This document shows positions 1-49,610 of a DNA stretch of 49,610 bases, one piece after another. Source of the stretch: Burkholderiaceae bacterium (GTDB lineage Bacteria > Pseudomonadota > Gammaproteobacteria > Burkholderiales > Burkholderiaceae_D). The stretch's first letter is position 1. Each line of letters starts with the position of its first letter. Where the stretch lies: positions 1 to 49,610 of the forward strand of contig JAIENA010000138.1 in assembly GCA_019751755.1 (NCBI GenBank), in the 5' to 3' direction. The position numbers were made by a program, and so were the translations under genes. Under the pieces are notes generated by a model that was given only the letters and a program-made list of their open reading frames with translations, had not been told where the DNA came from and made no database searches.

Positions 1-712
1 AAACAATCTTCTGCCGGTCGGCGATCAGCGCTTCATACGTCAGGTTCTGCAGCAACGTGTAGTGTGACGGATCGAGCCCCGAGAATTGCACGCCATAGGT
101 GTGCATCGGCGGCCGCTCCGGCGTGGCGGGTTTGATGGCGTTGGTGTTGCGCACGTGCGCATAGGTATTGACCAGTACTTGCCGGTTGTCCGGCGGCGCC
201 AGCAAGGTGAAGGACAGCCCGACTTTGGTGTCGCCGCCCGGCAGCGGCAATGCCGATTCCAGCAGCGCGCCCGAGACGCTGAGATTAACCAGGAACACAT
301 TGGCCTTGACGCCGCCGGCGCATGCCAGTTGGGCGGGAATGTCGACCTTGACGCGCATCGCGGTGCGCAGGCTGGTGCCCTGGATGCTGCTCGGGAAGGC
401 GACGTGCGCATACAGCAGGGGACGGTCAAAGACGCGCAGCACGACCGTGGAAAAAGCGCAGACGTTGACACCGGAAAAAACGCGGATCGTCAGCTTGTCG
501 CCTTCGGCCAGGGCGACCGGGGCGCCGTTTTCCAGCGGCACCTTGACGATCATGTATTCATCCTTGATCCAGCCGATGACCGTGGAAAAATGCTGGATCG
601 GCTTCAGCGTGCGGTGCGTGATCAACTGGATCCGTCCACCGACCGGCAAGTTCATTTGTTCGAACTCAACCTCTTGTGTCCGTACTTCCGCCACCGCTGT
701 ACTGCTGGCCAT
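1..712 (-). CDS. PilZ-domain c-di-GMP-binding (YcgR-like) protein, partial
   Basis: Open frame reading leftward from an ATG at 712 and running off the window edge, so the C-terminus is missing (237 codons visible). Residues ~22-95 match the N-terminal beta domain found before PilZ in flagellar-brake proteins. Residues ~115-230 form a PilZ domain with the c-di-GMP-binding signature: R116-x3-R120, then the NxSxxG box (N143, S145, G148). In this family, c-di-GMP binding slows flagellar rotation or acts on other surface machinery. The protein has no signal peptide or membrane segment and is probably cytoplasmic. A TATAAT -10 box lies 35 bp upstream of the start. It fits the c-di-GMP enzymes elsewhere in the window, but the partner is unknown. 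Confidence 0.85.
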   Translation of the reverse strand, partial: MASSTAVAEVRTQEVEFEQMNLPVGGRIQLITHRTLKPIQHFSTVIGWIKDEYMIVKVPLENGAPVALAEGDKLTIRVFSGVNVCAFSTVVLRVFDRPLLYAHVAFPSSIQGTSLRTAMRVKVDIPAQLACAGGVKANVFLVNLSVSGALLESALPLPGGDTKVGLSFTLLAPPDNRQVLVNTYAHVRNTNAIKPATPERPPMHTYGVQFSGLDPSHYTLLQNLTYEALIADRQKIV

Positions 713-746
713 GCCTGTCCTTTGCTGTAACCATGTCCGGGCGGCA

Positions 747-752
747 ATTATA
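747..752 (-). promoter_or_regulatory. putative -10 box (TATAAT) for the PilZ gene
   Basis: The minus strand reads a consensus TATAAT about 35 bp before the ATG at 712. No convincing -35 hexamer sits at 16-18 bp spacing, so the call rests on the perfect -10 and its position. Confidence 0.4.
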
Positions 753-802
753 TACCGGCGGTTGCAAATTTGGCACGGCCGTGCACGGGTGGTAGCGCGG
801 TG

Positions 803-1306
803 TTAACTGGTCGCGCTCCAGTCGCCGGACTTGCCGCCATGCTTCTCCATCACACGAATGTTATTCATCACCATGCCCCGGTCGACCGCCTTGCACATAT
901 CGTAAATCGTCAACAAGCCCACTTGCACGGCGGTCAGCGCTTCCATTTCCACCCCGGTTTTGCCATAGGTTTCCACTTGTGCGCGGCAGTGGACGCTGGC
1001 GTTGGGTTCATCAATCTCGAATTCCACGGAGACTTTGGTCAGTGCCAGCGGATGGCACAGCGGAATCAAATCGCTGGTGCGCTTGGACGCCATGATGGCG
1101 GCAATGCGGGCAATCCCCAGTACATCGCCTTTCTTGGCCGAGCCCGAGACGATGATGGCCAACGTGTCCGGCTTCATTTTGATGGTGCCGCTGGCCACGG
1201 CAATCCGGTGGGTTTCCTGCTTGCCGCCCACATCGACCATATGCGCCTGTCCGGTGGCGTCAAAGTGGGTCAGGCCTGCGTTCTCGTCATGGGTCTGGTT
1301 GTTCAT
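803..1306 (-). CDS. moaC: cyclic pyranopterin monophosphate synthase MoaC
   Basis: MoaC forms cyclic pyranopterin monophosphate from the MoaA product, the first committed stage of molybdenum-cofactor synthesis in the cytoplasm. The 167-aa length is typical. Family motifs are present: [11 protein letters not shown] at residues 59-69, the LCHPL box at 83-87, GVEMEAL at 118-124 and the active-site DMCKAVD at 136-142. It is divergent from the BepA-like gene, with only 43 bp between the two start codons. No other moa gene is in the window, so it is probably transcribed alone. Confidence 0.96.
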
Positions 1307-1337
1307 GTATAGTTGGTTCCTTGCTGGTCTAGACAGA

Positions 1338-1343
1338 TATCAT
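1338..1343 (+). promoter_or_regulatory. possible -10 box (TATCAT) giving a near-leaderless bepA transcript
   Basis: TATCAT ends 6 bp before the proposed GTG start at 1350. If used, transcription would begin at or within a base or two of the start codon. No clear Shine-Dalgarno sequence precedes the GTG, which is compatible with this reading. No -35 was recognised. Confidence 0.25.
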
Positions 1344-1349
1344 AGCATC

Positions 1350-2915
1350 GTGAATTTCCAACGTTTTTCATCGCGCCTGATAATCCCCCTCGCGATTTCC
1401 CTCTTGTTTGCGGCGCCATACAGTGGCGCGCAATTGGCGCCGTCGAAGCCGATCAATTTGCCCAACCTGGGCGATACGGAACGACAGGAATTGTCGCCCC
1501 TGATGGAGCGCAAGCTGGGCGAGCAAATCATGTACGAGATCCGCAGCAACAAGGATTACCTCGACGACGCGCCGATCCTCGAATACCTCAATGAGCTGGG
1601 CAACAAGCTGGTGGTGTCCCATCCGGGTTCCCGGGGCGAAGCCAGCTTTGACTATGGCTTCTTTGCGGTACGGGATAACCAGCTCAATGCGTTTGCCTTG
1701 CCCGGTGGCTTTATCGGCGTGCATTCGGCGCTGCTGCTGGCGGCGCAAAACGAATCGGAGCTGGCGTCCGTGCTGGGGCATGAAATCGGTCACGTGGCGC
1801 AGCGCCATATTGCGCGCCAGTTGGGGCAGCAAAAGACCGATGCGCTGATTCCGCTGGCCGCCATGGTGCTGGCCGCGCTGGCCATGAAATCGAGTCCGGA
1901 CGTGGCGATGGGCGTCATGATGGGCGGGCAGGGCCTGGCCATCCAGCGCCAGTTGAATTTCGGGCGCGACGCGGAGCGGGAGGCCGACCGCGTCGGGTTC
2001 CAGATCATGGGCGAAGCCGGTTATGACACCAGCGGCATGGTGGCATTTTTCCAGCGCATGCAAACGGCCAGCCGCAATTACAGTGACAACGTGCCCGCCT
2101 ACTTATTGACGCACCCGTTGACCACCGAACGGATTGCCGATATCCAGGCCCGTATCCGTGAACAGCCCTATCGCCAGCGCGCCGACAGCCTGTCTTTCCA
2201 CCTGATTCGCGCCCGCGCCCGGGTGCTGCAGGATGAAAGTGCGCAGGGCCTGGCCGAATCGATCCGCACCTTCGAGGAATTGCTGTTGCAGGACAACCGC
2301 CAGCAAAAAACCGCTGGCCAGTATGGGCTGGCGTTTGCCATGTTGAAGAAAGGCGATTTCACTGCCGCACAGAGCTGGTTCGACAAGGCGCGCGCGACTG
2401 TCAACGCACCGCCGCCGCCGGGCGTGCTCAGCGTGGCGCGGCAGGACGCGGCGCCGACGGTGTTTATCAACCTGGCGCTCGATATCAAGCTGGCGCAGGA
2501 AAGCAATGCGCCCGTGATCGCCGCCGCGCTGGCCGAGGCGGAAAGCGCGCATGTGAAATACCCGCTGTCGCGCGGCATTGTGCATCAGTATGCGAAGGCG
2601 ATGATCTTGTCCGGCAAGCTGGAAGAGGCGACGCGCTTCTTGCGCGACCAGGTGCAGCAATACCGCGAAGAGCCGGAAGGGTTTGATTTATTGGCGGAAG
2701 CCTATGCCAAGCAGGGCAAGATCGCCTTGCAGCACATGGCGCTGGCGGAGTCGTACATGCTGCAGGGCGGCATGCTGGCCGCGATCGACCAGTTGGGGTT
2801 GGCGCGCAAGTCGGCCGACGCGTCGTTTTATGACCAGTCGCAGATCGATGCGCGCGAGCGGGAATTCAAGCAGCGCAGAAAAGAGGCGATGGGGGATAAG
2901 TACAAGGAGCCGTGA
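1350..2915 (+). CDS. bepA: M48 periplasmic metalloprotease with TPR domain, BepA/YfgC type
   Basis: BepA-type proteins degrade or chaperone misassembled outer-membrane proteins such as LptD in the periplasm. Starting at GTG 1350 (521 aa), the N-terminus is a signal peptide (basic start, hydrophobic ~10-22, cleavage near GAQ at 26-28). The M48 domain carries the zinc motif HEIGH at 144-148 and the third ligand E211 in EREAD. The C-terminal half (~235-521) is helical and repeat-like, as expected for the TPR region, and follows the conserved LTHPLTTERIADI segment. The open frame extends further upstream across moaC, but an earlier start would bury the signal peptide, so GTG 1350 is preferred. 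Confidence 0.88.
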   Translation: MNFQRFSSRLIIPLAISLLFAAPYSGAQLAPSKPINLPNLGDTERQELSPLMERKLGEQIMYEIRSNKDYLDDAPILEYLNELGNKLVVSHPGSRGEASFDYGFFAVRDNQLNAFALPGGFIGVHSALLLAAQNESELASVLGHEIGHVAQRHIARQLGQQKTDALIPLAAMVLAALAMKSSPDVAMGVMMGGQGLAIQRQLNFGRDAEREADRVGFQIMGEAGYDTSGMVAFFQRMQTASRNYSDNVPAYLLTHPLTTERIADIQARIREQPYRQRADSLSFHLIRARARVLQDESAQGLAESIRTFEELLLQDNRQQKTAGQYGLAFAMLKKGDFTAAQSWFDKARATVNAPPPPGVLSVARQDAAPTVFINLALDIKLAQESNAPVIAAALAEAESAHVKYPLSRGIVHQYAKAMILSGKLEEATRFLRDQVQQYREEPEGFDLLAEAYAKQGKIALQHMALAESYMLQGGMLAAIDQLGLARKSADASFYDQSQIDAREREFKQRRKEAMGDKYKEP

Positions 2916-2924
2916 TGCAGGCAT

Positions 2925-2950
2925 GGCGGCTGCGTAGCAACCGCCCTACG
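2925..2950. repeat. TAGGGCGG-family palindromic repeat (single hairpin copy)
   Basis: A hairpin with 9-nt arms (2925-2933 and 2937-2945, one mismatch) and a 3-nt loop is followed directly by CCTACG, giving the terminal motif CCGCCCTACG. It lies between the convergent bepA-like gene and the gene ending at 2946, and the TAG of that gene's stop lies inside the motif. Related copies are at 7709-7784 and 28140-28201. Confidence 0.6.
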
Positions 2951-3509
2951 GAGTCGGCGTCGGCTGGAATTGAAAAGTTTCCGCCATGCGGGCAGGGTCC
3001 AGGTGTTGCACTGGCACCGAACCCCATTGCAGTGGGATCTCCGCGCCGTCCAGCCAGTCGCTCAGCGCCTCGTCCCCTTGTGGGATAAATTGCGCCATGG
3101 CCTGCGCCATATCGCGGTCATCGAGTTGCGCCACCACTTGCGCGCTGCGCAGCACCAGATGGCCATCATCGGTCAGCCACGCGGCATCGATCGGTCCCAG
3201 TGGCGCCCCCGTGTGCAGCAGATAGCCGTGGACCGGATCGGTGCGGCAGATAAACGGCGTCGCTTCCAGGTTCACATACACGCGCTGCGGCCCGTTCTGG
3301 AAATACCAGCAGCCCCGTTCGTCGCGGTCGTAATTGCGGACAATAAAGCCCACCAGCGCGGGATTGGTCAGCTTATCGCCCGGCAAATTCAACTGCTGGG
3401 CGCGCTCGTCGCGCATGCGCCAGTGGCCCCGTGCATCGAGGTTCAGCCAGCCATAGCAGTGCGGCACATTCGGCCATTTCGCCAGGGCCTGTTTGACGAT
3501 TTCATCCAT
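2946..3509 (-). CDS. conserved protein of unknown function (DUF-type, about 187 aa)
   Basis: I do not recognise a function. The 187-aa product is soluble, Trp-rich and lacks a signal peptide. It begins with the segment ALAKWPNVPHCYGWLNLDAR, and the C-terminus is Pro/Thr-rich. It resembles a conserved domain-of-unknown-function family seen next to YheT hydrolases in Betaproteobacteria; that resemblance is from memory and unchecked. It is the last gene of a tight minus-strand operon: its start is 2 bp from the stop of the hydrolase gene. Its TAG stop lies inside a palindromic repeat. Confidence 0.75.
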   Translation of the reverse strand: MDEIVKQALAKWPNVPHCYGWLNLDARGHWRMRDERAQQLNLPGDKLTNPALVGFIVRNYDRDERGCWYFQNGPQRVYVNLEATPFICRTDPVHGYLLHTGAPLGPIDAAWLTDDGHLVLRSAQVVAQLDDRDMAQAMAQFIPQGDEALSDWLDGAEIPLQWGSVPVQHLDPARMAETFQFQPTPTP

Positions 3510-3511
3510 GG

Positions 3512-4504
3512 TTACGCCTCGCAGGGTTGCGCCGCCGCGCCAGCGCTGCGGGTGGCCGGGTTGTCCAGGAATTGCAGCAAGCGCCGTGGCAGCCAGTCCA
3601 GGCGTCCCGGCACACTGCCCGTCGCAAAGCCGACATGGCCGCCCTGTTCAGGATAGTCCAATGTGACGCAGGGCGCCGCCTTGCGCGGCAAGTGGACGCC
3701 GGGCAGGAAGGGATCGTTCAAGGCGTTGAGCACCAGCGTCGGCACGGTAATGTCCATCAGCACGTGCTTGGCGCTGGCGCGGTGCCAGTAATCATCGGTA
3801 TCGCGGTAGCCGTGCAGCGGCGCCGTCACCACGTTGTCGAATGCATACAGATCGTTGGCCGCCTGCAGCGCCGCCAGGTCATACAAGCCGGGGAACTGCT
3901 GCAGTTTGGCGATGCACTTGGGTTTCAGCGTGTTCAGGAACATGCGCGTATACAGCCGGTTGAAGCCGCGCGACAGCGCATCGCCGCCGCGCGCCAGGTC
4001 GAGCGGGGCGGAGACCGCCGCCGCCGCATCGACAAAACCGGCCTGCGACTGCGACTCGCCCAGCCAGCGCAACAGCGCATTGCCGCCCAGCGACACGCCG
4101 GTGGCATAAAAGCGCGCGCAATCGGCGGCGCGCGCCAGCGTATGCAAACGGCGCACGATCCAGTCGACTTCGCCGGCGTCGCCGGAATGGTAAAAGCGCG
4201 GCGCGAGGTTGGGTTCGCCCGAACAGCCGCGGAAATGCGGCACCGCGCCGGACCAGCGCCGTGCGGCCAGTTCCGCCATCATGGCGCGCGCGTAGTGGCT
4301 GTTGGAGGAGCCTTCCAGGCCGTGGAATAGCACCACAAACGGCTGACCGGCATCGCCGTCAACGAAATCGACATCGATGAAGTCACCGTCCGGCGTCGGC
4401 CAGCGCTCGCGCCGGAACGGCACCGCCGGCTTACGCAGACAGGTGGCCGGATAAATCGTTTGCAGGTGGCCGTTGGGCAGCCAGAAGGGCGCGGTGTACT
4501 TCAT
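3512..4504 (-). CDS. YheT-family alpha/beta-fold hydrolase
   Basis: A 330-aa cytoplasmic alpha/beta hydrolase of the COG0429 (YheT) type, a family of putative esterases without a settled substrate. Diagnostic segments are the N-terminal PFWLPNGHLQTIYP, the oxyanion-loop segment FHGLEGSSNSHY, HFRGCSGEPN, and the nucleophile elbow GVSLGGN. The acid is likely in LNALNDPFLP and the histidine in the EQGGHVGF segment near the C-terminus. The gene is 3 bp after the NTF2-like gene and 2 bp before the conserved unknown, so all are probably co-transcribed. Confidence 0.9.
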   Translation of the reverse strand: MKYTAPFWLPNGHLQTIYPATCLRKPAVPFRRERWPTPDGDFIDVDFVDGDAGQPFVVLFHGLEGSSNSHYARAMMAELAARRWSGAVPHFRGCSGEPNLAPRFYHSGDAGEVDWIVRRLHTLARAADCARFYATGVSLGGNALLRWLGESQSQAGFVDAAAAVSAPLDLARGGDALSRGFNRLYTRMFLNTLKPKCIAKLQQFPGLYDLAALQAANDLYAFDNVVTAPLHGYRDTDDYWHRASAKHVLMDITVPTLVLNALNDPFLPGVHLPRKAAPCVTLDYPEQGGHVGFATGSVPGRLDWLPRRLLQFLDNPATRSAGAAAQPCEA

Positions 4505-4507
4505 TAA

Positions 4508-4933
4508 TCAGTGCAGGATTTGCGCCGGATGTTCAATCGGCACCGGACCGGGCGCGACCGAGACGTGGTGCAGTACGATGCGCCAGCCTTTCGGCGTTTT
4601 GATATACACATTGCTGGCGACCAGGTGCGCCGCTTCGCCGCTGGCGGCGGTGGTGCCTTCGATCACCGAGTGGATCGAGCACATCAGGTTATGGGTTTCG
4701 TGCAGCACCGAGGGCATGATGTGCAAGCCGCCATGCTCGAGAATGACGGCCCATGATTCGCGGATCGCGCGGTGGCCCACGAGGCGCGGGCCGCCCGGAT
4801 GGATGCAGGCGATTTCATCGTCATCGGCCCACAGCGCCATCAGGGCTTCGAGATCGGCCCGGTTCAGCGCATCATAAAAAGCAGCTTCAACTTCAGCGGC
4901 GCTGCCGTTCAACTGCTTTTTTTTGCTCGACAT
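4508..4933 (-). CDS. NTF2/SnoaL-like domain protein
   Basis: A 141-aa protein with the cone-shaped NTF2/ketosteroid-isomerase-like fold: an N-terminal helix pair with the family pattern F-x-A-L-N-x-x-D, the central CIHPGG strand-turn, and C-terminal strands including GWRIVLHH. Such proteins range from isomerases to ligand-binding subunits, and the substrate cannot be told here. The start follows an AAA AAA AAG stretch (eight A in a row) at codons 4-6. It is the second gene of the minus-strand operon, 35 bp after the zinc-finger gene. Confidence 0.82.
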   Translation of the reverse strand: MSSKKKQLNGSAAEVEAAFYDALNRADLEALMALWADDDEIACIHPGGPRLVGHRAIRESWAVILEHGGLHIMPSVLHETHNLMCSIHSVIEGTTAASGEAAHLVASNVYIKTPKGWRIVLHHVSVAPGPVPIEHPAQILH

Positions 4934-4968
4934 GGTGCGCTCCGGGCCAGGTAATCAATCAGCGACGA

Positions 4969-5160
4969 TCAGTGGTGGGAAACTACCGTGCCGGGCTTCA
5001 GGCGGTACGCGGTGCCACAGTAAGGGCATTTGGCCTGGCCGTCGTGGAAGTCGAGGAAGACGCGCGGGTGCGACGACCACAGTGGCATGGCTGGGTTCGG
5101 GCAGTGTGCCGGCAAGTCCTTGCCTTCGAGTTCGACTGCTGGGGTGGTGGCATTGCTCAT
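4969..5160 (-). CDS. small zf-CHCC zinc-finger protein
   Basis: A 63-aa protein with the CHCC zinc-finger pattern: a first Cys in AHCPNP, a His in SSHPRV, and CPYC (residues about 21, 32 and 47-50). The finger is followed by GTAYRLKPG, typical of the short family related to the NDUFS6 subunit of complex I. The frame could extend upstream to 5301, but ATG 5160 starts the conserved part and gives the usual length. It leads the minus-strand operon and is divergent from azlC. Its cellular role is uncertain. Confidence 0.88.
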   Translation of the reverse strand: MSNATTPAVELEGKDLPAHCPNPAMPLWSSHPRVFLDFHDGQAKCPYCGTAYRLKPGTVVSHH

Positions 5161-5235
5161 CTTGGCGATCTCCGGAAGCGGTAACTGATAAAGCACCGAT
5201 TTTAACGGATTCGGGCAGCAGGAGAAAATGATCGG

Positions 5236-5241
5236 TAGAAT
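5236..5241 (+). promoter_or_regulatory. putative -10 box (TAGAAT) for azlCD
   Basis: TAGAAT sits inside the 16-mer CGGTAGAATAGCGGCT, which is repeated exactly upstream of pgk (box at 6441). It lies about 95 bp before the azlC start. No good -35 is visible. Confidence 0.4.
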
Positions 5242-5336
5242 AGCGGCTGATTCCAGCACCAGCCTGCGGCGATACATTCCATAATTACAACTCATTTGCA
5301 AATGTGTTGTACATCGTGCATGGCTACTCCTTTGAC

Positions 5337-6092
5337 ATGACCGAACCTCATCGCGCGCCGCCGCCGCAACCCTCCGAGATTGACGCCCACGACGAAGCCG
5401 CCTGGCGCGACGGGCTAAAAGATGGCATGCCGAGCCTGTTCGGCATTGGCGCCTGGGGCCTGGTGGTGGGCGTGGCCATGGTCAAGAGCGGTTTGACGAT
5501 CGCGCAGGCCTTGGGCATGACCTTGCTGGCGTTCGCCGGTTCCGCGCAATTGGCGGCGCTGCCGCTGATTGCCGCCGGCGCCCCGGTGTGGGTGGTGTTT
5601 TGCACGGCGATTGCCGTCAACCTGCGCTTTGTGATTTTTTCCGTGTTGCTGGCGCCGCACTTCCAGCACTTGCCATTACGAAAACGTTTCCTGCTGGGCT
5701 ATGCGTCCGGCGACATGACCTCGGCCTTGTTCCTGCAGCGCTATCCGTCGGAGCAGCCGCAGCCGGGCAAGCTGTCGTATCTCACCGGCCTGATGTATCC
5801 GAACTGGAGCGCCTGGCAAATCGGTTCGATCATCGGTATTTTCGCCGGCAGCGCCGTGCCGGCCGAGTGGGGGCTGGGCTTTGCCGGCACCTTGGCCATC
5901 CTGTGCATTCTGGTGCCGCTGGTCGCCAACCGGCCGGCGCTGGTGGGCGTGCTGGTGGCCGGTGCTGTGGCGGTCTGGGGCCATGCGCTGCCCTATAAAC
6001 TGGGCTTGCTGGCGGCGGTGGTGGTCGGCATGCTATCGGCCATGGCGGCCGAGGAATTGACGGATAAACTGAAGGGGATGCGCCGTGGCTGA
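5337..6092 (+). CDS. azlC: AzlC-family branched-chain amino-acid exporter, large subunit
   Basis: The AzlC/AzlD (YgaZ/YgaH-like) pair exports branched-chain amino acids across the inner membrane. The 251-aa product has a charged N-terminal tail with the DGLKDGMPSLFGIGAWG entry segment, followed by about seven hydrophobic membrane segments. ATG 5337 is chosen over an in-frame ATG at 5304 because the upstream codons add a non-conserved stretch. The stop overlaps the azlD start by 8 bp, which implies translational coupling. No Lrp-type regulator gene is adjacent. Confidence 0.9.
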   Translation: MTEPHRAPPPQPSEIDAHDEAAWRDGLKDGMPSLFGIGAWGLVVGVAMVKSGLTIAQALGMTLLAFAGSAQLAALPLIAAGAPVWVVFCTAIAVNLRFVIFSVLLAPHFQHLPLRKRFLLGYASGDMTSALFLQRYPSEQPQPGKLSYLTGLMYPNWSAWQIGSIIGIFAGSAVPAEWGLGFAGTLAILCILVPLVANRPALVGVLVAGAVAVWGHALPYKLGLLAAVVVGMLSAMAAEELTDKLKGMRRG

Positions 6093-6417
6093 ATGGGAAA
6101 TCTGGCTGACCATCGTGGCGCTGGCCGTGGCCACGGCCGCGACCCGCGCCTCGTTCTGGGTGGTGGGCCACCACATCACTATCCCGAAACGTGTGCATGA
6201 AGTGCTGCGTTATGCCCCGGCCTGTGCGCTGGCGGCCATCGTCGCGCCGGATTTGCTGCTCGATCCGGTCGGGCAGGTGCACTTCGACTACAGCAATCCG
6301 AAGCTGGTGTCGGCGCTGGTTTCTGTGGTGTTTTATTTATTAAGACGCAACATGCTGGAAACCATTATTTTCGGCATGGCGTTCTTCACAGCGCTCAGGT
6401 TGTTGCACGTTTTTTAA
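6085..6417 (+). CDS. azlD: AzlD-family branched-chain amino-acid exporter, small subunit
   Basis: A 110-aa membrane protein with about four hydrophobic segments, matching the small AzlD/YgaH partner in size and order. The internal RVHEVLRYAPACALAAIVAP segment is typical of the family. It overlaps azlC by 8 bp and is the last gene of this short operon; the pgk promoter region begins directly after its stop. Confidence 0.9.
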   Translation: MAEWEIWLTIVALAVATAATRASFWVVGHHITIPKRVHEVLRYAPACALAAIVAPDLLLDPVGQVHFDYSNPKLVSALVSVVFYLLRRNMLETIIFGMAFFTALRLLHVF

Positions 6418-6440
6418 ACGAATCGGCTGCTGCATTGCGG

Positions 6441-6446
6441 TAGAAT
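6441..6446 (+). promoter_or_regulatory. putative -10 box (TAGAAT) for pgk
   Basis: TAGAAT within CGGTAGAATAGCGGCT, identical over 16 bp to the element upstream of azlC. It lies 34 bp before the pgk ATG. The expected -35 position is not consensus. Confidence 0.45.
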
Positions 6447-6480
6447 AGCGGCTTTCCAACACTTTGCCCCTAGCCTAGCC

Positions 6481-7689
6481 ATGCAAGCTGTCCTGAATTT
6501 CACCCGCCTGCAAGACCTGCTCCCACAACTGCAAGGAAAACGCGTTTTCATCCGCGCCGACCTCAACGTGCCGCAAGATGACGCCGGCAATATCACCGAA
6601 GACACGCGCGTGCGCGCTTCCGTACCGGCCATCCGCGCCGCCCTGGACGCCGGCGCCAAAGTTATGGTGACGTCGCACCTGGGCCGTCCGACCGAAGGTG
6701 AATTCAAGGCCGAAGACAGCCTGGCGCCCGTCGCACAGCGCCTGTCCGAGCTGCTGGGCCAGCCGGTCGAACTGAAGCAGAACTGGGTGGATGGCGCTGG
6801 CCTGGAAAACCTGCAAAACGGCCAGGTGGTGTTGCTGGAAAACGTACGCGTCAACAAGGGCGAAAAGAAAAACGCCGATGAACTGGCGCAAAAAATGGCC
6901 CAGCTGTGCGACGTCTACGTCAACGACGCGTTCGGCACCGCGCACCGCGCGGAAGCCTCGACCCACGGCATCGCCAAGTTCGCGCCGATCGCCGCCGCCG
7001 GCCCGCTGCTGGCCGCGGAACTCGATGCGCTGGGCAAGGCGCTGGGCGCGCCAGCCCGTCCACTGCTGGCCATCGTGGCCGGTTCCAAAGTGTCGTCCAA
7101 GCTGTCGATCCTGAAAGCGCTGTCGGAAAAAGTCGACGGCCTGATCGTCGGCGGCGGCATTGCCAACACCTTCATGAAGGCGTCCGGCCTGAACATCGGC
7201 AAGTCGCTGGTGGAAAACGACTTGCTCGACGAAGCCCGTGCCATTATCGAGATCATGGCCAAGCGCGGCGCCGAAGTGCCGATTCCGGTCGACGTGGTGT
7301 GCGCCAAGGAATTCGCGCCGACCGCCGTCGCCACCGTGAAAGCCGTGGCCGATGTGGCCGACGACGATATGATCCTCGATATCGGCCCACAAACGGCAAA
7401 ACTGCTGGCCGATAAAATCGCCGCCAGCGGCACCGTGGTGTGGAATGGCCCGGTCGGCGTGTTCGAGTTCGACCAGTTCGGCGCAGGTACCCGTACTTTG
7501 GCGCTGGCGATTGCCGACGCCAAGGCATATTCGATCGCCGGTGGCGGTGATACGCTGGCAGCGATTGCAAAATATGACATTGCCGATAAAATTGGTTATA
7601 TCTCCACCGGTGGCGGCGCTTTCCTGGAATTCCTGGAAGGCAAGACTCTGCCAGCCGTGGAAATCCTGACCCAACGCCATACCAAGTAA
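6481..7689 (+). CDS. pgk: phosphoglycerate kinase
   Basis: Converts 1,3-bisphosphoglycerate and ADP to 3-phosphoglycerate and ATP in glycolysis and gluconeogenesis. The length of 402 aa is standard. Visible motifs are [10 protein letters not shown] near residue 20, the [10 protein letters not shown] substrate loop, [13 protein letters not shown], and the C-terminal nucleotide-binding GGGDTLAAI and [13 protein letters not shown]. It begins a glycolytic run with pyk and fba; a palindromic repeat lies between it and pyk. Confidence 0.98.
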
Positions 7690-7708
7690 TTGCCGTACCC
7701 GTAGTTCC

Positions 7709-7784
7709 CGTAGGGCGGGTTTTACAAACCCGCCACAGCGTCACCGTAACGCATGCACGGCGGGTTCGTGGAACCCGCCCTACG
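7709..7784. repeat. TAGGGCGG-family palindromic repeat, full double-hairpin copy
   Basis: Outer perfect 13-bp inverted repeat (CGTAGGGCGGGTT at 7709-7721; its complement at 7772-7784). Inside are two separate hairpins, each with 9-bp stems and 3-nt loops: 7714-7722/7726-7734 and 7759-7767/7771-7779. It fills the pgk-pyk gap. The design resembles REP/BIME doublets, and it could affect mRNA stability or termination between the two genes. Confidence 0.75.
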
Positions 7785-7804
7785 TCCAACAAGGAGCCCC
7801 CTCT

Positions 7805-9253
7805 ATGTCCCGCGGTACTAAAATCGTCGCCACCATCGGCCCAGCCTCCACCGACTTTGATGTCTTGTGCAAAATGATCCGGGCCGGCGTCGATGTCGTC
7901 CGCCTCAATTTCTCGCACGGTAAAGCGCAGGACCATATCGACCGCGCGACGCTGGTGCGCCGCGCAGCGGCCGAATGCGGGCGCGAAGTGGCGATCATGG
8001 CGGACATGCAGGGACCGAAGATCCGCATCGGCAAATTCGAAAACGGCAAGATCGAACTGGCCAACGGCGATCCGTTCATCCTCGATGCGAAATGGGGCGA
8101 GAACGGCGAACTGGGCAACCAGGAAAAAGTCGGCCTGGATTACAAGGCGCTGCCATCGGACGTGCATAGCGGCGACACGCTGCTGCTGAACGACGGCCTG
8201 ATTGTGCTGACCGTGGTGCGGGTGGTGGGCAGCGAGATTCACACCACCGTCAAAATCGGCGGTGAACTGTCGAACAACAAGGGCATCAATCGCCAGGGCG
8301 GCGGCCTGACCGCGCCGGCGCTGACGGCGAAAGACATGGAAGACATCAAGACCGCGATGAGCTTCCAGGCCGATTACCTGGCCATCTCGTTCCCGAAAAA
8401 CGCCACCGACATGGCGATGGCGCGCCAGCTGGCCAATATCGCCGGCGAGCCTTATCGCCACAAGCCTATGATGATCGCCAAGATCGAGCGCGCCGAAGCG
8501 ATTCCCGTGCTGGCCGAGATCCTGGCCGCGTCGGATGGCATTATGGTGGCGCGTGGCGACCTGGCGGTGGAAGTGGGCAATGCCGCCGTGCCCGCGCTGC
8601 AAAAGCGCATGATCAAAATGGCGCGCGAAGCCAACAAACTGGCGATCACGGCGACCCAGATGATGGAGTCGATGATCGTCAACGCGGTGCCGACCCGCGC
8701 CGAAGTGTCGGACGTGGCCAATGCCGTGCTCGACGGCACCGATGCCGTGATGACGTCGGCGGAAACCGCCGCCGGCAAATACCCGATTGAAACCGTCGAA
8801 ATGATGGCGGCCATTTGCGTCGAGGCCGAACAATCCGAATACAACAAGCTGGACGCCGACTTCCTCAACGTGACGTTTACCCGCATCGACCAGTCGATCG
8901 CGTACGGCGCGCTGTTCACCGCGCACCATTTGCGCGTGAAAGCGATCGTGGCGCTGACGGAATCGGGCTCCACCGCGCTGTGGATGAGCCGCCACAGCAT
9001 CGATACCCCGATTTTCGCACTGACCCCGAGCGTCACCACGGCGCGCAAGGCGTCGCTGTACCGCAACGTGCGCGCTTACCAGCTGCAGCAGGGCACCGAC
9101 AGCGCGGTGGTGCTGAGGGAAGCCGAAGAACTGCTGGTGGAATATGGCATCGTCCGCAAGGGCGACATGATCGTCGTCACATGGGGTGAACCCATGGGCC
9201 AGGTGGGGGGCACCAATGCCCTGAAGATCGTCAAAGTCGGTGAGTTTGCCTGA
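7805..9253 (+). CDS. pyk: pyruvate kinase
   Basis: Transfers phosphate from phosphoenolpyruvate to ADP, the last step of glycolysis. The 482-aa product starts with the family N-terminus TKIVATIGPAS and contains RLNFSHG, the ADMQGPKIRIG loop, the catalytic segment MIAKIERAEA, and the metal/phosphate-binding IMVARGDLAVEVG. The C-terminal domain is complete. A Shine-Dalgarno AAGGAG precedes the ATG. The neighbours pgk and fba make this a glycolytic cluster. Confidence 0.98.
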   Translation: MSRGTKIVATIGPASTDFDVLCKMIRAGVDVVRLNFSHGKAQDHIDRATLVRRAAAECGREVAIMADMQGPKIRIGKFENGKIELANGDPFILDAKWGENGELGNQEKVGLDYKALPSDVHSGDTLLLNDGLIVLTVVRVVGSEIHTTVKIGGELSNNKGINRQGGGLTAPALTAKDMEDIKTAMSFQADYLAISFPKNATDMAMARQLANIAGEPYRHKPMMIAKIERAEAIPVLAEILAASDGIMVARGDLAVEVGNAAVPALQKRMIKMAREANKLAITATQMMESMIVNAVPTRAEVSDVANAVLDGTDAVMTSAETAAGKYPIETVEMMAAICVEAEQSEYNKLDADFLNVTFTRIDQSIAYGALFTAHHLRVKAIVALTESGSTALWMSRHSIDTPIFALTPSVTTARKASLYRNVRAYQLQQGTDSAVVLREAEELLVEYGIVRKGDMIVVTWGEPMGQVGGTNALKIVKVGEFA

Positions 9254-9296
9254 CGCCGTGTAAAGATTTTTATTTCTTTGTTATTGGAGTTTTACT

Positions 9297-10361
9297 ATGT
9301 CCCTCGTATCCATGCGCCAGTTGCTGGACCATGCCGCGGAAAACGGCTATGGCATTCCAGCCTTTAACGTCAACAACCTGGAACAAGTGCAGGCCATCAT
9401 GGCTGCCGCCGACGCGCTGAACAGCCCGGTGATCATGCAAGCGTCGGCCGGCGCCCGCAAATACGCCGGTGAAGCGTTCCTGCGCCACCTGATCGACGCC
9501 GCCGTCGAAGCCTACCCGCACATCCCGGTCGTCATGCACCAGGACCACGGCCAGTCGCCGGCCGTCTGCATGGCCGCGATCCGCTCGGGCTTCACCTCCG
9601 TCATGATGGACGGTTCGCTGGAAGCGGACGGCAAATCGGTCGCTTCGTACGAATACAACGTTGACGTGTCGCGCGAAGTGGTGAAGTTCTCGCACGCGAT
9701 CGGCGTGACGGTGGAAGCGGAACTGGGCGTGCTCGGTTCGCTGGAAACCATGAAGGGCGACAAGGAAGATGGCCACGGCGCCGACGGCACCATGACCCGC
9801 GAACAACTGCTGACCGACGTGGCACAAGCCGCCGACTTCGTCGAACGCACCCAGTGCGACGCGCTGGCCATCGCGATCGGCACCTCGCACGGCGCCTACA
9901 AGTTCACCCGCAAGCCAACCGGCGACATCCTGGCGATCGACCGCATCAAGGAAATCCACGCGCGCATCCCGAACACCCACCTGGTGATGCACGGTTCGTC
10001 GTCGGTGCCACAGGAACTGCTGGCCATCATCCGCGAATTCGGCGGTGACATGAAAGAAACCTATGGCGTGCCAGTCGAAGAAATCCAGGAAGGCATCCGT
10101 CACGGCGTGCGCAAGATCAACATCGACACCGACATCCGTCTGGCGATGACCGCTGCGGTCCGCAAATTCCTGTTCGAAAACCCATCGAAATTCGACCCGC
10201 GTGATTACCTGAAGCCGGCCCGCGCCGCTGCTGAAGACATCGTCAAGGCCCGTCTGCTGGCGTTTGGCTGCGAAGGCCAGGCTGGCAAGATCAAGCCGCT
10301 GGCGCTGGACAAAATGGCCGAGCGTTACAAGGCCGGCGCGCTGGCGCAGATTGTCAAGTAA
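9297..10361 (+). CDS. fba: class II fructose-bisphosphate aldolase
   Basis: Zinc-dependent reversible cleavage of fructose-1,6-bisphosphate to the two triose phosphates. The 354-aa length and sequence suit the subtype also found in Calvin-cycle operons of Proteobacteria. Zinc and catalytic residues lie in VVMHQDHG (H81, D83, H84), in the central GTSHGAYKF segment, and in VMHGSSSVP; the NIDTDIR phosphate-binding segment follows. A TTGGAG Shine-Dalgarno precedes the start. A hairpin terminator follows the gene. Confidence 0.97.
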
Positions 10362-10415
10362 AATTCTGTTTGGACGGGCTCACCACCAGCCCGCATGACA
10401 GCCTGATTTTTTTCG

Positions 10416-10446
10416 ACCGGCGGCCTTTTTCAAGTTCGCCGGTTTT
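10416..10446 (+). terminator. Rho-independent terminator after fba
   Basis: Stem ACCGGCG (10416-10422) pairs with CGCCGGT (10437-10443), followed by a T run to 10446. A second weak hairpin (CGGGCT/AGCCCG near 10375-10393) precedes it. It separates the glycolytic genes from the pur operon. Confidence 0.7.
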
Positions 10447-10470
10447 GCATATCTACAAATCCCCTCCGCT

Positions 10471-11367
10471 ATGAACAGCCTCTACCAATCCTCCATCAAG
10501 TCCCTGCCATTGCTGGGTCACGGCAAAGTCCGTGACAACTACGCCGTAGGCGACGACAAGATCCTGATCGTCACCACTGACCGCCTGTCCGCCTTCGACG
10601 TCGTCATGAACGAACCGATTCCCGGCAAGGGCATGGTGCTGAACCAGATGAGCGATTTCTGGTTCGAGAAACTGGGCCATATCGTGCCAAACCACCTGAC
10701 CGGCGTGGCGCCGGAGTCGGTCGTGGCGGCTGACGAAGTGGAGCAGGTCAAGGGCCGCGCCGTGGTGGCCAAGCGTTTGAAGCCGATCATGGTGGAAGCC
10801 GTGGTGCGTGGCTACATCATCGGTTCGGGCTGGAAAGATTACCAGGCCACGGGCGCCGTCTGCGGCATCACGCTGCCGGCGGGCCTGCAACAGGCTGAAA
10901 AATTGCCGGAACCGCTGTTCACGCCAGCCGCCAAGGCTGATCTGGGCGAGCATGATGAAAACATCAGCTTTGCCGACATGGAAAGCCGCATCGGCGCGGA
11001 ACTGGCCGCCAAAATGCGCGACGTCTCGATCGCCCTGTACAAGGCGGCATCGGAATACGCCGCCACCAAGGGCATCATCATCGCCGACACCAAGTTTGAA
11101 TTCGGCCTCGACGACAACGGCGTGATGCACCTGATGGATGAAGTGCTGACGGCCGACTCGTCGCGCTTCTGGCCAGCCGATTCGTACGCGCCAGGCATGT
11201 CGCCGCCATCGTTCGACAAGCAATTCGTGCGCGATTATCTGGAAACCCTGACCGACTGGGGCAAGACCGCACCAGCACCAGCGCTGCCAGCCGACGTGAT
11301 CGACAAGACCCAGGCCAAGTACTTCGAAGCCATTGAACGCCTGACCGGCGAAAAGCTGAAGGCATAA
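10471..11367 (+). CDS. purC: phosphoribosylaminoimidazole-succinocarboxamide synthase
   Basis: Joins CAIR and aspartate with ATP hydrolysis in de novo purine synthesis. The 298-aa length fits the longer bacterial/yeast-like subtype. Visible motifs are GKVRDNYAV near the N-terminus, [11 protein letters not shown], the [14 protein letters not shown] segment and TKFEFGLD; the [15 protein letters not shown] block is also conserved. It is the first gene of purC-purE-purK and is 3 bp from purE. Confidence 0.97.
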
Positions 11368-11370
11368 GCG

Positions 11371-11874
11371 ATGAGTGCAGAAAACAAACCATTGGTCGGC
11401 GTCATCATGGGTTCGTCGTCGGACTGGGACGTGATGCAAAACGCGACCAATATCCTCAAGCAGTTCGGCGTGCCGTTTGAAGCGCAAGTGATTTCGGCCC
11501 ACCGCATGCCCGATGAAATGTATGCCTACGCCAAAAGCGCGCGCGAGCGTGGCCTGCGCGCCATCATCGCTGGCGCCGGCGGCGCCGCCCACTTGCCGGG
11601 CATGGTCGCGGCCATGACCATCGTGCCGGTGCTGGGCGTGCCGGTGCCATCGAAATACCTGCGCGGCGAAGATTCGCTGCTGTCGATCGTGCAAATGCCG
11701 AAAGGCGTGCCGGTATCGACCTTCGCCATCGGCGAAGCGGGCGCGGCCAACGCGGCGCTGACGGCGGTGGCCATTATCGCCACCACCGACGATGCGCTGG
11801 CGGCCCAGTTGCTCGAATTCCGCGCCACGCAAACCGCGGCCGCGCAAGCCATGACGTTGCCGGTGAATCAATGA
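11371..11874 (+). CDS. purE: N5-carboxyaminoimidazole ribonucleotide mutase PurE
   Basis: Class I PurE moves the carboxylate of N5-CAIR to C4, giving CAIR. The 167-aa product has the signature [12 protein letters not shown] near residue 12, the active-site [10 protein letters not shown], and the [11 protein letters not shown] loop. A class I enzyme needs PurK, and purK overlaps its 3' end by 4 bp, so this is a coupled pair. Confidence 0.98.
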
Positions 11875-13046
11875 GTCAAGCAGCCAACAACCCGCCCAGC
11901 TGGCTGGGCGTGATGGGCGGCGGCCAACTGGGCCGCATGTTCGCGCAGGCCGCGCAAAGCATGGGCTACCAGGTCGCCGTGCTGGAGCCCGCCGCCGATT
12001 GCCCGGCCGGGCAAGTGGCGCAGCGCCTCGTTAATGCCGGTTACAGCGATGCCAACGGCCTCGACGAGCTGGCGAAACAGTGCGTGGCGGTGACCACCGA
12101 GTTTGAAAACGTGCCGGCCGACTCGCTGTCGCGCCTGGCGCAAACCGTGTTTGTCGCGCCGAACGCTCATGGCGTGTCGGTGGCGCAAGACCGTATCGCG
12201 GAAAAACGTTTTTTTGTTGCCTGCGCGCCGAAGTCCGGCGTCTTGCCGGCACCGCATCAGGTCATCGCGTCGCAGCAAGACATCGATGCGATCCCCGATG
12301 ACTTGTTGCCCGGTATCCTGAAAACCGTGCGCATGGGTTACGACGGCAAGGGCCAAGTGCGCGTCAAGTCGCGCGACGACGTGCGCAATGCCTTTGAAGC
12401 CATGGGCCAGGTCACCTGCCTGCTGGAAAAAATGCTGCCGCTGGCCTATGAAGTGTCGGTGCTGACGGCGCGTGGCGTGGATGGCGCATCGGTGGTGTAT
12501 CCGATCGCGGAAAACGTGCACCGCGACGGCATCTTGTTTACCACCACCGTGCCGGGACCGAATATTTCGGCCGCGTGCGCGCAGGCAGCGCAGGCGGCGG
12601 CCACCGCCATCGTGGCCGAACTGGGCTATGTCGGCGTGCTGTGCATCGAATTCTTCGTGCTCACCGACGGCACCCTGGTCGTCAATGAAATGGCGCCGCG
12701 TCCGCACAACAGCGGTCACTACACCATCGATGCCTGCGCCACCAGCCAGTTCGCACAGCAAGTACGCGCCATGGCGCGCCTGCCGCTGGGCGACGTGCGC
12801 CAGCATTCGCCGGCCGTGATGCTCAACATCCTCGGTGACGTGTGGTTCGACGGCGATGCCGAGATCCCGCGCACGCCGGCCTGGGACCGGATACTGGGCT
12901 TGCCGGGGGCGTGTTTGCACCTGTATGGCAAGGATGATCCGCGCCGTGGCCGCAAGATGGGCCACATCACGTTCATCGGCGCCACCCTGGACGATGCGCA
13001 GCGCCAGTTGCAGGCCGCCTGCGCCATCCTGGGTATTCCCGCGTGA
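11871..13046 (+). CDS. purK: N5-carboxyaminoimidazole ribonucleotide synthase PurK
   Basis: ATP-grasp enzyme that carboxylates AIR to N5-CAIR using bicarbonate and ATP. The 391-aa product has the family N-terminal [16 protein letters not shown], the [15 protein letters not shown]-grasp loop, and [17 protein letters not shown] for metal and product binding. It overlaps purE by 4 bp, and its stop region overlaps possible GTG starts of the next gene, so the operon probably continues downstream. Confidence 0.97.
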
Positions 13047-13072
13047 TTGATGTTGTGAGTGATGTTGTGAGC

Positions 13073-14218
13073 ATGAGTGATATTGACCATCAGGTGCTGG
13101 GTCAGGCTGCCGCGCTATTGGAGTCCGGCGGCCTGGTCGCGTTTCCCACCGAGACCGTGTACGGCCTCGGTGCGGACGCGGAAAATCCCGCCGCCGTGGC
13201 GCGCATTTATGCCGCCAAGGGCCGTCCCAACGACCATCCGGTGATCGTGCACGTGGCGCCTGGCGCCGACCTCGATTACTGGGTCACCGATATCCCGCCG
13301 GCGGCGCGTCAGCTGGTCGAGGCGTTCTGGCCCGGCCCGCTGACCCTGATCTTGAAGCGCCACCCGCGCATTCCCGACGCGGTCTCCGGCGGCCAGGATA
13401 CGGTCGGCTTGCGCTGCCCGTCGCATCCGGTGGCGATCGCCTTGCTGTCGGCTTTTAAAGGCGGCAAGGGCGGTGTGGCGGCGCCGTCGGCCAATAAATT
13501 CGGCAATGTCAGCCCGACCACCGCGCAGCATGTGCGCGATGAATTCGGCGCCGAGGTGCTCGATGCGGCCGGCATGGCGGAAACCGCGGCGCACGCGGTG
13601 GCGGCCATGATCACGGCGCGTATGGAAAACCCCGACGCCCGCGTATTGGATACGGCCCGCAATTTGCGCGTGGCCGTGCTCGATGGCGGTGCCAGCCAGG
13701 TGGGGATTGAATCGACCATCCTCGACCTGTCCCGACTCCAGACGCACGGCCCGGTGCTGCTGCGTCCCGGCCATATCGGCGCGCAGGATATCTGCGACGT
13801 GATCGGCGTGATGCCGAATTTGCCGGACCAAAGCGCACCGCGCGCCTCGGGTACGCTGGAGTCGCATTACGCGCCAAAAGCGCCGGTCGCGCTGGTGGAT
13901 CCCGCGCGCTTGTCCGCCGTGCTGGCGCAACTGGCGGCCAACGGTCACCACGCCGCCGTGATCCATTATTGTGACAACGCGGCGTTGCCGTCCGGCGCGT
14001 TCGGCGCGCACCAGCACATGCCGTCCGATGCCACCGGTTATGCCTACGGCCTGTATGCGGCCTTGCGCGCGATGGACCAAAGCGATGCGCCACTGATCCT
14101 GGTGGAAGCGCCGCCGCAGACCGATGCGTGGCTGGGTGTGAATGACCGTTTGCGCCGCGCCGCGTTTGGCGCCAGCGGTATCGTCGACCAGTTGTTGCAA
14201 ACGACACCGTCAGCATGA
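13073..14218 (+). CDS. L-threonylcarbamoyladenylate synthase (Sua5/YwlC) with a 40-codon insertion
   Basis: Makes threonylcarbamoyl-AMP from threonine, bicarbonate and ATP for the t6A modification of tRNA. The YrdC domain (~10-250) shows PTETVYGLGADA, KGRPNDHPVIVH, FWPGPLTLIL, APSANKFGNVSPTTA and the QVGIESTILDLS segment. The C-terminal Sua5 domain follows (~270-381). Between the APSAN block and the GIEST block are about 40 extra codons (162-201) bounded by the exact direct repeat GTGCTCGATG at 13556 and 13676, 120 bp apart. ATG 13073 was chosen; in-frame GTGs at 13043, 13055 and 13067 lie in a short repetitive stretch and one overlaps the purK stop. tcdA, a later t6A-pathway gene, is elsewhere in the window. 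Confidence 0.9.
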   Translation: MSDIDHQVLGQAAALLESGGLVAFPTETVYGLGADAENPAAVARIYAAKGRPNDHPVIVHVAPGADLDYWVTDIPPAARQLVEAFWPGPLTLILKRHPRIPDAVSGGQDTVGLRCPSHPVAIALLSAFKGGKGGVAAPSANKFGNVSPTTAQHVRDEFGAEVLDAAGMAETAAHAVAAMITARMENPDARVLDTARNLRVAVLDGGASQVGIESTILDLSRLQTHGPVLLRPGHIGAQDICDVIGVMPNLPDQSAPRASGTLESHYAPKAPVALVDPARLSAVLAQLAANGHHAAVIHYCDNAALPSGAFGAHQHMPSDATGYAYGLYAALRAMDQSDAPLILVEAPPQTDAWLGVNDRLRRAAFGASGIVDQLLQTTPSA

Positions 14219-14234
14219 CGCTGTAAAAACACGA

Positions 14235-14260
14235 CGCTGTGTGCACACACGCACACAGCG
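14235..14260. terminator. perfect 10-bp hairpin downstream of the Sua5 gene
   Basis: CGCTGTGTGC (14235-14244) pairs perfectly with 14251-14260 around a 6-nt loop. No T run follows, so termination is only one option; it could also be an operator or mRNA-end structure. It stands alone in the 146-bp gap before the exported hydrolase gene. Confidence 0.4.
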
Positions 14261-14364
14261 CGTTGTCGCAGCCATCGGCGATTCTGTTATTGTTGAGTGG
14301 TGCTGATGAACAGTGCCACGCCGGGCCTCAACCGGCGCGCATCACAAGAACAGGGAGGCCAGCC

Positions 14365-15954
14365 ATGGTCTTGCGCTTGTATGCCGTTGTCCTTGCCATT
14401 GCCGCAACATTTGCCATGGCAATCTCCTCCGCTGGCGCCGTCGAGCGCCCGTCCGATCCCGCCGATTCTTCCAATTCTTCCACGACTGCGATGGCCATCA
14501 ACCGCAGCGCCGTTGCCGCTACTGCGGCCGGCGCGGTGGCCGTGCAACTGGCGCGTCCGGCGCCGGCACGCGGCACCCTGCTGGCCGGTCCGACGCTGGT
14601 GCCGATCGATGTCGTCACCGACACCATCGACAAGCTCGAACCATCGCTGTTGCGCGCGCTGTTGAAGCGGCGCGACGGCCTGCTAAGTATCACCGGCGAG
14701 CCGCGCTGCACGATCGCCATCCACAGCCTGCGTTACCAGACGGTGGGCGGGCAGGGCGAGCCCACCGATGCCGGTGCGGTCATCATGGCGCCGTCCGGCA
14801 GCGACCCGGCCTGCAGTGGTCCGCGCCCGGTCTTGCTGTATGCGCACGGCACCGTGCTCGATCAAACCTTCAGCATGGCGCGCCTGAATGGCGAAGCGCG
14901 GCTGGTGGCCGCGATGTTCGTGGCGCAGGGTTATATCGTGGTGGCGCCGGATTACGCCGGCTATGGCGCGTCGTCGCTGCCGTACCACCCCTATCTGAAC
15001 GCGCAGCAGCAGGCCGCCGACATGGTCGACGCCCTGCGCGCGGCCCGCACCGCCTATGGTGTGCTGGGATTGCAGCCCTCGCAGCGGCTGTTCCTGACCG
15101 GGTATTCGCAGGGCGGCTTTGTGGCGCTGGCCACGCAGCGCGCCATCGAGCAGCAGCACGCCGACGAATTCAAGGTGACGGCGGTGGCCGGCCTGTCCGG
15201 CCCCTATGCGCTGGCGCAGATGGCTGATGATATCTTCAGCGGGCGTCCCAGCAGCGGCATCACGGCGTATTTGCCGCTGCTGACGACGTCCGGCCAGCGC
15301 GCCGGGGCGGCGCTGTACGCGGCGCCGGAAGAGCTGTATGAAGCCCGCTATGCGGACGGCATCGAAGGCTTGTTGCCGACCCGGGTCAAACTCGATGAGC
15401 TGGTCGGCAAGGGCAAATTGCCGAAGGGCGCGCTGTTTGCCCGCGATTCGCAGCCCCAGGCGGCCGACGCTGCCGCCTTCTTTGCCGACCGCAATCTGGT
15501 GCGCACCAGTTACCGCAACGCCTACCTGCAAGACATGACGGCGCACCCGTGTCGCGCCGACCTGGCCGAACCGCTGGCCTGCGCGCCTCAACTCGGCTTG
15601 CGCAAATGGCTGGTGAAAAACGATTTGCGCAGCTATGTGCCGCAAGCGCCGCTGCTGCTGTGCGGCGGGGCGCGCGATCCGGTGGTGCCGTTTGCCAATG
15701 CGCAAAGCGCCAGCGCCTATTACAACGCGCATGGCGCCGCCACCGTCCTGGTCGACCTGGAAACCATCGGGCCGCAGGAGGCTTACCTGGCGCACAAGCA
15801 GGGCTTTGCCCGGGAGTTGCGCAAGCTGCTGCAGGATGCCGCCAACAAGGGGGACGATCCCGGCAAGGCAGTGTCTGACCGTTACCACAGTCGGCTGGCC
15901 GCCAGCTTTTGTCTGATGGCCGCGCGCGACTTTTTCAATTCAGCAAGTCCATAG
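14365..15954 (+). CDS. exported alpha/beta hydrolase (secretory-lipase-like), paralogue 1
   Basis: A 529-aa exported esterase or lipase candidate. ATG 14365 has a good Shine-Dalgarno (AGGGAGG, 6 bp upstream) and starts a signal peptide (hydrophobic ~5-18, cleavage near SAGAV). A Ser/Thr/Ala-rich linker precedes the catalytic domain. The hydrolase core shows LLYAHGT, the nucleophile elbow GYSQGG with Ser248, and the acid in GARDPVVP (Asp438); His508 in RYHSRL is a candidate third member. Several Cys residues suggest periplasmic disulfides. The substrate is unknown. It is a tandem paralogue of the next gene, similar along the whole length. Confidence 0.85.
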   Translation: MVLRLYAVVLAIAATFAMAISSAGAVERPSDPADSSNSSTTAMAINRSAVAATAAGAVAVQLARPAPARGTLLAGPTLVPIDVVTDTIDKLEPSLLRALLKRRDGLLSITGEPRCTIAIHSLRYQTVGGQGEPTDAGAVIMAPSGSDPACSGPRPVLLYAHGTVLDQTFSMARLNGEARLVAAMFVAQGYIVVAPDYAGYGASSLPYHPYLNAQQQAADMVDALRAARTAYGVLGLQPSQRLFLTGYSQGGFVALATQRAIEQQHADEFKVTAVAGLSGPYALAQMADDIFSGRPSSGITAYLPLLTTSGQRAGAALYAAPEELYEARYADGIEGLLPTRVKLDELVGKGKLPKGALFARDSQPQAADAAAFFADRNLVRTSYRNAYLQDMTAHPCRADLAEPLACAPQLGLRKWLVKNDLRSYVPQAPLLLCGGARDPVVPFANAQSASAYYNAHGAATVLVDLETIGPQEAYLAHKQGFARELRKLLQDAANKGDDPGKAVSDRYHSRLAASFCLMAARDFFNSASP

Positions 15955-16003
15955 ACGACATCCGTCTGCTATTCTGACCCGATCGGTTCATCGGGAGCGG
16001 TCC

Positions 16004-17518
16004 ATGCGTCATACATTCACGTTGCTAGCCGCGGTGGCGCTGACCGCCTGCGGCGGCGGTGGCGGCGGCAGCAACGGTATCCCCAGCAGCGGCGGCGTGG
16101 TGGTGGTGCCGCAGCCGCCGGCGCCGCTGCGCGGCACGCTGGTCGGTGAGCCATCCGTGGTGCCCATCATGGTCAACGGCGTTGCCGTCAACACCCTCGA
16201 ACCGCAACAATTCAAGCAATTGCTGGACAGCGCCCAATATGGCGCCAGTGGCATCACCAGCACGCCGGTGTGCGCGGTCTCGGTGCAGAGCGTGCGCTAC
16301 CACACCGTGGGCGGCGCGTTTGAAGCGACGGAAGCATCGGCCGCGGTCTACCTGCCGTCCGGTACCGATCCGGTGTGTACCGGCGCGCGTCCGGTGCTGC
16401 TGTATGCGCATGGCACCTCGCCGCTGAAGTCGTATGACATGGCCAACCTGGCCGGTACCGAAGCGCGCCTGGTGGCGGGCATCTTTGCGGCCCAGGGCTT
16501 TATCGTGGTGGCGCCCAACTACGCCGGTTATGCTGGCTCAATCCTGCCGTACCACGCCTATCTCGACGCCGAGCAGCAGGCGGCGGACATGATCGACGGC
16601 TTGCGCGCGGCCCGCAAGGCGTATCCGCAAGTGCTGGGCGCCTCCAAACTGTTCGTGACCGGCTATTCGCAGGGCGGCCACGTCGCGGTCGCCACCCAGC
16701 GCGCCATGCAATTGCGCTATCCGACCGAATTTTCGGTGGCGGGGGCGGCCGGCCTGTCCGGTCCGTACGCGCTGCTGAAGTTTGGCGACGCGATCTTTGG
16801 CGGCGCGCCGACCAGCGGCGCCACCGCCTTCCTGCCGATGTTGACCACCGCCGCGCAGCGCGCCGGCGCGGGTGCTTATGCGGCGGCGTCAGACATGTAT
16901 GAAAGCCGCTATGTCAGCGGGATTGAAACCCTGTTGCCGGGCACGCAAAGCCTGGGCGAACTGGCCAGTAGCGGCCGCCTGCCGGAAAAGGCGCTGTTTG
17001 CCGGTAATTCCGTGCCGCAGAGCGCCGGCCACGAAGCCTTCTTTGGCGATAACCCACTGGTGCGCACCGCCTATCGGGACAGCGTGACCGCCGATATGCG
17101 CAACAATCCGTGCAACGCGACGGCGGAAACCCCGTTGGCGTGCGCGCCGGCGCAACCGTTGCGCAAATGGCTGTTGCGCAACGATTTGCGTAACTATGGG
17201 CCGTCGGCGCCGCTGTTGCTGTGTGGTGGTGACAGCGACCCGGTTGTTCCGTTTTACAACACTACGGCGGCCGGTGATTTTTACCGCGCGCAAAAGACCG
17301 GCGCCCCGCTGCACGTGGTCAACGTTGACAGTACCCCCGGCCTGGGCGACGACTATGCCCAGGCCAAACTCGGCTTTCTGGCCGCCAAGAGCGCGGTCAA
17401 GATCAATGCCGCCGTCAGTGGCGGCTCCGGTGAGGCCGCAGTCAGGGACGCGTACCACGCGGGACTGGTTGCACCATTTTGCCTGCGCGCGGCAAGGGAC
17501 TTCTTCCGGGCCCGTTAA
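16004..17518 (+). CDS. lipoprotein alpha/beta hydrolase (secretory-lipase-like), paralogue 2
   Basis: A 504-aa paralogue of the preceding gene, 49 bp downstream. It differs at the N-terminus: a short lipoprotein signal with lipobox LTAC followed by a poly-Gly/Ser tether suggests a lipid-anchored envelope enzyme. The core repeats the pattern of paralogue 1: LLYAHGT, nucleophile GYSQGG (Ser222), acid in GDSDPVVP (Asp412), and a C-terminal YHAGL histidine, with shared Cys positions. An esterase or lipase activity is inferred; the substrate cannot be told. The pair looks like a tandem duplication with different anchoring. Confidence 0.86.
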   Translation: MRHTFTLLAAVALTACGGGGGGSNGIPSSGGVVVVPQPPAPLRGTLVGEPSVVPIMVNGVAVNTLEPQQFKQLLDSAQYGASGITSTPVCAVSVQSVRYHTVGGAFEATEASAAVYLPSGTDPVCTGARPVLLYAHGTSPLKSYDMANLAGTEARLVAGIFAAQGFIVVAPNYAGYAGSILPYHAYLDAEQQAADMIDGLRAARKAYPQVLGASKLFVTGYSQGGHVAVATQRAMQLRYPTEFSVAGAAGLSGPYALLKFGDAIFGGAPTSGATAFLPMLTTAAQRAGAGAYAAASDMYESRYVSGIETLLPGTQSLGELASSGRLPEKALFAGNSVPQSAGHEAFFGDNPLVRTAYRDSVTADMRNNPCNATAETPLACAPAQPLRKWLLRNDLRNYGPSAPLLLCGGDSDPVVPFYNTTAAGDFYRAQKTGAPLHVVNVDSTPGLGDDYAQAKLGFLAAKSAVKINAAVSGGSGEAAVRDAYHAGLVAPFCLRAARDFFRAR

Positions 17519-17526
17519 CCGCTCGT

Positions 17527-17532
17527 TAGAAT
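17527..17532 (+). promoter_or_regulatory. putative -10 box (TAGAAT) upstream of the GDSL esterase
   Basis: TAGAAT in the context GTTAGAATAGGCGCT, close to the repeated azlC/pgk element. It lies just after the stop of paralogue 2 and about 137 bp before the esterase ATG, leaving a long leader with several AT-rich stretches. Confidence 0.3.
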
Positions 17533-17668
17533 AGGCGCTCGGTTAGTTGGGCTAGTTACAAAATCGCTCTATACAAGGATGTGTCCTGCTGGCATATTAC
17601 GCGGATTGCTTAAAAGCACGTACGTTCGATTAGCAGAATAAATTTCTAAGAATTTCAAAGGAGACACA

Positions 17669-19048
17669 ATGCGACAAACGAAAATGGCGCTCGCAGTGAT
17701 GGCCATCGCGGCCGTTCTGGCAGGGTGCAGTGGCAACAGCGGCAAACCCGATGCCGGCGATCAAACCCTCCGGGTGAAATTTTCCTCGCAAGTCTCCTTC
17801 GGTGACAGCCTGTCGGACGTCGGCACCTATGCGGTCGGTACCGCGAAGGCGCTGGGCGGCGGCAAGTTCACGGTCAATGGCGTCACCGGCACCGGTCCTG
17901 AATTCTCCGGCAAAATCTGGCTCGAACACATGGCTGCCCAGTTTGGCCTGCCGGCGCCCTGCGCGGCGATGACCGGCCTCGATGGCGACGCCACCAAGGG
18001 CTTCAAAGTGCCCGTCACCACCAATGCCGGCTGCTATGGTTATGCGCAGGGCGGCGCCCGCGTGACCAACCCGGTTGGCCCTGGCAATAAATTGACGGGC
18101 AGCGCACTGGGTTCGCTGACGGTGCCGGTGGTGCAGCAAGTGAAAAACCACCTGGCCGCCGTCGGTGGCAAGTTCAAGGGCGATGAAATCGTCTTCGTGA
18201 TGGCCGGCGGCAACGATTTACTGTTCAACCTGAGCGCCTTGTCGGCGGCGGCCACGGCCGCCGGTACGTCGGCCGGCGCCACCGCCTTCGCCAACAGCCT
18301 GATCGCCCAACTGGCGGCCGGCGCCACCAATCCGCAAGCGGCGGCGCAAGCCATCGGCCTGGCCATGGCCGCCGAGTCCGCGAACCCGGCCAAGACCGAT
18401 GCGTCGGTGGTGGCTGCCGCAGTGACGGCCGCAGCCAAAGCCGGCAACGTCGCCGCCGCATCGCCGGCGGTGTACGGTCCAATGGTGGCCAAGGCGCAGG
18501 CTGACGCGACGGCAGCCGGCACCAAGGCCGGCAGTGATTACGCGGCGGCTCATGCGGCGGAACAAGTGGTGGCGATGGCAACGGCCGGCAAAGAACTGGT
18601 GGCCATCGTGAAGAACCAGATTCTGACGAACGGCGCGAAGTACGTGACCGTCAACAACTTACCGGATGTGTCGACCACGCCATCCGGCCTGGGCCAGTCG
18701 GCGGCCAACCAGCAATTGATCCTGGCGATGGTGAAAGCCTTCAACGACGAGCTGGACAAGGGATTGAACGGCGTCGACAACGTCCTGCTGGTCGATGTGT
18801 ATTCGACCTCGCGTGACCAGGCCACCAATCCGGATCCATATGGTTTGACCAATGTCAAAGAAACCGCTTGCGACCTGAGCGCGGCGAAAAATCCGCTGGG
18901 CAGTTCGTTGGTCTGCAACTTGAACAACCTGAAGACTGGTGATGTGGGCCGCTATTCCTTCGCGGACGATGTGCACCCGACGCCCTATAACCACTGGCTG
19001 CTGGCGCGCTTCGTTGCGGAAAAAATGGTCGTGAAGCGTTGGCTGTAA
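17669..19048 (+). CDS. GDSL/SGNH-family lipoprotein esterase
   Basis: A 459-aa lipid-anchored hydrolase. The N-terminus is a lipoprotein signal ending in VLAGC (Cys20), preceded by a strong Shine-Dalgarno (AAAGGAG). Block I is FGDSLSD with nucleophile Ser47, block III is GGND (180-183), and block V is DDVHPT with His436. Residues ~190-305 are extremely Ala-rich and helical, lying between block III and the rest of the domain. No C-terminal autotransporter barrel is present, unlike EstA-type enzymes. It follows two other exported hydrolases and precedes an OmpW porin. Substrate unknown. Confidence 0.88.
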   Translation: MRQTKMALAVMAIAAVLAGCSGNSGKPDAGDQTLRVKFSSQVSFGDSLSDVGTYAVGTAKALGGGKFTVNGVTGTGPEFSGKIWLEHMAAQFGLPAPCAAMTGLDGDATKGFKVPVTTNAGCYGYAQGGARVTNPVGPGNKLTGSALGSLTVPVVQQVKNHLAAVGGKFKGDEIVFVMAGGNDLLFNLSALSAAATAAGTSAGATAFANSLIAQLAAGATNPQAAAQAIGLAMAAESANPAKTDASVVAAAVTAAAKAGNVAAASPAVYGPMVAKAQADATAAGTKAGSDYAAAHAAEQVVAMATAGKELVAIVKNQILTNGAKYVTVNNLPDVSTTPSGLGQSAANQQLILAMVKAFNDELDKGLNGVDNVLLVDVYSTSRDQATNPDPYGLTNVKETACDLSAAKNPLGSSLVCNLNNLKTGDVGRYSFADDVHPTPYNHWLLARFVAEKMVVKRWL

Positions 19049-19079
19049 GCTGCGGCAACTATCGGATACTGGAGACACA

Positions 19080-19772
19080 ATGAAAAAACAAATCAATTGC
19101 GCAGTGAAATTGCTGGCGCTGGCGGCGGCGATGGGCGTGGCGTCCGGTGCGGCGGCGCAGTCGGCCGGCCAATGGGTGGTGAAGGTTGGCCTGAACAAGA
19201 TCGAACCGGATGTGAAGAGCGATCCGGTATCGGCCCCGGCCTTGCCGAACAGTAAGGCAGACATTGGCGCCGATACGCAGCCGGTCCTGACGATCGCCCG
19301 CATGCTGACCGATAATATTTCGGCGGAAATGGACCTGGGCGTGCCGTACAAGCACAAGATTTACGGCGCCGGCGCGCTGGACGGCACCGGCAAGTTGGGG
19401 ACGTCGGAAGTGCTGCCGCCCACCGCGTTTATCCAGTATCACCTGTTCCAGCCGAACAGCATGATCCGTCCGTATGCCGGCGTCGGTATCACCTATGCGA
19501 TGTTCCGCAATGAAACAGGTTCCGGCCAGTTGACCGCCTTGCTCAATCCAGGTGGCAAGCCGGTGACCTTCTCCATGAAAAACAAGTGGGCCGCCAGCGT
19601 CAAGATCGGCACCACCATTGCGTTCAAGGAGAACTGGTTCGTGGATGTGCACATGGTCAAGACCAAGCTGAAGACCACCGCGACGTATTCGACCGGCCAG
19701 ACCCAGGTCGCCGCGCTCGACCCGACCGCCGTGGCGATTTCGATCGGCCACAACTTCGACTGGAAGTGGTAA
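19080..19772 (+). CDS. ompW: OmpW-family outer-membrane protein
   Basis: A 230-aa outer-membrane beta-barrel of the OmpW family, small eight-stranded channels for hydrophobic molecules. It has a cleavable signal peptide (SGAAAQS near residue 27), alternating amphipathic strands, the family segments PPTAFIQYHLF and RPYAGVGITY, and a C-terminal aromatic FDWKW for BAM recognition. It lies 31 bp after the GDSL esterase, probably co-transcribed, and a strong terminator follows. Export or uptake of esterase products is a possible link, not shown by sequence. Confidence 0.9.
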   Translation: MKKQINCAVKLLALAAAMGVASGAAAQSAGQWVVKVGLNKIEPDVKSDPVSAPALPNSKADIGADTQPVLTIARMLTDNISAEMDLGVPYKHKIYGAGALDGTGKLGTSEVLPPTAFIQYHLFQPNSMIRPYAGVGITYAMFRNETGSGQLTALLNPGGKPVTFSMKNKWAASVKIGTTIAFKENWFVDVHMVKTKLKTTATYSTGQTQVAALDPTAVAISIGHNFDWKW

Positions 19773-19811
19773 TTTCGCCCGCTTCCCGGATGTAACGGGA
19801 CGGGAAAAGAC

Positions 19812-19845
19812 AACGCCGCAGCGGAGCCACGCTGCGGCGTTTTTT
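19812..19845 (+). terminator. Rho-independent terminator after ompW
   Basis: Perfect 12-bp stem AACGCCGCAGCG (19812-19823) and its complement (19830-19841), 6-nt loop, followed by a T run. Textbook terminator for the plus-strand export cluster. Confidence 0.9.
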
Positions 19846-19875
19846 ATTGGCCGACGACCGAACGATCGTGCTTTT

Positions 19876-19888
19876 GGTGCCAGGCACC
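19876..19888. repeat. GGTGCC-A-GGCACC mini-palindrome
   Basis: Perfect 6-bp arms around a single A, lying between two convergent terminators. I recall similar GGTGCC(A/T)GGCACC motifs as dispersed repeats in Oxalobacteraceae genomes; only one copy was noticed here. Confidence 0.35.
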
Positions 19889-19918
19889 GTAATGTCGAGT
19901 AGATTGTTGCGTGCCGCG

Positions 19919-19952
19919 AAAAAAAACGCCGCAGGGTGACCCATGCGGCGTT
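19919..19952 (-). terminator. Rho-independent terminator after gcdH
   Basis: On the minus strand, a 9-bp stem (19952-19944 with 19933-19925) is followed by eight T (19926-19919). Its stem shares the AACGCCGCA sequence with the ompW terminator about 110 bp away. Confidence 0.85.
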
Positions 19953-19972
19953 GTTGTTGCAGGCGTCCGGGA

Positions 19973-21157
<1,185 letters not shown>

Positions 21158-21258
21158 CGTAGTGGTCTCTCGTTATGGTGGATGATCCCGCCATTCTAGA
21201 ACGGTGTTATCGGCGCGGCTTTTGAAATGGCGACACCAATTTCCGTTTTTGCCCCACA

Positions 21259-21762
21259 CTACTTCAACTGGCCGAACTGCCCGCCATGGAAGATAAGAGG
21301 AGACTGCGGTTCAATCGCGCAATCCTCGACTTCGCCGACGAAGATCACGTGGTCGCCTTCCGGGTAGCGGCTGCGGTTGTGGCATTCAAACCACGCCGTC
21401 GCGCCTTTCAGGATCGGCATGCCGGTGCGCGATAATTCATATTCGACGCCGTTCCACGGATCGTCGGAACGGCGCGAAAACAGCTTCGCCAGATGGGCCT
21501 GTTCCGCATTCAGGACATTGATGACGTAATGGGAATTGCCGCTGAAAATCGGCATGCTGTTGGCGGCCGCGCCCAGACTCCACAGCACCAGCGGCGGGTC
21601 GAGCGAGACCGAATTGAAGGAACTGGCCGTCAGGCCGCGAAAACTGCCGTCTTCGAGACGGGTGGTGATGACGGTGACGCCAGTGGCGAATTGCGACAGC
21701 GCCTGGCGGAAATGCAGGGCGTCGAATTCGCGTGACGTGGCGCGGGGGGAGCGTATATTCAT
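21259..21762 (-). CDS. flavin reductase-like domain protein
   Basis: A 167-aa FMN-binding split-barrel protein of the flavin reductase family, which supplies reduced flavin to a monooxygenase or acts as an NAD(P)H:flavin oxidoreductase. Visible segments are FATGVTVITT, GLTASSFNSVSLDPPLVLWSL (flavin phosphate and isoalloxazine contacts), and the C-terminal GDHVIFVGEVED. No monooxygenase gene is next to it, so the partner is unknown. It lies 101 bp upstream of gcdH on the same strand and may be co-transcribed. Confidence 0.9.
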   Translation of the reverse strand: MNIRSPRATSREFDALHFRQALSQFATGVTVITTRLEDGSFRGLTASSFNSVSLDPPLVLWSLGAAANSMPIFSGNSHYVINVLNAEQAHLAKLFSRRSDDPWNGVEYELSRTGMPILKGATAWFECHNRSRYPEGDHVIFVGEVEDCAIEPQSPLIFHGGQFGQLK

Positions 21763-21843
21763 AGGAAAGGTCTATATCTTTCCGCCATTATGCCAAAGAA
21801 CGCAAGGATGCAGTCTGGCCCCATTTGCGTTACAGTACCCGTT

Positions 21844-21876
21844 ATGAAAGTGATCTCTGCACAGGGGGCTGTATGA
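21844..21876 (+). CDS. possible 10-codon upstream ORF coupled to msrA
   Basis: ATG 21844 opens a 10-codon frame whose TGA overlaps the msrA ATG (shared ATGA). A TACAGT box at 21831-21836 ends 7 bp before this ATG, which would make its mRNA nearly leaderless. Coupling of msrA translation to this ORF is an inference. Confidence 0.25.
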   Translation: MKVISAQGAV

Positions 21877-22430
21877 CCACGGAAAATGCCGCCATGGAAA
21901 CGGCCATACTGGAAACCGCCATACTGGGAGGCGGCTGTTTTTGGTGTATCGAAGCGGTCTACCTGGAAGTACGGGGGGTGACCCAGGTGGAATCGGGCTA
22001 TACCGGCGGGCCGCGACCGAATCCATCGTATGAACAGGTGTGCACCGGCGGCACCGGCCACGCCGAAGTGGTCAAGCTGGCGTTCGACCCGGCCATCATC
22101 ACGTACCGCGATATCCTGGAGATTTTCTTCACGATCCACGATCCGACCACGCTGAACCGCCAGGGCAACGATGTCGGTACCCAGTACCGTTCCGTGATTT
22201 ACTACCAGTCGCCGGAGCAGGAAGCCACGGCGCGCCAGGTGATGGCGGAAATGGCGGCCGTGTGGGATGCGCCGATCGTGACGGAGCTGGCGGCGCCGCA
22301 ACCGTATTTCCGGGCCGAAGACTATCACCAGAATTACTTTGCACAGCACCCGCTGCAGGGGTATTGCGCGTTCGTGGTGGAACCGAAAGTCGTCAAGTTC
22401 CGCAAGATGCACCGCAGCCGCCTGAAATAG
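21873..22430 (+). CDS. msrA: peptide methionine sulfoxide reductase MsrA
   Basis: Reduces the S form of methionine sulfoxide in proteins. The 185-aa product has the catalytic GGGCFWCIE, the GYTGG turn and the YHQNYFAQHP segment. ATG 21873 has a purine-rich AGGGGG upstream; the frame is open from 21825. The start region contains two adjacent copies of a 15-nt unit encoding (M/L)ETAI directly before the catalytic motif, an apparent small tandem duplication. Confidence 0.96.
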   Translation: MTTENAAMETAILETAILGGGCFWCIEAVYLEVRGVTQVESGYTGGPRPNPSYEQVCTGGTGHAEVVKLAFDPAIITYRDILEIFFTIHDPTTLNRQGNDVGTQYRSVIYYQSPEQEATARQVMAEMAAVWDAPIVTELAAPQPYFRAEDYHQNYFAQHPLQGYCAFVVEPKVVKFRKMHRSRLK

Positions 22431-22488
22431 CCAGGTAGCCGCCGCACCCCAATAGCCGCACATAACAACACCGATAAGCGCACATCTG

Positions 22489-23559
22489 ATGAACGTCGTA
22501 ATCGTCGACGATACCCATATCAACCTGGTCTTGATGTCGCGTCTGATCGGCAAGCTCGATGGCGTGCAGACCGTCACGTTCCAGGCGGCGAGGCCGGCGC
22601 TAGACTGGTGCAACAGCGCGCCGTGGGATTTGCTGATCATCGATTACATGATGCCGGACATGGACGGGCTGGAGCTGATCGCACGCCTGCAGGGCGATCC
22701 GCGCGAGCGCCCGCCGGTGTTGATGGTGACGTCCAGCATGGACGTCGAAGTACGGCACCGCGCGCTGGAAAACGGCGCCAGCGATTTCCTCATCAAGCCG
22801 ATCGACAAGGTCGAATTCCTGGCCCGCACCCGCAACATGCTGCAATTGCGGCGCGCCACGGTCGGCTTGCAGCACCGCGCCAGCTGGTTGGCCGACGAGG
22901 TGGCCAAGGCCACGCTGGAATTGCGCTCGCGCGAGCAGGAAACCATCATGCTGCTGGCGCGCGCGTCGGAATACCGCGACCCGGAAACCGGCGCCCATAT
23001 CCTGCGCATGGCGCATTATTCACGCCTGATCGCCGATCAACTGGGCTTGCCGTGGCAGGAGCAGGACGATATTTTTAATGCGGCGCCGATGCACGACGTG
23101 GGCAAGGTTGGCACCCCCGACCAGATCCTGCTCAAGCCGGGCCGCTTGACCGATGATGAAATGGCCATCATGCGCCAGCATGCGCAAATCGGCTACGACA
23201 TCCTGAAAAGCAGCCAGGCGCGCATGCTGCAACTGGCCGCCACCATCGCCCTGACGCACCACGAGCGCTATGACGGCGGTGGCTATCCGCACGGGCTGCA
23301 AGGCGACGGCATTGCGCTGGCCGGCCGCATCGTGGCCGTGGCCGACGTGTTTGACGCGCTGACCAGCCGCCGCCCCTATAAACGGGCATGGAGCATGGAC
23401 GCGGCGCGCCAGTACCTGCGCGATCACAGCGGCAGCCACTTCGATCCGCACTGCGTGGCGGCGCTGCTGGCGCGCTGGGACGAGGTCCAGGCCGTCCACG
23501 CCCGTTACCAGGATCCCGAGCTCGAACCCGAGCCGTCGCCGCCGCCCGGCGGCGCCTGA
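22489..23559 (+). CDS. response regulator with HD-GYP c-di-GMP phosphodiesterase domain (RpfG-like)
   Basis: A 356-aa two-domain regulator. The REC domain (1-~120) has the acidic pair at D7/D8, phosphoacceptor D52 in IIDYMMPDMDG, and K103 in IKPID. The HD-GYP domain (~155-340) has HD at 202-203 (MHDVGK), HHERYDGGGYP at 257-267, and later VADVFDALTSRRPYK. All hallmark residues are present, so c-di-GMP hydrolysis is expected. It is followed after one base by a hybrid histidine kinase with an Hpt domain, its probable phosphodonor. Confidence 0.95.
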   Translation: MNVVIVDDTHINLVLMSRLIGKLDGVQTVTFQAARPALDWCNSAPWDLLIIDYMMPDMDGLELIARLQGDPRERPPVLMVTSSMDVEVRHRALENGASDFLIKPIDKVEFLARTRNMLQLRRATVGLQHRASWLADEVAKATLELRSREQETIMLLARASEYRDPETGAHILRMAHYSRLIADQLGLPWQEQDDIFNAAPMHDVGKVGTPDQILLKPGRLTDDEMAIMRQHAQIGYDILKSSQARMLQLAATIALTHHERYDGGGYPHGLQGDGIALAGRIVAVADVFDALTSRRPYKRAWSMDAARQYLRDHSGSHFDPHCVAALLARWDEVQAVHARYQDPELEPEPSPPPGGA

Positions 23560-23560
23560 G

Positions 23561-25900
23561 ATGCAGTACTTCCGCCTGCTCAAACTCATACGGCGCGCGC
23601 TGGGCGCCGTCAATGAGGAAGAAATGGCGCATCGGCTGGCGTCGTTGCGGGCGATCGGTGAAACCTCGCTGGCCAATGGCCTGGTGGCGCTGTTGCGGGA
23701 AGGCGAGCGGGCCGATCCCGGCCTGGAACCACGGCTGCGCGAAGTGGAAGCGGAGCTGGCGCTGGTGCGCGCGGAAAACCTGCTGTTGCACCAGGAAGCG
23801 GCGCGCCACGGGCTGGGCACGCGCAGCGGCCGCGAGGAAGCGCGCCGGCTGGCGTCGTTGCTGCAGGATTTGCAGCTGCACCGCGAAGACGATGTGCTGC
23901 ATAACCAGGAACTGACGGAGCAGGTCCTTGACCAGTTGCCGATTCCGATCTTCCTCAAGGACCGCGCCGGCCACTACCTGCGCTTTAACAAGCGCTTCGA
24001 GGAAGTCACCCAGCGCACCCGCGAAGAAATCCTCGGCCGCACGATTGAACATATCGCCTCGCCACGCTGGGCCGAAGCCACGCGGCGCGAAGACGCGCTG
24101 GCCTGGCAGGGCCAGATCGTGCACAGCGAACGGCGTCTGATGGGCTTTGATCCGCCGCGCGACGTGATCGTGTCGCGCAGCGTCATCAGCAGCGGCGGCA
24201 ATGAATACATGCTGGGTTATTTCATCGATATCAGCGAACAGCGCGCCGCGCGCGACGCCATGCAGCGGGCGGTGGAATCGGCGGAAACCGCCAACCGCGC
24301 CAAGAGCGAATTCCTGGCCAACATGAGCCATGAAATCCGCACCCCGATGAACGGCATCATCGGCATGACGGAACTGGTGCTGGAGTCCAGCCTGACGCCG
24401 GAGCAGCGCGCCGACCTGACGCTGGTGAAGGCGTCGGCCCAGGCGCTGATGACGATCGTCGACGGTATTCTTGACTTCTCCAAGGTCGAGGCGGGCAAGC
24501 TCGATATCGAAGACGTGCCGTTCGATTTGCGGCAAATGGTGGAAGACGCGGTGCGGGTGATGGCTTTGCGCGCGCGCCAGAAAAATCTCGATTTGCGCTG
24601 CCGGCTGGCGCCGTCGCTGCCGCGCAATGTGCGGGGCGATCCGGGCCGGCTGCGCCAGGTGTTGATCAACCTGATTGGCAACGCCATCAAATTCACCGCC
24701 AGCGGCTATGTGGAAGTGGTGCTGGCGCTGGAACACGATGACGATGAACAGTGCAGCATCCGCTTTAGCGTGCGCGATACCGGCATTGGCATTCCGGAAG
24801 AAAAGCAGCAATTGATTTTCGAGCCGTTTGCGCAAGTCGATGGTTCCACCACGCGCCAGTTTGGCGGTACCGGGCTGGGTTTGACGATTTGCCGCCGTCT
24901 GGTGATCTTGATGCAGGGCGAATTGCACGTCAGTAGTGCGCCGGGGCAGGGCAGCCAGTTCTCCTTCGTGGTGCCGCTGCGCCATACCGGATTGGCGGCG
25001 GTGGCGCCGCCAATCCGGTATGGCGCGGATGACGATGATGCGGATGCCGCCATGGAGGTTGCCGTTGATGTAGCCGTTGATATAGCCGTTGAGGTAGCCA
25101 TTGCGGTAGCCACAGATTTAGCCAATGACGTTACTGCGGATTTAGCCGCTGATGCTGCCGCTGGTGTCGCCACCGACCTCGCCGCTGATGCCCCCGCGCT
25201 GCCGGGCAGCCTGCGCGTGCTGCTGGCCGAAGACAATCCCGTCAACCAGCGCCTGGCGCTGCGCCTGCTGGAAAAACTGGGCCATCGTCCGGTGCTGGTC
25301 GACAGTGGCGTGGCCGCGCTGGAGCTGGCCACTCACCATGACTTTGACGCGGTGCTGATGGACGTGCAAATGCCGGGGCTCGATGGACTGGCGGCCACGC
25401 GCCACATCCGCCAGTGGGAACATGGCGGCAAGCGCCACGTGCCGATCATTGCCATGACCGCGCGTGCCATGGCGGGCGACCGCGAACGGTGCCTGGAAGC
25501 GGGCATGGATGATTATTTGTCCAAGCCGGTCGACCTGGCGCGCCTGCGGCAGGCGCTGGCGCCCTATGTGGCGCAGGCGGCCACCCCGGTGCTGGACTGG
25601 AACGCGGCGCTGTTGCGGCTCGATGGCGATGAAGAGCTATTGCACGAACTGGCTGCGCTGTTCTTGCAGGATGGGCCGCAATTGTGGGATGAAGTGGTGG
25701 CGGCGCGGGCGGCCGGTGACCAGGAACGGTCGGCGCGCGCGGTGCACAGCCTGAAAGGCGTGCTGGTGAATTTTGGCGCGCAGCGGGCGATGACGGCGGC
25801 CGAGTGCTGGTCGGCGGGGAGTGGGGCGGACGATGCGCTGGCGCTGGCGCTGAACGAGGTCTACCGCGAACTGGCGGCGCGCGGCGCGGCGCGCCTGTAA
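23561..25900 (+). CDS. hybrid histidine kinase (PAS-HisKA-HATPase-REC-Hpt)
   Basis: A 779-aa cytoplasmic kinase without clear membrane segments. Order: N-terminal coiled region (1-~115), PAS (~118-225), HisKA with phosphorylated His257 in [11 protein letters not shown], HATPase (N-box [11 protein letters not shown] ~370-380, G-boxes DTGIGIP and GGTGLGL), an unusual linker (~485-548), REC with acceptor D601, and Hpt with H729 in AVHSLKG. This is a complete multi-step relay whose last station can phosphorylate a separate regulator; the HD-GYP gene one base upstream is the obvious candidate. The linker (DNA ~25056-25200) is a degenerate Ala-Val-Asp tetrapeptide repeat rich in GTA, ATA and TTA codons, unlike the rest of the gene. 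Confidence 0.94.
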
Positions 25901-25942
25901 CGCCGGCGGCAGCAGCGCGGCGGCTATCGCGCCCGCGCCGGT

Positions 25943-25967
25943 GGCCTGCCTGCAAGCCAGGCAGGCC
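25943..25967. terminator. hairpin between convergent kinase and pdxH-fusion genes
   Basis: Perfect 10-bp stem GGCCTGCCTG (25943-25952) with 25958-25967, 5-nt loop, in the 79-bp gap between two convergent genes. It lacks a long T run on either strand; a bidirectional terminator is likely but not certain. Confidence 0.5.
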
Positions 25968-25979
25968 TTGACGGCAGGC

Positions 25980-27221
25980 TCAGGGCTGGATGCGCTGCTT
26001 GCTCCAGCTGCCATCGGGCTGCAGCGTAAACACGATGCGGTCATGGAAGCGCGAGGCGCGGCCCTGCCAGAACTCGACGCGCTCCGGGATCATCCGGTAG
26101 CCGCCCCAATGTGGCGGACGCTGTGGATGATCGCCGCTGGCCGCCTCCACCGCAGCGTAGTTCGATTCCATCTGCGCCCGGCTGGCGATCGGCTCGCTTT
26201 GCTGTGACGCCACCGCCGACAGCTGGCTTTTCACCGGGCGGCTGTAGAAATATTTGTCGCTCTCTTCGCTGGAGGTCAGTTCCACGCGGCCCTCGATGCG
26301 CACCTGGCGTTCCAGTTCGCGCCAGAAGAACAGCAGCGCCGCGTTGGGGTTTTCCGCCAGTTGGTGGCCTTTGCGGCTGTCGTAATTGGTGTACCAGGTG
26401 AAGCCGCTGTGGTCGTATTGCTTGATCAGCACGATGCGCGAACTGGGTTTGCCATCGCTGCCCACGGTGGCCACGCTCATGGCATTGGCTTCGAACACCT
26501 TGGCGTTCATGGCTTCATCGAACCACTTGGCGAACTGCGCCACCGGATCGTCCAGTACATCGCTTTCGTCAAGGCTGGCGCGACCGTAATCGAGGCGCAA
26601 GTCGGCAAGGTCAACGCCGCCGACGGTGGCGGCGGCCACTGCCGGCGTGTCCGAGGTATCCGGCGTGCCCGGGGTGTCCTGCGCCGCAGGCGTGATACCG
26701 CGCCGCAACTGCATGGCGTCACCCAGGCTGCGCATTTGTTCGTCGCTGAACAGGCGTTTTGCCATCGGCGCAATGTTGCGTTCCTCGACTTCCATGTGCG
26801 CCGTGTAGGCCTCGGCAAACTGGCGCACCAGCGCGTCGGACAAGGCGCGATCCTCACCTGTGGCAATTTTATCAAGCTGGGCTTGGATGACCAGCCAGTC
26901 GGCATCCATCAACTGGTGCTGGGCCAGGATGCGCGGCGCCAAATCATGGAGCAACGCGGCATCGTCGCCTTGCGCGGTGGCCTGCAGCATCGGCAGCAGG
27001 TTCTGTTCTTCATCCTGATGGTGCAGGTGGGCCGCATGGCTGAAATATTTGAGCACGGCCTGGGCTGCCTGTTGGGCTTCGGCGTCGGCGCCATGTTCGG
27101 CCAAGTGCGCCGGCAGTTTTTGCAGGGTGGCCAATTGCTTGCGGATGCGGTCGTGGCAATGCTTGAGGACGGCGATGGGCTGGCTGAAATCCGGGGCGGT
27201 ATCGAACAGGGATGAGGTCAT
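25980..27221 (-). CDS. pdxH: hemerythrin-like domain fused to pyridoxamine 5'-phosphate oxidase
   Basis: A continuous 413-aa frame. Residues ~10-165 are a hemerythrin/HHE four-helix domain with a full set of di-iron ligand candidates: H23, H68-x3-E72, H102 and H142-x3-E146. A Pro/Thr/Ala linker (~177-200) follows. Residues ~205-413 are a complete Pdx[25 protein letters not shown] (FMN contacts), [16 protein letters not shown], and the C-terminal signature [14 protein letters not shown]. PdxH oxidises pyridoxine or pyridoxamine phosphate to PLP using FMN and O2, releasing H2O2. Normal PdxH is about 210-220 aa, so the N-terminal half is an addition. A link to O2, iron or NO sensing or delivery is inference. 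Confidence 0.93.
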
Positions 27222-27282
27222 GATGGCGGTCGCGAGGATGGCAATAATAGGATTCTAAGAGATAGTTCATGCGCGCGTCCGT

Positions 27283-27288
27283 TAAAAT
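27283..27288 (+). promoter_or_regulatory. putative -10 box (TAAAAT) giving a leaderless tcdA transcript
   Basis: TAAAAT ends 6 bp before the tcdA ATG at 27295. A sigma-70 start site would then fall at the A of the start codon. There is no Shine-Dalgarno sequence between the box and the ATG. Confidence 0.4.
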
Positions 27289-27294
27289 GACGGG

Positions 27295-28143
27295 ATGAAC
27301 GCCATTCCCAACCCCGAAGACATCGATTTTGACCGCCGTTTTGGCGGAATCGGCCGCCTCTATGGCCAGGCCGCGCTGCAACGCTTCCGCGACGCCCACG
27401 TGTGCGTGGTCGGCGTGGGCGGCGTCGGTTCGTGGATCGTCGAGGCGCTGGCGCGTAGCGCCATCGGCCGCCTGACGCTGATCGACCTCGATAATGTGGC
27501 CGAGTCCAATATCAATCGCCAGATCCAGGCCTTGAGCGGCACCATCGGCCAGGCCAAGATCCACGCGCTGGCCGAGCGCATTACGCAAATCAACCCGTAT
27601 TGCCAGGTCACGCAGGTCGAGGATTTCGTCACGCCCGATAACCTCGACGCCATGATCGGCGCCCACCACTATGATTATGTGGTCGATGCGATCGACAGCG
27701 CCAAGGCCAAGACCGCGCTGATCGCGTATTGCCGCCAGAAAGCCATCCCGCTGGTGATTATTGGCAGCGCCGGCGGCCAGACCGATCCGACCAAGATTGC
27801 CGTGCGCGATCTGGCCCGCACCGAACAGGAACCGCTGTTGAAAAAAGTGCGGCGCCGTTTGCGCAGCGATTACGGTTTCCCGCGCGGCGAGAAAAACAAG
27901 TTCAATGTGGACGCCGTGTTTTCCATGGAGCCGCTGCAATATCCCGAGTCGGGCGAAGTGTGTTCGGTCGATGGCGATGACCGCAGCGCTACCGGTGTCA
28001 CGGGCCTCAATTGCGCCGGCTTTGGATCGTCGATGGTGGTGACGGCCACGTTCGGCATGGTGGCCGCGGGGCATGTGCTGCGCAAGCTGGCGGCACAGGT
28101 GGCGCCGGGCCCGCAAGCGACGGCATCGGCCGCAACCGAGTAG
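27295..28143 (+). CDS. tcdA: tRNA threonylcarbamoyladenosine dehydratase TcdA (CsdL)
   Basis: E1-like enzyme that cyclises t6A37 to ct6A in tRNAs reading ANN codons, using ATP. The 282-aa product begins with FDRRFGGIGRLYG, then the ThiF nucleotide loop VVGVGGVGSWIVEALARS (~38-55), IDLDNVAESNINRQIQA, and the family segments VIIGSAGGQTDPT and NFGSS-type C-terminus (NCAGFGSSMVVTATFG). It is divergent from the pdxH fusion by 73 bp. Its TAG stop lies inside the left end of a palindromic repeat. Confidence 0.95.
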   Translation: MNAIPNPEDIDFDRRFGGIGRLYGQAALQRFRDAHVCVVGVGGVGSWIVEALARSAIGRLTLIDLDNVAESNINRQIQALSGTIGQAKIHALAERITQINPYCQVTQVEDFVTPDNLDAMIGAHHYDYVVDAIDSAKAKTALIAYCRQKAIPLVIIGSAGGQTDPTKIAVRDLARTEQEPLLKKVRRRLRSDYGFPRGEKNKFNVDAVFSMEPLQYPESGEVCSVDGDDRSATGVTGLNCAGFGSSMVVTATFGMVAAGHVLRKLAAQVAPGPQATASAATE

Positions 28144-28201
28144 GGCGGTTTTCGCTCGGCGGCGTGCGATGTTAGGTTACCGCACGCGCAATCCGCCCTA
28201 C
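28140..28201. repeat. TAGGGCGG-family palindromic repeat between tcdA and thpR
   Basis: Outer inverted repeat GTAGGGCGG (28140-28148) and CCGCCCTAC (28193-28201); inner 7-bp hairpin GCGTGCG (28162-28168) with 28181-28187. Both convergent flanking genes use the TAG of one arm as their stop codon. Confidence 0.7.
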
Positions 28202-28722
28202 GGATTTAGTGCGAGCGGCAGGTATTTGCCGCTCGCCATGTCGGACTCCACCAGCGCCACTTGCGTCGCGTGCCACAGCACGGGTTCAAACGCGGTGGCC
28301 GGCGGCGCCTGATGTGCCTCGCGCGCCAGCGTGATGTGCGGCTTGAACTCCCCATGGGTGGCCGGATCGAACCCGGCCGCCATCAATGCCGCCATCAACC
28401 GCGCCTGCAGTTCCAGCAACGCGGCCGGTGGCTGCGCCATGCCGGCCCAGGCGATACGGGGCCGGGTGAAATAACCGAGGCAGTCGATCCGCAATGGCAT
28501 GGCGGGGACGGTCAGCCGCTGCAGCATGGCCAGCAGCGTCGGCAACCGGCTGGCGTCCTGCTGGCCCAGGAAGGCCAGGGTCAGGTGCAGTTTGGCGGGG
28601 GGGATGTGGCGTCCCTGCACCAGCGGCATCAGCCGGGCCAGGGCGGCGCGGGTGGCGGGATCGGGCCACAGCGCGAAAAAAAGCTTGCGGGTGGCTGTGG
28701 CGGGGGAGTCATTTGATATCAT
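28198..28722 (-). CDS. thpR: RNA 2',3'-cyclic phosphodiesterase (LigT/ThpR)
   Basis: 2H phosphoesterase that opens 2',3'-cyclic phosphates on RNA to 2'-phosphates; historically called 2'-5' RNA ligase. The 174-aa product has both catalytic HxTx motifs, HLTL at H46 and HITL at H129, and the family N-terminus RKLFFALWPD. The stop TAG is in the right arm of the palindromic repeat. It is divergent from the FKBP gene with only 33 bp between the start codons. Confidence 0.93.
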   Translation of the reverse strand: MISNDSPATATRKLFFALWPDPATRAALARLMPLVQGRHIPPAKLHLTLAFLGQQDASRLPTLLAMLQRLTVPAMPLRIDCLGYFTRPRIAWAGMAQPPAALLELQARLMAALMAAGFDPATHGEFKPHITLAREAHQAPPATAFEPVLWHATQVALVESDMASGKYLPLALNP

Positions 28723-28755
28723 TCGCGCACCTTAATTTGAAGGAATCATTACATC

Positions 28756-29274
28756 ATGACCCGTCGTTTGTTTGCATTCGTTTTCGCGGCCGCTGCCACG
28801 GCGCAGGCTTTTGCCCAGGCGCCTCAGACGCCGCCGGCTCCCCAGGATCAACCCGTGGCCCAGGCCGAAGCCGCGCCATCGGCGGCATCGGCGCCGGTGG
28901 TGGCCGGCTCCGCCCAGCCAGGTCCGGCGGCGGACCAGTTGATCATCACCGACCATAAAGTTGGTACCGGCAAGGAAGCGCTGGCCGGCAACACCGTGCG
29001 CGTGAATTACACTGGCTGGCTGTACCGGCCGCTGGCCAAGAACCAGCGCGGCAAGAAGTTTGACTCGTCGGCCGGCCGCGAGCCGCTGGAATTCACCGTC
29101 GGCCGTGGCCAGGTCATCAAGGGCTGGGACCAGGGCGTGCAAGGCATGAAGATCGGTGGCAAGCGCACCCTGATCATCCCGTCCGAACTGGCGTACGGTG
29201 CGCGTGCCATGGGCAACGATATTCCCGCCAATTCCGCCCTGATCTTCGACGTGGAACTGGTCGGCGTTAAATAA
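28756..29274 (+). CDS. exported FKBP-type peptidyl-prolyl cis-trans isomerase
   Basis: A 172-aa periplasmic foldase candidate. Residues 1-21 are a signal peptide ending in AFAQ. A Pro/Ala/Gln-rich spacer (~22-55) precedes one FKBP domain (~60-172) with VRVNYTGWLY, KKFDSSAG, the FTVGRGQVIKGWDQGVQGMKIGG-type core (given in part), and LAYGARAMG. No dimerisation domain like that of FkpA is present. A GAAGGAA Shine-Dalgarno precedes the start. cysK follows after 42 bp, probably a separate function. Confidence 0.93.
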   Translation: MTRRLFAFVFAAAATAQAFAQAPQTPPAPQDQPVAQAEAAPSAASAPVVAGSAQPGPAADQLIITDHKVGTGKEALAGNTVRVNYTGWLYRPLAKNQRGKKFDSSAGREPLEFTVGRGQVIKGWDQGVQGMKIGGKRTLIIPSELAYGARAMGNDIPANSALIFDVELVGVK

Positions 29275-29316
29275 AACGCGTAAATTAGGGACTCCTGCCA
29301 CATGCTCGGAGTCCCC

Positions 29317-30255
29317 ATGAAAATAGCTAATAACATCACGGAACTGATCGGCAATACGCCCCTCGTTCGCATCAACCGGCTGGCCGCCGGCGCTCCGGCG
29401 CAAATCCTGGCCAAGCTCGAATTCTACAGCCCCGCCCACAGTGTCAAGGACCGCATCGGCCTGTCCATGATCGAAGCGGCGGAGGCGGGCGGCTTGATCC
29501 GTCCTGACTCCATCATCGTCGAACCCACCAGTGGCAATACCGGCATTGCGCTGGCCATGGTGTGCGCCGCGCGCGGTTACCGCTGCACCCTGGTGATGCC
29601 CGATACCATGAGCCGCGAACGGCGCACGCTGTTGCGCGCCTATGGCGCCCAATTGATCCTGACGCCGGGCAGCGAGGGCATGCTGGGCGCGATCCGCAAG
29701 GCCGAGGAATTGGTGGAAGCGGACCCGCGCTACCTGATGCTGCAACAGTTCAATAACCCGGCCAACCCGGACGTGCACCGCCGTACCACGGCCGAAGAGA
29801 TCTGGCGCGATACCGAAGGCCGGGCCGATATCCTGGTGGCCGGCGTCGGCACCGGCGGCACCATCACCGGGGTGGGCGAAGTGCTCAAGGCGCGCAAGCC
29901 GGGATTCCAGTGCATCGCGGTGGAGCCGGAAGCCTCGCCGATGCTGTCGAAAGGCAGCAAGGGGCCGCACCCGATCCAGGGTATCGGCGCCGGCTTCGTG
30001 CCGGCGGTACTGAACACCGGGGTGTACGATGAAGTGATCTGCGTGAAAAGCGACGACGCGTTTGACACCGCGCGCCGGGCTGCTTCGGAAGAAGGCTTGA
30101 TGGTGGGGATTTCGTCCGGCGCGTCCTTGTGGGCGGCCATGCAGGTGGCGCAGCGCCCGGAAAACGCGGGGAAAGTGATCGTCGTGATCATTCCATCGTT
30201 TGGCGAGCGTTACTTGAGTACCGCGCTCTATGCAGGGTTGGCAGACCAACCCTGA
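29317..30255 (+). CDS. cysK: cysteine synthase A (O-acetylserine sulfhydrylase)
   Basis: PLP enzyme making cysteine from O-acetylserine and sulfide. From ATG 29317 (312 aa; CGGAG Shine-Dalgarno just upstream, favoured over ATG 29302), Lys44 in HSVKDRIG binds PLP; TSGNTG and GTGGTITG bind substrate and cofactor phosphate. The GIGAGFVP segment is typical of CysK. It ends 9 bp from the convergent zinc exporter gene. Confidence 0.95.
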
Positions 30256-30264
30256 TTCGTCAGT

Positions 30265-31296
30265 TTAGTGCGGCGGGTGCGACTGCAGACAGCACGCATG
30301 TTCGGTGGTGCCCAGTTCCACCTGCAGCGTGCAGTGGTGAATCGAGAATTCCGCTTTCAGGCGCGCCGTAATGTCATCGATCGCCTGGTCGCCCGGATAA
30401 CCGCCGGGCATCACCAGGTGGGCGGTGAGCGCGGTTTCCGTCGTGCTCATGGCCCAGATATGCAAGTCGTGCACGTCGCTGACGCCATCGCGTTCGCGCA
30501 GGAATTGGTCGATGGCGTTGGCGTCGACCGATTCCGGCACGGCCGCCATCACCATCTTCAGCGACTGCTTCAGCAGCGACCAGGTGCTCACCATAATGAT
30601 GGCGACAATCGCCAGGCTGACGGCCGGGTCGAGCCAGGTCCATCCGGTCGCCATCACGGCCAGGCCGGACAACAGCACGCCCAGTGAAATCGCGGCATCG
30701 GCGGCCAGGTGCAGGTAGGCGCCCCGAATATTAATGTCGTCCTTGCTGCCGGACATGAACAGCATGGCGGAAAGACCGTTGACCGCAATGCCGATGGCCG
30801 CCACCACGGACACCGTGGCGCCCGCGACCGGTGTCGGCTGCATCAATTGCCGCACCGCTTCCCACGTAATGGCGCCGCACGCCACCATCAGCAGCATGGC
30901 GTTAAACAGCGCCGCCAGCATCGAACTGCTGCGCAAGCCGTAGGTATAGCGTGCGTTCGGCGCCAGCCGGGACAGAATCGCCGCACCCCACGCCAGCGCC
31001 AGGCCCAGTACATCGGACAGGTTATGGCCGGCATCGGCCATCAGCGCCGTGGAATTGGCCAGGAACCCATAGGTGAATTCAATCGTGACAAAGATCGCGT
31101 TGAGCGCAATGGCGATGGCGAAGGCGCGGCCCTGGCTGTTGGGATCGCCGTGGTGGTGATGACCGTGGCCGTGATGGTGGCCGTGGTCATGGCCATGTGC
31201 CTGCGGCTTGCCGTGGCTGCAGTCTTTGTGATCGTGATCGTGTGCGTGATCGTGGCCATGCTGATGGCCGTGTGCGTGGTGATGGTCGTGGCCCAT
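30265..31296 (-). CDS. cation diffusion facilitator, zinc-type exporter with His-rich N-terminus
   Basis: A 343-aa inner-membrane metal/proton antiporter. The first 50 residues contain 24 His, a metal-binding tail. Six membrane segments follow, with the two Zn-type ligand pairs H91-x3-D95 (HNLSD) and H196-x3-D200 (HLAAD), then a C-terminal cytoplasmic domain with VHDLHIWAMS. The frame is open upstream to 31572, but ATG 31296, 4 bp after the stop of the ArsR-family gene, gives the normal start. It is controlled by, and co-transcribed with, the SmtB-like repressor; zinc is the likely main substrate, with Co or Cd possible. Confidence 0.93.
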   Translation of the reverse strand: MGHDHHHAHGHQHGHDHAHDHDHKDCSHGKPQAHGHDHGHHHGHGHHHHGDPNSQGRAFAIAIALNAIFVTIEFTYGFLANSTALMADAGHNLSDVLGLALAWGAAILSRLAPNARYTYGLRSSSMLAALFNAMLLMVACGAITWEAVRQLMQPTPVAGATVSVVAAIGIAVNGLSAMLFMSGSKDDINIRGAYLHLAADAAISLGVLLSGLAVMATGWTWLDPAVSLAIVAIIMVSTWSLLKQSLKMVMAAVPESVDANAIDQFLRERDGVSDVHDLHIWAMSTTETALTAHLVMPGGYPGDQAIDDITARLKAEFSIHHCTLQVELGTTEHACCLQSHPPH

Positions 31297-31300
31297 GGTG

Positions 31301-31603
31301 TCAGTCCGGTTCGGCGATGTGTTCGAGCATATCGTGGAGTACACCGCTGATGTGGGCATCGGCGGCGGCGTAAAAGACTTGCTTGCCCTGGCGTTCCGAT
31401 TTGACGATGCGCGCCGCGCGCAGCAGGCGCAAATGGTGCGACACCAGCGAACCGGACAGTTGCAGCGATGCGGCAATGTCGCCCACCGCGATGGGTTCTT
31501 TGAGGCACGCCAGCACGATGCGCAAGCGGGTCGGATCGCCCAGCAAGTGAAACAAATCCGCCAACTGCGCAATCGAGGCGTCGGATACGGGGGAGGCTGT
31601 CAT
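31301..31603 (-). CDS. ArsR/SmtB-family metal-responsive repressor
   Basis: A 100-aa winged-helix repressor. The recognition helix region is LSGSLVSHHLRLLRAA. The arsenic-type Cys box is absent; instead the C-terminal alpha-5 helix has D82, H84, H95 and E98, the exact spacing of the SmtB zinc site (D-x-H-x10-H-x2-E). Metal binding should release it from DNA. A perfect 26-bp palindrome overlaps its promoter, starting 7 bp before its ATG, so it probably represses itself and the exporter gene 4 bp downstream. Confidence 0.94.
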   Translation of the reverse strand: MTASPVSDASIAQLADLFHLLGDPTRLRIVLACLKEPIAVGDIAASLQLSGSLVSHHLRLLRAARIVKSERQGKQVFYAAADAHISGVLHDMLEHIAEPD

Positions 31604-31609
31604 AATTTA

Positions 31610-31635
31610 AACATATGAATATATATTCATATGTT
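31610..31635. promoter_or_regulatory. SmtB/CzrA-type operator palindrome
   Basis: Arms AACATATGAAT (31610-31620) and ATTCATATGTT (31625-31635) around ATAT form a perfect 26-bp palindrome. The ATATGAA...TTCATAT core resembles known SmtB-family operators. It sits immediately upstream of the repressor ATG at 31603, where promoter elements are expected. Confidence 0.85.
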
Positions 31636-31643
31636 AGCACACC

Positions 31644-31670
31644 GTGGGGACAGACGCTGTCTGACCCCAC
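31644..31670. repeat. GTGGGGnCAGAC hairpin
   Basis: GTGGGGACAGAC (31644-31655) pairs with GTCTGACCCCAC (31659-31670), 11 of 12 positions, with loop GCT. It lies between the operator and the stop of the metallophosphatase gene. Similar GGGGTCAGAC palindromes are, from memory, common dispersed repeats in Oxalobacteraceae. A role as transcript 3' end for the metallophosphatase gene is possible; no T run is seen. Confidence 0.5.
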
Positions 31671-31678
31671 TGGGGAGC

Positions 31679-32623
31679 TTAATGGCAGCGGGCGCTGCCG
31701 CTGTCTTGCAGGGGCGGCTCGGGGAATTCGGGGATGTAGCCGATGGGATCGGCCGGCAGGAATTGCCAGCGGTAGCCATCGGCCAGCAATTCCAGTTTCA
31801 GGACGCCATGGCTGGCATTCAGGCGGACGGCGCTGCCGGGTTCCGGCCACAGGAACGGGGTCAGGTAGGCGCCACCGGTGCCGACCACGAATTGGCGCAC
31901 GCCGCGTGGCAAGTCGATGCGGCCGTCAGCGTCCATTGGTTCGAAGCGTTCGTAATCGTGGTCGTGGCCGGATAGCACCAGTTCCGCGCCCGCCGCGTGC
32001 AACACGCGCCAGGTGTCGCGCATGTGGGCGCTGGCCGCATGGCCGCCGGAACTGTACAGCGGCACATGCCAGTAGGCCAGCGTACAGCGGGCCGGGTGGC
32101 GCGCCAGTTCAGCGGTGAGCCACTGCAGTTGGGCGGCGTGGTCGGCCCCTTTTAAATGGCTGTTCAGTGCATACAGGCGCCAGTTGCCCAGCTCGAAACT
32201 GTAATAGCCGCGCCGTGGCGGCCCGGCCTGGGCGCCGAAGTACTGGTAATACGCGTCGGCCTTGCCGTCCGCATAGTCATGATTGCCCGGCACCGGCCGC
32301 GTACGGTCGCGGAAGGCGCCCCACGTGGCGTCATAACAGCCGTGCAGCGTGGTCGGGGTGGCGATTGGATACACATGGTCGCCCAAGGTCAGCACGGTGG
32401 CGTCGGCCGGTCCGGCTGCCACCAGCGCGGCGGTGCGCGCCGCATCGGCATAGGCCGGGCGGCTGGCGCGGCAATCGGCGATGTCGCCGGCGGCAAACAC
32501 GGTGGCGTGGAGCGGTTCGGCGTCGTGGCCGGCGGCGCGCAGCGGCAGGGCGGCGCAGCACAGCAGCGCCAGCCAGCGGCCCGGCAACCGTAACCTCAAC
32601 CGTAACGTCACCATCAACCTCAT
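31679..32623 (-). CDS. exported metallophosphoesterase (purple-acid-phosphatase-like)
   Basis: A 314-aa calcineurin-like phosphoesterase. From ATG 32623, the N-terminus has Arg/Leu-rich codons then a hydrophobic signal sequence ending near LRAAGHD. Metal-binding motifs in order are AGDIADC, LGDHVYP, PGNHDYADG, YWHVPLYSS and SGHDHDYERF, the full dinuclear set. The start is 2 bp from the stop of pncC. An in-frame upstream ATG at 32719 would overlap pncC and spoil the signal peptide. The substrate is unknown; phosphate monoester release in the periplasm is likely. Confidence 0.88.
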   Translation of the reverse strand: MRLMVTLRLRLRLPGRWLALLCCAALPLRAAGHDAEPLHATVFAAGDIADCRASRPAYADAARTAALVAAGPADATVLTLGDHVYPIATPTTLHGCYDATWGAFRDRTRPVPGNHDYADGKADAYYQYFGAQAGPPRRGYYSFELGNWRLYALNSHLKGADHAAQLQWLTAELARHPARCTLAYWHVPLYSSGGHAASAHMRDTWRVLHAAGAELVLSGHDHDYERFEPMDADGRIDLPRGVRQFVVGTGGAYLTPFLWPEPGSAVRLNASHGVLKLELLADGYRWQFLPADPIGYIPEFPEPPLQDSGSARCH

Positions 32624-32625
32624 CG

Positions 32626-33114
32626 TCAACCGCAAGCCAGCCGGTGCAAGAGACCCCGCAGCGCATGCGCGACGGCCTGCTCGCGCACGGCCTGGCGGTC
32701 GCCGTCGAAGCGCTGGCATTCGGTCTCAATCACGCCGTCCACCGACCAGCCAAACCACACGGTGCCGACCGGCTTGCCCGGCACCGCGCCGCCCGGTCCG
32801 GCAATCCCCGTGGTCGACAGCGCCACCCGCGCCGCACTGTTGGCCTGCGCGCCGGCCGCCATGGCGCCTGCCACTTCGGCACTGACGGCCCCATGTTGCG
32901 CGATCAGTTCGGCCGGCACGTCCAGCATGGCGCTCTTGGCGGCATTGGAATAAGTGACGAAACCACGGTCGAACCATGCCGACGATCCGGCGATGTCCGT
33001 CACGGCTTGCGCCACGCCGCCGCCGGTACACGATTCCGCCGTGGCCAGCATGCAGCCGTTGCGCTGTAGTGCCGCGCCAAGCTCGATGGCCAGCGCTTCG
33101 ATTGCCTTGTTCAC
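32626..33114 (-). CDS. pncC: nicotinamide-nucleotide amidohydrolase PncC (CinA C-terminal family)
   Basis: Deamidates NMN to nicotinic acid mononucleotide in pyridine-nucleotide recycling. The 162-aa protein is the stand-alone CinA C-terminal domain, with the nucleophile region TAESCTGGGVAQ (Ser28), the GFVTYSNAAKSAML segment and STTGIAGPGG. The start is GTG at 33114. In many Burkholderiales this gene follows thiL and pgpA; here thiL is 5.5 kb away, beyond a signalling cassette, and no pgpA is seen. Confidence 0.93.
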   Translation of the reverse strand: MNKAIEALAIELGAALQRNGCMLATAESCTGGGVAQAVTDIAGSSAWFDRGFVTYSNAAKSAMLDVPAELIAQHGAVSAEVAGAMAAGAQANSAARVALSTTGIAGPGGAVPGKPVGTVWFGWSVDGVIETECQRFDGDRQAVREQAVAHALRGLLHRLACG

Positions 33115-33145
33115 TCACCTTGCTCCGCTTTGTTGGACTCTGTCC

Positions 33146-33151
33146 ATTCTA
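33146..33151 (-). promoter_or_regulatory. putative -10 box (TAGAAT) for pncC
   Basis: The minus strand reads GCTAGAATGGAC; the box lies about 32 bp before the GTG at 33114. No good -35. Confidence 0.35.
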
Positions 33152-33275
33152 GCGTACCGGCCGTCGCCAGCGCGGCGGCAGGGCCCAACATGCAGATCGC
33201 TAGCGAGTCGCTGACGGGCAGGCCGACCGGCACGGCGCCGCCATGGCGGGGCAGCACACAACGCGGAGGGAACGA

Positions 33276-33281
33276 TACAAT
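33276..33281 (+). promoter_or_regulatory. putative -10 box (TACAAT) for the yfiR-kinase cassette
   Basis: TACAAT lies 61 bp before the ATG at 33343, in a 228-bp divergent gap between pncC and the YfiR-family gene. Nothing else was recognised in that gap, and no pgpA remnant was found there. Confidence 0.35.
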
Positions 33282-33342
33282 AGACGATGCGGTCGATCGC
33301 CGCAGGGCACTTTCCGATTGCCGTTTCCTGGGCCAAGCATCC

Positions 33343-33921
33343 ATGGCATATTTGCCTCTGCCTTACCTGCTCCGTTGCTGTCGCCTGCTGCTGGCGCTGG
33401 CGTGCTGTCCCGCATTGCTGTCCTTCTATGCCCATGCCGAACCACTGGTTCCCGTCGAGCGCCAGGTCAAGGCGGCCTACCTGTATAAATTCGCCGGCTT
33501 TGTCGAGTGGCCGGAAGGCAGCTTTGTGCGGCCCGACAGCCCGGTCGTGATCGGTGTGATGGGGGCCGATGCGCTGGCCGAACAACTGGAGCAGACGGTG
33601 GCCGGCCATACTGCCAACGGCCGTCCGTTGCAGGTGCGCAAACTAAAAAAAGGCGAGGCGACCGGCAGTGTGCATATCCTGTTCCTCGGCGTGATGGAGC
33701 CAGCCGTGCTGGCCGACGTCATCAGCGCCAGCCGCAACCAGCCATTGCTGACCGTCTCGGACACCGATGAAGCGCATGCGCACGGCAGCATCATCAATTT
33801 CGTGGTGGCCGACGACCGGCTGCGCTTTGAAGTCGCCTTGAAGCCCGCCGCGATGGCGCGCCTGCGCATCAGCGCCCGCATGCTGTCGGCGGCCTACCGC
33901 GTCAATACGGGGGCCTCATGA
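33343..33921 (+). CDS. YfiR-family periplasmic regulator (DUF4154)
   Basis: A 192-aa exported protein. ATG 33343 starts a signal peptide (hydrophobic ~7-22, cleavage near YAHAEP). The mature domain shows the family features ERQVKAAYLYKFAGFVEWPEG at the start (given for identification), VIGVMGADAL, and the C-terminal SIINFVVADDRLRFEV. In Pseudomonas, YfiR restrains the inner-membrane cyclase YfiN through its periplasmic part. The mature protein here has no cysteine, so the disulfide redox control known for P. aeruginosa YfiR is not possible. Overlaps the kinase gene by 4 bp. Confidence 0.92.
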   Translation: MAYLPLPYLLRCCRLLLALACCPALLSFYAHAEPLVPVERQVKAAYLYKFAGFVEWPEGSFVRPDSPVVIGVMGADALAEQLEQTVAGHTANGRPLQVRKLKKGEATGSVHILFLGVMEPAVLADVISASRNQPLLTVSDTDEAHAHGSIINFVVADDRLRFEVALKPAAMARLRISARMLSAAYRVNTGAS

Positions 33922-35966
33922 TCGCGTTGCGCTCATTGCGGCAAAAACTGCTGGGCGTGGTGATGCTGTCCACGCTGGTGGCGCTGCTGGTGTCGCTGGC
34001 CACCATCATCACTTACGACTTGCGCGCCTACCACCAGAGCGTGACGGCCGACATGGCGACGCAGGCCGAGCTGGTCGGCCATATGTCGATTGCCGCGCTG
34101 GCGTTCGATGACCAGCGCCTGGCCAAGGAAACCCTGGCGCTATTGCGGCTGCGCCCGAAAGTCAATGCCGGCGCGATCTTCAACGCCAAGGGCAAGCTGT
34201 TTGCCAGTTATGTGGCGCCCGGCCAGGATGAGCATTTTCCCGCCGGCGTGGAGGAGGAGGGCGTGCGTTATGCGGCGGGCAAGCTGACCCTGTTCCGGCA
34301 CATCGTCGACAATGGCGAAGTCCTGGGCACCGTGTATCTGCGGGCCGAATATGAAATGGTGGGCCGTATCGGCGATTACGCCACCATCGCCTTGCTGGTG
34401 ATGCTGCCGGCCATGCTGATCGCTTACCTGATCATGCGCCGCACCGACTTCATCATCACCCGGCCGATTCTCGATATCCGCGACGTCGCGCGCGACGTGA
34501 TTGCCACCGGCGATTATTCGCGCCGCGCCGCCCGCACCAGCGAAGATGAGGTGGCGCAACTGGTCGAATCGTTCAACACCATGCTCAGTGAAATCGAGAC
34601 ACGCGCCAGGGAGCTGGGTGCGCGCAAGCAGGAACTGGAAGCGTCCAACCTGGAACTGGCGCGCGAAGCGCAGCAGCGCGCCGAAGCGCAGCATGAAGTG
34701 ATGCGCCTGAACGAGGCGCTGGAAGAGCGGGTGCATGAACGCACGCTGCAGCTCGAAGTCATCAATGGTGAACTGGCGATGGCGATGGAAGAAGCCAAGA
34801 GCGCCAACCAGGCCAAGTCCGCGTTCCTGTCGTCGATGAGCCATGAATTGCGCACGCCGTTGAACGCCATCCTCGGTTTCGCGCAAATCCTGACGTCCGA
34901 CAAATTGCCCTCGACGCTGGTCCAGAAAAAGGAATTCGCCAGCCATATCCTGAAGTCGGGCCGCCACTTGCTGACGCTGATTAATGAAATTCTTGATCTG
35001 GCCAAGATTGAATCGGGTGCGGTGGCGCTGTCGATGGAACCGGTCGACCTGGGGGAAGTCCTGCAGGAATGCCAGACCATGACGGCGCCACTGGCCGGTA
35101 ATCGCGGCATCCGCCTGCTGTTCCCGCCGGTGTGCTCCATCAACGTGATGGCCGACCGTACGCGCCTCAAGCAAATCCTGCTCAACCTGTTGTCCAACGC
35201 GATCAAATACAACCGCGAAGGCGGCGCCGTGGTGGTGGACTGTTCGATGCAGGCGCCCGATATGGCGCGCTTGTCGGTGCAGGACACCGGCATGGGATTG
35301 AAGCCCGAACAAATCGCCCAGCTGTTCCAGCCGTTCAACCGCCTGGGCCAGGAAACCAGTGGCGAAGAAGGCACCGGCATCGGCCTGGTGGTGACCAAGC
35401 GGCTGGTGGAATTGATGGGCGGCGTGATCGGCGTGTCCAGCAGCCAGGGCGTGGGCAGCATGTTCTGGATCGAATTGCGGGTGGCCGAGCCATTGCGCCT
35501 GTTGCCGGAAGTGGGGCAGGTGATCGCCGAGGCGATGCCGACCGACGGGCCAACGCCGGCGCGTCGCACCACCTTGCTGTATGTGGAGGACAATCCGGCC
35601 AACCTCAAACTGGTCCAGGAAATCATCAGCTTCCGACCCGACTTGCAACTGGTCGCGGCGCCGGATGGCCATCTCGGTATCGAACTGGCGCGCGCGCATC
35701 AGCCGGACATTATCCTGATGGACATCAATTTGCCGGGCTTAAACGGGATCGATGCGCTGAACATGCTGAAAGCCGATCCCGGCACCAGCCACATTCCCGT
35801 CATTGCGCTGACCGCCAATGCCATGCCGCGCGACGTGGAAAAAGGAATTGCGGCAGGATTCTTCCGGTACCTCATCAAACCCATCAATATTGATGAATTC
35901 ACGGACGCTATCAACAGCACGGTGGCGCATCTCGCACACAGAAAGGCCGGTAAGGCAGGAACATGA
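33918..35966 (+). CDS. membrane hybrid histidine kinase with CHASE8-like/HAMP sensor
   Basis: A 682-aa inner-membrane kinase. TM1 is ~12-32, the periplasmic part ~33-152 looks like the CHASE8 sensor of YfiN, TM2 is ~154-174, HAMP ~175-230, a coiled coil ~225-295, HisKA with His309 in MSHELRTPLN, HATPase (NLLSNAIKYN ~423-432; DTGMG; GTGIGL), and a C-terminal REC with acceptor D602. It is flanked and overlapped by yfiR (4 bp) and by the REC-PAS-GGDEF-EAL-REC gene (4 bp), so the three are translationally coupled. Likely role: pass a YfiR-controlled envelope signal to the downstream regulator by phosphotransfer. Confidence 0.92.
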   Translation: MIALRSLRQKLLGVVMLSTLVALLVSLATIITYDLRAYHQSVTADMATQAELVGHMSIAALAFDDQRLAKETLALLRLRPKVNAGAIFNAKGKLFASYVAPGQDEHFPAGVEEEGVRYAAGKLTLFRHIVDNGEVLGTVYLRAEYEMVGRIGDYATIALLVMLPAMLIAYLIMRRTDFIITRPILDIRDVARDVIATGDYSRRAARTSEDEVAQLVESFNTMLSEIETRARELGARKQELEASNLELAREAQQRAEAQHEVMRLNEALEERVHERTLQLEVINGELAMAMEEAKSANQAKSAFLSSMSHELRTPLNAILGFAQILTSDKLPSTLVQKKEFASHILKSGRHLLTLINEILDLAKIESGAVALSMEPVDLGEVLQECQTMTAPLAGNRGIRLLFPPVCSINVMADRTRLKQILLNLLSNAIKYNREGGAVVVDCSMQAPDMARLSVQDTGMGLKPEQIAQLFQPFNRLGQETSGEEGTGIGLVVTKRLVELMGGVIGVSSSQGVGSMFWIELRVAEPLRLLPEVGQVIAEAMPTDGPTPARRTTLLYVEDNPANLKLVQEIISFRPDLQLVAAPDGHLGIELARAHQPDIILMDINLPGLNGIDALNMLKADPGTSHIPVIALTANAMPRDVEKGIAAGFFRYLIKPINIDEFTDAINSTVAHLAHRKAGKAGT

Positions 35967-38596
35967 TGACGCCGATGGACATCCTGAACGCCAAGGTGTT
36001 GATCGTTGACGATCAGGCGGTCAACGTCCAGTTGCTGGAGTACCTGCTGACATCGTCCGGCTATACCGCCGTCAGTGCCACCACCGACCCGCGCGTGGTG
36101 GCGCCATGGCATGAAAAAAACCGCTATGACCTGATCATCCTCGACCTGCAAATGCCGGGCATGGATGGCTTTGCGGTGATGGAGGCCTTGAAGCCGCTGG
36201 AAGCCGACGGCTACCTGCCGGTGCTGGTGGTGACGGCGCAACCGGACCACAAGCTGGCCGCGCTGGCCGCCGGCGCCCGTGACTTCGTCAGCAAGCCGTT
36301 CGATCCGATCGAAGTCTTGACGCGTATCCGCAGCATGCTGGAAGTGCGGCTGATGCACCGCGAAGCGATGCAGTACAACGCGCTGCTGGAGCAGACGGTG
36401 CGCGAACGCACGGCCGACCTGCAGCGTTTCCGCAGCGCCATGGACGCCACCGCCGACGCCATCTTCCTGATCGATTCCGACACGCTGGCGCTGGTTGACA
36501 TCAATGACGGCGCTTGCCGCATGCTGGGTTTTTGCCGTGCCCAGTTGCTGGATCCAGCGCCGGAGCCGGGGGCACTGGCGTCCCCGCCCGCGATCCCGGT
36601 CATGACCCGCATCGGCCTGGCTTCGCGCGACGAACTGGCGCAGCATAGCCGCGCGGCGCGCGATGCGGCCAGCGCCGGCGCGCGCGCGCCGGTCTTGTTT
36701 GAGCAGGATTTGACGCGCCAGGATTTGACGGTGGTGCCGGTGGAGCTGTACTGGCAGGAGCATACGGAGGGCGGCGGCAGCAGCACGCTGATCTGTGTGG
36801 CGCGCGATATTTCCGAACGCCATATGGCGCAAGAGCGGTTGCGCCATATGGCGCATTACGACAGCCTGACCGGCTTGCCAAACCGTACGCTGTTCTTCCA
36901 GACGCTGCGCGATGCGATCGAGTTGGCGCGCGACAAGGCGTGGCGTATTGTCGTGCTGTTCATCGCATTGGACCGTTTTAAGAGTGTCAACGATACGCTG
37001 GGCGCGGCGGCCGGCGATGAACTGTTGCGCCAGTTCAGCACCCGGCTGGTGCAGTGCGTGCGCATCCGCGACACGGTGGGCCGGCTGGGCGGTGATGAGT
37101 TCGGGCTGATCCTGACCATGACGCGCGATCAGCAAGATGCGGTGGCGGTGGCCAATGACGTGCGCGAAGCGCTGCGCGCGCCGTTCGACCTCCATGGCCA
37201 CCAGGCCGCGCTGAGCGCGTCGATCGGTATCGCCATGTATCCGGATGATGCGACGGCGCCGGAAACCCTGGTCAAATATGCGGACACCGCGATGGCGCGC
37301 GCCAAGCTGGCTGGCCGCGACGGTTACCGCTTCTTCACGGCCGGCATGAATGTGCAGGTGCTGGCGCGGCTGGACCTGGAAATGGCGCTGCGCCGCGCCA
37401 TCGATGAGCATCAGTTTGTGCTGCATTACCAGCCCAAGATCAATCTGACCACGGGCCGTATCAGTGGCGTCGAAGCGCTGATCCGCTGGCAGCGGCCAGG
37501 CGTCGGGCTGGTGTATCCGTCCGAATTCGTGCCCATCCTGGAAGACACCGGCCTGATCATCCGTGCCGGCACGTGGGTCATCGACGCGGCTTGCCGCCAG
37601 GTCGCCGCATGGCGCCGCTCACGGGTGGGGCCGGTGCACGTGGCGGTCAATGTGTCGAGCCGCCAGTTCATCGAGGGCGACCTCGAACAGGAAGTGCGGA
37701 CGGCGCTGGCGCGCCACAAGGTGCCGCCGGAATTGCTGGAACTGGAATTGACGGAAACCGCGCTGATGTCGAATGCCGAGCGCACCATCGGCGTGCTGAC
37801 GCGGCTGAAGGCGCTGGGTGTCAAATGCGCGATCGATGATTTCGGCACCGGTTATTCCAGCCTCGCGTATTTACAGCGCTTCCCGATCGACACGTTGAAA
37901 ATCGATATCGCGTTCGTACGCGACATCACTACCAACCCCAACGATGCCGCGATTGCCGTGGCCATCATCAGCATGGCGCACAGCCTGAAATTGCGGGTGA
38001 TTGCGGAAGGGGTGGAAGCGCGCGCCCAGCTCGAATACCTGCGGCGCAACCGTTGCGATGAAATCCAGGGGTTCTTCTTCAGCCGTCCGCTGCCGCCGGA
38101 TGAACTGGGGCAACTGGTGGAAGGCGGCAAGGGCGTGCCGCCGGATTCGAGCCAGTCGGGCGAGCCGCCGCAAACCTTGCTGGTGGTGGACGACGACGTC
38201 AATGTGCTGTCGTCGCTACACCGGCTGTTCCGGCGCGACGGCTACCGCATCCTGACCGCCGTGTCGCCATCCGAAGGGTTTGAATTGCTGGCGTTATATC
38301 CGGTGCAGGTGATTCTGTGCGACCAGCGCATGCCGATCATGAGCGGCACGGAATTTCTCAGCAAGGTCAAGGAAATGTACCCGGACACGATCCGCATCAT
38401 CCTGTCCGGCGATACCGGCGTGGAGTCCGTGCTCGATTCGATCAACCGGGGCGCGATTTACCGCTTTTATACCAAGCCGTGGGACGACACCCAGTTGCGC
38501 GATAACGTGCGGCTGGCGTTCCATCACTATTGGCTGATGCATGGCTCCGGCCGCCGCGCCGGGGATCCGGAGCAGGATCATACGGCGCTGGCGTAG
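35963..38596 (+). CDS. REC-PAS-GGDEF-EAL-REC c-di-GMP regulator
   Basis: An 877-aa soluble protein. REC1 ~11-130 (acceptor D61), coiled linker, PAS ~152-285, GGDEF ~295-460, EAL ~465-720, REC2 ~738-865 (acceptor D787 in CDQRMP). The EAL domain keeps its catalytic set: GVEALIRW, VAVNVSSRQF, ELTETAL, AIDDFGTGYSS, TLKID, AEGVE and IQG. The GGDEF loop is intact (376-380), but the first metal-binding Asp of the DxDxFK segment is Ala335 (IALDRFK), and the usual GH before the second motif is GA. Phosphodiesterase activity is therefore expected to dominate, with the GGDEF domain possibly only binding GTP. REC1 is the likely target of the adjacent kinase. Confidence 0.93.
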   Translation: MMTPMDILNAKVLIVDDQAVNVQLLEYLLTSSGYTAVSATTDPRVVAPWHEKNRYDLIILDLQMPGMDGFAVMEALKPLEADGYLPVLVVTAQPDHKLAALAAGARDFVSKPFDPIEVLTRIRSMLEVRLMHREAMQYNALLEQTVRERTADLQRFRSAMDATADAIFLIDSDTLALVDINDGACRMLGFCRAQLLDPAPEPGALASPPAIPVMTRIGLASRDELAQHSRAARDAASAGARAPVLFEQDLTRQDLTVVPVELYWQEHTEGGGSSTLICVARDISERHMAQERLRHMAHYDSLTGLPNRTLFFQTLRDAIELARDKAWRIVVLFIALDRFKSVNDTLGAAAGDELLRQFSTRLVQCVRIRDTVGRLGGDEFGLILTMTRDQQDAVAVANDVREALRAPFDLHGHQAALSASIGIAMYPDDATAPETLVKYADTAMARAKLAGRDGYRFFTAGMNVQVLARLDLEMALRRAIDEHQFVLHYQPKINLTTGRISGVEALIRWQRPGVGLVYPSEFVPILEDTGLIIRAGTWVIDAACRQVAAWRRSRVGPVHVAVNVSSRQFIEGDLEQEVRTALARHKVPPELLELELTETALMSNAERTIGVLTRLKALGVKCAIDDFGTGYSSLAYLQRFPIDTLKIDIAFVRDITTNPNDAAIAVAIISMAHSLKLRVIAEGVEARAQLEYLRRNRCDEIQGFFFSRPLPPDELGQLVEGGKGVPPDSSQSGEPPQTLLVVDDDVNVLSSLHRLFRRDGYRILTAVSPSEGFELLALYPVQVILCDQRMPIMSGTEFLSKVKEMYPDTIRIILSGDTGVESVLDSINRGAIYRFYTKPWDDTQLRDNVRLAFHHYWLMHGSGRRAGDPEQDHTALA

Positions 38597-38601
38597 GGGC
38601 C

Positions 38602-39564
38602 TTATGCAAAATGGTCAAATCCTTGCAGCCGCAATGCCAGCGCAGCCCCATTCCCATCCACCAGCCGCAATCCCGGCGCCGCCTCAATGACACCCACGCG
38701 CGTGACCTTGGTTCCGCACTGTGCACCCGCCGCGATAATCGCCTCGCGCGACGCGGCCGGTGCCGTGAAGCACAATTCATAATCATCCCCACCCGCCGCC
38801 ATGAAGCGTCGTCGCAGGTCACGGTCCTTGGTGGCCAGCACCGGACCGCAAGGCAGCGCATCGAGATCGAGCGTGGCGCCCACCTGCGATTTCTTCAGGA
38901 TGTGCCCGAGGTCGCCCACCAGTCCGTCCGAGATATCGAGCGCGGCGCGGGCCAGTCGCTGTGACGCCAGCAGCATGCCCAGATCGACGCGCGGCGTGGG
39001 CAGGTGCATGCGGGCGCCGGCCGCTTCCTGTTCGCCGGCCGCCAGCGCTAGTTCGCCGGTATAGCCGGCCAGGGCCAGGCGGGCATCACCGAGTGTGCCG
39101 GAAATCCAGAGATCGTCGCCAGGCTGCGCCGCGTCGCGCCGCAGCGCATCGCCGGGCGCCACTTCGCCAAAAATGGTGATGCAGATCGTGAGCGGTCCCT
39201 TGGTGGTATCGCCGCCGATCAGTTCGCAGTGATGGCGGTCCGCCAGTGCAAACAGCCCCTGCGAAAAGCCGTGCAGCCAGGCCCGGTCGGCCGACGGCAG
39301 CGCCAGCGCCAGGGTGAAGCCGGTGGGGCGGGCGCCCATCGCCGCCAGGTCGGACAGGTTCACTGCCAGGCACTTGTGGCCCAGCCGCTGCGGGTCTTCG
39401 CCGGCAAAGAAATGGCGGCCTTCGACCAGCATGTCCGATGAAATGGCGGTCTGCATGCCTGGCGTGGGCGCCAGCAAGGCGCAATCGTCGCCGATGCCCA
39501 GCACTGCGGAAGTGGGGCGGGAACGGACGAAGTATTCAGTGATGAGGTCGAATTCGGAGAGCAT
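38602..39564 (-). CDS. thiL: thiamine-monophosphate kinase
   Basis: Phosphorylates thiamine monophosphate to the active cofactor thiamine diphosphate. The 320-aa product has the N-terminal FDLITEYF, GIGDDCALLAP, DMLVEGRHF, and the central GGDTTKGPLTI segments of the PurM-like fold. It ends 5 bp from the convergent c-di-GMP regulator. A TACAAT box ends 5 bp before the ATG, suggesting a leaderless mRNA. The usual downstream partner pgpA is absent here. Confidence 0.96.
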   Translation of the reverse strand: MLSEFDLITEYFVRSRPTSAVLGIGDDCALLAPTPGMQTAISSDMLVEGRHFFAGEDPQRLGHKCLAVNLSDLAAMGARPTGFTLALALPSADRAWLHGFSQGLFALADRHHCELIGGDTTKGPLTICITIFGEVAPGDALRRDAAQPGDDLWISGTLGDARLALAGYTGELALAAGEQEAAGARMHLPTPRVDLGMLLASQRLARAALDISDGLVGDLGHILKKSQVGATLDLDALPCGPVLATKDRDLRRRFMAAGGDDYELCFTAPAASREAIIAAGAQCGTKVTRVGVIEAAPGLRLVDGNGAALALRLQGFDHFA

Positions 39565-39569
39565 GCGGC

Positions 39570-39575
39570 ATTGTA
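39570..39575 (-). promoter_or_regulatory. putative -10 box (TACAAT) giving a leaderless thiL transcript
   Basis: The minus strand reads GGTACAATGCCGC directly before the thiL ATG. Transcription would start at or next to the A of the ATG. No Shine-Dalgarno sequence lies between. Confidence 0.4.
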
Positions 39576-39632
39576 CCGAAACCCCGCCGCGCCCCGGTCG
39601 CCGCCAACCATCTCCGGCGGTTGCGGCGCCGG

Positions 39633-39875
39633 TTAAGTGTGGGACTCGTCATCGAACTGCATCGGCGCGTAGGTGACGTTGGGACGGCGTGGGCGGCGCT
39701 GCCGGCGCTCGCAGTATTGCCACAGCATGGCCGATGCGACGGAGGTGCCGGCCAGGATGGCGGCGATGCCGGTGCCTTGCCGGACCCACAGTTGCAGGAT
39801 AAACGTCAGGATAAACGTCAGCGGAAACAGCAGGCGGGAATAGCGCAAGCAGCGTTGCCAGAACAGGGTGCTCAT
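39633..39875 (-). CDS. small two-helix membrane protein, unknown function
   Basis: An 80-aa product with two hydrophobic segments (~14-31 and ~36-53) and a basic, Arg/Pro-rich tail (~56-68). I do not recognise it. Support for a real gene: a good Shine-Dalgarno (AAAGGGA, 5 bp from the ATG) and a membrane-protein composition. The first helix contains a perfect 12-bp tandem duplication (39795-39806 and 39807-39818), encoding TFIL twice. It is upstream of thiL on the same strand. Confidence 0.6.
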   Translation of the reverse strand: MSTLFWQRCLRYSRLLFPLTFILTFILQLWVRQGTGIAAILAGTSVASAMLWQYCERRQRRPRRPNVTYAPMQFDDESHT

Positions 39876-40196
39876 TGCGTCCCTTTCTAAGAAAACAATG
39901 GAATCAGTCTATGCCTGCACGCTGGTGGTGTCCAGCCGGAACAGCGAGGTGAACTTCCCGCTGTTCGCGCGATCTGTTATATGAGACAGCCTATTTTATT
40001 CATGCAATTTCCGCCATAAGAAGGCGTCATATATATGTTTATCCTATTAAGGAATGCGTCATTATATGAAAAATCTATTACAACCTTTAAGTCAATAGTT
40101 TTTCGCCTGAAGTTGGTGAAAATACCTAGGGAATTAGAAGAAGCCCTCTGCTAAAATTTGGTCTTTCCGATAGACAAATAGGAAGGCCGCATCAGC
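39876..40196. other. 321-bp AT-rich regulatory gap upstream of maeB
   Basis: No gene seen. From ~39975 to ~40160 the sequence is much richer in A/T than the rest of the window. It contains near-identical direct repeats GCGTCATATATATG (40024-40037) and GCGTCATTATATG (40056-40068), 32 bp apart (about three helical turns), and a TAAAAT box (40152-40157) 39 bp before the maeB ATG. GGAAGG at 40181-40186 is the ribosome-binding site. Confidence 0.5.
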
Positions 40197-42524
40197 ATGG
40201 ACTCGTCATCTGATAAGAAAGAGGAAATTCGTCAGCAATTGCGACAAGCCGCACTTGAGTATCACGAATTCCCCAAACCCGGTAAGATCAGCGTCACCCC
40301 CACCAAGACCCTCACCAATCAGCGCGACCTTGCGCTGGCTTACTCCCCCGGCGTAGCAGCCCCTTGCGAAGAGATCGTTCTCGATCCCGCTAATTCCTAC
40401 AAGTACACTTCCCGCGGCAACCTGGTAGCAGTGATTACCAATGGTACGGCCGTGCTCGGCCTGGGCAATATCGGCCCGCTGGCGGCGAAGCCTGTGATGG
40501 AAGGCAAGGGGGTGCTATTTAAAAAGTTCGCCGGCATCGATGTGTTCGACATCGAGATCAACGAATTGGATCCCGACAAGCTGTGCGACATCATCGCCTC
40601 GCTGGAGCCGACCTTTGGCGGCGTCAACCTGGAAGACATCAAGGCGCCGGAGTGCTTCTACATCGAGCGTCAATTGCGTGACCGCATGAAGATTCCGGTC
40701 TTCCATGACGACCAGCACGGCACCGCGATCATTGTCGGCGCCGCGATCATGAACGGCATCAAAGTCGTTGGCAAGAACATCAAGGACTGCAAGCTGGTGG
40801 TATCCGGCGCGGGTGCGGCGGCGCTGGCCTGCCTGGACCTGGTGGTGGACCTGGGCTTCCCGATTGAAAACATCACGGTGACCGACCTGGCTGGCGTGGT
40901 CTACAAAGGCCGCACCGAGCTGATGGACCCGGACAAGGAACGCTTTGCCCGCGACACCAGTGCTCGCACCCTGGCCGAATGCATCGCCGGCGCGGACATT
41001 TTCCTGGGCTTGTCGGCTGGCGGCGTGCTCAAGCAGGACATGGTCAAGCAAATGGCGCCGAACCCGATCATCCTGGCGCTGGCCAATCCGAATCCGGAAA
41101 TCCTGCCGGAAGACGTCAAGGCCGTGCGTGGCGACGCCATCATCTGCACCGGCCGTTCGGATTACCCGAACCAGGTCAACAACGTGCTGTGCTTCCCGTA
41201 CATCTTCCGTGGCGCACTCGATTGCGGCGCGACGACCATCACGCGTGAAATGGAAATCGCCGTGGTGCACGCGATTGCCGACCTGGCGCATGCCGAACAG
41301 TCGGACATCGTGGCCACCACCTATGGCATCCAGAACCTGTCGTTCGGTCCGGAATACCTGATCCCGATGCCGTTCGATCCGCGCCTGCTGACCAAGATCG
41401 CACCGGCGGTGGCGCAGGCGGCACTCGACTCCGGCGTGGCGACCCGTCCGATCAAGGACCTGGACGCCTATGCCGATCACCTGCAGCAGTTCGTCTACCG
41501 TTCCGGCACCTTCATGAAGCCGATCTTCACGGTGGCGAAACAAACGCCGGCCGAACTCAAGCGCATCGTGTATGCGGAAGGCGAAGAAGAGCGCGTGTTG
41601 CGCGCGGTGCAAGTGGTGGTCGATGAACGCCTGGCCCGTCCGATCCTGGTGGGCCGTCCGGCCGTGCTGGAATCGCGCGTGCAAAAGTTCGGCCTGCGCC
41701 TGCGTCAGGGCGTTGATTACGACGTCATCAACCCGGATTACGACGAGCGTTACCGCGATTACTGGCAAGAGTATTACAAGGAAACCAGCCGCAAGGGCGT
41801 GACGCAGGAATACGCGCGTCTGGAAATGCGCCGCCGCCACTCGCTGATCGGCGCCATGATGATCAAGAAGGGCGATGCCGACGGCATGATCTGCGGTACC
41901 TTCGGCACCACCGACCTGCACTTGAAATACATCGACCAGGTGCTGGGCAAGAAGCCGGGCGCCAACGTGTATGCCGCGATGAACGTGCTGGTGCTGCCGG
42001 AGCGCCAACTGGCCATTCTCGACACCCACGTCAATGAAAACCCGACGGCGGAACAGCTGGCGGAAATGACGGTGATGGCGGCCGACGAAATGCGCCGCTT
42101 CGGCATGGTGCCGCGCGCCGCGCTGCTGTCGCACTCGAACTTTGGCTCGTCCAACAGCGAATCGGCGCAAAAAATGCGCAAGGCGCTGGGGCTGGTGCGC
42201 GCGCAGGCGCCGGAACTGGAAGTCGACGGCGAAATGCATGGCGATACCGCGCTCGATTCGAAACTGCGCAACTCGATCATGCCCGATTCGTATCTGCAAC
42301 AGGACGCCAACCTGCTGGTGATGCCGAACATCGACGCCGCCAATATCGCCTATAACCTGGTGAAGACGGCGGCCGGCAACGGCATCGCGATCGGCCCTAT
42401 CCTGCTCGGTTGCGCGGCGCCGGTACACATTCTGACCCCGTCCGCAACGGTGCGCCGTATCGTCAACATGACGGCGTTGTGCGTCGTGGATGCTGTGGCG
42501 CAACGTAAGAGCAGCGCTGCCTGA
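40197..42524 (+). CDS. maeB: NADP-dependent malic enzyme with phosphotransacetylase-like domain
   Basis: Oxidative decarboxylation of malate to pyruvate and CO2 with NADP. The 775-aa length is that of the long MaeB form. Residues ~15-430 are the malic enzyme: [37 protein letters not shown] with metal ligands, the [15 protein letters not shown] Rossmann segment, and ALANPNPEI. Residues ~440-775 resemble phosphotransacetylase, a domain with regulatory rather than catalytic function in this family. The gene stands alone, with its own AT-rich upstream region and a strong terminator. Confidence 0.97.
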
Positions 42525-42561
42525 CAGGGTCATTAGCGGTTAAAATTGTTGCAGTGCACAG

Positions 42562-42588
42562 ACCCCGGCTTCGTGCCGGGGTTTTTCT
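42562..42588 (+). terminator. Rho-independent terminator after maeB
   Basis: ACCCCGGC (42562-42569) pairs with GCCGGGGT (42575-42582), 5-nt loop, followed by a T run and TC. Confidence 0.9.
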
Positions 42589-42647
42589 TGCGCTGTAACA
42601 ATATGTAATTTGTGTAATGCGCCTGGCGTGCTGGCAGGACTCATTAG

Positions 42648-43744
<1,097 letters not shown>

Positions 43745-43745
<1 letters not shown>

Positions 43746-44674
43746 TGGACGCCACGCTGCAATTGCTGTCGCCGCGCCGTGAAGGCGAGGGCAAAACCGC
43801 GCTGGTGACAGGCCTGGCGGGTTTTACGGGCCGTTACGTGGCCGACGAATTGCATGCGGCCGGTTACCGCGTGGTGGGCACCTCCGTGCCGGGCCATGGC
43901 GCAGGCGATGGCTTGCTGCCGATGGATTTGACCGACCGCGCGTCGGTGGCGGCCGTGGTGGCGCACGTGCAACCGGACGTGGTGGTGCACCTGGCGGCGA
44001 TTGCCTTTGTCGCCCATGCCGACATCGGCCAGTTTTACAGCGTCAATGTGATGGGCACGCGCAACCTGCTGGAAGCGCTGGCGGCCCTGCCGAAAAAGCC
44101 GTCCGCGGTGCTGATCGCCTCCAGCGCCAACATTTATGGCAACGCGGACTTGCCGATGCTCGACGAGCAGACCCCGCCCGCGCCGGCCAATGATTACGCC
44201 GTCTCCAAGCTGGCGATGGAATACATGGCGCGCCTGTGGATGGACAAGTTGCCCATCATTTTCACGCGCCCGTTCAATTACACCGGCGTCGGCCAGCACG
44301 AAAATTTCCTGTTGCCGAAAATCGTCGCGCATTTCCGCCGCAAGTCGCCCACCATCGAGCTGGGCAACCTGCATGTGTGGCGCGATTTTTCCGACGTGCG
44401 GATGGTGGCCGCCAGCTACCGCGCCTTGCTCGACCAGGCGCCGGCCGGCCAGGCCTTTAATATCAGTTCCCGCACCGCCTATTCACTGGGCGAAGCGCTG
44501 GCCATGATGAACCGCATCGCCGGTTATGAGATCGACGTGCGCGTCAATCCCGCCTTCGTGCGTGCCAATGAGGTGGTGCGCCTGGTAGGCGACAACACCC
44601 GCCTGGCCGGCGTGGTGGGCGCCATCACACCAGTGCCGCTGGAGCAGACGCTGCGCTGGATGTACGAGGCTTGA
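43745..44674 (+). CDS. rmd: GDP-6-deoxy-D-mannose reductase (GDP-D-rhamnose synthesis)
   Basis: Reduces the Gmd product to GDP-D-rhamnose. The 309-aa short-chain dehydrogenase has GLAGFTGRYV (23-32), SSANIYG (Ser127 region), Y151-x3-K155 and the substrate segment RPFNYTGVGQHENF. It is one base into gmd, so coupled. Fcl-type fucose synthesis is less likely because the epimerase family differs in length and motifs, though this cannot be excluded by eye. Confidence 0.9.
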
Positions 44675-44678
44675 TACC

Positions 44679-45794
44679 GTGCGGATCGGGATTTCCACCA
44701 CCACGATTGAACCGGCGCTGAACGGCGGACGGCTGGACGGCATTGGCGTCTACAGCCGCGCACTGCTGCGCAGTTTGCCGCGCCAGGGCTGCGCGGTGCA
44801 GCCGTATTCGTTTGCGCCGGGCGGCATTGCGCTGGAAGCGGGCGCGCGTCTGCCGGCAGCGTTCGCACTGGCGACCCTGCGCGACCTGGTGCTGCCGGGC
44901 GCGATGCGCCTGAAGATGCCCGACGTCGACCTGTACCACGCCACCGATTACCGCATCGTGCGCATGGACTGCATGGTGGTCGCCACCTTGCATGATGCGC
45001 TGACCATCAAGCATCCTGAATGGTGCAGCCCGCGCCTGCGCCAGCTGAAGAACTGGCTGCAGGCAAAGGCCGCCCGCAAGGCCAATCACGTGATCGCCCA
45101 TACGCAATTCGCGATACGCGAACTGGTCGAGTGCTTCGGCGTCGATGAGCGCCGCATCAGCGTGGTGCCGTGCGGCATGGATGAAGAATGGCTGGAAGCG
45201 CCGGACGCTGCGGAGGTGCAAGCCACGCTGGCGCTGCATGGGCTGCAACCCGGCTATTATCTGACCGTGGGCACGCTGCAGCCACGCAAGAACATGGGCC
45301 GGGTGCTGGAAGCTTACCTGGCGTTGCCACCGGTGCTGCGTGCCAAGCGGCAACTGGTGATTGTGGGCCAGCCAGGCTGGCGCAGCGCCACCTTGCAGGC
45401 GCAAATCCGCGCCGCGCAGCAAAACGGTGAAAACGTCGTCTGGCTCGATAACCTGACCAGCCATGACCAGTTGCGACATGTCTATGCGGCGGCCGGCGTG
45501 TTTGTCTTTCCATCGCTGTACGAGGGTTTCGGCATCCCGGTGGCGGAAGCATTTGCCTCGGGCGTGCCGGTGATCACGTCGAACACCACGTCACTGCCCG
45601 AAGTGACATTGGGGGCTGCGGTGGAAGTCGATCCATTGTCGGTGGCGGACATCGGCGCCGCCATGCTGGAACTGGCGCGCAACGATGCGCTGCGGGCGCG
45701 CCATATTGCCGCGGGCAAGGCGCGCGCGCTGGACTTGACGTGGGCCGAGTGCGCACGCAAGACGGCTGCGGTGTATAACCAAGTGCTTTCCTGA
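44679..45794 (+). CDS. GT4-type glycosyltransferase
   Basis: A 371-aa retaining glycosyltransferase of the GT-B fold, starting at GTG 44679. N-terminal part: TTTIEPALNGGRLDGIGVYS. C-terminal donor site: GTLQPRKNMGRVLEAY and the E-x7-E motif YEGFGIPVAEAFASG. By context it may add D-rhamnose or mannose to a lipid-linked or growing glycan, as the WbpX/Y/Z enzymes do in the Pseudomonas common antigen. Linkage and donor cannot be read from the sequence. Confidence 0.9.
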   Translation: MRIGISTTTIEPALNGGRLDGIGVYSRALLRSLPRQGCAVQPYSFAPGGIALEAGARLPAAFALATLRDLVLPGAMRLKMPDVDLYHATDYRIVRMDCMVVATLHDALTIKHPEWCSPRLRQLKNWLQAKAARKANHVIAHTQFAIRELVECFGVDERRISVVPCGMDEEWLEAPDAAEVQATLALHGLQPGYYLTVGTLQPRKNMGRVLEAYLALPPVLRAKRQLVIVGQPGWRSATLQAQIRAAQQNGENVVWLDNLTSHDQLRHVYAAAGVFVFPSLYEGFGIPVAEAFASGVPVITSNTTSLPEVTLGAAVEVDPLSVADIGAAMLELARNDALRARHIAAGKARALDLTWAECARKTAAVYNQVLS

Positions 45795-45809
45795 CGGTTC
45801 CCGGACCCT

Positions 45810-46961
45810 ATGCGCGTACTTCATTTCTGCAAAACTTATTATCCCGATTCGTGGGGCGGTATCGAGCAGGTGATCCGCCAGATTTGTGTCGGGACGGGAC
45901 GCCTGGGCGTCAGCAATGATGTGCTGACCCTGACGCGCGACAGCGGTCCCGCCAAGCTGGAATTTGAAGGCCATACGGTGCACCGCGCGCCGTTGAATTT
46001 TGAAATCGCCTCCAATGCCATGTCGCTCGGCGCCATACGCAAACTGGCGCATCTGGGGCGTGATGCGGACGTCGTGCATTACCATTTCCCGTGGCCGTTC
46101 GCCGATATGGCGCACTTCCTGGCGCGCATCGACAAGCCCAGCGTGGTGACGTACCACTCCGATATCGTGCGCCAGAAAGCCTTGATGAAGGTGTATACGC
46201 CGCTCAAGCGCCGTTTCCTGGGCAGCGTCAGCGCCATCGTCGCCACCTCGCCGAATTACCTGGCGTCGTCGCCGGTGCTGACCCGCTACCAGGAAAAAGC
46301 CTGCGTGATTCCGATCGGCCTGGATAAATCCATCTATCCGCGTCCGTCTGCGGAAGTCAAGGAACAGTGGCGCCAGCGCTGTGGTGAACGGTTCTTCCTG
46401 TTCGTCGGTGTGCTGCGCTATTACAAGGGTTTGCATATCCTGCTGGACGCGGTGGCGAATACGGACTACCCGGTGGTGATCGTCGGCGCTGGCCCGATCG
46501 AGCTGGAATTGAAGCAGCATGCGCAGCGCCTGGGCTTGAAGAACGTCATGTTCGTCGGTGCGGTGGGAGAGGAAGACAAGGTTGCGCTGCTGGAGCTGTG
46601 CTATGCGTTGGCGTTCCCGTCGCACCTGCGCTCGGAAGCATTCGGTATTTCCCTGTTGGAAGGGGCGATGTATGGCAAACCGATGATTTCCAGTGAAATC
46701 GGTACCGGCACCACGTATATCAACATCGATGGCGATACCGGCCTGGTGGTGCCGCCCAGCGATCCCCGCGCTTTCCGTGAGGCCATGCGCACGCTATGGG
46801 ACAACCCGCAGCAAGCGGCGGAAATGGGCCATCGCGCCGAGCTGCGCTACTGGGAACTGTTTACAGCGGAAAAGATGGCCTACAACTATATGCAGCTGTA
46901 CCGCGAACTGAAGCGCACCGCTGGCGTGCGCCAGATCATCGCGCCGCCCATTTCTCCCTGA
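45810..46961 (+). CDS. GT4-type glycosyltransferase (WbpY/WbpZ-like)
   Basis: A 383-aa GT-B enzyme. Starts MRVLHFCKTYYPDSWGGIEQ, with the GGIE loop common in acceptor-binding sites; middle HYHFPWPF and TYHSDIV; donor site FVGVLRYYKGLHILLDA and E-x7-E in SEAFGISLLEGAMYG. It is 15 bp after the previous glycosyltransferase. The sequence type resembles mannosyl/rhamnosyl transferases of D-rhamnan synthesis, and gmd-rmd upstream supports GDP-sugar use. Confidence 0.9.
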   Translation: MRVLHFCKTYYPDSWGGIEQVIRQICVGTGRLGVSNDVLTLTRDSGPAKLEFEGHTVHRAPLNFEIASNAMSLGAIRKLAHLGRDADVVHYHFPWPFADMAHFLARIDKPSVVTYHSDIVRQKALMKVYTPLKRRFLGSVSAIVATSPNYLASSPVLTRYQEKACVIPIGLDKSIYPRPSAEVKEQWRQRCGERFFLFVGVLRYYKGLHILLDAVANTDYPVVIVGAGPIELELKQHAQRLGLKNVMFVGAVGEEDKVALLELCYALAFPSHLRSEAFGISLLEGAMYGKPMISSEIGTGTTYINIDGDTGLVVPPSDPRAFREAMRTLWDNPQQAAEMGHRAELRYWELFTAEKMAYNYMQLYRELKRTAGVRQIIAPPISP

Positions 46962-46981
46962 GTGCGAGCTTATCCGCCGCG

Positions 46982-46998
46982 CCGCCCGTTACGGGCGG
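46982..46998. terminator. weak hairpin between convergent glycosyltransferase and acetylation genes
   Basis: CCGCCCG (46982-46988) and CGGGCGG (46992-46998) with a 3-nt loop, flanked by further GC-rich complementarity. No T run; possible bidirectional terminator. Confidence 0.35.
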
Positions 46999-47014
46999 GC
47001 TGACGGCGGCGTGA

Positions 47015-48211
47015 TTAAAAACCCGGCAACAATTTTGAGAAATCCTGCTGGATGCGGGCCGCGTGTACCGTGGCGTCGTGGTACAGCACGATAAAGTCGC
47101 TGTTGGCGGCGTCGGCAAACACGAATTGCCGTATTTGTTCCATCTCCGTTTCCTGTTTGACCAGGTACAGGGTATTGGCGTTGAGCAGCACGGTTTCCTG
47201 GTAATAGCGGGCGAACCAGGGGGCGGCGGGCGGACCGAACGAATCGGTGATCATGACCAGGCGCTTGCGCGGCGCAGTGGGGTTGCGCAGGCGGATCACC
47301 TCAAAATCTTTCAGGATCGCTGGCGGATTGTCGAAACAGACGGCGCCGTAGCAAAAATTGATCTGCGATGCCGCCATGTCCATCACATCGACTTCGCTGG
47401 GCCGCCGGACGCCCGGGAACAGGTGGCCGATGTCGGACGGCAGCCATTCCTTGCGGCTGACATAGCGCGTGGCGGCGGACGGCTCCACGCCATAGAACTG
47501 GCGCAGCGTCCATTCCGCCGTCAGGCGCGGACCGGCGCCCCCCCAGTGGAAGAAGGTGCGGGGGAACAGGTCGGTTTCACGCGAGGCGGTGCGCATCGGC
47601 TCGAGCGGATACGCAACCTGCTGGCGCACGGCAGGGGCGATGTCCTGCTGCGCCAGCCAGCGCTGCATGGGCGGCGTGGCGGTGTGGCACAGCGCACTGG
47701 CCCAGGCCGGCAACTGGTCGACATGCACCGCCGGTGCGGACGGCACCACCAGCAAATTGGCGGCGATGCCCCGTTCGCGCGACAGCGACAGCAGGCGCTT
47801 GACGTGCGCATCGATGATGTCGTTCACCTCGGTTTGATAGCCGCAGGCGGAAAACACCATCGCATACGGCGGCGCCGCCGGATGCGAGGTGGTCAGGAAG
47901 GTACGGCCTTCCCGGCCTTGCACCACTTGCGCGGTGGGGTACTGGCCGAACAGCCGGTAGCGGACCTTGGTATTGAGGCGCACCAGCGCGGCGCGCAGGT
48001 TGAAGTTGTCATTGGCCCAGGCATCGAACGCGGCGCTGTATTTGAAGGCTTCTTCCACCGAGCTTGGGCGTTGTGGCGGCGCCGCCAGATGGCGGTTTTC
48101 GCCCTCGCGCTGCTTGCTGTGCAGGGGGATTATGGCTGGCGTGGCCAGCAGCAGCACCAGCAATGCTTTGGCCAGCGCCGCCAGCGCTTTATTGTGGGGG
48201 ACGGACTGCAT
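47015..48211 (-). CDS. AlgJ/AlgX-like SGNH polysaccharide O-acetylation protein
   Basis: A 398-aa envelope protein with an N-terminal membrane anchor or signal (~14-30). Residues ~60-390 resemble the AlgJ/AlgX SGNH-like domain: the early FDAWANDNFNLRAALVRLN segment, and the nucleophile Ser324 in ITDSFGPP. The usual D-x-H-W motif reads FFHW (220-223), so His222 is kept but the catalytic Asp is absent at its normal place. It pairs with the MBOAT gene upstream by a one-base overlap and probably handles acetyl transfer to an exported polysaccharide. Confidence 0.85.
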   Translation of the reverse strand: MQSVPHNKALAALAKALLVLLLATPAIIPLHSKQREGENRHLAAPPQRPSSVEEAFKYSAAFDAWANDNFNLRAALVRLNTKVRYRLFGQYPTAQVVQGREGRTFLTTSHPAAPPYAMVFSACGYQTEVNDIIDAHVKRLLSLSRERGIAANLLVVPSAPAVHVDQLPAWASALCHTATPPMQRWLAQQDIAPAVRQQVAYPLEPMRTASRETDLFPRTFFHWGGAGPRLTAEWTLRQFYGVEPSAATRYVSRKEWLPSDIGHLFPGVRRPSEVDVMDMAASQINFCYGAVCFDNPPAILKDFEVIRLRNPTAPRKRLVMITDSFGPPAAPWFARYYQETVLLNANTLYLVKQETEMEQIRQFVFADAANSDFIVLYHDATVHAARIQQDFSKLLPGF

Positions 48212-49599
48212 CAGAATCGGAAATAAATAAAGGGGTTATACGTGCCGGACGCCAGGCTGGCACTGCACAGCACGAACGCGGCCAGCGCCAGCGGCAATTG
48301 CAGCGCCAGTGTCCAGCGCGACGCCGCGGCCGGGGCGCTCGGCTCCGGCAGGCGCCAGACCGCCAGCAAGATCCCGACCACCAGCGCGGTCCATTGCACG
48401 GCGCCGACATCGATGCGCCACGGGTGCGCCAGGGCGCCGCCATCGGTGGGGATGAACATGGTGTGCAACATCTGCAGCGCGGTCGGCACATCCGGCGCGC
48501 GGAACAGCACCCAGCCCACCATCACCAGCAGCAGGGTCCAGGCCTGCGCCAGCGAACGCGGCAAGCGTGCCAGCCACGCGCCGAGGAAGCCGCGCTCGGC
48601 CACCAGCAGCGCGCCATGCCAGGCGCCCCACAGCACAAAGGTCCAGGCCGCGCCGTGCCACAGGCCGCACAGCAGGAACACCAGCGCCAGGTTGACATAG
48701 GTGCGCAGCGCGCCATGGCGGTTGCCGCCCAGCGGGATATATAAATAGTCGCGGAACCAGCTCGACAGGCTCATATGCCAGCGGCGCCAGAAGTCGGTGA
48801 CGGAGATGGCGCTGTAGGGGCGGTTGAAATTGGGCGGGTAGCTGAAGCCGATCATGTGGGCGATGCCCAGCGCCATATTGGAATAGCCGGCAAAGTCATA
48901 CAGGATCTGGATCGTGTAGCAGGCCACGGCCAGCCACGCGCCGGCGGTGGACAGGTTGGCGGGGCCGGCCTGCCACAGCGCGTCGGCTGCCTGCGCCACG
49001 GTGTTGGCCACCAGGACTTTTTGCGCCAGGCCCAGCATGAACTGGCGCACCCCTTGCCACAGGCGCTGCGCGGAGACGTCGCGCCGCTCGACATCGGCGG
49101 CGATCTGGCGGTAGCGCACGATCGGTCCGGCAATCAGTTGTGGGAACATCGCCTTGTACATGGCGAAGGTCCAGAAACTCTTTTGCGGATCAACGTCGCC
49201 ACGGTAGACGTCGACCAGATAGGAAATCCCCTGGAACACAAAGAACGAAATCCCCAGCGGCAGCACGATGGCCGGAATGGCAAAGTCGTTGCCGCTCACC
49301 TGGGCGGCGATGCTGGTGAAAAAACCCGCGTATTTGTAATAGCCGAGCATGCCCAGGTTGGCCGTCACGCCCAGTCCCAGCACCAGCTTACGGCGCGCGC
49401 CGGCCCGCGCAATGGCCACGCCAAACCCATAGTTGAGCAGCGCGGACGCCATCAGCAGCGGCACGAAGCGCGGTTCGCCCCAGGCGTAGAACAACAGGCT
49501 GGCAACCAGCAGCACGCTGTTTTTCCATGGCAGCAGGTAGTACAGCAGCAGGAAAGCGGGCAGGAAGTAAAACAGGAAAGTGACGGAGCTGAAAACCAT
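48211..49599 (-). CDS. MBOAT-family O-acyltransferase (AlgI-like)
   Basis: A 462-aa inner-membrane protein with about 10-12 hydrophobic segments. It moves acetyl groups across the membrane to a periplasmic acetyltransferase. Signature segments: SYLVDVYRGD, FPQLIAGPIVRY, DFWRRWHMSLSSWFRDYLY, and the catalytic His in LCGLWHGAAWTF. It starts 11 bp from the window edge, so the promoter is not visible. Its stop overlaps the AlgJ-like start by one base. This pair plus the gmd-rmd cluster suggests surface-glycan decoration, but they are on opposite strands and may not share a substrate. Confidence 0.93.
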   Translation of the reverse strand: MVFSSVTFLFYFLPAFLLLYYLLPWKNSVLLVASLLFYAWGEPRFVPLLMASALLNYGFGVAIARAGARRKLVLGLGVTANLGMLGYYKYAGFFTSIAAQVSGNDFAIPAIVLPLGISFFVFQGISYLVDVYRGDVDPQKSFWTFAMYKAMFPQLIAGPIVRYRQIAADVERRDVSAQRLWQGVRQFMLGLAQKVLVANTVAQAADALWQAGPANLSTAGAWLAVACYTIQILYDFAGYSNMALGIAHMIGFSYPPNFNRPYSAISVTDFWRRWHMSLSSWFRDYLYIPLGGNRHGALRTYVNLALVFLLCGLWHGAAWTFVLWGAWHGALLVAERGFLGAWLARLPRSLAQAWTLLLVMVGWVLFRAPDVPTALQMLHTMFIPTDGGALAHPWRIDVGAVQWTALVVGILLAVWRLPEPSAPAAASRWTLALQLPLALAAFVLCSASLASGTYNPFIYFRF

Positions 49600-49610
49600 T
49601 GACGTGCGCG

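Follow-up and report, generated by a model that had tools for sequence, protein, structure and literature searches.

The window, i.e., the whole 49,610-nucleotide stretch of Burkholderiaceae DNA analysed here, carries a gene in which a hemerythrin-like (HHE) domain and a pyridoxamine-phosphate oxidase (PdxH) are joined into one protein of 413 amino acids. The positions of the gene, of its parts and of its neighbours are collected in Table 1.

Table 1. Features of the fused gene and of its surroundings in the window (residue numbers are those of the fused protein)
Feature	Position	Strand	Remark
Fused gene, HHE domain – linker – PdxH, 413 aa	25980..27221	-	ATG start, no internal stop
HHE/hemerythrin-like domain, residues 1–178	26688..27221	-	Pfam match 15–154
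Linker, residues 179–203	26613..26687	-	Ala/Thr/Pro-rich; length and sequence vary among relatives
PdxH domain, residues 204–413	25983..26612	-	
R391-F-H-D-R395	26037..26051	-	RxHDR segment of PdxH
H23	27153..27155	-	candidate metal ligand (YtfE H84)
H67	27021..27023	-	candidate metal ligand (YtfE H129)
E71	27009..27011	-	candidate bridging ligand (YtfE E133)
H102	26916..26918	-	candidate metal ligand (YtfE H160)
H142	26796..26798	-	candidate metal ligand (YtfE H204)
E146	26784..26786	-	candidate bridging ligand (YtfE E208)
tcdA	27295..28143	+	divergent neighbour outside the fusion; upstream, on the opposite strand, in 80/80 named fused loci
Hybrid histidine kinase	23561–25900		Ala/Asp-rich spacer
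HD-GYP response regulator	22489–23559		
msrA	21909–22427	+	
Flavin reductase-like gene	21274–21762	-	

The sequence-only reading of this locus, a single uninterrupted frame containing a complete HHE domain and a complete PdxH, was borne out. The frame was open from ATG to stop, and neither a stop codon nor a frameshift, the events that could have undone that reading, was present between the domains in the window. The Pfam Hemerythrin model (PF01814) matched the HHE domain over profile positions 2–127 of 127, with an E-value of 1.4e-12 and 48.6 bits for a gathering cut-off of 25.3. In the second part, the Pfam models PNPOx_N (residues 235–358, E 2.6e-27) and PNP_phzG_C (residues 372–413, E 6.5e-19) both matched above cut-off, and the NCBIfam model TIGR00558 (pdxH) was covered from position 1 to position 190 of 190 with 260.5 bits (cut-off 180). 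With respect to TIGR00558, the protein of the window has the HHE domain added at its N-terminus. The PdxH part aligned with the human and Escherichia coli enzymes, which have structures in the PDB, with the catalytic segments kept, including RxHDR, and 41% identity to E. coli PdxH. Residues R391, F392, H393, D394 and R395, which from their residue roles we take to be the active-site segment of PdxH, were invariant in an alignment of 48 fused proteins (alignment A1). The fused protein was the sole PdxH match of its genome, in which pdxJ, of the DXP-dependent vitamin B6 route, was also present. This route ends in PdxH, and PLP synthesis should therefore need the fused protein in this organism. 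PdxH consumes O2: its FMN is reoxidised by O2, and H2O2 is released.

The occurrence of the fusion was mapped in 294 genomes of the family, drawn evenly from a larger group. It was intact in 102 of them, as 101 full-length stop-free frames plus that of genome G172, in which the linker is reduced to a few residues. The genera concerned (codes g1, g26, g28, g30, g34, g36, g43 and g44) contributed 104 sampled genomes, and the two that did not show an intact fusion were G278, with a frame change, and G293, in which the gene was in pieces in a 48% complete genome. A scan of genome contigs yielded 192 related stretches. The same single frame was found in 80/80 of the best ones, which are named loci, with Duganella, Massilia, Janthinobacterium, Rugamonas and Pseudoduganella among them; Pseudoduganella ginsengisoli is the nearest, at 83% identity. 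The fusion is thus not a private feature of the window lacking in all relatives, as the sequence-only reading had allowed for. Outside the family, no protein spanning both domains appeared among the matches listed for 273 other genomes of the class (at most six candidates scored in each) or for 149 other genomes of the phylum, a sample that overlaps that of the class; these searches could miss a fusion to a much-diverged HHE domain. Eight long-frame PdxH matches of the class search were fetched, and they gave no HHE match. In the genus code g31, which has small genomes (e.g., G109 and G133), a PdxH match was found in 0/13 sampled genomes, as expected if these bacteria are anaerobic. Full-text searching of the literature, judged on titles and on the beginnings of abstracts, found no report of an HHE–PdxH fusion among the papers listed, in agreement with the initial statement that no characterised protein was known to have this design; the main text of PMC4919030 contains no word beginning with pyridox-.

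The 134 fused loci gave 99 distinct fused proteins. Their mean column conservation was 0.75 in the HHE domain, 0.48 in the linker and 0.82 in PdxH, and the median dN/dS ratio, calculated on 150 of 536 eligible pairs, was 0.15 for HHE and 0.08 for PdxH. Both domains are under purifying selection. The linker is without conservation and is very short in G172, and no fixed docking of the two domains is therefore implied.

At least 63 genomes of the family possessed two genes in place of the fused one, the HHE gene immediately preceding pdxH in the same orientation, at distances ranging from an overlap to approximately 160 bases. The rescored genomes comprised 80 of an intended 147 and 27 others, i.e., 107 genomes; the remaining 67 were judged among the matches listed, with at most six candidates scored in each. 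The number of 63 is a lower bound, as several of these 67 genomes showed two matches. G278, because of its frame change, was omitted from the tandem set, and locus L139 from alignment A2. A close HHE domain, full-length or cut by a contig end, was present in 48 of the 107 rescored genomes and was fused to pdxH or directly upstream of it in 46 of the 48. The exceptions were G154 (locus L226), where HHE lies beside cfa and msrA, its pdxH being on a different contig, and G147, whose genome is 68% complete and in which HHE has no adjacent pdxH. Only HHE fragments were found in G076, G148 and G293, and one tandem HHE, in G161, was broken. Several lineages possessed pdxH without HHE; at loci L160, L170 and L173, tcdA and pdxH were near neighbours with no HHE.

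A tree was built on 106 rows retained after thinning (41 fused and 55 tandem rows, plus 10 without HHE). One starred clade grouped 39 fused rows, and the two others, G061 and G079, were placed elsewhere on long branches. A second origin of the fusion, suggested by these branches, was not retained since a tree with one fused clade was not rejected (p-AU 0.77). The HHE-less rows were scattered; parsimony counted 8 changes, and well-supported branches forced only 2 of them. We infer, as the simplest history, an older hhe-pdxH pair, one stop loss (one origin suffices) and scattered losses of HHE. The HHE domain appears to have been encoded at first by a gene of its own next to pdxH, and the fusion would be the end state of the pair.

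The existence of two genes in many genomes of the family, together with the frame change at the fusion locus in G278, could suggest that the single chain is an artefact of annotation or assembly, one locus giving two proteins because of an erroneous frameshift or of translation starting internally. The presence at the junction of some in-frame ATG, GTG or TTG in 88/99 fused genes points in the same direction. A ribosome-site-like word preceding such a start was nevertheless seen in just 7/99 fused genes compared to 47/62 tandem pairs. An internal start producing a separate PdxH, which had been foreseen as a possible objection to the fusion, was rejected on this ground. As the single frame also recurs in 102 family genomes and in 80 named loci, an artefact is hardly credible.

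Downstream of the 80 named fused loci, cfa was found in 71 cases, msrA in 69 and the flavin reductase gene in 69, and the window possesses counterparts of the last two. No cfa was found in the window; the hybrid kinase and the HD-GYP regulator occupy the place that it holds in 71/80 loci, and a related kinase lies downstream in 13/80. The presence of cfa and msrA was considered as a clue to the role of the HHE domain and was discarded: both genes also flank HHE-less pdxH, so this is a background gene order and gives no HHE-specific oxidative link. Across 161 related upstream stretches, sites resembling those of FNR, Fur, NsrR, OxyR, NorR, DNR and IscR were in no convincing excess compared to simple shuffles. 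Two more HHE-domain genes exist elsewhere in the genome of the window.

Of the 52 HHE matches outside the family, 20 were also fetched (L231–L250); these are stand-alone relatives belonging to other families within the order. No pdxH match was present near any of them (0/20, within stretches of 3.4–5.5 kb). A SirB-like gene family was found beside 7/20 (three members were tested, all SirB). Rrf2 regulators were near 3/20, and the three tested had RirA or NsrR as best models, with scores below the cut-offs of these models. A family of HPP membrane proteins was near 3/20 (two tested).

The six candidate metal ligands of the HHE domain, H23, H67, E71, H102, H142 and E146, were present in 99/99 distinct fused proteins and in 20/20 stand-alone relatives. 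Among the 63 tandem HHE proteins, H67, E71, H102, H142 and E146 were found 63/63 times and H23 62/63 times, with one gap. The His, Glu, Asp, Cys and Tyr residues invariant in the 99 fused HHE domains were H21, C22, H23, Y59, H67, H68, D70, E71, E72, D87, H102, Y139, H142, E146 and E147. Several of these were shared by the stand-alone relatives (C22, Y59, H68 and D70 in 20/20, E72 in 19/20, E147 in 9/20 and H21 in 0/20), and E72 was changed in one tandem HHE only, the broken domain of G161. Reports on YtfE (PMC9052748, PMC9268430) give H84, H129, H160, H204, E133 and E208 as the ligands of its two irons. The local motifs are in register with it: H84-DRHREQL in YtfE faces H23-DRIRKQL in the window, and helices 2 and 4 of both contain H-x3-E with a Pro six residues past the Glu. 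This register designates H67/E71 as the helix-2 pair. The sequence-only reading had proposed H23, H68/E72, H102 and H142/E146; its choice of H23, H102 and the pair H142/E146 stands, whereas H68/E72 appears to be off by one. The helix-2 ligands are thus probably H67 and E71, H68 and E72 being conserved too.

The overall pattern, H...HxxxE...H...HxxxE, is common to the window HHE and to the RIC/YtfE proteins, and on sequence register the domain possesses their set of four His and two Glu. It does not possess, as far as can be read from the sequence, the five His, one Glu and one Asp given for O2-carrying hemerythrins in PMC9388753. The RIC/YtfE model (TIGR03652) gave 20.8 bits for the window protein, far from its cut-off of 204.7, and 33.9 and 28.7 bits for two stand-alone relatives. 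The first ligand is H23 in the window and H84 in YtfE, most of the N-terminal region of YtfE being without counterpart. A profile comparison of HHE with YtfE was weak (27 columns, probability 12%), and the resemblance to RIC therefore rests on the motif register and on weak model matches below cut-off. It would be a RIC-type ligand set, as a pattern match rather than as family membership. The model of the PA2171 persister protein (NF053874) was also tried and was discarded, with 28.1 bits for a cut-off of 190. The nearest solved HHE structure by sequence was NMB1532 (PDB 2p0n), matched over residues 9–174 with an E-value of 4e-18; the six candidate ligands align between the two, but the NMB1532 type is a single-domain protein. 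Mycobacterial hemerythrin-like proteins (HLPs), as described in PMC8913304, likewise have a di-iron four-helix site with four His and two Glu, reactive with peroxide and NO. They have catalase or NO peroxidase activity (the latter in Mka HLP) and are not O2 carriers. They differ by an additional Tyr ligand, a role that the invariant Y59 or Y139 might play in the window, and by having a single domain. For HHE sites of the RIC or HLP kind, PMC9052748 and PMC8913304 report chemistry on NO, nitrite and peroxide rather than O2 carriage. The HHE domain is probably iron-binding. A comparison of 38 pdxH-linked with 20 stand-alone HHE domains showed differences at V18, H21, R27 and A151.

We propose, tentatively, that the fused protein is a PLP synthase with a tethered di-iron module of the RIC/YtfE type, which would dispose of oxidants beside the oxidase. 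The completeness of both domains and the purifying selection on them, the conserved catalytic segments, the invariant ligands, the activities of the mycobacterial HLPs, the unfused tandem arrangement in relatives and the Rrf2 regulators near three stand-alone relatives argue for it. The weak profile comparison with YtfE and the upstream stretches with no convincing excess of redox-regulator sites argue against it. So do the unconserved linker, the lineages with pdxH and no HHE, and the absence of an adjacent pdxH in G154 and G147. These last observations would be accounted for by a passenger fusion, in which HHE has its own job in iron, NO or redox metabolism and was carried along at the stop loss, the tether having no effect on PLP, and so would the fact that the 20/20 fetched stand-alone homologs in other families are unlinked to pdxH. 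This explanation, although itself rather unlikely, appears to us nearly as likely as the oxidant-disposing module. It fits poorly with the HHE domain being fused or directly upstream in 46/48 rescored genomes, with the retention of an intact fusion in 102/104 genomes of the fused genera, and with the four positions at which linked and stand-alone domains differ.

The sequence-only reading had put forward an O2 supply, the sensing of O2 or NO, and the handling of peroxide. Given the pattern of four His and two Glu, an O2 supply ranks behind chemistry on peroxide or NO and behind sensing, and it appears as the weakest of the three proposals. A domain binding O2 reversibly could feed the oxidase and help PLP synthesis at low O2. 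The textbook consumption of O2 by PdxH and the membership in the HHE family speak for this, and the invariant H68 could provide a fifth His. A carrier was nevertheless discarded as first choice because the ligands are RIC-type and not five His, one Glu and one Asp, and the HLPs with four His, two Glu and a Tyr are not carriers (PMC8913304). The HHE domain probably does not store O2 reversibly, and we regard an O2 provider as very improbable. A regulatory domain, whose di-iron site would sense O2, iron or NO and alter the activity or stability of PdxH, is doubtful but less so. The analogy would be with FBXL5, which senses iron and O2, and the HHE profile aligned weakly with part of it (E 0.066). 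In addition, the allosteric PLP cage of E. coli PdxH includes R23, R24 and R215 (PMC8215295); the window has Asp and Glu in place of the first two and keeps R215, and PLP feedback may be different in the family of the window and in E. coli. The R23 and R24 positions, however, likewise differ from E. coli in the single tandem PdxH that was aligned and in one other fused PdxH, so that the change is not tied to the fusion, and the flexible linker also argues against regulation.

In the oxidant-disposing model, the stop between the older hhe and pdxH genes would have been lost, giving one protein and fixing a 1:1 ratio of its two parts. The HHE domain would bind two irons and react with small oxidants. 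Most likely it would remove or reduce H2O2, and perhaps NO too, close to the FMN whose reoxidation by O2 liberates H2O2, and this would protect both the flavin and the reactive aldehyde that PdxH produces. A more specific version, which we hold to be improbable as it stands, is a self-protecting oxidase: the di-iron domain would dock on PdxH through a surface peculiar to the pdxH-linked clade (V18, H21, R27 and A151) and consume H2O2 (or NO) at the flavin, at first as a complex of two gene products and then as one chain. If this is true, vitamin B6 synthesis and peroxide disposal would form one unit. The linkage of HHE to pdxH across much of one family, with a covalent fusion as its end state, suggests that di-iron chemistry and vitamin B6 synthesis are functionally connected, and the tandem, fused and HHE-less lineages constitute a natural comparison for the contribution of an HHE domain to a flavin oxidase.
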